Shown here in pieces: positions 1 to 38,985 of a stretch of DNA of 38,985 nt. Location: assembly GCA_947627665.1 (NCBI GenBank), contig CANQWX010000018.1, forward strand, positions 1-38,985. The letters are read 5' to 3'. The stretch is from an uncultured Clostridia bacterium (GTDB taxonomy: Bacteria > Bacillota > Clostridia > Christensenellales > Borkfalkiaceae). The first letter of the stretch is position 1; each line of letters starts with the position of its first letter. The position numbers were made by a program, and so were the translations under genes. Below the pieces are notes generated by a model. That model was given only the letters and a program-made list of their open reading frames with translations, had not been told where the DNA came from and did not search any database.

Positions 1-53
1 GCGGAGGACTGAAAATCCTTATGTCGGCGGTTCGATTCCACCCCAAGCCACCA
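1..53 (+). tRNA. tRNA-Phe(GAA), 3' part only
   Basis: The 5' half lies outside the window. What is seen: an anticodon stem GAGGA/TCCTT around the loop CTGAAAA, giving anticodon GAA (Phe); a T-arm with loop TTCGATT; an acceptor 3' strand CCAAGCC, discriminator A and encoded CCA at 51-53. It is the first of three same-strand tRNA genes (Phe, Thr, Tyr). Confidence 0.9.
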
Positions 54-289
54 CCTCGTCGGCGCAAACTCCGCTTTAAGCACTTCGCGCTTTGCGCAAA
101 GTGCAAGTACGCTCCGTTGCGCCTCCTCTTCCCAAAAAAATACTTCGTCTTTTTTTGGGAACCCTATAAGGGATGCGCAGCTTGCGGTTTTAATGCGGGT
201 TGCTCCTCTTCCCAAAAAATCATGCTACGCAATCTTTTTGGGGAACCCTGTAAAGGGGAATTGGTGAGTGCCCGAAAGGGCATGATCTT
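54..289. repeat. tRNA-Phe/tRNA-Thr spacer filled with palindromes
   Basis: No gene is seen. The spacer holds three palindromes. An imperfect one spans 61-123 (outer arms GGCGCAA/TTGCGCC, inner GCACTT/AAGTGC). A perfect 12-bp hairpin spans 129-161 (TTCCCAAAAAAA, 9-nt loop, TTTTTTTGGGAA). A near-copy spans about 209-245. The second and third belong to a direct repeat with an 80-nt period: each has CTCCTCTTCCCAAAAAA, a variable loop, then a T-run with GGGAACCCT and a TAAGGG-like end (about 123-173 and 203-257). The motif CTCCTCTTCCCA resembles the 3' end of the nearby tRNA-Tyr (CACCTCTTCCCA), which may be chance. Function unknown. Confidence 0.7.
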
Positions 290-365
290 GCTGGTGTAGC
301 TCAATTGGCAGAGCAGCTGATTTGTAATCAGCAGGTTGCAGGTTCGATTCCGGTCACCAGCTCCA
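290..365 (+). tRNA. tRNA-Thr(TGT)
   Basis: A full cloverleaf can be drawn by eye. The acceptor stem is GCTGGTG/CACCAGC, the D-arm is GCTC..GAGC, the anticodon stem carries loop TTTGTAA (anticodon TGT, Thr), and the T-loop is TTCGATT. Discriminator T and encoded CCA end at 365. No separate promoter is visible between it and tRNA-Phe, so co-transcription is likely. Confidence 0.95.
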
Positions 366-382
366 AACAATTTCATAGAAAT

Positions 383-467
383 GGGAAGATTCCAGAGCGG
401 CCAAATGGATCAGACTGTAAATCTGACGTCAACGACTTCGGTGGTTCGAATCCACCTCTTCCCACCA
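383..467 (+). tRNA. tRNA-Tyr(GTA)
   Basis: The acceptor stem is GGGAAGA/TCTTCCC and the anticodon loop CTGTAAA gives GTA (Tyr). A long variable arm accounts for the 85-nt length, as expected for bacterial tRNA-Tyr. The T-loop is TTCGAAT and CCA is encoded at 465-467. It is 17 nt after tRNA-Thr and is followed by a terminator. Confidence 0.95.
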
Positions 468-518
468 AGAAAAACCTAAAACGAACCACTTTCAATGGCA
501 AGTTTTGGGCTTTTTCTT
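467..518 (+). terminator. terminator of the Phe-Thr-Tyr tRNA cluster
   Basis: An interrupted hairpin forms between AAGAAAAA..AAAAC (467-482) and GTTTT..TTTTTCTT (502-518). The T-rich 3' arm doubles as the U-tract. It lies directly after the tRNA-Tyr CCA. Confidence 0.6.
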
Positions 519-537
519 ACATTTTCAAAATCCTCTC

Positions 538-566
538 TTGACAAAATTGTCTTTTATTGATATATT
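538..566 (+). promoter_or_regulatory. sigma-A promoter for the Mrr-like gene
   Basis: TTGACA at 538-543, a 17-nt spacer and TATATT at 561-566. The start codon is 131 nt further on, so the transcript has a long 5' leader (about 573-697) in which I see no recognisable riboswitch. Confidence 0.75.
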
Positions 567-697
567 GGATTAGAGCAAAAGAATTATGCCTGCACTGAAA
601 AGGTTCGCTAAAATTTTACGCTGGCGGCAAACGAGAGCGGGAGAAGTAATTTTATCAAGTTCAGCAAGGAATACAATGTATATATGGAGCGGTCCAT

Positions 698-1288
698 ATG
701 AAAAAAGGTACGAGTTTGGAAAGAAAAGTCTACGAAACAATAAACAGACTTATCGATAATGGGAAGTTTCCGTTTTCGGCTTCGCAATGCAAGGTATTCC
801 AGCATAAAAAGTACTACTCGAAAGACCGCGGCGCCCACATTGAAACTGATATATCCATAGAAGTCTTCATGGGAAATGCGACCGATCCTTTCTTTTTATG
901 GATATGGGAATGTAAAGATTATAGCAGTCCGATCCCCGTCAATGAGCTGGAAGAATTTCATTCCAAGCTCGAACAAATCGGAGCCGATAACACAAAAGGG
1001 ACCATGATAACATCCAACGGGTGGTTCCAATCCGGCGCCCTGAATTATGCAAGATCAAAAAGAATAGGACTTGTAAGAATGCTCCCCGAGGATCAGGTGG
1101 AGATCATCATGCAATGCATGACCCCGGATATGATAGGCCGTATGAGTCGGAAGAACAACTTTATCGCAGCACTGACTCTGAGATCATATGAATCGGACAT
1201 GCAGGATACATTTATCATAGACGGCAACGACCGTTTCTCCTTTTTGGACTCATACATAACGGACACCGTTAAAACGATCAAAAAATAA
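698..1288 (+). CDS. Mrr-like restriction endonuclease-fold protein
   Basis: A 196-residue protein with the pattern of a PD-(D/E)xK nuclease of the Mrr_cat type. It has an N-terminal helical part (LERKVYETINRLI), an acidic strand with E and D in HIETDISIEVF (about residues 47-57), then the core strand IWECKD (about 69-74) carrying the E-x-K catalytic pair. After that comes a helix with 'GADNTKGTMITSNGWFQSGA' and a strand IGLVRML typical of the fold. No methyltransferase or specificity subunit is adjacent, so a stand-alone defence nuclease or a DNA-repair/mobile-element nuclease are both possible. The ATG is preceded by GGAG at 686-689. It sits just downstream of the tRNA cluster in an AT-richer stretch, which suggests acquired DNA. 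The family assignment is fairly sure; the substrate is unknown. Confidence 0.7.
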   Translation: MKKGTSLERKVYETINRLIDNGKFPFSASQCKVFQHKKYYSKDRGAHIETDISIEVFMGNATDPFFLWIWECKDYSSPIPVNELEEFHSKLEQIGADNTKGTMITSNGWFQSGALNYARSKRIGLVRMLPEDQVEIIMQCMTPDMIGRMSRKNNFIAALTLRSYESDMQDTFIIDGNDRFSFLDSYITDTVKTIKK

Positions 1289-1428
1289 GCCCCATGAGGA
1301 TAGCCGTTTTTGGCTTCCCTCTCCAAAATCGAAATGCAGAACGGTGAAACGTCTGATACATTGTTCGGCTTCCCGAGTGATGCGCCGCAGCACATCCAAA
1401 CCGCTCGTTGTTTTACGGTATCAATACT

Positions 1429-1474
1429 CCACCATGAAAAGGGGCACCCTGTTGGGTGCCCCTTTTCGTGGTGG
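1429..1474. terminator. long hairpin between the Mrr-like gene and the XRE gene
   Basis: A 21-bp stem with one G-T or C-A position: CCACCATGAAAAGGGGCACCC-type arms (1429-1449 and 1454-1474) around TGTT. It lies between convergent genes and could end both transcripts. No U-tract follows the stem on either strand. On the minus strand the stem begins with CCACCA of a tRNA-3'-end-like sequence (see findings). Confidence 0.6.
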
Positions 1475-1501
1475 TCGAGGTGGAAATTCAAACTGTGGCG
1501 C

Positions 1502-1705
1502 TTATTCTCCGTTGATCAGTTCGTCGATTTGAACTTGAAAAATTATGCCGAGCCTTCGGAGCATTTCGATATTAGGCTCCGTTCGCCCTTGCTCCCAATT
1601 TGCATAGCAACTTTCCACAACGCCTAACTCGCTCGCCACTTGTTTTTGAGTCAGTTCGCAGTCCCTTCGAATCTGTTTCAAATTCTGACAAAATAGCTTA
1701 TCCAT
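1502..1705 (-). CDS. XRE-family small transcriptional repressor
   Basis: A 67-residue single-domain helix-turn-helix protein of the lambda cI/XRE type. Helices 2-3 read LTQKQVASELGVVESCYANWEQGR, shown here in parts: LTQKQVASELG is the first HTH helix and ESCYANWEQGR the recognition helix. The C-terminal tail LGIIFQVQIDELING is typical of stand-alone XRE proteins. It is divergent from the small gene at 1819, and a perfect 14-bp inverted repeat (1725-1738/1748-1761) sits between them over the promoter of that gene. That is the expected operator for a repressor controlling its neighbour and probably itself. The start ATG at 1705 lies 20 bp from the inverted repeat; a weak AAGTCAAA-type upstream region gives no strong ribosome site. 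Confidence 0.85.
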   Translation of the reverse strand: MDKLFCQNLKQIRRDCELTQKQVASELGVVESCYANWEQGRTEPNIEMLRRLGIIFQVQIDELINGE

Positions 1706-1724
1706 AAAAAAATTTTAAGTCAAA

Positions 1725-1761
1725 CTACACATTTTATCTTGACAATAGATAAAATGTGTAG
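1725..1761. promoter_or_regulatory. operator: 14-bp perfect inverted repeat
   Basis: CTACACATTTTATC (1725-1738), a 9-bp centre TTGACAATA, and GATAAAATGTGTAG (1748-1761). The centre contains the -35 box of the gene at 1819, and the right arm fills the -35/-10 spacer. A protein bound here would block that promoter. The natural ligand is the XRE protein encoded just to the left. Confidence 0.85.
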
Positions 1762-1767
1762 TACAAT
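1739..1767 (+). promoter_or_regulatory. promoter of the small unknown gene
   Basis: TTGACA at 1739-1744, a 17-nt spacer and TACAAT at 1762-1767, embedded in the XRE operator. The first ATG downstream (1774) falls at the expected transcription start, so the SD-preceded ATG at 1819 is the better start. Confidence 0.85.
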
Positions 1768-1818
1768 TTTAGTATGCTGCACTACAGTAAATATTCGCTT
1801 TCAGAAGGAGAAAGAAAA

Positions 1819-2163
1819 ATGGCTGGATTTTTCAAAATGATGTTGCGCATGAACTCAAACATGATTGGCGTAGTGACGGGGACGGATTTCCGCAATGGAA
1901 ATCTGCCTATGGCTTATTTGGGCGAAGGTGAAAAAGAAGGCAAAGGGAAACTAATGATATACGGGGAAAAACTCGATGATTATGTTTTCGGCAGAGAGGA
2001 TGTCACCTCTTGTACAGTACTTCAACAAGAAACACATTTCAAAATGGCAAATAATCAGCAAAAAATCGGTCCAAAATATCAGGTAAAATTCAAAGATGGT
2101 AAAGTCGCTATGATTTGCATTCCCGCAAATCAAGCATTTCGACTGGAGAATGTTATTATGTAA
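1819..2163 (+). CDS. small protein of unknown function under XRE control
   Basis: A 114-residue protein beginning MAGFFKMMLRMNSN. I chose ATG 1819 because AAGGAG lies 8 nt upstream and the alternative ATG 1774 is at the predicted +1. The sequence alternates short strands and polar stretches (GVVTGTDFRNG, YQVKFKDGKVAMICIPANQ), suggesting a small beta-rich cytoplasmic protein. There is no signal peptide, membrane segment or known motif. I do not recognise a family. The tight XRE operator, small size and accessory surroundings fit a toxin, antitoxin or phage-type regulated cargo gene, but nothing in the protein proves that. A terminator follows at 2196. Confidence 0.65.
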   Translation: MAGFFKMMLRMNSNMIGVVTGTDFRNGNLPMAYLGEGEKEGKGKLMIYGEKLDDYVFGREDVTSCTVLQQETHFKMANNQQKIGPKYQVKFKDGKVAMICIPANQAFRLENVIM

Positions 2164-2195
2164 ATTATTTACATCCCCAATGCTCCACAAAGCAG

Positions 2196-2219
2196 AAGGA
2201 CGGCGATGCCGTCCTTTTT
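2196..2219 (+). terminator. intrinsic terminator
   Basis: AAGGACGGC, loop GAT, GCCGTCCTT, followed by TTT. A compact 9-bp GC-rich stem with U-tract ends the transcript of the small gene at 1819. Confidence 0.85.
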
Positions 2220-2400
2220 GCGTGATGAGAAGAGGCGGTTCGGGACAGGGGATCACTTGGCGCCCCCTTGTAGGGGAGCTGTCACCGCAGGTGACTGAGG
2301 GGTTTTGCGAAAACCCTTTCCCCCTCGTTTCACTCGGGTACTTTCCCTTTCAGGGACAGCAGGGGTAAACTTAACGCCGTTCCTAAGTGTCATGTCGAGC
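2220..2400. repeat. non-coding stretch with small palindromes
   Basis: No gene is seen. Hairpins include GTCACC-GCA-GGTGAC near 2281 and AGGGGTTTT/GAAAACCCTT near 2299. The text (CCCCTTGTAGGGGAG, CCCTTTCCCCCTCG) resembles the dispersed G/C-run repeats common between genes of gut Clostridia. That comparison is from memory and was not searched. Confidence 0.4.
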
Positions 2401-2480
2401 GTAGCCGAAACATCTCCACCGCATTATAATAAGGCGAGATTTCTCCACGCGCCGCTCATGCGGCTTGATCGAAAAGACAA
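2389..2480. repeat. dispersed MITE-like repeat, copy A
   Basis: The stretch 2407-2445 (ACATCTCCACCGCATTATAA through GCGAGATTTCTC) is nearly identical to 12541-12579. The outer parts (TGTCATGTCGAGCG on the left; a degenerate TCGAAAAGACA on the right, better kept as GCTCGAAATGAC in copy B) form an imperfect terminal inverted repeat. No reading frame is present. It is probably a non-autonomous palindromic element. Confidence 0.6.
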
Positions 2481-2490
2481 TTTAATCTGA

Positions 2491-2519
2491 TTGACTTTTG
2501 TCAAATAATGTGATAAAAT
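2491..2519 (+). promoter_or_regulatory. promoter of the DUF6508-like gene
   Basis: TTGACT at 2491-2496, a 17-nt spacer and TAAAAT at 2514-2519. The start codon follows 40 nt downstream. Confidence 0.8.
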
Positions 2520-2559
2520 CAATATAGACTCTTTTCAATTTGAATCGTGGAATCAATCT

Positions 2560-2889
2560 ATGAAAAATACTGTTGCATCCATTTTGACGCTCCTCAATAC
2601 ACAGCAACCTTTGGTCTGCGAGGAAGGACGAATGCCATACTATAAGTATCCGCAGGGTTTGTACAAATCACTTTGCGATTTAGTCCAAACCCTTGGACCC
2701 GATTATTGTTACGTTGACCATATTGAAGAAGTTCTGAAAATTTCTACCGATAAACTTGAACTTACTCAAATTTCCACCTATCTTACCTGGCTGATTAGGG
2801 GAGAACGGTTTTGCGATGGTCTGATCGCTGAGAACATCGAAAATGGAATGCTGAAAGGTGTATTGGAACGGTTGCTCCTTTTGTGCTAA
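2560..2889 (+). CDS. DUF6508-like protein
   Basis: A 109-residue protein. The C-terminal half, with 'YLTWLIRGERFCDGLIAENI' followed by ENGMLKGVLERL, matches the hallmark of DUF6508 proteins as I remember them (an RGERFCDG core followed by an E-N/S-G-x-L-LERL helix). The family has no established function and often occurs in accessory DNA. There is no signal peptide or membrane segment. It has its own promoter and only a weak ribosome site (GTGGA). It ends at a bidirectional terminator shared with the convergent YjzC-like gene. Family call moderately sure; role unknown. Confidence 0.7.
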   Translation: MKNTVASILTLLNTQQPLVCEEGRMPYYKYPQGLYKSLCDLVQTLGPDYCYVDHIEEVLKISTDKLELTQISTYLTWLIRGERFCDGLIAENIENGMLKGVLERLLLLC

Positions 2890-2912
2890 AACAAATATAG
2901 TAAAACCGAGAA

Positions 2913-2948
2913 AAAAAGAGCGATCCCGATGTGGGGACCGCTCTTTTT
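2913..2948. terminator. bidirectional terminator
   Basis: AAAAAGAGCG (2913-2922) pairs with CGCTCTTTTT (2939-2948), with an inner TCCC/GGGG pairing. A-tract and T-tract on the two sides let it serve both convergent genes. Confidence 0.85.
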
Positions 2949-2958
2949 CCTTTCTCGA

Positions 2959-3123
2959 TTATTCGTGGTCCATGACCCAATAGCCGCCCTCGTGCTGAAG
3001 AGGGGGGAAGGTGGTACCCTTCTCGAGATAGGTCTTTTCATCATCGTGGCTGTTGCCGTTCTTGTCGTAAGCCTTATAATTGCAAGACATCGGAACGGTT
3101 TCGCCGCTTCTGAATTTTTGCAT
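2959..3123 (-). CDS. YjzC-like small protein
   Basis: A 54-residue protein from MQKFRSGETVPMSC to GGYWVMDHE. The layout (K-F-R-S-G-E-x-V-P near the N-terminus, LEKGTTFPPLQHEGGYWV at the end) matches the YjzC family of small Firmicutes proteins of unknown function. I chose ATG 3123 because GGGAGGA lies 7 nt upstream; a longer frame reaching 3201 has no ribosome site. Soluble, no signal peptide. In this family short strands and a zinc-ribbon-like fold have been guessed, but no Cys pair is kept here (only one Cys). Confidence 0.7.
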   Translation of the reverse strand: MQKFRSGETVPMSCNYKAYDKNGNSHDDEKTYLEKGTTFPPLQHEGGYWVMDHE

Positions 3124-3218
3124 TTTTTTGTCCTCCCACCGAGCAATTTGCGCAAAATGTACATTCTTATTCCTATTTATGTAATTTTCGTGAAAATGCA
3201 AATTTTACCGATGTTTTG

Positions 3219-3246
3219 TTGACAATTTTTTCGGGAAGAGTATAAT
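3219..3246 (+). promoter_or_regulatory. promoter of the ABC exporter operon
   Basis: TTGACA at 3219-3224, a 16-nt spacer and a perfect TATAAT at 3241-3246. It leaves an 85-nt leader before the TTG start at 3338; no regulator gene or clear operator lies next to it. Confidence 0.85.
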
Positions 3247-3337
3247 AAAAATAATGTAAAGCAAAGCGTAAATTTCGGTGAAATTTGCGCGGTTTTTTTC
3301 GGTAACAACTTTTTTCAACATATTGGGAGGTGTTCTT

Positions 3338-5170
3338 TTGATAAAGACACTTGCAAAGAGCATCCGGGAATATAAACTTTCCTCGATCCTCTCGCCCGTG
3401 ATCGTGACGGGGGAGGTCGTTCTCGAATGCCTCATTCCGTTCGTGATCACCAAACTAGGAGATGCGTTAGAAATTGCCAAAAAAACAGGTAGCAATATGT
3501 CACTTTGGGCGAATGAAGTTACTTCATGGACTTCGCTTGGTATAGTGCAATTTGCGCTTATTTTGGTTGCGATGGCGCTCGCCTCGCTTGCCTGCGGCGC
3601 CTTGGCGGGCTATTTCTGCGCGAAGGCTTCCTGCGGCTTTGCGAAAAACCTCAGAAAAGATCTGTACTATAGGGTGCAGGACTTTTCCTTTGAGAACATC
3701 GATAAATTTTCGACGCCATCCCTTGTCACCCGTATGACGACGGACGTCAATAACGTCCAGTTCGCTTTTATGACGATCATCCGCACGGCGATCAGAAGCC
3801 CGCTCATGATGGCGTTCTCCGTCGTCATGGCGTTCGTGATCGGCGGAAGTCTTGCCTGGATCTTCCTTGCCGTCATTCTGCCTCTCGCGTTTATCCTCTT
3901 TTTTATCATGTGGAAAACGATGCCGCTCTTTCACAGCGTATTCAAAAAGTATGACAACCTCAACGAGAGCATCCAGGAGAACGTAAAGGGGATCCGCGTC
4001 GTCAAATCCTATGTGCGCGAAGAGCACGAAAAGGAGAAGTTCGACCGCGCCGCGACCGATGTGCAAAGGGATTTCACCAAAGCCGAGCGCATCCTCGCAT
4101 GGAACAACCCCGCCATGCAGCTCTTCTTTTACGGTGTGCTTTCGACGACCCTGTTTCTCGGCTCTTATTTTGTTTTCAACCAAACAGGGTTTAATGTGAT
4201 GACTATTACCCAGCTTGTCGTCTACGGCATGCAGATTTTGATGTCGCTCATGATGTTCTCCATGGTGTTTGCAATGATCGCCATGTCCATCGAGAGCGCG
4301 CGGCGTATCTGCGAAGTGTTGCAGGAAGAGCCGACGCTCCACAGCCCCGAGAATCCCATTCACGAAGTGGCGGACGGCTCCATCGACTTCTGCGATGTGA
4401 GTTTCAAGTATTCGCCGACCGCCGAAAGAAACGTGTTGGAAAACATCGAACTCCACATCAAATCGGGGGAAACGATCGGGATCATCGGCGGGACGGGTTC
4501 GAGCAAGACCTCGCTCGTCAACCTCATCTCCCGCCTCTATGACGTGACGGAGGGTTGCGTGAAGGTAGGCGGACACGACGTGCGCGAATACGATCTCGAA
4601 TCGCTCCGCAACCAGGTTTCCGTCGTTCTTCAAAAGAATGAATTGTTCTCGGGGTCCATCAAGGACAATCTGCGGTGGGGGAACCCGAATGCGACCGATG
4701 AAGAACTCGTCGAGGCATGCAAACTTGCGCAGGCGGACGAATTCATCCAAAGTTTTCCCGATCAATACGATACCCATATCGAACAGGGCGGCACCAATGT
4801 TTCGGGCGGACAGAAGCAGCGCCTCTGCATTGCCCGCGCCCTGCTCAAAAAACCCAAGATCTTGATTTTGGACGACTCGACGAGCGCCGTCGACACCCAC
4901 ACGGACGCGCTCATCCGCAAGGCGTTCCGCGAATATATCCCGTCGACGACAAAGATCATCATCGCACAGCGCACCTCCTCGGTGGAGGACGCAGACCGCA
5001 TCATCATCATGGAGGCGGGCAAGATCGTCGCGGTCGGTACGCACGAGGAACTTCTGTACCACAACCCGATCTATACCGAAGTTTACACCACCCAGAATAA
5101 GGGCGGCAAAGCGATCTCTTCGCTCGATCAAATGAACGACGAAAAGGAGGAAAACGGCCATGCCGAATAA
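3338..5170 (+). CDS. ABC exporter half, degenerate-site subunit
   Basis: About 610 residues: an N-terminal six-helix exporter membrane domain (about 1-330) and a nucleotide-binding domain. Walker A reads GGTGSSKTS (third Gly replaced by Ser, about 385-392), the signature is VSGGQ (about 487), Walker B reads LILDDSTSAVD with Asp in place of the catalytic Glu (about 508), and the switch His is Gln (IIAQRTSS). These losses are those of the non-hydrolysing subunit in heterodimeric exporters such as BmrCD, LmrCD and TM287/288. I chose TTG 3338 because GGGAGG lies 7 nt upstream; an upstream GTG at 3278 has no ribosome site. It overlaps the partner gene by 11 nt, so the two are made together. The substrate is probably drugs, lipids or peptides and cannot be read from the sequence. 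Confidence 0.9.
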   Translation: MIKTLAKSIREYKLSSILSPVIVTGEVVLECLIPFVITKLGDALEIAKKTGSNMSLWANEVTSWTSLGIVQFALILVAMALASLACGALAGYFCAKASCGFAKNLRKDLYYRVQDFSFENIDKFSTPSLVTRMTTDVNNVQFAFMTIIRTAIRSPLMMAFSVVMAFVIGGSLAWIFLAVILPLAFILFFIMWKTMPLFHSVFKKYDNLNESIQENVKGIRVVKSYVREEHEKEKFDRAATDVQRDFTKAERILAWNNPAMQLFFYGVLSTTLFLGSYFVFNQTGFNVMTITQLVVYGMQILMSLMMFSMVFAMIAMSIESARRICEVLQEEPTLHSPENPIHEVADGSIDFCDVSFKYSPTAERNVLENIELHIKSGETIGIIGGTGSSKTSLVNLISRLYDVTEGCVKVGGHDVREYDLESLRNQVSVVLQKNELFSGSIKDNLRWGNPNATDEELVEACKLAQADEFIQSFPDQYDTHIEQGGTNVSGGQKQRLCIARALLKKPKILILDDSTSAVDTHTDALIRKAFREYIPSTTKIIIAQRTSSVEDADRIIIMEAGKIVAVGTHEELLYHNPIYTEVYTTQNKGGKAISSLDQMNDEKEENGHAE

Positions 5171-7136
5171 CCGCAATCAAAATTTGCGCCGTCCCTCCGC
5201 CCCCAGGGGGACGTTCAAGCGCATCATGAAGTCGCTCTTCCACTTCTATCCGAAGATGGCGACTGCCGCGCTCATCTGTATCGTCTTTAACGCCGTCATC
5301 TCTGCGCTTCCTACCATCTTCATGCAACAGGTGTTCTCCATTATTGAGGATGCGTTCAACGTAGAGTCTACGGCGCACGTCGGATACACGCTCGGCTGGG
5401 CAGACGTCGGCGGGCAGATCACCCGTATCATGCTAGTACTCATCAGCCTTTATGTCGTGTCGCTCATCTCGGGCGCGATCGACAAACAGCTCATGGCGAT
5501 CATCACGCAAGGGTACCTCAAAAAGATGCGCGAGCAGATGTTCAACGGAATGCAGGACCTGCCCATCCGCTACTTCGACACCCACAGCCACGGCGACATC
5601 ATGAGCTATTACACCAACGATATCGACACGTTGCGCCAGCTCATTTCGCAGTCCCTGCCGCAGCTTTTGACGTCGGGGATCATGGTGGTTACGCTGTTTT
5701 TCATTATGATCTATTACAGCGTATGGCTCACCCTTATCGTATTTGGGTGCATTGGTCTTATTCTCTTTGTGACGAAGGTCGTCGGCGGGGGCGCGGGAAA
5801 GTACTTTCTCGCTTCCCAGCGCGCGGTCGCGCGCACCGAGGGCTATGTCGAAGAGATGATGAACGGGCAGAAAGTCGTGAAAGTGTTCTGCCATGAGGAG
5901 GCGGCGAAGCACGATTTCGACCAGTACAACGACATCCTGTGCGAACAGACGACCTATGCAAACGCCTATGCAAACATGCTCATGCCTATTTTGGGGAACA
6001 TCGGGCATGTGCTCTATGTCGTCGTCGCGCTTGTCGGATGTATATTTAGCATGTATGGAGTTTCAAATTTCTCTATCGGTGCAAAACTTAACCCTGGCGA
6101 ACTTGCATCTTTTGCAAGCAATCTTGGCGGCATTGGGTTGATTGCTGCTTTCCTGCAAGCCACGAGGCAATTTACCAACAACATCAACCAGGTTTCCAAC
6201 CAGGTGAACTCCGTCGTCATGGGCCTTGCGGGCGCGGCGCGCGTGTTTGCGCTCATCGACGAGAAGCCCGAACCCGACGAGGGGTATGTCACCCTCGTCA
6301 ACGTCAAAGAGGAGAACGGAGAACTTGTCGAGTGCGAAGAACGCACGGGCGTCTGGGCTTGGAAGCACCCGCACGGCGACGGGACCATCACCTACACCCG
6401 CTTAGAGGGGGATGTGCGCCTCTTCGACGTGAATTTCGGCTATGATCCCGAGAAGATCGTCTTGCACGATGTGAGCCTCTATGCCCGTCCCGGACAGAAG
6501 ATCGCCTTCGTCGGCGCCACGGGCGCGGGCAAGACGACGATCACCAACCTCATCACCCGTTTCTACGACATCGCGGACGGCAAGATCCGCTACGACGGGA
6601 TCAACCTCAACAAAATCAAGAAAGCAGACCTTCGCCGCTCCATCGGCATGGTCTTGCAGGACACCAACCTGTTCACAGGTTCCGTGATGGACAATATCCG
6701 CTACGGCAGGCTCGACGCGACCGACGAAGAGTGTATCTCGGCGGCGAAACTTGCGGGCGCGGACGACTTCATTACCCGCCTTCCCGAGGGCTACAACACG
6801 ATGCTCCATCAAAACGGGGCGAACCTCTCGCAGGGGCAGCGGCAGCTTCTCTCCATTGCCCGCGCGGCGGTCGCCGACCCGCCCGTGATGATTTTGGACG
6901 AGGCGACTTCTTCTATCGACACCCGCACCGAGGCGATCGTGCAACGCGGCATGGATAAGCTCATGGAGGGGAGAACGGTATTTGTCATCGCGCACCGCCT
7001 CTCCACCGTCAAGAACAGCAACGTCATCATGGTGCTCGACCACGGCCGCATCATCGAACGCGGCACGCACGAACAACTCATCGACATGAAAGGACAGTAT
7101 TTCAGACTGTATACGGGAGCGTTCGAACTCGAATAA
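5160..7136 (+). CDS. ABC exporter half, catalytic subunit
   Basis: 658 residues, the partner of the preceding gene. A membrane domain (about 45-360) is followed by a linker insertion of about 60 residues (PDEGYVTLVNVKEENG .. GVWAWKHPHGDG), then the ATPase domain. Walker A GATGAGKTT (about 452), a signature reading LSQGQ (about 555), canonical Walker B MILDEATSSID with catalytic Glu (about 577-587), and the switch His in IAHRLST. The linker insertion is a recurrent feature of clostridial members of this exporter group. Its intact site pairs with the degenerate subunit, so one of the two ATP sites hydrolyses. The start ATG overlaps the previous gene and is preceded by AAAAGGAGGAAAA. A hairpin at 7147 ends the operon. 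Confidence 0.92.
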   Translation: MPNNRNQNLRRPSAPRGTFKRIMKSLFHFYPKMATAALICIVFNAVISALPTIFMQQVFSIIEDAFNVESTAHVGYTLGWADVGGQITRIMLVLISLYVVSLISGAIDKQLMAIITQGYLKKMREQMFNGMQDLPIRYFDTHSHGDIMSYYTNDIDTLRQLISQSLPQLLTSGIMVVTLFFIMIYYSVWLTLIVFGCIGLILFVTKVVGGGAGKYFLASQRAVARTEGYVEEMMNGQKVVKVFCHEEAAKHDFDQYNDILCEQTTYANAYANMLMPILGNIGHVLYVVVALVGCIFSMYGVSNFSIGAKLNPGELASFASNLGGIGLIAAFLQATRQFTNNINQVSNQVNSVVMGLAGAARVFALIDEKPEPDEGYVTLVNVKEENGELVECEERTGVWAWKHPHGDGTITYTRLEGDVRLFDVNFGYDPEKIVLHDVSLYARPGQKIAFVGATGAGKTTITNLITRFYDIADGKIRYDGINLNKIKKADLRRSIGMVLQDTNLFTGSVMDNIRYGRLDATDEECISAAKLAGADDFITRLPEGYNTMLHQNGANLSQGQRQLLSIARAAVADPPVMILDEATSSIDTRTEAIVQRGMDKLMEGRTVFVIAHRLSTVKNSNVIMVLDHGRIIERGTHEQLIDMKGQYFRLYTGAFELE

Positions 7137-7146
7137 GGACTTATGC

Positions 7147-7185
7147 AAAGGCCGCCCCGCTGCATGTTGCAGCGGGGCGGCCTTT
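7147..7185. terminator. hairpin between convergent genes
   Basis: An 18-bp perfect stem AAAGGCCGCCCCGCTGCA / TGCAGCGGGGCGGCCTTT around a TGT loop. It probably terminates both the ABC operon and the aminopeptidase gene, although only a short T-run is present. Confidence 0.8.
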
Positions 7186-7199
7186 CATATTCATAAAGC

Positions 7200-8456
7200 T
7201 CAAAAAATTTTGATCTCTGTTCCGTCGATGTCAAGCTCAGCGGCATAGAAGGCTTGCAGTCCTTTCAACAGTTCCCCGTAATCACTCGCGGCAAAGGTTT
7301 CGACCGCAGAATGCATCGCAAGCTGCGCGATCCCGAGGTCCGCCGAGAGCATCCCCGTTTGCCCGAGCGCGATCGCGCCGAGCGTGCCGCCGCTGCGCAT
7401 ATCCGACCGGTTGAAAAAAGTCTGGTACTTTACGCCCGCTCTTTCCAAGAGGGTCTTTATGACGGCGGAAGAGAGAGCGTCCGTCGTATATGCGCCGCCC
7501 GCATGGTTTTTGATGGCAATGCCACCGCCCATAACGGCGCGGTTGGTGATGTCGCACTTTTCGGGACGGTTCGGGTGGAGAGAATGGGCGTTGTCGAGCG
7601 AGATCAGGAAAGAATTTGCCAAAGCGCGTTGGAGATTCGCTTCGGGCGCCCGGGCGCTGCATACAATGCGCTCCAAAGTGTTTTTCAGAAAATCGCTCCC
7701 CGCACCCTGCCGTGTGCGGCTGCCGATCTCCTCGTTGTCGAGGAATGCCGCCACATTTACGCCCGGGAAAGAGTCCCCAGCCGTAAGTGCGCGGAGAGAG
7801 GCGTACACGCTCACAAGGTCGTCTACGCGCGGAGAGGAGATAAATTCCTCCCCGTAGCCAAAGACAAAGGGCGTTTCCGCACAGACGGCGTACAGATCGT
7901 AGGATACGGGATTCCCGAGGAGAACTCCGAACTCCTTGCCGCTCATGCCGAGAAGGGGCAGCAGATCCACCTGGGGATCGGGCGCGAATTTTTCGTTCAC
8001 ATCGCGCTGCATGTGGATCGCAAGGGAGGGAATGACGACGGTAAAATCGCTGACATAATTTTCCGCGCGCAGAACGCCGTTGTCCTCCTTGACGAGCCGC
8101 CCCGCGAGCCGCAGTTTACGGTCGAAAAAAGTATGCCAAATGCCGCCGCCGTATGGCTCCACGTTGAGGCGTTGGAATTTATCGGTAGTAGCGATCGGAT
8201 TCTCCTTGACCTTAAGGCAGGGGCTGTCCGTGTGGCTTGCCACGATCTTGAAGCCGCGGCCGCGCTCTTTTCCGACCGCAAAAGCGATGAGCGCGCTGCC
8301 GTTGCGCACGACAAAATACTTTCCGCCCGCGGAAATGTCCCAGATGTCGCTCTCCTTCAGTTCCGCAAAGCCCAGCGAAAGAAGCAGCTCCCGCGCATTT
8401 TCTACCGCCTGATAGGCGGTGTAAGAAGTTTCCAGATATTGTAAAAGCTCTTTCAT
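7200..8456 (-). CDS. M18 family aminopeptidase
   Basis: 418 residues. A zinc aminopeptidase of the aspartyl-aminopeptidase (M18) family that removes N-terminal acidic or neutral residues from peptides in the cytoplasm. Metal-ligand motifs are visible: VASHTDSPCLKVK (first His/Asp pair), SPRVDDLVS (bridging Asp), FLDNEEIGSRTRQGAGS (catalytic Glu with metal Glu), the LDNAHSLHPN segment and the C-terminal QLAMHSAVET with the last His. Length fits the bacterial family (about 420-450). I set the start at ATG 8456 (MKELLQYLE); the frame extends to 8504 but the TATAAT box lies inside that extension. The ATG is 6 nt after the -10 box, so the mRNA is predicted to be leaderless. Confidence 0.93.
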   Translation of the reverse strand: MKELLQYLETSYTAYQAVENARELLLSLGFAELKESDIWDISAGGKYFVVRNGSALIAFAVGKERGRGFKIVASHTDSPCLKVKENPIATTDKFQRLNVEPYGGGIWHTFFDRKLRLAGRLVKEDNGVLRAENYVSDFTVVIPSLAIHMQRDVNEKFAPDPQVDLLPLLGMSGKEFGVLLGNPVSYDLYAVCAETPFVFGYGEEFISSPRVDDLVSVYASLRALTAGDSFPGVNVAAFLDNEEIGSRTRQGAGSDFLKNTLERIVCSARAPEANLQRALANSFLISLDNAHSLHPNRPEKCDITNRAVMGGGIAIKNHAGGAYTTDALSSAVIKTLLERAGVKYQTFFNRSDMRSGGTLGAIALGQTGMLSADLGIAQLAMHSAVETFAASDYGELLKGLQAFYAAELDIDGTEIKIF

Positions 8457-8462
8457 GGCTCT

Positions 8463-8491
8463 ATTATAATTCTTTTTTGGAAAAAAGGCAA
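8463..8491 (-). promoter_or_regulatory. promoter of the M18 aminopeptidase, leaderless type
   Basis: On the minus strand: TTGCCT (8486-8491), a 17-nt spacer, TATAAT (8463-8468), then six bases AGAGCC and ATG. Transcription should start at or next to the A of ATG. There is no room for a Shine-Dalgarno sequence. Confidence 0.8.
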
Positions 8492-8497
8492 GGGATA

Positions 8498-8526
8498 TTG
8501 ACAATCCCTCTCCCGCATGTTAAAAT
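8498..8526 (+). promoter_or_regulatory. promoter of the GH13 gene
   Basis: TTGACA at 8498-8503, a 17-nt spacer and TAAAAT at 8521-8526. It is back to back with the M18 promoter, their -35 boxes only 6 bp apart. Confidence 0.85.
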
Positions 8527-8559
8527 AATCGTTGAAAGTTTACGGAAGGGACAAAATTT

Positions 8560-9873
8560 ATGTGGTTTGATGAATGTACATTTTATCAAATTTATCCGCT
8601 CGGCTTTTGCGGGGCGGAGCGGGAGAACGACTTCGGCGGAGTCCGCCACCGCCTCAATCGGATCGCGGACGAGATCCCGCGGCTGAAAGAGCTTGGCATC
8701 GGCGCCGTCCTGTTCAACCCGCTCTTCGAGAGCGAGCGCCACGGCTACGATACCGCCGATTTTTTCCGCATAGACCGCCGCCTCGGCACCAACGATGAAT
8801 TTAAGGAACTTGTCGAAAAGTTCCACGAAGCGGACATCCGCGTGGTGCTCGACGGCGTATTCAATCATGTCGGGCGGGAATTTGCGCCCTTCAAAGAGGT
8901 GCGCGAGAAGGGGGAAGCGAGCGATTACCGCTTTTGGTTCCATATCGATTTTCACCGCAATTCTCCCTACAACGACGGGTTCGACTATCAAAATTGGGAG
9001 GGGCATCCCGAACTCGTCAAGCTGCGGCTTGAAAACGCCGACCTGCAAAACTACCTCATGGAGGCGGTCCGCTTCTGGATACGCGAATTTGATATCGACG
9101 GGCTGCGGCTCGATGTGAGCTATCTGCTGCCGCCTTGGTTTTTCGAACTTTTGCGCCGCACCGTGCGGGAAAGGAAAGAGGACTTCTTCCTCGTGGGCGA
9201 AGTAATCCACTGCACGAATTTTGCGCAAAACTTGTCGCCCGCGCGGCTCGATTCCATCACAAACTACGAATGCTATAAGGGCATGATCTCGGCGTTTAAT
9301 TCGGAGAATTTGTTCGAGATCGAGCATTCGCTCACGCGGCTTTTTTCCGATTTGCCCTGGGCGCTCTACACGGGAAAGAGAATGCTCAATTTTTTGGACA
9401 ACCACGATGTGCCGCGCGTCTATACCGCCTTAAAGGAAAAGCGCAACCTACTGAACCTTTATACGCTGCTCTTTACGATGCCCGGGATCCCCTGTATTTT
9501 TTACGGCTCCGAATTCGGGCAAGCGGGCGATAAGGGGGAATGCGACATTCATCTCCGTCCCGCCATAGATGAGATCGACAAGGCAGCCCATCCCGAATTG
9601 GCGGCGCATATCAAAAAACTCGCCGCGATCAGGGCGGCGAGCCGCGCATTGCAGTACGGCAGTTATAGCAAGGCCGTGCTGAACAATAAATGGTTTGCTT
9701 TTCATCGGGAAGATGGGGGAGAGCGGATCGCGGTTGCGATCAACATCTCGGACGGCTGTCCCACGCTTTCGGTCGGCGGGGGAGAGGGAACGGACCTGTT
9801 GACGGGGGAAAGGGGCGACCTCAACGAAGTTCGGCTCCCGCCGTTCTCCGCAGCCGTTTACAGAAAGCTGTGA
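8560..9873 (+). CDS. GH13 alpha-amylase family glycosidase
   Basis: 437 residues, a compact (beta/alpha)8 enzyme. The four GH13 regions are visible. Region I is VVLDGVFNHVG (about 95-105), region II DGLRLDVSYLLP with the nucleophile Asp (about 185), region III FLVGEVIH with the acid/base Glu (about 214), and region IV NFLDNHDVPR (about 278-287). A short C-terminal beta domain follows. There is no signal peptide, so it acts in the cytoplasm, probably on imported malto-oligosaccharides; small size without an N-terminal domain points to an oligosaccharide hydrolase or transglycosylase rather than a starch-degrading amylase. GGAAGGG precedes the ATG. Its end overlaps the convergent YwaF-like gene by 16 nt. 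Confidence 0.92.
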   Translation: MWFDECTFYQIYPLGFCGAERENDFGGVRHRLNRIADEIPRLKELGIGAVLFNPLFESERHGYDTADFFRIDRRLGTNDEFKELVEKFHEADIRVVLDGVFNHVGREFAPFKEVREKGEASDYRFWFHIDFHRNSPYNDGFDYQNWEGHPELVKLRLENADLQNYLMEAVRFWIREFDIDGLRLDVSYLLPPWFFELLRRTVRERKEDFFLVGEVIHCTNFAQNLSPARLDSITNYECYKGMISAFNSENLFEIEHSLTRLFSDLPWALYTGKRMLNFLDNHDVPRVYTALKEKRNLLNLYTLLFTMPGIPCIFYGSEFGQAGDKGECDIHLRPAIDEIDKAAHPELAAHIKKLAAIRAASRALQYGSYSKAVLNNKWFAFHREDGGERIAVAINISDGCPTLSVGGGEGTDLLTGERGDLNEVRLPPFSAAVYRKL

Positions 9874-10724
9874 GGTCTTTCCCGGTCGGAGAGAAGTTTT
9901 TCGGCGGGGGAGAGGGCCACGTTCGGCAGATAGCGCTCGGCGAGCGCGCCGAGCGGGTAGGCGAGCAGCGTGATGACGGAATACAGAGGAACGAAATACC
10001 ATAAAATCGGCGTGTAAAAGCCGCTCAGCCTGCCCAAGAAAATATCGGGCGAAAAGAAAGAGAGGAGCTTGCTATAGCTTTCAAACCCCTCGGGCGGATG
10101 CATCATCCAGAGCGGATTGAGCGAGTAGAGGGTTTCATACATCGTTTCCGCGCTGCCGTCGGTCAAACCCATACAGATGCAGAGCACGTCGTTGACGAGG
10201 ATCACCGCCAAAAGGGTAAAAAAGCAGAGGCCGATCTTCCAGAAATTCTTCTTGCGGATGTGGACAAGCCCCCAAAGAATGGGCAGGAGGGAAGTGCAGA
10301 GCAGGAGGAGATGGCAGAACAAAAAGCGGACATATTCCCAACCGACGTAAAAATTCCAAATGGATTGCCCCACAAACCAATAGGGGATGAGAAAGGCGAG
10401 CATGCAGCCCGCGGAGCCGACGTAGGAAACCGTTTCGCGCCATGCACCCTCCCGCTTGCGGAGCAAAAATGGGGTCATGAGGATCAAGATCGCGCAGACA
10501 TTGTAGGCGGTGTTGGTGTGGCAGAAGCCCGTGCCCCACGCGTGCGGCCAAACGAGGAACTTTAAGAGGTGTTGCGCGACGTTGACGGCGGCGAGGATAT
10601 AGAGCAGCCGCATTTTTGCGGCGAGGCTCCTTTTTTTCAGCAAAAAATACAGCCCGCAGACAAGGCCCGCGGCAAAGAGCAGCGTAAGAATGTGGATCCA
10701 AGAGCCGTACTGAAAAATCAACAT
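9858..10724 (-). CDS. YwaF/TMEM164-like integral membrane protein
   Basis: 288 residues with about seven hydrophobic segments and the family signature around HTNTAYNVCAILILMTPF (about residues 72-89), as in Bacillus YwaF and the TIGR02206 group. I chose the ATG at 10724 because GAGGAAG stands just upstream; the frame continues further 5' through the promoter. The function of bacterial members is not established; the animal homologue TMEM164 is a lipid acyltransferase. It is a single-gene unit read from its own promoter. Confidence 0.82.
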   Translation of the reverse strand: MLIFQYGSWIHILTLLFAAGLVCGLYFLLKKRSLAAKMRLLYILAAVNVAQHLLKFLVWPHAWGTGFCHTNTAYNVCAILILMTPFLLRKREGAWRETVSYVGSAGCMLAFLIPYWFVGQSIWNFYVGWEYVRFLFCHLLLLCTSLLPILWGLVHIRKKNFWKIGLCFFTLLAVILVNDVLCICMGLTDGSAETMYETLYSLNPLWMMHPPEGFESYSKLLSFFSPDIFLGRLSGFYTPILWYFVPLYSVITLLAYPLGALAERYLPNVALSPAEKLLSDRERPHSFL

Positions 10725-10749
10725 CGCACTTCCTCGCAATTTCAACATA

Positions 10750-10778
10750 ATTATACCACAAAGCGCGGAGAAAAGCAA
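10750..10778 (-). promoter_or_regulatory. promoter of the YwaF-like gene
   Basis: On the minus strand: TTGCTT (10773-10778), a 17-nt spacer and TATAAT (10750-10755). The start codon is 25 nt downstream. Confidence 0.8.
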
Positions 10779-10818
10779 AGAAATGCAACGGAAAATCAAA
10801 AGTTAAGGTTATAGAAAT

Positions 10819-10852
10819 GCGCGGCCGAAAGCAAGATTGCTTTCGGCCGCGC
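10819..10852. terminator. GC-rich perfect hairpin
   Basis: GCGCGGCCGAAAGCA / TGCTTTCGGCCGCGC around AGAT. It lies downstream of the membrane gene ending at 10916 (minus strand). No U-tract follows, so termination is presumed rather than shown. Confidence 0.55.
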
Positions 10853-10915
10853 CTTGTGCAAAGATGGGCTTCCCCGCCGTAAATAGGTGTGAAGCTCAGG
10901 GATTAGGAAGCAATT

Positions 10916-11356
10916 TTATTTTTGGGAATTATAAATCAAAGATAAAATACCACCTAAAATCAAACTTGCTACGCCGCCCAATATCCAATATATGCCATTT
11001 CGAAGTAAATCACCCACGCCATTTGTAAGTATTTCTCCGGTTGCCCCTAATTGATTGCTTTGATTGATGATTTTCCCATAATTAACTAAGGTGCTTATTC
11101 CCAAGTAAATGCAAAGCACAGCAAATGCAAGTAATATCACGCTGAAAATAAAGAAAACGGTCAAATAATTATTTGATGCCATAGTACTCGAATGTGCTTC
11201 GTTTAATTTTTCTGATGTAGCAGAATTGCTATTTTTGTCACCGATTACTTCATATAAATTTTCACCGAATTTATATAGTCCATTTGCTACAAACTCCATT
11301 TCATCTGTAATTTCTTCCTTACTTATCAAATAGTAGTTTTCACCGATTTCAATCAT
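10916..11356 (-). CDS. small two-helix membrane protein of unknown function
   Basis: 146 residues. A polar N-terminal part (MIEIGENYYLISKEEITDEM .. EKLNEAHSS, about 1-58) precedes two strong membrane helices, FFIFSVILLAFAVLCIYLG (about 69-87) and a C-terminal glycine-rich one (WILGGVASLILGGILSLIY). I do not recognise a family. AAGGAGAAGTT precedes the ATG. Its coding text is much more AT-rich than the neighbouring housekeeping genes, which suggests acquired DNA. The conserved IGENYYLISKEEI start looks like a short cytoplasmic domain rather than a signal peptide. Confidence 0.65.
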   Translation of the reverse strand: MIEIGENYYLISKEEITDEMEFVANGLYKFGENLYEVIGDKNSNSATSEKLNEAHSSTMASNNYLTVFFIFSVILLAFAVLCIYLGISTLVNYGKIINQSNQLGATGEILTNGVGDLLRNGIYWILGGVASLILGGILSLIYNSQK

Positions 11357-11453
11357 AACTTCTCCTTTATGGTATCACAAATTATTTTCATTTGATTTCA
11401 ACAAAAACTAATGCCGTCCAAAGAGGACGGCATACAGAATGCTCATCCCGCTT

Positions 11454-11563
11454 TGTTGCGACACAAATTTACATAATTACCTTACAGGAAATATGAATGC
11501 GGAAACGATACACTTCTGCCAAAGTGTAGTTTTCCTGCAAGGTATGAAATTTATGTCGCAACA
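11454..11563. repeat. 110-bp palindromic element (MITE-like or structured RNA)
   Basis: Ends are perfect inverted repeats TGTTGCGACA (11454-11463) and TGTCGCAACA (11554-11563). Complementarity continues inward in blocks: AAATTT, ACCTT-ACAGGAAA against TTTTCCTGCAAGGT, and a terminal TACACTT/AAGTGTA stem around CTGCCA. The whole unit folds into one long interrupted hairpin in either strand. No reading frame is present and it is not part of a gene end. Confidence 0.7.
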
Positions 11564-11643
11564 TTATTTTAGCACAAAACAAGTGTTAAAGCAAGTGTTT
11601 TAATAATTGAGGCAAGCCTAAACGTTAAGTCAAACGATTTCTT

Positions 11644-11685
11644 TCAAAAAAAGGCGATCCATTCTTTGGGAAATGGTTTCGCCTT
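11644..11685 (-). terminator. terminator of the unknown gene at 11782
   Basis: On the minus strand AAGGCGAAACCATTT pairs with AATGGATCGCCTT, followed by a run of seven T. A typical intrinsic terminator for the gene ending at 11782. Confidence 0.75.
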
Positions 11686-11781
11686 CATTATGCGGGTTTT
11701 TTGTCTAAAATTAAATGACATCTAAACAGCGGACAGTTCTAATAATTATAGATTATTAGATTGAAAATATTTTCCTAAGAT

Positions 11782-12306
11782 TTACACCAATTCAACCGAC
11801 AATCCCGAGTTTGGACCGGGGGGGAGTCCTAAAGCTGTATCTGTGCCAGTGTTTTTTCTCAAATCTAAAAGCAGTTGTTGTGCATCAACAAAAGATCCTA
11901 TTTTTCTTTCAGAATCAAGTCGCGGAGAAGTAGAGAATTTAGCTCTGTAGATTTTTAATTTCCTGCCTTTTAGCATGGCAGTTCGGCACAATGCTCTTAT
12001 ATAAAACCGATTGAATTCCCCCTCTGCCAACATTACGTTTTGGTTAATTGGCATTTTTACAGACGATAAAGTACCACTTGGATTTTTTCTGAAATATGTA
12101 GAATTGAATTTCCCTATAAGCGATTGTGCAAGCGTAGCTTCATCTCCATGCTCAATGCTCTTGATCAACAAGTCAGCATATACTGATTTCCCCGTGTCAG
12201 ACAATCTATCGGACAAATAAAGATTGCCGTTCTGAAGATCATAATTGACTTCTTCGATCATATAGCGACGTGTTTCATTGGTTAAATCCTTAAAAGAGAA
12301 TGACAT
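11782..12306 (-). CDS. conserved hypothetical protein
   Basis: 174 residues, no membrane segment or signal peptide. It starts MSFSFKDLTNETRRYMIEEV and ends with a conserved-looking LGLPPGPNSGLSVEL. The segment AEGEFNRFYIRALCRTA (about 94-110) is also of a kind I have seen in a widespread uncharacterised family found in accessory DNA; I cannot attach a name or function. A strong ribosome site AGGAGGAACAAT precedes the ATG. AT-rich relative to the core genes; it may be defence- or phage-related cargo, but nothing in the sequence shows it. Confidence 0.65.
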   Translation of the reverse strand: MSFSFKDLTNETRRYMIEEVNYDLQNGNLYLSDRLSDTGKSVYADLLIKSIEHGDEATLAQSLIGKFNSTYFRKNPSGTLSSVKMPINQNVMLAEGEFNRFYIRALCRTAMLKGRKLKIYRAKFSTSPRLDSERKIGSFVDAQQLLLDLRKNTGTDTALGLPPGPNSGLSVELV

Positions 12307-12450
12307 ATTGTTCCTCCTATTTTTTATATAATTTTATACCACCAAAAATTCTCTCTTAAACACTTAATTTATTTATTTTACTAAAAATTATATATTTTTT
12401 GGGTAGGAAGATTTGTGAATATTTCAATCGACGACCGCTTAATTTGTCTA

Positions 12451-12540
12451 CATGCAGAAAGAGGGGTTACTTCGCCTACGGCTCGTGCCGCCCTTAGAGA
12501 AATAGAACCGTGGGCGGGACGCGCCTTTGGCGGCGCGCCC
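12451..12540 (-). repeat. decayed third fragment of the tRNA-tail element
   Basis: The core signature CGCGCCTTTGGCGGCGCGCCC lies at 12520-12540 (plus-strand reading), as in the two intact copies, and GCAGAAAGAGGG at 12454-12465 equals 12 nt of the tRNA-Ser acceptor/T-arm strand. The two parts are about 54 nt apart instead of adjacent, and the end reads CAT instead of TGG (CCA). It looks like an old, disrupted copy next to the intact tRNA-Ser copy. Confidence 0.55.
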
Positions 12541-12608
12541 GAGACATCTCCATCGCATTATAATAAAGCGAGATTTCTCGACTTCACTGCGTTCCGCTCG
12601 AAATGACG
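12541..12608. repeat. dispersed MITE-like repeat, copy B
   Basis: 12541-12579 matches 2407-2445 at nearly every base. The right end GCTCGAAATGAC (about 12596-12607) is the better-preserved terminal arm. The left arm is missing, replaced by the tRNA-tail element fragment. Confidence 0.6.
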
Positions 12609-12623
12609 AAAACCGCTTACAAT

Positions 12624-12662
12624 CACGAACGCCCGAGGGCAAAAAGCCCTCGGGCGTTCGTG
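12624..12662. other. hairpin anchored on the copied CCA end
   Basis: CACGAACGCCCGAGGGC (12624-12640), loop of five A, GCCCTCGGGCGTTCGTG (12646-12662). A perfect 17-bp stem. Read on the minus strand it begins inside the CCA of the copied tRNA-Ser tail and has T5 in the loop; no U-tract follows the stem. Confidence 0.8.
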
Positions 12663-12862
12663 GCGCAGAAAGAGGGATTCGCGCCTTTGGCGGCGCGCCC
12701 CGGTGAACAGCACACTGTGCTGTTCAGTTTGCGGCAAAGCTGTTCTGTTTACAAACAATTCGCCCGCAAACCGATTGCTCCCGCAATCGCCTCCACCCTC
12801 GAATCCCTCTTAAATTCTGTTCATCACAAAAGTAGCGGGACGAAAAACCGTCCCGCTACTTT
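12661..12862 (-). repeat. tRNA-tail element, copy at tRNA-Ser
   Basis: Read on the minus strand, downstream of tRNA-Ser. After the CCA-anchored hairpin come an arm AAGAGGGATTCG (12800-12811), a core (12682-12799) and finally a perfect 21-nt copy of the tRNA's own 3' end (12661-12681, T-loop C56 through CCA). The arm is fully complementary to the first 12 nt of the copied tail. Core stems visible: GTTTGCGG/CCGCAAAC (12727-12734, 12764-12771), GAACAGCAC/GTGCTGTTC (12705-12713, 12717-12725) and GCGCC/GGCGC directly beside the tail. The period from real to copied CCA is 202 bp, against 203 bp at tRNA-Leu. No reading frame fits; it is either a non-autonomous element or a structured RNA. Confidence 0.85.
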
Positions 12863-12864
12863 TG
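12827..12864. other. hairpin anchored on the CCA of tRNA-Ser
   Basis: CAAAAGTAGCGGGACG (12827-12842) and CGTCCCGCTACTTTTG (12849-12864) around AAAAAC. On the minus strand the CA of the tRNA's CCA is part of the 16-bp stem and the T-run is in the loop. It may act as terminator, but the U-tract is not after the stem. Confidence 0.8.
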
Positions 12865-12952
12865 GCGCAGAAAGAGGGATTCGAACCCCCGTATACATTC
12901 CTGCATAACACGATTTCGAATCGTGCGCGTTCAACCGCTCCGCCATTTCTGC
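12863..12952 (-). tRNA. tRNA-Ser(CGA)
   Basis: A 90-nt gene with the long variable arm of a serine tRNA. The acceptor strand begins GCAGAAA and ends TTTCTGC, discriminator G, CCA encoded at 12863-12865. The anticodon stem CACGA/TCGTG carries loop TTCGAAA, giving CGA (decodes UCG). Its last 21 nt are repeated 202 bp downstream. Confidence 0.95.
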
Positions 12953-13029
12953 AAGCCATTTTATTGTATCCGTTTTTTCCCGAAAAAGCAAGCGTTTTCT
13001 CACCACTTTTTCGCATTTTATTTTATCTG

Positions 13030-13058
13030 TTGCTTTCCCTCGGAAAATATGCTATGAT
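13030..13058 (+). promoter_or_regulatory. promoter of the bile salt hydrolase gene
   Basis: TTGCTT at 13030-13035, a 17-nt spacer and TATGAT at 13053-13058. The start codon is 45 nt downstream of the -10 box, with AAGGAG before it. Confidence 0.75.
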
Positions 13059-13103
13059 ATCCCCGTATATGTCGGCTGTTATGACCCACATTAAGGAGTG
13101 ACT

Positions 13104-14081
13104 ATGTGTACTGCGATCACCTATTCCACCAAAGATCATTACTTCGGCAGAAATTTCGACCTCGAATATTCCTACCGCGAAGAGGTCACCGTCGTGCCGC
13201 GCAATTTTCCCTTCCGCTTCCGCAGGGCGGGAGAGTGTGCATCCCATTATGCCCTCATCGGTATGGCCTTCGTGCAGGAGAATTATCCGCTCTTCTATGA
13301 CGCGGTGAACGAGAGGGGACTCGGCATGGCGGGGCTTAACTTCCCCGGGAACGCCGTCTATTTTCCCGAAAAAGAGGGCAAAACCAACGTTTCGCCCTTT
13401 GAATTCATTCCCTATATCCTCGCAAAGTGCGCCAATGTCGCCGAAGCAAGAGAGCTTTTGAAAAACGTCAACCTTGTGGACATTCCGTTCCGCAAAGAAC
13501 TGCCGCTCACGCCTCTCCACTGGATGATTTCCGACAAGAACGCATCCATCGTCGTCGAGAACACCGCGGCGGGACTGCAAGTCTACGAAAATCTCGTCGG
13601 GGTCATGACGAACAATCCGCCTTTTCCCATGCTCATGAACCGCCTTGCCGACTACATGGCGCTGTCGATCGAGCCGCCGCGGAACAACTTTGCGGGCGTC
13701 GATCTTACGCCCTACAGCCGCGGCATGGGTGCGATGGGATTGCCCGGGGACCTTTCCTCCGCTTCCCGCTTTGTAAAAGCCGCTTTTACGCGCGCGCACT
13801 CTCTCTCGGGCGAGAGCGAGGAGGAGAGCGTGAGCCAATTCTTCCACATCCTCGATTCCGTGGAACAGCAGCGCGGCTGCGTGAAGCTCGGCGAACGGTA
13901 TGAGATCACCTTATACGCCTCGTGCTGCAATACCGACCGCGGGATCTACTACTATAAAACCTACGACAATTCCCGCATCCACGGGATAGACATGCGGCGG
14001 GAGAATTTAGACGGGAAGGAACTCGTCTGTTATCCGCTGATCGAACACGAAGAATTCGATATCCAAAATGAGAACGCATAA
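13104..14081 (+). CDS. cbh: bile salt hydrolase (choloylglycine hydrolase family)
   Basis: 325 residues, an N-terminal nucleophile (Ntn) hydrolase that splits glycine or taurine from conjugated bile acids. I chose ATG 13104 because Cys2 then becomes the nucleophile after Met removal and AAGGAG is 7 nt upstream. Expected active-site residues are present: Cys2, Arg16, Asp19, Asn79 (in MAGLNFPG), the Asn of GVMTNNPPF and the Arg of LSSASRFVKAAF. The pattern GMGAMGLPGDLSSASRF is typical of the bile salt hydrolase/penicillin V acylase family; GVMTNNPPF favours the bile salt branch, although a penicillin acylase cannot be excluded by eye. Intracellular, no signal peptide. It stands alone with its own promoter and ending hairpin, and points to life in an animal gut. 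Confidence 0.88.
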   Translation: MCTAITYSTKDHYFGRNFDLEYSYREEVTVVPRNFPFRFRRAGECASHYALIGMAFVQENYPLFYDAVNERGLGMAGLNFPGNAVYFPEKEGKTNVSPFEFIPYILAKCANVAEARELLKNVNLVDIPFRKELPLTPLHWMISDKNASIVVENTAAGLQVYENLVGVMTNNPPFPMLMNRLADYMALSIEPPRNNFAGVDLTPYSRGMGAMGLPGDLSSASRFVKAAFTRAHSLSGESEEESVSQFFHILDSVEQQRGCVKLGERYEITLYASCCNTDRGIYYYKTYDNSRIHGIDMRRENLDGKELVCYPLIEHEEFDIQNENA

Positions 14082-14083
14082 AC

Positions 14084-14118
14084 AGCCGCCCACGGCGTAT
14101 TTCGCCGCGGGCGGCTTC
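14084..14118 (+). terminator. hairpin after the bile salt hydrolase gene
   Basis: AGCCGCCCACGGCG pairs with CGCCGCGGGCGGCT (one A-C mismatch) around TATTT, followed by TCC. It separates this gene from the next promoter at 14139. Confidence 0.7.
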
Positions 14119-14138
14119 CTCATCATGCCGTTCTCTCC

Positions 14139-14167
14139 TTGACGTGCGGCGCCAAACGTGCTATAAT
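14139..14167 (+). promoter_or_regulatory. promoter of the thioesterase-SDR operon
   Basis: TTGACG at 14139-14144, a 17-nt spacer and perfect TATAAT at 14162-14167; start codon 21 nt later. Confidence 0.85.
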
Positions 14168-14188
14168 CTCTGTCGGGAGAAAAAGACC

Positions 14189-14701
14189 ATGAAAGTACTT
14201 TGGAAACAGAGAAACAGCAAAATGTGCGCGGTGTGCGGGCTTGACAACGTCTATGGCGTCCGCGCACCCTTTTACAGCATGGAGGACGGCTCCGTGATGT
14301 CCGTTTTCCGCTTCCGCGAAGAGCATCAAAGCTATCCCGGGCGGGTACACGGCGGACTCATCACGGCCATGCTTGACGAAATGGGGCTTAGAGCGCTTTG
14401 GGCAAAAGAGGGGGGCGAAACCACTTACGGCGTGACCCTCTCGTTGGAAACCAAGTACCGCAAACCCGTGCCTTACGGCGAAGAGCTTGTCGGCAGGGGG
14501 ATGATCGTCAAGGAGAGCGGTAGCTTCCTCACGGCGGAATGCGCCATTCTGCTTCCCGATGGCACCATCCTGGCGCAGGCGATCATCAAATATCTGAAGC
14601 TCACCCCGCAACAGATCCAGGAGGGCGTCAACGAGCACGAGGAGATGTGTTACCTCATCGAGGACGGCGTGACCGAAATTTCCCTCGGAGCGGCGGCATG
14701 A
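14189..14701 (+). CDS. hotdog-fold thioesterase (PaaI type)
   Basis: 170 residues. The core YPGRVHGGLITAMLDEMG (about 47-64) is the HGG..D/E active-site helix of PaaI-type acyl-CoA thioesterases, followed by the beta strands YGVTLSLETKYRKPVP typical of the hotdog sheet. It presumably hydrolyses an acyl-CoA; the substrate is unknown. The N-terminus carries a small CAVCG motif common in clostridial members. I used ATG 14189 (MKVLWKQRN), with GGGAG upstream; an earlier in-frame codon would lie upstream of the promoter -10. Its TGA overlaps the ATG of the SDR gene (ATGA), so the pair is translationally coupled. Confidence 0.85.
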   Translation: MKVLWKQRNSKMCAVCGLDNVYGVRAPFYSMEDGSVMSVFRFREEHQSYPGRVHGGLITAMLDEMGLRALWAKEGGETTYGVTLSLETKYRKPVPYGEELVGRGMIVKESGSFLTAECAILLPDGTILAQAIIKYLKLTPQQIQEGVNEHEEMCYLIEDGVTEISLGAAA

Positions 14702-15489
14702 ACTACACGCTCGTCACGGGCGCCTGTGGCGGCTTAGGCGGCGCGTTCGTCCGCATCCTTGCAGAGCGTGGGGAGCCGCTCTTTCTCACGGGGCGGGAAG
14801 AGGGGCGTCTTGCGGCGCTCGCGGACGGCCTGCACGCGCAATATCCGCAGCTTCCCCTGGAATATTTTCCCTGCGATCTTGCGGATGAAAAGTCGCGCAG
14901 GCGCTTTTTCGCCTACTGCGACAGCCTTCACGCGCGGTTCGCAAGGCTGATCTATGTGGCGGGTGCGGACATTCAAAAGGGGTTTGAAAAGTACTCCGAG
15001 GAAAAGCTCGTGATGCAGACGCGGGTAAATTTCGAAGGCGCCGTTTCTTTCACGCGTGCGGTGATGGCGCGGAGCGACCTCGATGGCACGACCGAATTTT
15101 TGGCAATCGGCAGCGTATCGGGGCTTTATCCCATGCCCTATTTTGCCCTCTACAGCGCCACCAAAAGGGCGCTTTGGCAGTTTTATGCGGCGCTCCGCAC
15201 CGAACTGAAGGGGCGGGCGAAAGTCACCTGCGTGCTTCCCGGGGCGATCCCGACGCGCCCCGATGTCAAAGAATACATTCAAAAGCAGGGCGTTTGGGGC
15301 AAACTTGCGGCGCTTCCGCCCGAGAAAGTCGCCCAAAAGAGCCTGAAAGCGGTTGCAAAAAACCGACGGTCGGTCGTCGTCGGTTTTTGGAACAAATGTA
15401 TGCGCTTTGTGACGGCGCCCGTGCCGCTTTCCCTGAAGATGAAATTTATCTCGAAAAAGTGGAGCAAAACGGAAAAGGACGCCTTTTGA
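14698..15489 (+). CDS. short-chain dehydrogenase/reductase
   Basis: 263 residues, Rossmann-fold oxidoreductase. Nucleotide-binding motif TGACGGLGGAF (about 7-17), the strand YVAGAD in place of the usual NNAG, catalytic Ser in AIGSVSG and the YSATK pair (Tyr/Lys). It probably uses NADP(H), with an Arg in FLTGREEGRL after strand 2. The C-terminal part (after about residue 200) is basic and hydrophobic (CMRFVTAPVPLSLKMKF), as in membrane-associated lipid-type SDRs. Coupled to the thioesterase, so the two may act on the same acyl or lipid substrate. The convergent gene behind it ends 2 nt away. Confidence 0.85.
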   Translation: MNYTLVTGACGGLGGAFVRILAERGEPLFLTGREEGRLAALADGLHAQYPQLPLEYFPCDLADEKSRRRFFAYCDSLHARFARLIYVAGADIQKGFEKYSEEKLVMQTRVNFEGAVSFTRAVMARSDLDGTTEFLAIGSVSGLYPMPYFALYSATKRALWQFYAALRTELKGRAKVTCVLPGAIPTRPDVKEYIQKQGVWGKLAALPPEKVAQKSLKAVAKNRRSVVVGFWNKCMRFVTAPVPLSLKMKFISKKWSKTEKDAF

Positions 15490-15490
15490 T

Positions 15491-15979
15491 CTATTTCTTT
15501 TTTTTGTATTCCTCTTCCTCCTCGGGGGTGGAAAAGGAAAAGCCGATCTTCGGGTTGCGCTCGATCAAAGTCTTGACGAACTCATCGTACCATGTATCTT
15601 TGACGACAACGACGGTGTATTTCGTCTTGAAATCATCAAAGTAGACCGCAAGTTTGTTCAACCCTTTGAAAAGATGCACCGAATAAATGCTCTTAAGTTC
15701 GTATTTTTGCTTGATGAATCCGAATTGCAAGATCAGCTGCTTTTCGGTGATCACATACCGCGAGCGGCAGAGCATGGAGATGATGAGCGTTCCCAGAAAA
15801 AGACATACAAAAAAGAGAAGCACAAATTGGATCCAGCTGTAGACGTCCGAGATGTCCTCCTGAAGGAAATTCAGGAAGCGCCAAAGGGTAAATCCGAAGC
15901 CGAAGGCGCAAAGAACAAGCCCGAGATAGAACAGCACGAGCATGAGCGCGGTAAATTTGAAGGGGAAACTCTTATCCAT
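15491..15979 (-). CDS. membrane protein with bacterial PH-like domain (bPH_4 type)
   Basis: 162 residues: two membrane helices (about 7-28 and 45-66), then a cytoplasmic beta-rich domain beginning RSRYVITEKQLILQFGFIKQKYELKSIYSV and continuing LNKLAVYFDD. Between these parts the pattern follows the bPH_4 (DUF1200) family. The C-terminus ends in a charged EEEEEYKKKK tail. Function unknown. I set the start at ATG 15979 (MDKSFPFKF); the frame runs on to 15997 through the -10 box. The ATG is 6 nt after the -10, so the mRNA is predicted leaderless. Confidence 0.8.
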   Translation of the reverse strand: MDKSFPFKFTALMLVLFYLGLVLCAFGFGFTLWRFLNFLQEDISDVYSWIQFVLLFFVCLFLGTLIISMLCRSRYVITEKQLILQFGFIKQKYELKSIYSVHLFKGLNKLAVYFDDFKTKYTVVVVKDTWYDEFVKTLIERNPKIGFSFSTPEEEEEYKKKK

Positions 15980-15985
15980 AGCACA

Positions 15986-16014
15986 AGTATAAGACATCGC
16001 CCCGAAAAAATCAA
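15986..16014 (-). promoter_or_regulatory. promoter of the PH-like gene, leaderless type
   Basis: On the minus strand: TTGATT (16009-16014), a 17-nt spacer, TATACT (15986-15991), then six bases TGTGCT and ATG. Same geometry as at 8463 and 26007. Confidence 0.75.
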
Positions 16015-16081
16015 GCGTTTGGGCTGCGGAAAAATTTTCCGCAAAGGTAAACGGAAATCGAGAAAGGTCCGACGGAAGGGC

Positions 16082-16110
16082 TTGAAATTTTCACGCGCTT
16101 CTGTTATAAT
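16082..16110 (+). promoter_or_regulatory. promoter of the aconitase-like/macrodomain operon
   Basis: TTGAAA at 16082-16087, a 17-nt spacer and TATAAT at 16105-16110; ribosome site GGAGGA at 16125-16130. Confidence 0.85.
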
Positions 16111-16134
16111 CGAAAGTGATATACGGAGGACAAC

Positions 16135-17928
16135 ATGATCAAAGTCATACGGCAAGGCGTTTACTATATGGATGGACGGCTCGTGAAAGAGAGCGAGGCG
16201 TTCATGACTTCGGATAAAAAGGAGATCGCCGAAAAAAATACGATCACTTATCGGATCTTGTCGGCGCATTCCAAGAGCATGGGAGAAACGCTCGCGTTGA
16301 AGCCCGACGCGGTATTTCTCTATGACGCTCCAGATGTGCTTCGGACAGCGGACTTTATCGGCATGGAGGAATTTCCCGTTCCCACCTATCTTTTCGAGGG
16401 ATATTTCGACGGGGAATTTTGCCGTTCAGCAGCCGAAAAATGGGGCGGGGTGTCCGTCCCCGACGGCCTTGCTTCGGCGGGCGCTTATGCCTGTGAACAG
16501 GCCGCAAAGAGCGGCGGCGTCTTGCTCGGTACCAACGGAATATCCTGTGGCGCGCTCGGCGCGATGCGTTTTTGGGGTGACGAAGGGGACATTCTGCGTT
16601 GTTTTGCGGGAACACGTTTTGAAGCGTCCCGCGGGGAAACGGTCGCCGTTTTCCTCAAAGGCAAACTGCGGAAAGGGGTTGGCCCGACCGACGTTGCGCT
16701 CGCTGTTTCGCAAGCCCTCGGAAAAGCGGGGAATTTTGCGGAGGGGAAATATCTCGAAGTGTTCGGCGCGGGCGTTTCGGGCCTTTCTATGGACTTACGC
16801 AACGCTATAGACAGCGCGCTCGGCTGCGGGCAGGCTTCCTCGGTCTGGATGACGGACGAAAAGACAAAGGAATACTTCGAAAATCACCTGCGCGCAACGG
16901 ATTCTAAGTCCCTTGCGCCCGTCCAGCCCGCTTACTACGGCGGGGCGGCCGTCGTCGATCTTTCGGACATTGAACCGATGATCGAAGCGGACGGAGCGAT
17001 CTCCACGATAGAAGAGTTCCTTGAAACCGCTCCGAAAGAATACCGCAAAGATGGCAAGGTGTTTCTCGGGGCGACGGCGATCGAATATGAAGCGGCTACT
17101 TATGAAACCATGGCGGAAGTCGCGGAGATCCTCCGCGGCAAAAAAATCGGGGGCTGCGCGTGTAGCTGGCTTCCTTATTCGAAATCCGTGACCATGGCGC
17201 TTGCAGAGGGAGGCTATTTCAACGCGCTCTTGGGTGCAGGCGTGAACTTTAATGACTTACTTTCTGTACAGGAAAAGCTTGTGGGGAAAGACGCACATTC
17301 CCTCGAAGGAGAGGGTGTCCGCCTCGACGCGAGAACGATTGCGGCGACGCTTGCAAATGAAGGGTATCTCACTTCCGCGCTGGGGCTTGACTATCCAAAG
17401 CGGATCAAAAAGTACAAATTCGACCCTGCGCCTTACGAAAGCCGCGTGAGAAATTTTCTCGGAAAACCGCAAAAAAGCTTACCGCTTGCCTACAATGAAG
17501 AGATGGGACCGCTTCCAGCCTTCCCGCCGCTGCCCGAAAAATTGGAGCTTTCGGTCGGCGGCGACGGGGATGACCTTGCCGTTGTTATCGACGATCCCGG
17601 CGATTACGCTTGGTCCTATGCGGTCGAGGACAGGGAGCGCGGCGCGTTTGCGGCGCTTGCCAAGCGATTCCCCGAAAAACTTCGCGCCCACCTCATCGAT
17701 TGGGGCATTCTGCCGCTTACTTACGAAAAGTTCGAATTCAAAGAGGGCGATGTTCTGCATCTCGAAAAGATCGCGGAACTTGTGAAGGGAGGCGAAGAGC
17801 GTTTCGTTGCAAGGGTCGTTGGCAAGCGCAGGAGCAAGGATATCGTCTTAACGCTCGGCGCGCTCTCCGAAGAAGAACGCAAGATCTTGCTTGCGGGCGG
17901 CAAAAACAATCTTGTAAAGGGCAAGTAA
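16135..17928 (+). CDS. degenerate aconitase-family protein (hydratase-like)
   Basis: 597 residues. The order and local patterns follow the clostridial aconitase-like hydratases. LLGTNGISCGALGAM (about 131-145) takes the place of G-(S/T)-D-S-H-T..GALG. GVGPTDVALAV and EVFGAGVSGLSMDLRNAIDS follow, then VRLDARTIAATLANEGYLTSA. The end (DWGILPLTYEKFEFKEGDVL) is like the swivel domain. What seems lost: the DSH triad, and the segment holding the CGPC cysteine pair of the [4Fe-4S] cluster, which should lie around 365-390 just before RLDARTIAA. A GGCACSW stretch remains at about 339. Without cluster ligands it is unlikely to be a working hydratase; a binding or regulatory role is possible. My comparison is from memory. 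GGAGGA precedes the ATG; its stop overlaps the macrodomain gene by 1 nt. Confidence 0.72.
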   Translation: MIKVIRQGVYYMDGRLVKESEAFMTSDKKEIAEKNTITYRILSAHSKSMGETLALKPDAVFLYDAPDVLRTADFIGMEEFPVPTYLFEGYFDGEFCRSAAEKWGGVSVPDGLASAGAYACEQAAKSGGVLLGTNGISCGALGAMRFWGDEGDILRCFAGTRFEASRGETVAVFLKGKLRKGVGPTDVALAVSQALGKAGNFAEGKYLEVFGAGVSGLSMDLRNAIDSALGCGQASSVWMTDEKTKEYFENHLRATDSKSLAPVQPAYYGGAAVVDLSDIEPMIEADGAISTIEEFLETAPKEYRKDGKVFLGATAIEYEAATYETMAEVAEILRGKKIGGCACSWLPYSKSVTMALAEGGYFNALLGAGVNFNDLLSVQEKLVGKDAHSLEGEGVRLDARTIAATLANEGYLTSALGLDYPKRIKKYKFDPAPYESRVRNFLGKPQKSLPLAYNEEMGPLPAFPPLPEKLELSVGGDGDDLAVVIDDPGDYAWSYAVEDRERGAFAALAKRFPEKLRAHLIDWGILPLTYEKFEFKEGDVLHLEKIAELVKGGEERFVARVVGKRRSKDIVLTLGALSEEERKILLAGGKNNLVKGK

Positions 17929-18782
17929 TGGGACTTTCGCTTAAAGAATATCAAACGCTCATCGATCTTACGCCATTCCCCCGTCCCGAGCCGTTCCGCT
18001 CGCAAGAGGAAAAGACGGAGGCATGCGAAACGCTTCTCAAATTTCTGCTCCGCGAACGCGGCATGATCGCGGCGTTCAGCGCCACTTATGAAAAGAAGAG
18101 ATCTTTGGTGCGCGGGTACATGAACGAACGGCTGAGCCTACCCATCCCGCAAGATCTCCTCGACATTCAGGACAGACTGTTTTGGACGGAGAGCATAGAG
18201 CGCGGCATCGTGGACGTCGGGCAATTTCCCGAGATCGAATACGGCATTTCGCAATGGGAAGGGGACATAACCCGTTTGAATGCGGACGCCGTCGTGAATG
18301 CCGCCAATGACCGTTTGCTCGGTTGCTTTTTGGCGGGACACCACTGTATCGACAATGTGATCCACTCCTTTGCGGGCATGCAACTGCGGCGGGACTGCGC
18401 GCGCATCATGGCACAACAGGGTCACCCCGAGGAAGCGGGCGAGGCGAAGATCACGCGCGCATACAATCTGCCGAGCAAATATGTGCTTCACACCGTGGGG
18501 CCGATGGTCGGACGGGAGCCAACGCGGATCCAGAGCGGAGAGCTACGCTCATGCTATATCTCCTGCCTCGATCTTGCGGCGGAGATGGGGTTGCGCTCCG
18601 TCGCATTTTGCTGCGTGGCGACGGGCGTATTCAATTTCCCGCGCGCCGCGGCTGCCGAGATCGCGGTGGGGGCTGCCGTCAATTGGAAAATGCACCATCG
18701 GGACAGCAAGCTTAAGATCATTTTCAACACTTTTCAAAAAGAGGACACGGAAATCTATCAAAATATTCTGCGCTTTATTTGA
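17928..18782 (+). CDS. zinc-type macrodomain ADP-ribosyl hydrolase
   Basis: 284 residues. An N-terminal helical region (about 1-100, LIDLTPFPRPEPFRSQEEK) typical of the SirTM-associated macrodomain proteins precedes the macrodomain (about 105-284). ADP-ribose loop 1: GDITRLNADAVVNAAND; then LLGCFLAGHHCIDNVIHSFAG, keeping the Cys/His/Cys spacing of the zinc site of this subgroup (GCFxxxHxC in others). Loop 2: CVATGVFNFPR. It should remove ADP-ribose from proteins. Relatives usually sit with a sirtuin (SirTM), GcvH-like protein and lipoate ligase; none of those is here. ATG at 17928 overlaps the stop of the aconitase-like gene (TAATG), so both are coupled. A terminator follows at 18824. Confidence 0.88.
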   Translation: MGLSLKEYQTLIDLTPFPRPEPFRSQEEKTEACETLLKFLLRERGMIAAFSATYEKKRSLVRGYMNERLSLPIPQDLLDIQDRLFWTESIERGIVDVGQFPEIEYGISQWEGDITRLNADAVVNAANDRLLGCFLAGHHCIDNVIHSFAGMQLRRDCARIMAQQGHPEEAGEAKITRAYNLPSKYVLHTVGPMVGREPTRIQSGELRSCYISCLDLAAEMGLRSVAFCCVATGVFNFPRAAAAEIAVGAAVNWKMHHRDSKLKIIFNTFQKEDTEIYQNILRFI

Positions 18783-18823
18783 ATTTTGCCGTTTAGCATA
18801 GTATTATGCCAGACATAACACCG

Positions 18824-18850
18824 CCGTTTGGACCTTCCGAACGGTTTTTT
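18824..18850 (+). terminator. intrinsic terminator
   Basis: CCGTTTGG pairs with CCGAACGG (one G-T) around ACCTT, followed by TTTTTTT. Ends the aconitase-like/macrodomain transcript. Confidence 0.85.
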
Positions 18851-18862
18851 TCTTTCCAAATA

Positions 18863-18891
18863 TTGAAACAATACGGTTTTTATGGTATAAT
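18863..18891 (+). promoter_or_regulatory. promoter of glpK and probably the glm cluster
   Basis: TTGAAA at 18863-18868, a 17-nt spacer and TATAAT at 18886-18891. No other promoter is evident before glmS, so it may serve glpK through glmS. Confidence 0.8.
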
Positions 18892-18924
18892 GGGAAACAG
18901 AACAGAAGAAGGAGGGAAGTTTAT

Positions 18925-20388
18925 TTGAAGCACTACTTGATTTCACTTGACGCCGGGACGACGAGCATCCGAGCCATGCTCTACGACATCGCGTCGAAGC
19001 GCTTTGTGCTCACCGCACAGCAGGAGGTGGCGCAGAGCTTCCCCCAAAACGGCTGGGTCGAGCAGGACGCGGACGAAATATATTATAAAGCGGCTTATGT
19101 CCTCAACCGCTGCGTTACGGCGGCCGGCGCAGAGCAGATCGCGGGGATCGGACTTGCCAACCAACGGGAAACCGTCGTGCTCTGGAACAGGGAAACAGGC
19201 GAACCCATTGCGCCCGCCATTGTGTGGCAATGCCGCCGCACGAGCGAATTTTGCGCCTCTGTTCCCGCAGGAATGCGAAAGACGATCGCCGATAAGACGG
19301 GGCTTCCCGTGGACGCTTATTTTTCCGCAAGCAAAATACGGTGGCTTTTGGAGCATGTCCCCGCCGCGAAGTCCCTTTTGGCGGAGGGAAAGCTCTGCGC
19401 GGGCACCGTGGACAGCTATCTCATTTTTAAGCTTACGGGGAACTTCGTCACAGATCACACCAACGCCTCCCGCACCATGCTTTTCAATATCCATACTCTG
19501 GATTGGGACGACGATCTGCTCTCCTACTTCGGCGTCCCGCGAACGATCTTGCCCGACGTCAAACCCTGCACGGAAGCGATGGGCGAAGTCCGCTTCGGCA
19601 CAGCGCGCATCCCGCTTGCGGGCGTGGCGGGCGATCAGCAGGCGGCGCTCTTCGGGCAGGCGTGCCTTACGGAGGGGGACGGCAAGATCACCTACGGCAC
19701 TGGGCTGTTCCTGCTCTTTCATACGGGAGAACGGTGCGTGCGCTCGCAGAGCGGACTGATTACGACGATCGGCTATTCGCTCGGCAGCAAAACGGTCTAT
19801 GCGCTCGAGGGAAGCGCGTTCAATGCGGGCAGCTGCGTGCAGTGGCTGCGCGACGGGCTGGGGCTACTTGCCACGAGCGCCGAGAGCGAACAGCTCGCCG
19901 TCAGCGTACCCGATACGGGAGGTGTTCGCTTCGTGCCCGCTTTCACGGGCTTGGGCGCGCCTCACTGGAGCAGCGAAGCGCGCGGACTGCTTTCGGGCAT
20001 CACGCGAGGGACGACAAAGGCGCACATCGTGCGCGCCGTCCTGGAGAGCATCGCTTTCAGTGCCCGCGAACTTGCGGACTGCATGCAGCGCGACAGCGGT
20101 ATCTGTCTGCGGGAGATCAAATGCGACGGCGGCGCTTCGGCGAATGATTTTCTCATGCAGTTTCAGGCGGATATATTGGGCATCACCGTCAACCGCCCCG
20201 TGGAGCGGGAGAGCACCGCGCTCGGCGCCGCGTTCCTGTGCGGGATCTCGCTCGGCATTTTCGGCGAGAAGGAGATCGCCTCCTACCGCAGCTGTGAACG
20301 GCTCTTTACGCCCGCCAAAGACAATTCGCGCCAGGAAATGTGGTATCAAGAGTATTTGAAAGCAGTACAGAGGGCGCTTATGAACTGA
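18925..20388 (+). CDS. glpK: glycerol kinase
   Basis: 487 residues, FGGY kinase family; phosphorylates glycerol to glycerol 3-phosphate with ATP in the cytoplasm. N-terminal phosphate motif SLDAGTTSIRAMLYD, then GLANQRETVVLWNRETGEPI and the APAIVWQCRRT segment. The catalytic Asp lies in AGVAGDQQAALFGQ, and the adenosine-binding GGASANDFLMQFQADILG stretch follows. TTG start at 18925 chosen for GAAGGAGGGAAG just upstream. It can feed the glycerol-3-phosphate pool shared with GpsA, encoded at 30330. It lies 28 nt before the GlmU-like gene. Confidence 0.93.
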   Translation: MKHYLISLDAGTTSIRAMLYDIASKRFVLTAQQEVAQSFPQNGWVEQDADEIYYKAAYVLNRCVTAAGAEQIAGIGLANQRETVVLWNRETGEPIAPAIVWQCRRTSEFCASVPAGMRKTIADKTGLPVDAYFSASKIRWLLEHVPAAKSLLAEGKLCAGTVDSYLIFKLTGNFVTDHTNASRTMLFNIHTLDWDDDLLSYFGVPRTILPDVKPCTEAMGEVRFGTARIPLAGVAGDQQAALFGQACLTEGDGKITYGTGLFLLFHTGERCVRSQSGLITTIGYSLGSKTVYALEGSAFNAGSCVQWLRDGLGLLATSAESEQLAVSVPDTGGVRFVPAFTGLGAPHWSSEARGLLSGITRGTTKAHIVRAVLESIAFSARELADCMQRDSGICLREIKCDGGASANDFLMQFQADILGITVNRPVERESTALGAAFLCGISLGIFGEKEIASYRSCERLFTPAKDNSRQEMWYQEYLKAVQRALMN

Positions 20389-20390
20389 AG

Positions 20391-20412
20391 CTACCTTGCC
20401 CGCATAGCATGG
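20391..20412 (+). promoter_or_regulatory. small hairpin over the GlmU-like start region
   Basis: CTACC..TGC pairs with GCA..GGTAG (5 + 3 bp) directly before the ATG at 20417, in a 28-nt gap where no good Shine-Dalgarno is visible. It may limit translation of the gene; weak evidence. Confidence 0.3.
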
Positions 20413-20416
20413 TAGA

Positions 20417-21409
20417 ATGAAGATCTTTCTGACCGAAAGAAGTTATTTTACCTTCCGCGGCGTGAGCAGCGCCGACTTGGACCTGCTCGGCAAGAGCGTA
20501 TATCAACTCATGAAAGAGCGGCTTTCTGCGGAGAGCGAAGAGAATTTTCAGGGGGAGGGCGTGGTGCTCGACCCCGTATTTCCCTTCCTCACGCGGGAGC
20601 GGCTCTTTTGCTATTTGGACGGCAGAGAGGGGAGCTACCGCTTTGCGGGCGGAGCCGTTTACCGAGCGGGCGAGCCAATGTCCGAAACACCGCGCACGGG
20701 CATAAGCGAATTGGGGCTTTCTCTCTTTTCGCTTGCCGATCTGCCCGCTGTGCTTCTTGCGGCGGCAAGGGAAAGCGCCGCCTTATGCCTTGCCCGCGGC
20801 GCTCTCGTCGAGGAAGGAGCGATCGTGGACTACACCGCCGCCGTGGGACGGGGCGCGATCGTGAACGGCGGGTCACGGTTGTGCGGGGCGTGCGTCATTG
20901 GCGAAAATGCGGAAGTATGCGGCTCCTATCTGAAGGACAGCTCGGTCGGATCGGGCACGACCGTAAAATACAGCACTTTGCTCGGCGCGAGGGTCGGGCA
21001 GAATTGCACGGTCGGGCCATACGCCTATTTGCGCGCCGGAAGCGCGGTGGGAAACGGCTGCCGGATCGGAGATTTTGTTGAGATCAAAAATGCAAAGATC
21101 GGGAGCGGGACAAAGGTGTCCCATCTTGCTTACCTCGGTGACGCCGATGTTGGAGAAAAGGTGAACGTCGGTTGCGGCGCGATATTCGTCAACTATGACG
21201 GAAGGAAGAAATCCCGTACAAAGGTGGGAAACGGCTGCTTTATCGGGAGCAATTGCAATCTCATCGCGCCGCTCACGCTCGGCGACGGCGCCTTTGTCGC
21301 CGCGGGTTCCACTTTGACAAGAGATCTGTGCGCAGACGATTTCTGCATCGCCCGCGCCCGAGAAACGGTCAAACCGCACCGCGGAAAGCAATACTACGAT
21401 CCGGACTGA
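20417..21409 (+). CDS. GlmU-like GlcN-1-P acetyltransferase lacking a recognisable uridylyltransferase domain
   Basis: 330 residues. From about residue 125 on it is a left-handed beta-helix like the C-terminal half of GlmU. The active-site residues of the E. coli acetyltransferase are kept: Arg of AYLRAG, Lys of VEIKNAK, His and Tyr of SHLAYLGD, Asn of VNVGCG, Asn-Tyr of VNYDG and the following Lys. It should acetylate glucosamine 1-phosphate. The first about 120 residues have no LxAGxGTRM uridylyltransferase motif; a stretch FPFLTRERL may be a remnant of that fold. The gene precedes glmM and glmS, so the acetylation step is grouped with them while UTP transfer must come from another protein. 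Full-length GlmU has about 450-460 residues. Confidence 0.82.
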
Positions 21410-21472
21410 ATTCATCGGAGGCCTTTTCACCCGCCGCTTCCTTTCGGCATACAATGTCGGAGAGGAGAAGCT

Positions 21473-22810
21473 ATGGGAAACTATTTCGGTACGGACGGCT
21501 TCCGTGGGCGGGCGAATGAAACGCTCACCGCTGCACACGCCTTTAAGGTGGGACGCATTCTGGGATATCAGTTCGGGGGAGGGGGCAAACGGGCGCGCGT
21601 CGTTGTCGGAAAGGACACCCGTCGTTCCTCCTATATGCTCGAATACGCGCTTGCCGCGGGGATCACCGCCTCGGGGGCGGACGCCTATCTCTTGCATGTC
21701 ACGACCACGCCTTCGGTGTCGTACGTCGTCAAGTCGGAAGGCTTTGATTGCGGCGTGATGATCTCGGCAAGCCACAATCCTTACGAGGACAACGGATTAA
21801 AACTCATCTCGGGCTTCGGCGAAAAGATGGACGATGGACTGCTGCGCCGCATCGAAGGGTATCTCGACGGCGAATTCGCCCTTCCGCTCTCCACGGGCAG
21901 CGACATCGGACGGACGGTAGACTTCATCGCAGGCAGGAACCGCTATCTCGGATACCTGCTCTCTTTGCCGCATACCTCCTTCCGCGGCATGCGGGTGGGG
22001 CTGGACTGCGCCAACGGCAGCGCATGGGCGATCTCCAAAGCCGTGTTTGACGCGCTCGGGGCGGAAGTCCACCTGACGGGCGCCGAACCTGACGGCGTAA
22101 ACATCAACCGCGGTTGCGGCTCTACCCACCCCGAGCGGTTGCAGGCGCTCGTCAAAGAGAGGGAGCTTGACATCGGCTTTGCATTCGACGGCGACGCCGA
22201 CCGCTGTATCTGCGTCAATGAGCGGGGCGAACGGGTGGACGGCGACGGCATTCTCTATCTCTCCGCAAAGCGCATGAAGGCGAAAGGGGAACTCGAAAAG
22301 AACGGCATCGCAGTCACGGTGATGAGCAATTCTGGCCTCGTCGGTTCATTGGCGCGGGAGGGCATCTCCTGCACCGTCACGCCCGTCGGCGACCGCTTTG
22401 TCTATGAGGAAATGCTTGCGAAGGGCTACGCGCTCGGCGGGGAGCAATCGGGGCACATCATTTTCCGCAAATACGCCTCCACGGGGGACGGCATACTCAC
22501 CTCGCTCATGGTGATGGAAACGTTGCTCGAAACGAAATGTCCGCTTTCTGTCTTGACCGAGGGGCTTATTCTTCTTCCCCAAAAAACCAAAAGCGTTGCC
22601 GTGCAGGATAAATCCGTCATCGGCAGCCGCCGCGTCAAAGAGGCCGTCTTAGAGGCGGAAAAGCTGCTCGTCGGCGGCCGTCTGGTGCTCCGTCCGTCGG
22701 GCACGGAACCCGTGGTGCGCATTCTTGCCGAGGGCGAACAGGGGACAGACGAAGCGATCGAAGAGGTCACGCGGGCGATCGTCGAGGAGGATGTATGTGC
22801 GGGATCATAG
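21473..22810 (+). CDS. glmM: phosphoglucosamine mutase
   Basis: 445 residues, alpha-D-phosphohexomutase family; converts glucosamine 6-phosphate to glucosamine 1-phosphate. Start MGNYFGTDGFRGRAN, catalytic serine loop VMISASHNPYEDNG (about 98), metal loop AFDGDADRCI (about 240), sugar-binding GGEQSGHII and phosphate loop RPSGTEPVVR. All are standard for GlmM, as is the length. GAGAGGAGAAG precedes the ATG. It overlaps glmS by 16 nt, giving tight coupling. Confidence 0.96.
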   Translation: MGNYFGTDGFRGRANETLTAAHAFKVGRILGYQFGGGGKRARVVVGKDTRRSSYMLEYALAAGITASGADAYLLHVTTTPSVSYVVKSEGFDCGVMISASHNPYEDNGLKLISGFGEKMDDGLLRRIEGYLDGEFALPLSTGSDIGRTVDFIAGRNRYLGYLLSLPHTSFRGMRVGLDCANGSAWAISKAVFDALGAEVHLTGAEPDGVNINRGCGSTHPERLQALVKERELDIGFAFDGDADRCICVNERGERVDGDGILYLSAKRMKAKGELEKNGIAVTVMSNSGLVGSLAREGISCTVTPVGDRFVYEEMLAKGYALGGEQSGHIIFRKYASTGDGILTSLMVMETLLETKCPLSVLTEGLILLPQKTKSVAVQDKSVIGSRRVKEAVLEAEKLLVGGRLVLRPSGTEPVVRILAEGEQGTDEAIEEVTRAIVEEDVCAGS

Positions 22811-24564
22811 GCTATACGGGAAAAGCGCAGGCGGCTCCCAAACTGCTTCTCTGCCTAAAACGCCTTGAATACCGCGGATACGATTCGGCGGGCATTGCCG
22901 TTTTGTGCGAAGATAACTTTTCCGTCTATAAGCGAAAGGGAAGGGTAGACGAGCTGGAGGGTGCAAAGGCGCTATCTGGTACGACCGGGATCGGACATAC
23001 GAGGTGGGCGACCCACGGCGAGCCGTCCGAAAAGAACGCGCATCCGCACCTATACGGACGGTATGCGGTCGTGCACAACGGGATCATCGAAAACTACCGA
23101 CAACTCAAAGAGGAGTGTGAAGCCCGCGGGGAGCGCTTTACCTCGGAAACGGACAGCGAGGTCATCGCCCACTTGCTCGACTTTTACGATGAGGGGGACG
23201 TCTTAACGGCGTTACGGAAAACTTGCGCAAGGCTTATCGGTTCCTACGCCTTGGCGGTCATGCGCCGCGATCGTGCGGACGCTCTCTATGCGGCGCGGCG
23301 GAAAAGCCCGCTCATCGTCGGAAGGGGAAACGACGGGTTATACGTTGCCAGCGATGTGCCTGCGATCGCGGAATGCGGAGAACTTTATTCGCTTGCGGAC
23401 GGCGAATTTGCCCTGTTACAACAGGACACGATCAAATTCTTCCGCGAAGAAGGGGAGATCGGCAAGGAACAGATGAAATTGACGTCGCGCGCGGAATTTC
23501 CAGATAAGGGCGGCTATGCGCACTATATGTGGAAAGAAATGTGCGAAATTCCCGCTGCAATCGCACATTCCATTATAAATTTTGATTCCGATCCTCGATT
23601 TTCGGCATTTAACATAGTACTATGCCACACAAAGTATGTGCAGATCGTTGCCTGCGGGACGGCATATCACAGCGGGATCGCGGCAAAATATCTGATCGAG
23701 CGGGCCGCGCGCATTCCCGTGGAGGTGACAGTCGCCAGCGAATACCGATACGGCGATCCCATCATCCGGGAGGGAACGCTTACCCTTGCCGTCAGCCAGA
23801 GCGGGGAAACTGCCGATACGCTTGCGGCGGCTCAGCTCGCAAAAGAGCGCGGGGCGACCGTCGTCGCAGTCACAAACGCTCCCGATTCGTCTATCACCCG
23901 GATCGCGCATTTTGTGCTTTTGACGCAGGCGGGGCGAGAGATCGCGGTAGCGGCGACCAAGAGCTTCAACGCGCAGCTTGCGCTGCTGTATTCATTCGGC
24001 ACGGCGCTTGCGGCGCAGCAGGGTAAAACAGCAGACCGCAGCGCGCTGCTTTCGCTCCCCGCGCTGGCCGAACAGACCCTTTCCCGCGTGGAAAAGTTAA
24101 AAATGACCGCACCCTTTTATGCGCAGGCGCGGAGCGTTTACTTCATCGGACGGGGCGCGGACTATTGCGCCGCCCTCGAGGGAAGTCTGAAGCTCAAGGA
24201 GATCTCCTATCTCCCGAGCGAGGGTTATCCCGCGGGAGAGCTTAAACACGGCACCCTTGCGCTGGTGGATGAGGGGACGCCCGTCGTAGCCATCCTCACC
24301 CAAAGGGCAGTCGCGGAAAAGACCATGAACGCCGTTTCCGAAGTGTACGCACGGGGCGGAAAGGTGCTGCTTATAACGAGTTTTCCCGAATATACGGCGC
24401 GTAAGGAGGTCAGCGTGAGCATTCTTCTTCCTGCTTGCGAAGAGCTTTATTCGCCCATTCTTTCGGTCATCCCCCTGCAAGCGCTCGCTTATTATACTGC
24501 CCTCGCCCGCGGAAACGACCCCGATAAACCGCGAAACCTTGCCAAGAGCGTAACGGTAGAATAA
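22795..24564 (+). CDS. glmS: glutamine-fructose-6-phosphate aminotransferase
   Basis: 589 residues; makes glucosamine 6-phosphate from fructose 6-phosphate and glutamine, the first step to UDP-GlcNAc. Starts MCGIIGYTG so that Cys2 is the glutaminase nucleophile; GHTRWATHGEPSEKNAHPH follows. Two SIS isomerase domains come after (SQSGETADT; AATKSFNAQ; PSEGYPAGELKHG) and the usual C-terminal LAKSVTVE. GAGGAGG before the ATG lies inside glmM. No glmS ribozyme is present directly upstream because the coding regions overlap. The short linker between glutaminase and isomerase (about 245-285) is a little unusual in sequence but keeps the frame. Confidence 0.96.
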   Translation: MCGIIGYTGKAQAAPKLLLCLKRLEYRGYDSAGIAVLCEDNFSVYKRKGRVDELEGAKALSGTTGIGHTRWATHGEPSEKNAHPHLYGRYAVVHNGIIENYRQLKEECEARGERFTSETDSEVIAHLLDFYDEGDVLTALRKTCARLIGSYALAVMRRDRADALYAARRKSPLIVGRGNDGLYVASDVPAIAECGELYSLADGEFALLQQDTIKFFREEGEIGKEQMKLTSRAEFPDKGGYAHYMWKEMCEIPAAIAHSIINFDSDPRFSAFNIVLCHTKYVQIVACGTAYHSGIAAKYLIERAARIPVEVTVASEYRYGDPIIREGTLTLAVSQSGETADTLAAAQLAKERGATVVAVTNAPDSSITRIAHFVLLTQAGREIAVAATKSFNAQLALLYSFGTALAAQQGKTADRSALLSLPALAEQTLSRVEKLKMTAPFYAQARSVYFIGRGADYCAALEGSLKLKEISYLPSEGYPAGELKHGTLALVDEGTPVVAILTQRAVAEKTMNAVSEVYARGGKVLLITSFPEYTARKEVSVSILLPACEELYSPILSVIPLQALAYYTALARGNDPDKPRNLAKSVTVE

Positions 24565-24568
24565 AAAT

Positions 24569-24603
24569 GCGGCGCGGCGTGGAAAAATTCCACGCCGCGC
24601 CGC
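24569..24603. terminator. perfect hairpin after glmS
   Basis: GCGGCGCGGCGTGGAA / TTCCACGCCGCGCCGC around AAA, 16 bp. It lies between convergent glmS and the antiporter gene. No U-tract on either side. Confidence 0.7.
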
Positions 24604-24634
24604 TCCGTCGGGCGAAATGTCACAATAGAACAGT

Positions 24635-25885
24635 TTATCTGGTTTTGAGCAATTTTTTCTCCTCATGCCCGTAGGACCACTTCAGCAAGATGGGCGTCAG
24701 AATGGAGGAGAGGAGAATGATCAGAATGACAAAGGGGAATACGGCGGGATCGACAAGCCCGCACGCCACGCCCTTTTCGGTGCAGATCAGCACGACTTCG
24801 GCGCGGACCATCATGCCGAGACCCACGCGGAAGGAATCATGGAAGGAGAATTTGCACATTTTGGCACCCACGCCACAACCGATGAGTTTTCCGAGCAGCG
24901 CCGCAGCCACATAGACGCAACCGAATGCAAGGAAGGGCAGGTCGATCTGCGAAAAGTAATCGATGTTTGCGATGCCGATGTTGGCGAAAAAGACGGGGGA
25001 AAAGAAGAGGTACCCCATGGTGTCGACCTTGTTCTCCACATAGGGCGTTTCGGAGAGCGTGCCGCCGAGCAGGATCCCCGCAAGATATGCCCCCGTGATG
25101 TCTGCGACCCCGAACAACTTCTCCGCGCAGTAAGCATAGACAAAACATGCTACCAAGGAGAGAATGGGCACACGGCGGTTATGGGGCGCCTTCCGCTCCA
25201 TGATATCGAAGGCCTTTCTCAGCCCGACGCCGAGGGCGATAAAGACGACGAAGAACAGGACGATCTTTATCATGACGAGCCACGCGTTGGGCGCAAACCA
25301 GTCCCAGCCCGCCTCACCGCCGTTTTGCCCCGAGGAAAAGCCCGTGAGCACGGAGAGGATAATGATGCCGATCACATCGTCGATCACAGCAGCCGCAACG
25401 ATGGAGGTACCCACCTTGCTCTCGAGCTTGCCGAGTTCTTTCAGGACCGCTACGGTGACGGATACCGACGTCGCCGTCAGGATCGCGCCGTAGAAGAGCC
25501 AATTGAGCGCGTTCTCGCCCGGGCTGCGGAAGAGAAAAGAAACGAGCGTACCGAGCGCCATGGGTACGGCGACGCCCATACAGGTGATGACGACGGAGGC
25601 CACGCCCGTCGATTTGAGCTGCTTGAGATCGGTCCCCAGACCTGCGGAGAACATGATAAGGACGACGCCGAGCTTGGAAAATACGCCGAGCACCTCGCCG
25701 ACGAGCGGGGAGAAGAAGGCGTATTGCAACGGCTCCCACGGGATATATTTCAACAGCCCGATCAAAATGCCCGCCACAAGCATCCCGATGACCGTCGGCA
25801 TACCGATCCGATGGGCGCCCAAGCCCATCAGCTTGCCGAGGCACAGGATCAGCGCAAGGGGGAGTAAAACCTCAAAAGCTTCCAT
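24635..25885 (-). CDS. cation:proton antiporter (CPA2 type)
   Basis: 416 residues with about 11-12 membrane helices. Helix patterns match the Na+/H+ exchanger domain of the CPA2 (KefB/NapA-like) group: LIMFSAGLGTDL, then ATSVSVTVAVLKELG and the buried VIDDVIGI carrying the two ion-binding aspartates (about residue 168). GAYLAGILLGG and a late FFANIGIANID helix follow. No C-terminal RCK/TrkA-N domain. It exchanges Na+ or K+ for protons across the membrane. AAAGGA precedes the ATG. It is divergent from mrnC. Confidence 0.9.
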   Translation of the reverse strand: MEAFEVLLPLALILCLGKLMGLGAHRIGMPTVIGMLVAGILIGLLKYIPWEPLQYAFFSPLVGEVLGVFSKLGVVLIMFSAGLGTDLKQLKSTGVASVVITCMGVAVPMALGTLVSFLFRSPGENALNWLFYGAILTATSVSVTVAVLKELGKLESKVGTSIVAAAVIDDVIGIIILSVLTGFSSGQNGGEAGWDWFAPNAWLVMIKIVLFFVVFIALGVGLRKAFDIMERKAPHNRRVPILSLVACFVYAYCAEKLFGVADITGAYLAGILLGGTLSETPYVENKVDTMGYLFFSPVFFANIGIANIDYFSQIDLPFLAFGCVYVAAALLGKLIGCGVGAKMCKFSFHDSFRVGLGMMVRAEVVLICTEKGVACGLVDPAVFPFVILIILLSSILTPILLKWSYGHEEKKLLKTR

Positions 25886-25917
25886 GTTTTTCCTTTTTCT
25901 TTCAACGACCTCAATCT

Positions 25918-25945
25918 ATTATAGTCGTTTTGATTAAAAAAGCAA
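25918..25945 (-). promoter_or_regulatory. promoter of the antiporter gene
   Basis: On the minus strand: TTGCTT (25940-25945), a 16-nt spacer and TATAAT (25918-25923); start codon 32 nt downstream. Confidence 0.75.
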
Positions 25946-25983
25946 CGAAATTTTCACGCTTTTTCGATTTTTTCGGAGAATGC

Positions 25984-26012
25984 TTGTCAAGCGCACATTT
26001 TCGTGTTATAAT
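25984..26012 (+). promoter_or_regulatory. promoter of the mrnC operon, leaderless type
   Basis: TTGTCA at 25984-25989, a 17-nt spacer and TATAAT at 26007-26012, then GGAACA and the ATG at 26019. The ATG falls on the expected transcription start. Confidence 0.85.
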
Positions 26013-26018
26013 GGAACA

Positions 26019-26414
26019 ATGGAATTCGAAAATATCCCCGTGGAGCGTGAGCGGGCGCGGCAGATGAGTCCCGTCGTGCTGGCGTTTGTGGGCGACGCCG
26101 TTTATACGCTGCTCGTGCGGCAAAGCTTGGCGCTTTCGAGCGCCTGCAAGACGGGGGAACTGAACAAACGCGCCTCCGAAGTCGTTTCCGCACACGGCCA
26201 AAGCGCCCGCACGGCGCGGATATTGCCCCTCCTCACCGAGGAGGAATCGGAGATATACCACCGCGGGCGCAACGCCAAAAAGGCGACTAAGAGCAAGAAC
26301 GCAAGCGCTACGGAATACGCCCGTTCCACGGGCTTCGAGGCGGTCGTGGGCTACCTTTACCTCACGGGGCAAAGCGAACGGATCGCAGAACTGTTTTTCA
26401 AGGAAGAGATATGA
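26019..26414 (+). CDS. mrnC: Mini-ribonuclease III (23S rRNA processing)
   Basis: 131 residues; an RNase III catalytic domain without the double-stranded-RNA binding domain, used to trim 23S rRNA. Core PVVLAFVGDAVYTLLVRQ (about 18-35), where the GDAVY acidic residue binds metal, and RGRNAKKATKSKNASATEY followed by STGFEAVVGYLYL near the end. I set the start at ATG 26019 (MEFENIPVER) because the promoter -10 lies inside the longer frame. Its TGA overlaps the rlmB ATG (ATGA). The mrnC-rlmB-sigH order is the same as in Bacillus, where yacP lies before sigH; yacP is absent here. Confidence 0.92.
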   Translation: MEFENIPVERERARQMSPVVLAFVGDAVYTLLVRQSLALSSACKTGELNKRASEVVSAHGQSARTARILPLLTEEESEIYHRGRNAKKATKSKNASATEYARSTGFEAVVGYLYLTGQSERIAELFFKEEI

Positions 26415-27121
26415 AAACTTACGGCCGCAACGCCGTTTTGGAATTGCTCAAAACGGACAAAACGATCGAAAAGATCCTGCTCGAAAAGGGCGCCGTGGGA
26501 ACGCTCGGAAAGATCTTTGCCGAAGCGCGCAAAAAGGGCGTCCGCGTACAGTTTGCGGACCGTACGGCGCTCGACCGCGCCTGCCCCGAGGGACGGCATC
26601 AGGGCGTTATCGCATTCACCACCGACTTTTGCTATGCCGATCTGCATGAACTTTGTATCGGCGACGAAAGTCTAATTGTGCTATGTGACGGGATCGAGGA
26701 CGTCCACAACCTCGGTTCCATTCTCCGCGTGGCGGAATGTGCGGGTGCGGACGGCGTGGTCATACCCTCTTCGCGGGGAGCGAGCGTCACGGAGGCAGTC
26801 GTACGCATTTCGGCGGGCGCGGCGGAGCACATCAAAGTCGCCAAGGTCCCGTCGGTCAACTATGCGGTCGACGAACTGAAAAAGCTCGGCTATTGGGTCT
26901 ATGCGCTCGAAGCGGGCGGCGAGAGCATCTACGACAACAAACTTACGGGAAAGATCGCGCTCGTCGTCGGCGGCGAGGACAGCGGCGTAAAGCGGCTCAC
27001 CAAGGAAAAATGCGACAAGGTGCTTTCCCTGCCGCTCTTCGGAAAAGTCAATTCGCTCAACGCCTCGGTGGCGCTGGGGATCGCAGCTTATGAGGTGGTG
27101 CGTGCAAGGCTCGGAAAGTGA
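26411..27121 (+). CDS. rlmB: 23S rRNA (guanosine-2'-O-)-methyltransferase, RlmB/TrmH family
   Basis: 236 residues, SPOUT methyltransferase. An N-terminal substrate-binding domain (KTYGRNAVLELLK) precedes the knotted domain with motif 1 DGIEDVHNLGSILRVAECAG, motif 2 LVVGGEDSGVKRL and motif 3 PLFGKVNSLNASVALGIAAYE. It should methylate G2251 of 23S rRNA. Coupled to mrnC by overlapping ATGA. The frame of sigH begins inside its 3' end. Confidence 0.94.
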   Translation: MKTYGRNAVLELLKTDKTIEKILLEKGAVGTLGKIFAEARKKGVRVQFADRTALDRACPEGRHQGVIAFTTDFCYADLHELCIGDESLIVLCDGIEDVHNLGSILRVAECAGADGVVIPSSRGASVTEAVVRISAGAAEHIKVAKVPSVNYAVDELKKLGYWVYALEAGGESIYDNKLTGKIALVVGGEDSGVKRLTKEKCDKVLSLPLFGKVNSLNASVALGIAAYEVVRARLGK

Positions 27122-27671
27122 CGAAATGCTTGTCAAAAAAGCGCAGGCGGGAGAGCGTGAAGCGACGGAAAAACTCCTGCGGCGCTATATGAACATGGTG
27201 CTTGCCCGCGCGCGCCGTTTTTTCCTTGCGGGGGGGGATACCGACGACCTCGTGCAGGAGGGAATGATCGGGCTGTATTCCGCCGTCAACGAGTACAGCG
27301 AAGCGGAGGGGAAGAGTTTCAAAAATTTTGCCTATCTCTGCGTCACGCGGCAGATCCTCGACGCCGTGAAACGTTCGGGCCGCAGAAAGAACAGCCCGCT
27401 CAACAATTCGCTCTCCCTGTCCGATCCCGGGTTGGAGGAATTCGCGGAAAACAAGGATCCCGAAGCCTTCCTGCTCGACGATGAGTCCCGCGCCGAGTTC
27501 CGCTTGAAACTCATGCGGACGCTCTCCGATTTTGAGTTCCGCGTCATGACGATGTACCTCGAAGGCATGAGCTATCTCGACATCTGCGAGGCAACGGGAA
27601 AGGATATCAAGAGCATTGACAACGCGCTTGCCCGCTCCAAACGCAAGCTACAGCAAGCTTTTTCGAAATAA
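27090..27671 (+). CDS. sigH: RNA polymerase sigma-H factor
   Basis: About 193 residues. Region 2 is ARARRFFLAGGDTDDLVQEGMIGLYSAVNEY, shown in two parts: ARARRFFLAGGDTDDLV then QEGMIGLYSAVNEY; followed by FAYLCVTRQILDAVK. Region 4 is LSDFEFRVMTMYLEGMSYLDIC with IKSIDNALARSKRKL. These match the Spo0H/SigH group, the stationary-phase and early sporulation sigma factor of Bacillus and Clostridium. The start is uncertain: ATG 27090 lies inside rlmB, while GTG 27102 is preceded by GAGGTG. Its presence with dnaX and recR behind it keeps a conserved gene neighbourhood of spore-forming Firmicutes. Confidence 0.92.
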   Translation: MRWCVQGSESDEMLVKKAQAGEREATEKLLRRYMNMVLARARRFFLAGGDTDDLVQEGMIGLYSAVNEYSEAEGKSFKNFAYLCVTRQILDAVKRSGRRKNSPLNNSLSLSDPGLEEFAENKDPEAFLLDDESRAEFRLKLMRTLSDFEFRVMTMYLEGMSYLDICEATGKDIKSIDNALARSKRKLQQAFSK

Positions 27672-27689
27672 ACGGGAGTAAAACGGAAA

Positions 27690-29375
27690 ATGTCTTATCT
27701 TTCACTCTATCGCAGGTTCCGTCCGCGCACCTTCGGCGAAATGGTACGGCAGGAACATGTCATCACTGTCCTCAAGAACCAGATCGGCACGGGAACGGTG
27801 GGGCATGCCTATCTCTTCTGCGGCCCGCGCGGGACGGGAAAGACATCGGCCGCGCGTATCTTTGCGCGCGCCGTCAACTGCGAGGACCCGAAGGACGGTT
27901 CTCCCTGCGGGACGTGTCCCACCTGCCGCGCGCTGGAGGGGAGCCTCGACGTCACCGAGATCGACGCCGCCTCCAACAACGGCGTTGCCGAGATGCGCGA
28001 CCTGCGGGAAAAGGTGCAATATCCGCCCGTCACGGGCAAATATAAAGTTTATATTGTCGATGAGGTCCACATGCTCACGGAGAGCGCCTTCAACGCGCTC
28101 TTAAAGACGCTTGAAGAACCGCCGTCGCACGCGATCTTTATCTTGGCGACCACCGAGCCGCACAAGATCCCCGCCACCATCCTCTCCCGCTGTATGCGCC
28201 TTGATTTCAAGCTGCTTCCCGAAGAAGACCTCGAAAGCCACTTGAAGCGCATTCTCGGCGAGATCGGAAAACCTTACGAGGATGAGGCGGTTTCCGCCAT
28301 TGCCCGCGCGGCTGCGGGAAGCGACCGCGATATGCTCTCCATCGCCGAGATGTGCCTTGCCTACGGCGAGAAACTGACCTACGCGGGCGTGAACGATGTG
28401 CTCGGCGCCGCCGATCTCAACGAAACGAGCGCACTGTGCGAATCGTTGCTCGCTTTCGATATGCCGGCAGCCATCGAAAAGACGGAAAAGATTTTATCGG
28501 CGGGCAAGTCGGTGGGGGTGCTGTGCCGCGATCTTCTCGAAACGCTCAACCGCATCGCCATCGCCAAGACCTGCCGCACGGCGGAAAAACTTCTTTGCTT
28601 GCCCAAGACGCAGTTCGCCCGCATTGCGGAGATCGCCCGAAAATCGGACGGAGGGGCGATCCTGCGCGCGACCGAGATCCTTGCGCGCACGGAAACGGAC
28701 CTAAGGCTTGTTTCTTCGCCGCGCGTCTGTCTGGAAACGGCGATCATGCGGATCTCCGTGCCCGCTGCGGACGACAGCGCAGAAGCGCTCGCCGTGCGCC
28801 TGAGCGGGCTCGAAAAACAGCTGGCAGAGGGGAACTTTGCCCCGTCCGCTCCCGCGCCCACCGCGCCGCCTGTTGCGACCGCTGCCCCCATAGCGCCTCC
28901 CGAAGGTGCTGCGCCTGAAGGGGATTACGATTTCCCTACCGAAGAGCCTGTCTTTGAGGAAGCGATCTTCTCCGACGCGCCGAAAGCTCCGCCCGCGCCG
29001 ACGCCTCTGCCCAAAATCGAAACGGCGCCTGTAACACCGCCGCAGATCGAGCCGGGCACGAGCGCGGAACTTGTTTACGGAAAGTTTATGCGGTTGCTGC
29101 GCAGGACGACCAAAAACGGCGTTCTCTTCACGATGTGCATGGATCTCGAAGCACAATTCGACGGGGAAATGCTCGTGCTCTATACCGAGAGCGAAACCGT
29201 TCTGCGCTCCCTCACCAAAGAGGATCACGCCAAGATCATGGCGGAAGTGTTCTCGCAGCTCGGCGTTTCTTCCCATGATGTGCGCTTGAAGGGGGCGCAA
29301 GTCAAGCAAAGCGGAACGGACGGGCTTGCACAGTTCAAAAAGGACTTCGGGGATCATCCCATCGAAGAGAGATAA
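27690..29375 (+). CDS. dnaX: DNA polymerase III subunits gamma/tau
   Basis: 561 residues, clamp-loader ATPase. Walker A GPRGTGKTSAAR (about 45), the zinc module CEDPKDGSPCGTCPTC (four Cys), Walker B IVDEVHMLT, sensor 1 LATTEPHKIP, then domain III and a Pro/Ala-rich linker (about 380-450, APAPTAPPVATAAPIAPP). The C-terminal tau-like domain follows (LVYGKFMRLLRRTTKNGVLF). GGGAG lies upstream of the ATG. No frameshift signal for a separate gamma form was identified. It leads dnaX-ybaB-recR. Confidence 0.96.
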   Translation: MSYLSLYRRFRPRTFGEMVRQEHVITVLKNQIGTGTVGHAYLFCGPRGTGKTSAARIFARAVNCEDPKDGSPCGTCPTCRALEGSLDVTEIDAASNNGVAEMRDLREKVQYPPVTGKYKVYIVDEVHMLTESAFNALLKTLEEPPSHAIFILATTEPHKIPATILSRCMRLDFKLLPEEDLESHLKRILGEIGKPYEDEAVSAIARAAAGSDRDMLSIAEMCLAYGEKLTYAGVNDVLGAADLNETSALCESLLAFDMPAAIEKTEKILSAGKSVGVLCRDLLETLNRIAIAKTCRTAEKLLCLPKTQFARIAEIARKSDGGAILRATEILARTETDLRLVSSPRVCLETAIMRISVPAADDSAEALAVRLSGLEKQLAEGNFAPSAPAPTAPPVATAAPIAPPEGAAPEGDYDFPTEEPVFEEAIFSDAPKAPPAPTPLPKIETAPVTPPQIEPGTSAELVYGKFMRLLRRTTKNGVLFTMCMDLEAQFDGEMLVLYTESETVLRSLTKEDHAKIMAEVFSQLGVSSHDVRLKGAQVKQSGTDGLAQFKKDFGDHPIEER

Positions 29376-29389
29376 AGGAGAATTCAACA

Positions 29390-29728
29390 ATGCCGAATTA
29401 TAACCGCGGAGGCGCAGGCATGGGGGGCATGCAAAACCTCATGAAGCAAGCGCAAAAGATGCAAGAGGAGATGGCGGAAACAGAGAAGCTGCTCGACGAA
29501 TGGGAGATCGTCGGTACGAGCGGCGGCGAAGCGGTTGTGGTATATATGAACGCGAAAAAGATCATCGACGGCATCGAGATCGATAAATCCGTCATTGACC
29601 CCGAGGACGAAGAGATGCTCGAGGACCTTGTCCTCGCGGCGGTCCTCGACGGTTACAAAAAGGCGGACGAGGTCTATCAGGAAAAGATGGGCAAATTCAA
29701 CATGGGCGGCTTGGGAGGACTCCTTTAA
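29390..29728 (+). CDS. ybaB: YbaB/EbfC nucleoid-associated protein
   Basis: 112 residues. Helical N-terminus MQNLMKQAQKMQEEMAETEK, then the beta core TSGGEAVVVYMNAKKIIDGIEID and the motif DPEDEEMLEDLVLAAVLDG. Glycine/methionine-rich ends (GGAGMGGM, MGGLGGLL) are usual in the family. Binds DNA as a dimer; sits as always between dnaX and recR. GGAGAATTCAACA lies before the ATG. Confidence 0.95.
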   Translation: MPNYNRGGAGMGGMQNLMKQAQKMQEEMAETEKLLDEWEIVGTSGGEAVVVYMNAKKIIDGIEIDKSVIDPEDEEMLEDLVLAAVLDGYKKADEVYQEKMGKFNMGGLGGLL

Positions 29729-30322
29729 GTGGAAGTGTTTATCGAGCCGATCGGAAGACTCATCAATGAATTTTCCCGCCTTCCCGGCGTGGGAAAAAAG
29801 ACGGCGCAGCGGTATGCCTATAAGGTGATCAACATGCCCGAGCACGAGGTCCGCGACTTCGCGGACGCCCTTCTTGCCGCCAAGCAAAAGGTCCGCTTTT
29901 GCAAAGTGTGCGGCAATTTCAGCGAGGAGGAAGTCTGCGAGATCTGTAAGCAGCGCGACCCCTCCGTGATCTGCGTCGTCAAGGAACCGAAGGACGTCAT
30001 TGCGCTCGAAAAATTGCATGAATTCAAGGGCGTCTACCATGTTTTGCACGGCGTGCTCGACCCGATGAACGGCGTTTCGGCAAACGATATCCGCATCCAC
30101 GAGCTGCTTTCCCGCATCCAAGAGGGCGAAGCCAAAGAAGTGATCATGGCGACCAACCCCGACGTGGAGGGAGAGGCGACCGCGATGTATATCGCAAAAC
30201 TGCTCAAACCTTTCGGAGTGAAGGTCACGCGGCTCTCCCGCGGCATCCCCATCGGCTCCGAACTCGAATATACCGATGAGGTGACGCTTGCCCGCGCCCT
30301 GATCGAACGCAAGGAGATATGA
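29729..30322 (+). CDS. recR: recombination protein RecR
   Basis: 197 residues. Helix-hairpin-helix [16 protein letters not shown], a C4 zinc finger [16 protein letters not shown], then a Toprim domain ([16 protein letters not shown] .. [19 protein letters not shown]) and the C-terminal [22 protein letters not shown]. Works with RecO/RecF in gap repair. GTG start at 29729 follows the ybaB stop without a gap; the ribosome site is within ybaB (GGGAGGACTCC). Confidence 0.96.
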
Positions 30323-30329
30323 GATAACG

Positions 30330-31304
30330 ATGAAGATCAGTGTGCTTGGCTGCGGAAGATGGGGAAGTTTTATCGCTTGGTATCTCTCCCGAAAGGGGAA
30401 CGACGTCATCAGCTGGGGTCCGGAAGATTCCGATTCTTATAAAATATTGAAGGAAACGGGCAGAAACGAATATCTTGCGCTCGACGGAAAGATCCATTTG
30501 ACTTGCGATCTCGAAGAAGCGGTCACACAGGCGGAGATCATCGTGATCTCCATCTCTTCGCAGGGTCTGCGCGGCTTTATGCAGCGCGTGACGCAGTACA
30601 AAGTTTCGGACAAGATCTTCGTGCTCTGCATGAAGGGGATCGAGGTGGATACGGGAAAGAGGCTGTCCGAGGTGCTTACCGAGAGCGGGATCTCCCCCGA
30701 TAAGATCGCGGTTTGGGTCGGCCCCGGGCACATTCAGAGCTTTGTACAGGGCGTGCCGAACTGCATGGTCATCGATTCCGCCAATGAAAAGCTGAAGCGC
30801 GAACTTGCGGACAATTTCCGCAGCGATCTGATCCGCTTTTACTACGGCGAAGATCTGATCGGCACGGAGATCGGCGCGGCGGCGAAAAACGTCATGGGCA
30901 TCGCCGCGGGCGTTTTGGACGTCATCTGCGTTCCGCTCAAGGGGCCGCTCATGTCCCGCGGCGCGCGCGAAGTGGCACGGCTCATCAAGGCCATGGGGGG
31001 GAATGAGCTTTCCGCCTATGGGCTTGCCCACCTCGGCGACTATGAAACGACCCTCTTCTCGACCTATTCCCACAACCGCATGTACGGCGAAATGCTCGCA
31101 AAGGGGCAGCGCTTTACAAAACTCGCGGAAGGGGTAGCGACCTCCAAAGCGATGAAACTTTTGGGAGAAAAATACGGCGTGGAGCTTCCCATCACCGAAG
31201 TCGTATACGATGTCTGCTACGGCACGGAGGGGAACGACGAGGAGCGCTGCCGCGCTGCGATCTCAAATCTCTTCTCGCGCAGCCCGAAGCGGGAAATGTA
31301 CTGA
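30330..31304 (+). CDS. gpsA: glycerol-3-phosphate dehydrogenase [NAD(P)+]
   Basis: 324 residues; reduces dihydroxyacetone phosphate to sn-glycerol 3-phosphate for phospholipid synthesis. Rossmann motif VLGCGRWGSFIAWYL, ISISSQGLRGF, KGIEVDTGKRLSEVL, VWVGPGHIQSFV, and the catalytic Lys in EIGAAAKNVMGIAAG, with SRGAREVARLIKAMGG following. Somewhat divergent from the classical ALKNV/RG pattern but clearly the family. GAGATATGAGATAACG lies before the ATG; it is the last gene of the run. Confidence 0.93.
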   Translation: MKISVLGCGRWGSFIAWYLSRKGNDVISWGPEDSDSYKILKETGRNEYLALDGKIHLTCDLEEAVTQAEIIVISISSQGLRGFMQRVTQYKVSDKIFVLCMKGIEVDTGKRLSEVLTESGISPDKIAVWVGPGHIQSFVQGVPNCMVIDSANEKLKRELADNFRSDLIRFYYGEDLIGTEIGAAAKNVMGIAAGVLDVICVPLKGPLMSRGAREVARLIKAMGGNELSAYGLAHLGDYETTLFSTYSHNRMYGEMLAKGQRFTKLAEGVATSKAMKLLGEKYGVELPITEVVYDVCYGTEGNDEERCRAAISNLFSRSPKREMY

Positions 31305-31350
31305 AAATAAAAGTTTTGCAAAATTTTTTTGTCGATTGGGTGTTCTTTGC

Positions 31351-31379
31351 TTGACAAAGTGCAATTTTTTGTTTAAAAT
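31351..31379 (+). promoter_or_regulatory. promoter of tRNA-Val
   Basis: TTGACA at 31351-31356, a 17-nt spacer and TAAAAT at 31374-31379, 19 nt before the tRNA 5' end. Confidence 0.85.
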
Positions 31380-31398
31380 ATGTTCGTTAAGCCTTTGC

Positions 31399-31475
31399 GG
31401 GGGTTTAGCTCAGTTGGCTAGAGCGCATGCTTGACGTGCATGAGGTCACAGGTTCGAGCCCTGTAGTCCCCACCA
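31399..31475 (+). tRNA. tRNA-Val(GAC)
   Basis: 77 nt. Acceptor GGGGGTT/AGTCCCC (two G-U type pairs), D-arm GCTC..GAGC, anticodon stem CATGC/GCATG with loop TTGACGT giving GAC (Val), T-loop TTCGAGC, discriminator A and encoded CCA. Single-gene unit with its own promoter. Confidence 0.92.
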
Positions 31476-31528
31476 AAAACTCTGTATATCGTGCTGTTTC
31501 TATTGTTACGCCGATATGTGGGGTTTTA
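31469..31528 (+). terminator. terminator-like structure after tRNA-Val
   Basis: ATATCG/CGATAT (31486-31491 and about 31514-31519) with an outer CCCCAC/GTGGGG, followed by a T-rich run TTTTATTTTTT. The outer arm uses bases of the tRNA's acceptor strand. Confidence 0.55.
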
Positions 31529-31540
31529 TTTTTTGCCCCG

Positions 31541-31569
31541 GGACCGCTTTCTCTGACGGGCGGTCCCCG
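31541..31569. other. short hairpin
   Basis: GGGACCG and CGGTCCC flank a 13-nt loop between the tRNA-Val terminator and the tRNA-tail element. Role unknown. Confidence 0.5.
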
Positions 31570-31575
31570 AAACGA

Positions 31576-31610
31576 CCAAGACGCCGCCCCGCAGTGGGGC
31601 GGCGTCTTGG
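31576..31610. other. hairpin anchored on the copied tRNA-Leu CCA
   Basis: CCAAGACGCCGCCCC (31576-31590) and GGGGCGGCGTCTTGG (31596-31610) around GCAGT, 15 bp perfect. On the minus strand the whole CCA of the copied tail is in the stem. No T-run follows. Confidence 0.8.
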
Positions 31611-31810
31611 TGCCGCTGACAAGATTTGCGCCTTTGGCGGCGCGCCCCGGTGAACAGCGCACTATGCTGTTCCGTTTGCGGAGAAACTATCTGCTTTCCA
31701 ACAGTTTGCCCGCAAACCGCTCGCTCTCGCTCGCGCCTCCACCCTCAAGTCTTGTCATAAATTCGTATCCCCATTGAAATGGGGGGAGAAAAATCCTCCC
31801 CCCATTTCAA
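31608..31810 (-). repeat. tRNA-tail element, copy at tRNA-Leu
   Basis: Same architecture as at tRNA-Ser, read on the minus strand. A CCA-anchored hairpin (31771-31813) comes first, then an arm TGACAAGACTTG (31746-31757), a core (31629-31745) and a perfect 21-nt copy of tRNA-Leu's own 3' end (31608-31628). Arm and tail pair at 11 of 12 positions. The first 30 nt of the core next to the tail (31629-31658) are identical to 12682-12711, the 13 nt CGCCTCCACCCTC (31734-31746) are identical too, and both copies keep GTTTGCGG/CCGCAAAC and GAACAGC/GCTGTTC pairs. The tail differs from the serine copy exactly as the two tRNAs differ. Period 203 bp. Confidence 0.85.
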
Positions 31811-31813
31811 TGG
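31771..31813. other. hairpin anchored on the CCA of tRNA-Leu
   Basis: CCATTGAAATGGGGGGAG (31771-31788) and CTCCCCCCATTTCAATGG (31796-31813) around AAAAATC, an 18-bp perfect stem that includes the tRNA's encoded CCA. On the minus strand the T5 run is in the loop. Confidence 0.8.
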
Positions 31814-31897
31814 TGCCGCTGACAAGATTTGAACTTGCACGATATTGCTATCACGGGATTCTAAGTCCCGCGCGTCTGCCGGTTTCGCCACAGCGGC
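31811..31897 (-). tRNA. tRNA-Leu(TAG)
   Basis: 87 nt with a long variable arm. Acceptor GCCGCTG/CAGCGGC, anticodon stem CGGGA/TCCCG with loop CTTAGAA giving TAG (Leu), T-loop TTCAAAT, discriminator A and CCA at 31811-31813. Its last 21 nt are repeated 203 bp downstream. Confidence 0.95.
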
Positions 31898-31927
31898 GCA
31901 ACCGTCCGCATGGACGCCAAGCAGATA

Positions 31928-33388
31928 CTACTGCTCGTCGCCTAGCGCGATCTCGTCGTTGATGTCGCCGTCCTCGGGGGCCATCCCGTCCGTGCCGTAG
32001 TAGGCTGTTTCGCCGCTTCCGCCATTGCCGTTGTACATCATCGGCGCGTTTGCTTCCCGCTTGAGCTGGCGGCGCACGACCATATAATAAATGGAGATAC
32101 CGAACGCGATGATCGCGCAGATCACCGTAGTCCAGCTGACGGAGGTGATGGTGAAATTGAGCTGCTCGAAGTAAGCCATCGCCGAGCCAAGTCCCGACGT
32201 AAGCGCCGCGGTGACGGAGGGAAGTTTAAGGATCATCAGAGCAACCGAGGGGATCGCAACCAGAATGAGGAAGAACAGCCAGCCGAGCCAAATCGGAACG
32301 GCGAGCTTGACGGTGGGGTTCGGGTCCTTTTTCACGAGCTTGACGATGAGCTTGATGAGCACATAGACCCAGGGCAACATCGAGAAGATCATAAGACCCG
32401 CCATCCCGTAAAACACATACACCGCATAGCTGCGCACGGGGTCGGAGATGTATTTATTTAAGGTATCCCGCAGCGCGGAAACAAGTTTATCCTTGCCCGA
32501 GGCGCTCTCGCCGCCGTCGGCTTCGTCCGCCAGAAGAACGGCATCCGCCGCGGAGGCCTCCTCCGCCCCGCCGCTTCCCGAACCTGCTGCGCCAAGCGCC
32601 TGCGCGAGAAGTTCTGCGATCATTTCGTCGGGATCGATCGTCCCGTCCTCTTGGGCAAGTTTTCCGAGCGTTTCCCGCACGGTGTCCTCGATCGCCGCCT
32701 TATCTTCCTCGGTGAGTTCGGAATCGGCAAGCTCCCGATATTCTTCTTTGCCCTGCGCATTTTTTTGAAGATCGCTATAGACTTCGTCGACCGTATCCAT
32801 GATGTTTTGCGTCACGGAATCCACGTCGCTGCCGCCCGCGAACACATCGTCGATGAGCTTGTCCGTCTTTTCGCTGATATAGTCGTCGGTGATTCCAAGC
32901 TCGCCGAGTTTGCTTTCGACTTCTTCGTCGCTCATCGCACCGCTGTCCTGCGTGAGGTACTTTTTGACGTTGTTTTTGACCTCGCTTTTTACGGTGTTCT
33001 TGGCGACGACCTTCACGGTCTTTTTGGCGATCCCGTTCAAAGAAGCGCTGAGTTCGTCCACAATGGAATTGATGTTGTCGTCAAGCATCTTATCCACGGT
33101 TTCCTCAGCAGAGGTGAAGGCGCCCAATACATGTCCTGCCGAAAGGGAAATGGCGAGATCGAGTTTTTCGCCGTCTTCCCCGATGACTTCCTTCGCATCA
33201 AAATTCAAGGCGTCGCCCGTCATCTCCAACAATTGATCGGCCGTGAGAGTGTATGAAAGTTTGATCTGCCATACGGGACCGAAAAAATAGCAGAGAATGG
33301 AAAGAAGGCTGATGATTGCAACAACAATGTTAAAGATCCAAACGATTTTGCGTTTGTCGAGCGGTTTGCTCCCCGAAGTTTCGTTCAT
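31928..33388 (-). CDS. membrane protein with large acidic extracytoplasmic domain
   Basis: 486 residues. TM1 (about 16-38, IVWIFNIVVAIISLLSILCYF) leads into an extracytoplasmic region of about 260 residues that is acidic and helix-rich (VDKMLDDNINSIVDELSASL, VESKLGELGITDDYISEKTD), ending in a low-complexity GAAGSGSGGAEEASAADA linker. Three or four more helices follow (about 318-450), then a polar tail rich in Asp/Gly (GTDGMAPEDGDINDEIALGD). I do not recognise a family. The topology would suit a sensor or envelope scaffold, but there is no kinase, protease or ligand-binding motif. GGGAGAAC precedes the ATG. It lies 30 nt past the 5' end of tRNA-Leu on the same strand. Confidence 0.75.
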   Translation of the reverse strand: MNETSGSKPLDKRKIVWIFNIVVAIISLLSILCYFFGPVWQIKLSYTLTADQLLEMTGDALNFDAKEVIGEDGEKLDLAISLSAGHVLGAFTSAEETVDKMLDDNINSIVDELSASLNGIAKKTVKVVAKNTVKSEVKNNVKKYLTQDSGAMSDEEVESKLGELGITDDYISEKTDKLIDDVFAGGSDVDSVTQNIMDTVDEVYSDLQKNAQGKEEYRELADSELTEEDKAAIEDTVRETLGKLAQEDGTIDPDEMIAELLAQALGAAGSGSGGAEEASAADAVLLADEADGGESASGKDKLVSALRDTLNKYISDPVRSYAVYVFYGMAGLMIFSMLPWVYVLIKLIVKLVKKDPNPTVKLAVPIWLGWLFFLILVAIPSVALMILKLPSVTAALTSGLGSAMAYFEQLNFTITSVSWTTVICAIIAFGISIYYMVVRRQLKREANAPMMYNGNGGSGETAYYGTDGMAPEDGDINDEIALGDEQ

Positions 33389-33524
33389 GGCGTTCTCCCG
33401 AAAAAATTTGCATTTATTTTATCAGATTTGCAGGCAAAAGTCAACTCTTTTATATCGATTGCTTTCTACCTATTTTTAGGCAGAAAAAATTTGCATTTCC
33501 GCGGCGCTGCGAAAAAAAAGCATC

Positions 33525-33553
33525 TTGACAGACCGCCAAGATACTTTTATACT
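33525..33553 (+). promoter_or_regulatory. promoter of the gene at 33582
   Basis: TTGACA at 33525-33530, a 17-nt spacer and TATACT at 33548-33553 (a TATAAT at 33553 would give an unusual 22-nt spacer). AAGGAGGGGA precedes the start codon. Confidence 0.75.
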
Positions 33554-33581
33554 ATAATAGAGAAGTAAGGAGGGGAATGAC

Positions 33582-34070
33582 ATGACCATCAAGTTCTACG
33601 AATTCGGCAATTCCGTCGTCTTTGACCGCCACGAAATCGAAAAACCGCTTCCCGAATGGGAGGAAGCGATCTCCGTCGGCGACAGTGCGCTCTACCACGA
33701 CTCGCGCAACGGCACACGGCCGCTCGGGCACGTCGTATCCGTATCCCCGAACCGAAAATATCTCCTCGTGCGGCTCGCAAGCTACGAGCTGTTCATCATT
33801 CTGCGCAAGGTCCGCAAGAACGAGTATCTCGTGTTAAAGTCGGACATCCGCGAAACGCTTGCCTCTTCCGCCGAAAAGTACTATGGAGGGACCGCCGCGC
33901 TGCAGAACGTCTATTGGGAAACGGACCCCGCGCAAAAAGAGCATGTCGTATTTTTGTGGTATCTGCACGGGGAGCAGCGCCTATATACCGATATCGTGAC
34001 TTTACTGCCCGTCCCGAAAACGGGGGAATTGGTGGACTATATCAGCGGAAGATACGAGTTTAGCGAATAG
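33582..34070 (+). CDS. uncharacterised soluble protein
   Basis: 162 residues, no signal peptide or membrane segment. Beta-rich pattern with MTIKFYEFGNSVVFDR at the start, then RPLGHVVSVSPNRKYLLVRLASYELFIILRKVRKNEYLVLKS in the middle (two strand pairs), and TDIVTLLPVPKTGELVDYI near the end. I do not recognise a family. Strong promoter and ribosome site mean it is probably well expressed. The convergent membrane gene behind it leaves a 35-nt gap. Confidence 0.7.
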   Translation: MTIKFYEFGNSVVFDRHEIEKPLPEWEEAISVGDSALYHDSRNGTRPLGHVVSVSPNRKYLLVRLASYELFIILRKVRKNEYLVLKSDIRETLASSAEKYYGGTAALQNVYWETDPAQKEHVVFLWYLHGEQRLYTDIVTLLPVPKTGELVDYISGRYEFSE

Positions 34071-34105
34071 CTCCCCGCGACACGCCGAGGACGGCGACGG
34101 GGGAA

Positions 34106-34777
34106 TCATTTCCGCTTTGCGACCGCTCTTACGAGCGCCGCGACCGAGATCGCAAGGATCACGGTCCACACCGTAAAGGAAGTGACGGCGCAGAGCGAAA
34201 GCATACTGCCCTCCACGCCGCTTCCGAAGGTCATGACGAGGACGTATTGCAGGGAAAGAACGGAAACGAGCGCGTCGACGAAATTCAGACAGCGTAAGAT
34301 CTTGATCCCCCCGCGTGGTTCCTTTCGGCTCTTGATAAAATTCCGCGTGGAAAAGGCGACCTTATAGGTCGTATATGCCGCCGTCGCAATGGCGGGGATC
34401 GGCGAATATTGCACCGTCTTTTTCTGTATCACCATCAGTGAGATGGGCACGATGAGCGCAAGCGCGATGAGAAAGAGAAAGAGGCTTTGCAGCAAAAACA
34501 GCTTTTTTGCCGCGCCGTCAGGTTCTCTCCCTTCCTCGCACAATTTGCCAAGCCGCCGCTCTGCCAAAAGGGCATAACCTCTGAGGGCCGAGAGGAGGGC
34601 ATAGTAGACCGCGATCCCGATGTTCCACGCGGCGCGGTAAACGATCCACAGAAATACGTTGTATCCCGCAAAGACCGCGGTCGCAAGCAAGGAGAGCCGC
34701 GATGCAAGAAGGGTACGGAATTCCTTATTGCCGAACCGGCTGCGCGGGCGTTCCGTCTGCGTGTTGTTGCTTTTCAT
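34106..34777 (-). CDS. integral membrane protein of unknown function
   Basis: 223 residues with about six hydrophobic helices (for example LLATAVFAGYNVFLWIVYR, FLIALALIVPISLMVI, VWTVILAISVAALVRAV). The N-terminus is polar and basic (TERPRSRFGNKEF). I do not recognise the family. It is second in a two-gene unit with the gene at 34790 (12-nt gap), both driven by the divergent operator at 35398. Control by a TetR protein makes a role in export or envelope stress plausible, as inference only. Confidence 0.72.
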   Translation of the reverse strand: MKSNNTQTERPRSRFGNKEFRTLLASRLSLLATAVFAGYNVFLWIVYRAAWNIGIAVYYALLSALRGYALLAERRLGKLCEEGREPDGAAKKLFLLQSLFLFLIALALIVPISLMVIQKKTVQYSPIPAIATAAYTTYKVAFSTRNFIKSRKEPRGGIKILRCLNFVDALVSVLSLQYVLVMTFGSGVEGSMLSLCAVTSFTVWTVILAISVAALVRAVAKRK

Positions 34778-34789
34778 CTTCCGCCGCCG

Positions 34790-35326
34790 TCAGATGAGAT
34801 CGGCCCGAAGCAGGTCGTTGCCTTTTTCCAGCAGATCGGCAAGTTTTTCTTCGTTCTCGTCGATGAGGGGCAACAGCTGTTTGGTCTTTTTCTCGGCAAG
34901 CCGCCTGTATACCAGGTAATTGACGCCGCACAAGACGATGCCGATCAGCCCGAGAAAGATCCCGCCGACAAGCGCGGGGACGCTGTTTTCCACCAAAAGA
35001 CAGAGGCACATGCCGCCGCCGAGCACGAGCGCGGCGATACAGCCGAAAAGATAGGAGAATATGCTTGCGCCGAGCGTCTGCGCCCGTTTTTGGCGGCCGA
35101 TCGCCGAAAGCAGCTCCTCCGCTTGCCTTTCGAGGCGGTTCAGTTCTTGTCTGTGCCTTTGTTTTCTGTCCCTTCGGAGGGACAGCGTCACGCTTCCTCC
35201 CAAGGAAGGAACGGACGACGAGATCTCCCAGCCGAACGCCTCGTAGAGGTCGGCTGCTCTCGTCCTGTCGTTGGTCTGCACGCTTTTGGTCGCGTACTCA
35301 TAGGATACAAAATCTTTTTCGTTCAT
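34790..35326 (-). CDS. two-helix membrane protein of unknown function
   Basis: 178 residues from MNEKDFVSYEYATKSV. Layout: a cytoplasmic domain with FGWEISSSVPSLGGSVTLSLRRDRK and a charged helix RQELNRLERQAEELLSAIGRQ (likely coiled coil), two close membrane helices (about 88-135, LFGCIAALVLGGGMCLCLL and VGGIFLGLIGIVLCGVNYLV), then a charged C-terminal helix. GAGGTGAAACC lies before ATG 35326; the frame continues to 35386 but without a ribosome site. Not recognised. First gene of the TetR-regulated divergent unit. Confidence 0.72.
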   Translation of the reverse strand: MNEKDFVSYEYATKSVQTNDRTRAADLYEAFGWEISSSVPSLGGSVTLSLRRDRKQRHRQELNRLERQAEELLSAIGRQKRAQTLGASIFSYLFGCIAALVLGGGMCLCLLVENSVPALVGGIFLGLIGIVLCGVNYLVYRRLAEKKTKQLLPLIDENEEKLADLLEKGNDLLRADLI

Positions 35327-35379
35327 GGTTTCACCTCGCATGGTTTTTCGCTCCGCAAAGGAGCCGAGCGCGCTTTCGG

Positions 35380-35408
35380 TTGACATTTTTGCGAAACAAG
35401 TGTATCAT
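35380..35408 (+). promoter_or_regulatory. promoter of the TetR gene
   Basis: TTGACA at 35380-35385, a 17-nt spacer and TATCAT at 35403-35408. The leader is about 90 nt before the ATG at 35507. Confidence 0.8.
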
Positions 35409-35414
35409 ACACTT
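35398..35414. promoter_or_regulatory. TetR operator shared by two divergent promoters
   Basis: AAGTGTATCATACACTT, a perfect palindrome with 8-bp arms and a central C. The rightward -10 (TATCAT, 35403-35408) and the leftward -10 (TATGAT, 35404-35409) lie inside it and overlap by five bases, so one bound dimer would close both promoters. Confidence 0.85.
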
Positions 35415-35432
35415 TGAAAAAAAGCCTGTCAA
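35404..35432 (-). promoter_or_regulatory. promoter of the divergent membrane-protein pair
   Basis: On the minus strand: TTGACA (35427-35432), a 17-nt spacer and TATGAT (35404-35409). It is superimposed on the TetR gene promoter. Confidence 0.8.
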
Positions 35433-35506
35433 CCGCCGCAGACCGCCCCGAAACAAGGTGCGCGGTTTTGTCGCCCGAAAAAATACAAAAAGGAGATATT
35501 TGTATC

Positions 35507-36034
35507 ATGGAATATACCCCCGAGGAATACAGCCGCTTCTATATCATACAGGCGCTCTTCAAGCTGATGCACGAATACGAATGGGAAAAGATTGGCGTCA
35601 CGGACATCGCGCGGAAAGCGGGCGTGGGCAGGGCGACCTTTTACAGATATTTCAAACGGAAAGAGGACGTTCTGATCTACTACTTCGACCATAACGCGAA
35701 GGGCTTCCTATATGCACAGCACTTTTACCCGCGCTGCAAGGAGGACTACATCCATGTTGCGCTCGACGCGCTCACCCTGCTCCGGGAACAGAAAGAACCG
35801 TTCAAACTCATCCGCAAGGCGCGGCTGGAATACATCTATCTCGACTACCTGAATCGCTGTTTTACCGAAAAATTCGAGCGGGACGTATCGGGCCTTGGAA
35901 AATACGCGCCCTATCTGTACGCGGGCATGCTGTTCAACGTTTCCATGGCGTGGCTCGACGAGGACTGTGAAGGCTCCGCGCAGGCGCTCGCCGAAACGAT
36001 CGTGAATGCGATCTACTTCGAAAGCGCAGGCTGA
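35507..36034 (+). CDS. TetR/AcrR-family transcriptional regulator
   Basis: 175 residues. The N-terminal helix-turn-helix reads YEWEKIGVTDIARKAGVGRATFYRYFKRKEDVL in sequence: IGVTDIARKAGVGRATFYRYF is typical TetR (written here as IGVTDIARKAGVG then RATFYRYF). The rest is an all-helical ligand/dimer domain without an identifiable ligand. I chose ATG 35507 for AAAAGGAGATATT upstream; the frame begins further 5' over the promoter. The 17-bp palindrome in the shared divergent promoter is the natural operator, so it should repress itself and the membrane pair. Confidence 0.88.
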   Translation: MEYTPEEYSRFYIIQALFKLMHEYEWEKIGVTDIARKAGVGRATFYRYFKRKEDVLIYYFDHNAKGFLYAQHFYPRCKEDYIHVALDALTLLREQKEPFKLIRKARLEYIYLDYLNRCFTEKFERDVSGLGKYAPYLYAGMLFNVSMAWLDEDCEGSAQALAETIVNAIYFESAG

Positions 36035-36130
36035 CAGTCCCCCGCATCTTAGGGGGATACGGTGCGGCGGCCTTCGCGCTTTTTTCATGTAAGCGCCATT
36101 TGTGGATAAAATGCAATCATCGCAAAAAAA

Positions 36131-36142
36131 GTTGCAATTGCA
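36131..36142. promoter_or_regulatory. palindrome TTGCAATTGCAA upstream of the GH3 gene
   Basis: A 12-bp perfect palindrome 54 nt before the GH3 start; its right half may act as the -35 (TTGCAA) of a weak promoter with TATGCT at about 36159. It might be an operator; no regulator can be tied to it here. Confidence 0.35.
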
Positions 36143-36195
36143 ATTTCGGAAAAAGATGTTATGCTGTTATTGAGAGCCACGATGGGAGGCGCAGG

Positions 36196-38763
36196 ATGGA
36201 ACCGACGGCAGTCAACCGCGCAAAGCAATGGCAAATCGCGCTGTTTCCGTTCAACAATGCGGCAACAAACGTTTATTTCGCCTTCTACACTTATTTTACC
36301 TACTTCGCCATGATGTACCTCACGGGGAGCGCGGGCGCGGCGATCTTCGTACTCTCCCGCAACGGCGGCGAGGGTGCCGATCTCACCGTGCGCGGCGGAA
36401 ACGCTTCGGACATGACGAACGGCAACTATCTCGCGCTCTCCCCGCAGGAGATCGACGTACTCACCCATCTGAAGGAGCTGAAAGACAGCGGGGTATTCGG
36501 CAGCGTTATCGTCCTGATGAACTCCGCCAACCAGGTAGAGTGCGATTTTGTTGACGATGAACGCTTCGGCATCGACGCCCTGCTCTGGATCGGAGATACG
36601 GGTTCGACGGGCATCAAGGCGGTCGCCGAGATCCTTGCGGGCAATATCGTACCTTCGGGGAGGCTCACGGACACTTTCTGGAAGAAGCATTATCTCAACC
36701 CCGTCTATGCGAACTTCGACGCCTACACGTTCGAAGGAGGCACGGCGGGCAATTATCTCGATACTTATGTCGTCTATCAAGAGGGGATCTATAACGGCTA
36801 CCGCTATACCGAGACCCGCTATGAGGACGCTGTCAGCGGCATTTCCACCGTGGGCGACTTCGACTACTCCGCAACCGTCGCCTATCCCTTCGGCTTCGGG
36901 CTTTCCTATACCGAATTCGCTTATTCGGACGTCAGCATCACCCCGCCTTTGCGCGGCGCGCGGAATTATACCGTTTCCGTCACCGTCACGAACAAGGGGG
37001 CTGTGGCGGGCAAGGAAGTCGTGCAGGTGTACCTGCAAAAGCCGTATACCTCCTACGACGTGGAACACGGCATCGAAAAGGCGTCCGTCGAGCTTGTCGG
37101 CTTTGCCAAAACCAAGCTGCTCGCCCCGAACGCCTCGGAGAAAGTCACGATCGAAGTCGATGAGCGGGAGTTCACCTCTTACGACGCCGACGGCGCGGGG
37201 ACATACATCATCGACGCGGGCGACCACTATCTCACCGTTGCGCGGGACGCGCACGACGCGATCAACAACATTCTTGCGGCAAAGGGCTACGGCGTGAGCA
37301 ATGGCATGACCGAAGAGGGGAATGCCGACATGGCGAAAAAATTCACAAAGACTTTCGACGCCAAGACCTATTCGACGTCGGACGCGACGGGGGCGGAGAT
37401 CGTCAACCGCTTCGACGACGCCGACCTCAACCGCTATGCGGGGACGGAGAGCAAAGTGGAATACCTTTCGCGCAACGATTGGGAGGGAACGCTCAAATAC
37501 GGGCTATCCGCCGAGCAGAAGGACCTCGGCAACCAGGTGCACGTCCGCCTGACGCAGACGATGCGCAAGGACGGAGCGATCCCCGTGCCCGAAAAGGACG
37601 ACATCGAATATCCCGTTTACGGCTCTACGGAAACGCATTATTCCCTGATCGACCTGCGGGCAGACGAGGCGGGAAACCCCGTGCCTTACGACAGTCCGCT
37701 CTGGGACGACCTCCTCGACCAGATGACTTGGAAAGAAACCGTGGACCTGCTCACGCACGGCTTGCGCATGACCTACGCCGTCCCCGGCATCAACAAACCG
37801 CAGACCATCGATCACAACGGTGCGACGGGGCCTGTCCAGCCTTACAACGACAATGAAAAGATCAACAAGGGGCTTGCCGTAAAGACAGACGACCCCGATA
37901 AGCGGGAATATCCCACGCTCTACCCCTGCAACGGACTGGTCGCCGCCACCTTCAACGAGGAACTCATCGAAGAGATGGGCAAGGCAATGGGCAACGACTG
38001 CCTTTGGGCGGGTTATAACGGCATTTACGGGTTTGGCGTCAACCTGCACCGCGGCGCTTATGGCGGACGGGAATTCGAATATTACAGCGAGGACGGCTTC
38101 CTGACGGGCGTCATGGCTGCCGCCGAAGTGCGCGGGATCCAATCCAAGGGTACGCAGGTCTATATGAAACACTGCGTCCTCAACGACCAGGAAAAGCAGC
38201 GGGAGGGGCTTTGTGTGTTTGCGAACGAACAGACCATCCGCGAGCTTTACCTGCGCGCCTTCGAGCTTCCCATCGAGAGGGCAAACGCCTATAACGTCAT
38301 GACGGGCTTCAACCGCCTCGGCATGAAGTGGACGGGTCATCACGGCTTTATCAACACCGTTTTGCACGGCGAATTCGGCATGCTCGGTATGGCGGTCACC
38401 GACTGGTACACGGGCGGCAGCGGCGGCTATATGTCCCTGCCCGCGGGCGTGCTCAACGGGAGCGACCTCCCCGACGGCACCGCCACGAGCGAATTTAACG
38501 GCTACGACGAAGGATACGGCGCCGTCGCATGGGCAATGCGCGAATCGGCACACCGCATTCTCTACATGCATGTCCAGGGAAATGCGATGAACGGCCTTTC
38601 CGCGGGCACCTCGATCATTCTGCTCACCCCCGGCTGGATCACCGCCTTGAAGGGCGCGTGCATTGCCGTGGGCGTGCTGACGGGCGTCAGCTTGCTCTTC
38701 CTTGCCGCAATGCTCGTATGGGGCTTCCTCCAAGGGAAAAAGAAGGAGCGTCCAGAGGAATAA
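36196..38763 (+). CDS. chimeric, circularly permuted GH3 glycosidase-like membrane protein
   Basis: 855 residues. The first about 44 (VNRAKQWQIALFPFNNAATN then a helix FYTYFTYFAMMYLTG) look like the start of a GPH/MFS sugar transporter. At GSAGAAIFVLSRNGGEGADL it turns into a GH3_C domain that lacks its own beginning. A FnIII-like domain (about 235-345) follows, then a GH3 catalytic barrel (about 480-810) with YMKHCVLNDQEKQ, NVMTGFNRLG and the nucleophile motif MAVTDWYTGG, and a C-terminal membrane helix with KKKERPEE. The order C-domain before barrel is the permuted form known for some Ruminococcus/Butyrivibrio beta-glucosidases. GH3 relatives of this form usually start with a membrane anchor and a full C-domain; here both seem replaced. 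A deletion that joined two genes, or a misassembly, fits. GGGAGGCGCAGG precedes the ATG. Activity doubtful. Confidence 0.75.
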   Translation: MEPTAVNRAKQWQIALFPFNNAATNVYFAFYTYFTYFAMMYLTGSAGAAIFVLSRNGGEGADLTVRGGNASDMTNGNYLALSPQEIDVLTHLKELKDSGVFGSVIVLMNSANQVECDFVDDERFGIDALLWIGDTGSTGIKAVAEILAGNIVPSGRLTDTFWKKHYLNPVYANFDAYTFEGGTAGNYLDTYVVYQEGIYNGYRYTETRYEDAVSGISTVGDFDYSATVAYPFGFGLSYTEFAYSDVSITPPLRGARNYTVSVTVTNKGAVAGKEVVQVYLQKPYTSYDVEHGIEKASVELVGFAKTKLLAPNASEKVTIEVDEREFTSYDADGAGTYIIDAGDHYLTVARDAHDAINNILAAKGYGVSNGMTEEGNADMAKKFTKTFDAKTYSTSDATGAEIVNRFDDADLNRYAGTESKVEYLSRNDWEGTLKYGLSAEQKDLGNQVHVRLTQTMRKDGAIPVPEKDDIEYPVYGSTETHYSLIDLRADEAGNPVPYDSPLWDDLLDQMTWKETVDLLTHGLRMTYAVPGINKPQTIDHNGATGPVQPYNDNEKINKGLAVKTDDPDKREYPTLYPCNGLVAATFNEELIEEMGKAMGNDCLWAGYNGIYGFGVNLHRGAYGGREFEYYSEDGFLTGVMAAAEVRGIQSKGTQVYMKHCVLNDQEKQREGLCVFANEQTIRELYLRAFELPIERANAYNVMTGFNRLGMKWTGHHGFINTVLHGEFGMLGMAVTDWYTGGSGGYMSLPAGVLNGSDLPDGTATSEFNGYDEGYGAVAWAMRESAHRILYMHVQGNAMNGLSAGTSIILLTPGWITALKGACIAVGVLTGVSLLFLAAMLVWGFLQGKKKERPEE

Positions 38764-38778
38764 AGAAAAAGTATTTTT

Positions 38779-38806
38779 GCGGCGCGGGCATGAATGCCCG
38801 CGCCGC
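38779..38806. terminator. perfect hairpin after the GH3 gene
   Basis: GCGGCGCGGGCAT / ATGCCCGCGCCGC around GA, 13 bp. No U-tract follows; a T5 run lies just before it on the plus strand. Confidence 0.6.
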
Positions 38807-38865
38807 TAAGCATATTTCGCACTTGACACGCTCACGCCTAAATGCCAGAATCACTTTTTGACCGC

Positions 38866-38894
38866 TTGACTTCTCTGTGTAGCTGTGATATAAT
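38866..38894 (+). promoter_or_regulatory. promoter of the acetyltransferase gene
   Basis: TTGACT at 38866-38871, a 17-nt spacer and perfect TATAAT at 38889-38894. Confidence 0.85.
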
Positions 38895-38929
38895 AGGAAC
38901 GTTAAACGGGAATTTGCGGAGGATAAATG

Positions 38930-38985
38930 ATGCAATTCACAAAGATTGATATAAATAATTGGACACGAAAAGAGTATTTCGACCA
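38930..38985 (+). CDS. chloramphenicol acetyltransferase-like gene, first codons only
   Basis: The window ends 18 full codons into this gene. MQFTKIDINNWTRKEYFD matches the N-terminus of type A chloramphenicol O-acetyltransferases (pattern M-x-F-x-K-I-D-x-x-x-W-x-R-K-E-Y/I-F-x-H, as in clostridial CatP). Start at the second of two adjacent ATGs (38930), 7 nt after GGAGG; the first (38927) is also possible. Strong promoter. Whether it confers resistance depends on the rest of the gene, which is outside the window. Confidence 0.75.
   Translation, partial: MQFTKIDINNWTRKEYFD

Follow-up and report, generated by a model that had tools for sequence, protein, structure and literature searches.

Structured repeats downstream of clostridial tRNA genes carry direct and inverted ends that match the adjacent tRNA

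A family of small, structured repeats of ∼200 bases sits directly downstream of tRNA genes in uncultured gut Clostridia, in most cases with a direct copy of the 3' end of the adjacent tRNA at one end and a short inverted copy of it at the other. The element is real, widespread and well structured. It was recognized at two tRNA genes of an uncultured Clostridia bacterium, in what is called here the window (the whole analyzed stretch of DNA, 38,985 nucleotides of contig CANQWX010000018.1). The explanation favored here, with moderate confidence, is an rtT-type tRNA-tail element whose units spread and multiply, both ends being re-copied from the new host tRNA. Its occurrence at so many tRNAs and the copying of the tRNA end in both orientations are the surprising parts.

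Read in the direction of the tRNA, both units in the window have the same layout: the CCA of the tRNA is followed by a palindrome (h1), a short spacer, an inverted repeat (IR), a core of ∼117 nt, the tail and a second palindrome (h2) (Table 1). The tail is a 21-nt copy of tRNA positions 56 to 76 (C56 to A76), and these borders of the direct repeat are near-constant among the copies. The IR is the 12-nt reverse complement of tRNA positions 56 to 67 (AAGAGGGATTCG at the tRNA-Ser locus, TGACAAGACTTG at the tRNA-Leu locus). An earlier note on this DNA had reported the exact 21-nt tails at both loci, periods of 203 bp (Leu) and 202 bp (Ser), and a common core between tail and tRNA. All three observations hold: the tails and periods were confirmed by reading the sequence, and the two cores align well, including the 30 nt adjoining the tail and the stretch CGCCTCCACCCTC. 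ARAGORN confirms both host genes. The IR and the near-perfect palindrome that follows each CCA at both loci had been overlooked, and no connection to the E. coli tyrT/rtT repeats had been made. At the Ser locus, a degenerate tail-like stretch near position 12455 accompanies the probable decayed third unit, and a gene of the choloylglycine hydrolase family (PF02275, E 4.4e-98; 13098-14081) lies beside the array.

Table 1. Features of the two loci, in window positions. R1 is the covariance model of the family; L and G labels denote loci and genomes of this analysis, G000 being the window's own genome.
Feature	Position	Strand	Basis
tRNA-Leu (TAG), host of the first copy	31811..31897	-	ARAGORN; Rfam RF00005
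h1, palindrome from the tRNA-Leu CCA, T-rich loop, terminator-like	31771..31813	-	sequence reading
IR at Leu, one mismatch	31746..31757	-	sequence reading; pairs with the tail
Core at Leu: hairpins P2 (GNRA loop), P3, P4, P5	31629..31745	-	R1 match L003:1486-1637; structure analysis
Tail at Leu, exact last 21 nt of tRNA-Leu (31811-31831)	31608..31628	-	sequence reading
h2, palindrome from the CCA of the Leu tail copy	31576..31610	-	sequence reading
tRNA-Ser (CGA), host of the second copy	12863..12952	-	ARAGORN; RF00005
h1, palindrome after the tRNA-Ser CCA	12827..12862	-	sequence reading
IR at Ser, perfect	12800..12811	-	sequence reading; pairs with the tail
Core at Ser: hairpins P2 to P5	12682..12799	-	R1 match L001:1507-1659, 169 bits
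Tail at Ser, exact last 21 nt of tRNA-Ser (12863-12883)	12661..12681	-	sequence reading
h2, palindrome after the Ser tail copy	12624..12662	-	sequence reading
Probable decayed third unit of the Ser array	12503..12601	-	weak R1 match L001:1349-1447, E 6.6e-4; DNA match 12520-12540

Used as a DNA query, the Ser unit returned 16 matches in its own genome (E up to 1). It also found matches in 19 of 41 genomes, each belonging to the same genus. A covariance model (R1), the check proposed in the earlier note, takes the family beyond its own genome. Built from an alignment (A2) of 30 copies picked because both ends were present, R1 matched 72 of the 103 genomes of the genus (E 1e-3), 20 of 297 genomes of the order (E 1e-4) and three of 291 genomes of the class, the last three all in the same family. 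The matches in the order fall in four genera of this family and in one genus of another family, where they are weak (best E 1e-8 to 1e-12). An exact 20-mer from the core gave at least 117 matching stretches in named genomes and none in viral contigs; among the 80 matches listed, 78 belong to genomes named Clostridia, Clostridiales, Candidatus Gallimonas or Candidatus Coproplasma. The matches listed also include a Pseudomonas contig (L262) and a Parvularcula contig (L280), which may be chance or real.

Individual copies were compared at collected loci, a set that omits the weakest matches of the genus. R1 was run on 179 of 200 loci, the other 21 being 19 repeats of the same places and two weak DNA matches (L015 and L016). 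The 223 matches obtained were reduced to 220 by dropping identical contexts within a genome and to 212 by removing eight antisense echoes; tandem arrays occur among the loci. A tRNA or tmRNA gene lies upstream (same strand, within 1.2 kb) of 150 copies in 64 genomes, and the comparisons with the adjacent tRNA refer to these; the 62 copies without such a gene (at contig edges, in arrays or in islands) fall outside them. The distance to the upstream gene is mostly ∼50 nt and stays within 70 nt in 117 of the 150. The hosts comprise 18 tRNA kinds, namely Ser (CGA, GGA, TGA, GCT), Leu (TAG, CAG, AAG, CAA), Pro (CGG, AGG), Gly (CCC), Thr (CGT, GGT), Arg (ACG, CCT, CCG), Val (CAC) and Lys (CTT), together with tmRNA. 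A long variant of the unit, with an extra module of ∼100 nt after P4 reading GGGCTCCC...GGGAAGAGGAGC-like, is present in L044, L052, L056, L060, L062 and L064.

Across these hosts, the tail mostly matches the end of the neighboring tRNA. It equals the last 21 nt of the neighbor exactly in 88 of 150 copies, with at most one mismatch in 105 and with at most two in 111, against a mean of 3.46 exact tails when neighbors are dealt at random (highest 11 in 1000 shuffles). Ranked among 73 tails, the adjacent tRNA is best or tied in 122 of 150 copies. An exact tail occurs at least once in 17 of the 19 host kinds, and the remaining two have a single-mismatch tail. The earlier proposal of one family with ends adapted to different tRNAs is thus borne out well beyond Leu and Ser, as tails within one mismatch span all 18 tRNA kinds and tmRNA, over 55 genomes. 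The IR, ∼50 nt after the CCA, is fitted in the same way: of the 150 copies, 96 have an IR complementary to the adjacent tRNA at all 12 positions, 128 at 11 or more and 140 at 10 or more. When the tRNA is instead drawn at random from those for other amino acids, a fit at 12 positions never occurs among the 150 and a fit at 11 occurs in three (register shifts of up to 3 being permitted for real and random comparisons alike). In a control, a tail copy was found at 117 of 158 tRNAs with a core nearby versus six of 86 without one; of the six, five prove to be units of a divergent or rtT-like kind, and the sixth is simply another tRNA gene next door.

A tail that does not match its neighbor, which the earlier note had named as evidence against its reading, was found in a minority of copies: 45 of 150 differ at two or more positions, some of them being cut by contig ends, decayed, swapped or of the long variant. 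With register shifts permitted, 37 of these 45 copies have an IR that agrees with the adjacent tRNA at 11 or more of its 12 positions, and 14 have one that agrees to this extent with its own tail. The IR is closer to the tRNA than to its own tail in 30 (for example in G016, G059, G086 and G114), equally close in 11 and less close in four. Two units of G114 (L180 and L185) have an IR that fits the adjacent tRNA and a tail that is that of another tRNA, as expected from recombination within the shared core or from a chimeric mis-assembly. At Leu-TAG of G103, the IR and the tail fit each other and not the present tRNA, which indicates that the refreshing of the ends is not constant.

The consensus fold has five helices: P1, in which the IR pairs with the tail, and P2 to P5. 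Of the cells, 93.9% are paired, compared with 81.1% in shuffles and 31-48% in slid versions. Shuffling lowers the covariation score from 0.334 to 0.107 and the number of pairs changed on both sides from 20 to 13.3. Further pair types are no more numerous than in shuffles (42 versus 41.0), and P3 and P5 hardly vary across the alignment. Among the 178 copies that pass a filter on P3 and P5, the P2 loop is GNRA in 147 of 155 four-base loops, and tandem G-A mismatches are often present in P2. Misfits in P2 to P5 comprise 29 G-T and 18 A-C, a mild excess, so that the case for the core being an RNA relies on the GNRA loops and the tandem G-A mismatches. Together, these features of the sequence point to a structured RNA in the tRNA sense. 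The earlier idea of an RNA that mimics a tRNA end gains from this to the extent that the predicted RNA would end in tRNA 3' sequence. P1 shows no such G-T excess (39 G-T, 36 A-C), and the misfits between IR and tRNA are equally balanced (25 G-T, 26 A-C). Since a helix maintained by selection on RNA alone should be rich in G-U pairs, the balance in P1 suggests that its arms are copied at the nucleic-acid level.

Core distances were compared among 113 normal-length loci with a tRNA. The mean distance is 0.237 between different tRNAs of the same genome; copies at one tRNA in separate genomes average 0.295, and all other pairs 0.308. Because copies of the same genome are closer than copies at the same tRNA, a single orthologous history was rejected, despite a weaker same-tRNA signal. 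The nearest core lies in the same genome for 15 of the 113 loci (shuffled mean 1.6, highest 7), and at the same tRNA kind of another genome for 23 (shuffled mean 8.8, highest 21). Both excesses indicate spread within genomes together with some inheritance in place. In G043, the cores at Ser-GCT and Pro-CGG differ at two of 118 columns (98% identical) and their h2 palindromes are nearly identical, whereas the tails differ at nine of 21 positions and the IRs at four of 12, each fitting its own tRNA. Near-identical cores with ends of their own tRNAs make the ends look copied from the target rather than changed by stepwise mutation. Among nine close pairs within a genome, the ends are significantly more diverged than the cores in six (p below 0.01). 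The three non-significant pairs are all in G114, and in G059 and G103, which are among the six, a decayed tail inflates the difference of the ends. Gene conversion of the core alone could be part of this pattern.

Relatives also offer a tRNA without the element, which the earlier note had suggested looking for. At the gpsA-Val-Leu(TAG) locus, the window's genome and G113 carry different unit types, and G091 has a bare tRNA followed by one terminator; this empty orthologous site may stand for gain or loss. Of 70 gpsA-anchored loci, 60 have no detected Leu-TAG gene and 10 are informative, three scored as occupied and seven as empty. Close reading showed a degenerate unit in the 'empty' locus of G103, and that of G088 has only 71 nt after the tRNA. 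No occupied and empty pair with identical flanks was found among the loci, so the insertion step and its direction were not seen. The Ser-CGA site of G007 and G024, considered as a further empty orthologous site, shows an identical tail without the element; it was set aside, as its orthology could not be demonstrated. In the collected loci, one terminator motif appears in eight contexts: after the last tail in six occupied loci (five sorted by script and L059 by hand), directly after the bare tRNA in G007 (L034), and after an end reading GGTGCACCA (L127, reverse strand). The occurrence of one motif after the last tail and after a bare tRNA indicates that the inserted piece is probably h1-IR-core-tail, h2 being the old terminator.

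In the mechanism proposed here, the unit (h1, spacer, IR, ∼117-nt core and 21-nt tail) lies downstream of the tRNA CCA and upstream of the terminator that belongs to the tRNA, where read-through from the tRNA promoter probably transcribes it. The IR and the tail would form the closing stem of the folded RNA, as for the E. coli rtT RNA. Units would move between the tRNA genes of one genome and multiply in tandem, and both ends would be re-copied from the new host tRNA, the tail directly and the IR inverted. The copying step that sets the two ends from the host tRNA may be a DNA- or RNA-based template switch performed by host enzymes. One conceivable route is that copying starts from the tRNA CCA, halts at C56 of the T-loop, jumps to the core and snaps back to leave an inverted copy; such a snap-back copy, speculative as it is, would account for the constant start at C56 as well as for the inverted arm that matches it. 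As to function, the idea favored at present is that tRNA transcripts release the element as an RNA, which has also been proposed for rtT. Ends templated by the target, if true, would represent a new mode of genome mobility.

A search of the 103 genus genomes for reverse transcriptases and Y1 transposases identified no helper enzyme. Reverse transcriptase (PF00078) is present in 24 genomes, 16 of the 72 with an R1 match and eight of the 31 without; the Y1, RAYT-like transposase (PF01797) is also present in 24, 18 with and six without (tallies counted by hand). In the window's own genome, which has eight R1 matches and is 89% complete, no PF00078 was found and one Y1 gene is present. A retroelement with its own reverse transcriptase and a REP/BIME with a Y1 transposase partner were both rejected, as neither PF00078 nor PF01797 tracks R1. 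Host replication or repair, or another helper, is therefore more likely. The earlier description of a minimal non-autonomous tRNA-targeting element remains plausible as regards the element; for the helper that the description implies, neither of the two families qualifies.

The fitted ends could have been produced in other ways. A resident regulatory RNA would be immobile and rtT-like, with selection on the IR-tail stem or on pairing between IR and tRNA, ends following the tRNA through compensatory change, and cores homogenized by gene conversion. Such an RNA would explain the conserved structure with its GNRA loop and tandem G-A mismatches in the tRNA sense, the recurrence of the same tRNA kinds across species, the excess of nearest cores at the same tRNA kind (23 of 113 against a shuffled mean of 8.8) and the closeness of cores within genomes. 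It is at odds with the G043 pair, in which 13 of 33 end positions changed against two of 118 in the core, with the downstream palindrome left nearly identical. The empty orthologous site of G091 and the G-T to A-C balance, equal between IR and tRNA (25/26) and near-equal between IR and tail (39/36), also speak against it, and we hold this explanation to be rather improbable. The same G043 pair, with its changed IR and hardly changed core, weighs against an element guided to its target, in which the IR would be a 12-nt guide for the T-arm, an enzyme acting in trans would create a 21-nt target-site duplication, and the guides would vary beforehand. This reading draws on the 30 of 45 ill-tailed copies whose IR favors the adjacent tRNA over its own tail, on the near-constant borders of the 21-nt repeat at C56 and A76, and on the original terminator after the last tail. 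With no reservoir of guide variants seen and neither of the tested enzyme families tracking the element, it appears unlikely.

Scars of tRNA-integrating islands, that is attL and attR left behind once an island was lost, would also duplicate a tRNA end. The tail corresponds to the usual identity block of such elements, the unit is bordered by recombinase-like gene ends in L047, L051 and L114, and tRNA 3' fragments persist in L004, L089 and L137. Such scars would not be expected to share a conserved folded core among 18 tRNA kinds and tmRNA, to contain an inverted copy or to form tandem arrays, and the island-like ends precede whole units rather than form them. At both window loci, moreover, 181-182 nt separate the repeats, with no integrase or island there, and an origin as island scars is accordingly very improbable. 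Simple local duplication of tRNA-flanking DNA, the alternative raised in the earlier note, could account for the tandem arrays. It is refuted by the presence of the same core at unlinked tRNAs in many species, since that core does not come from the local flank. The association of tail copies with the core in the control, the six exceptions being explained otherwise, also speaks against it, and we give it practically no credence.

Island-like sequences do border some units. Gene ends resembling the C-terminus of a serine recombinase abut the element in L047, L051, L052 and L114, and by eye only in L169, with Pfam support for a recombinase in L047 only. In all of these but L052, which lacks it, GGTGCACCA directly continues the gene end where the tRNA would be, as if islands inserted exactly at tRNA 3' ends with the CCA as junction. 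In L004, L063, L089, L137 and L195, the unit is preceded by the 3' part of a tRNA only, from the T-arm or the anticodon loop, as left by islands of the tyrosine-integrase type.

Among known systems, tRNA-integrating islands (tyrosine or serine recombinases) likewise show a direct repeat of the tRNA 3' end. They are kilobases long and bear an integrase, and to our knowledge they have neither an adapted inverted copy nor a shared folded core. Tail duplications at tRNA genes are not always integrase scars. The REP/BIME sequences of enterobacteria are likewise small palindromic repeats; we know of none that is tied to tRNA ends or has adapted ends. Passages of the literature connect them with rtT: an rtT-similar cluster is linked to BIMEs (PMC2965389), and rttR is listed as REP-containing (PMC12306157).

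The closest known case is the E. coli tyrT repeat with its rtT RNA (RttR, Rfam RF00391). For decades the tyrT repeats have stood as a curiosity, their tRNA tail unexplained. At the tyrT locus of E. coli K-12, three 178-bp units follow tyrV and one follows tyrT. All four end in the exact last 19 nt of tRNA-Tyr, and those behind tyrV have the inverted 10-mer GGGGAAGGAT at +59 (the unit after tyrT lacks the exact 10-mer). A 371-base query matched 4680 of 5426 E. coli genomes, and the array varies in length; in L204, the second Tyr gene is followed by four units. The tyrT/rtT repeats and the Clostridia element share the position right after a tRNA, the copy of the tRNA tail, the inverted copy and the tandem array, and the RF00391 model extends from inverted copy to tail. 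The two differ in their cores, between which comparison by eye found no convincing homology, and in the start of the tail (A58, 19 nt, in E. coli; C56, 21 nt, in Clostridia). The E. coli repeat lies beside tRNA-Tyr in the two loci with tRNAs examined, and the copy of strain IH5 has no annotated tRNA.

RF00391 makes no call on the window at its gathering cut-off (45 bits) and has no match in L001, L003 or L017 at E up to 5. Over the genus it matches two of 103 genomes at E 0.01, none above the cut-off, and it has no match at E 1e-3 in 398 genomes of the phylum. Its best match in the window's own genome scores 28.2 bits (G000:C4:67875-67999, L202), just after tRNA-Ser(TGA), and has the tail of that tRNA and a 16-nt inverted copy. 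A weak match in G103 (C4:97990-98110, L206) also lies beside Ser-TGA with a tail and an inverted copy, and is followed by an R1 unit in the same array. We take these rtT-like sites and the R1 units to share one layout with different cores. As in RtT, the Clostridia unit lies directly downstream of a tRNA with a copy of its tail, and an inverted tail copy closes the structure; having the rtT layout but an RF00391 score below the cut-off, it is set apart as a variant of the rtT kind.

Published passages on RtT add further points of comparison. A tandem G-A motif is reported in RtT (PMC7657543). In Actinobacillus pleuropneumoniae, RtT RNAs near tRNA-Asn and tRNA-Lys are reported by Northern blot, and release of RtT from tRNA transcripts is cited (PMC4986893). 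There, too, RtT occurs at non-Tyr tRNAs, but it is described as upstream of the tRNA, and the passages in question make no mention of adapted ends (PMC4986893). In the open-licence literature searched, no description of tRNA-adapted ends was found. Tentatively, and with more doubt than conviction, the Clostridia and enterobacterial repeats may belong to a common class of mobile RNA that targets tRNA genes generally and re-forms its two ends on the template of the tRNA at which it lands. Two questions can now be tested: how DNA gains direct and inverted copies of a neighboring tRNA, and what role is played by an RNA that tRNA transcripts release. The layout of the E. coli tyrT repeats is now seen at 18 tRNA kinds and tmRNA, so that a single odd case has become a class offering natural replicates by the dozen.
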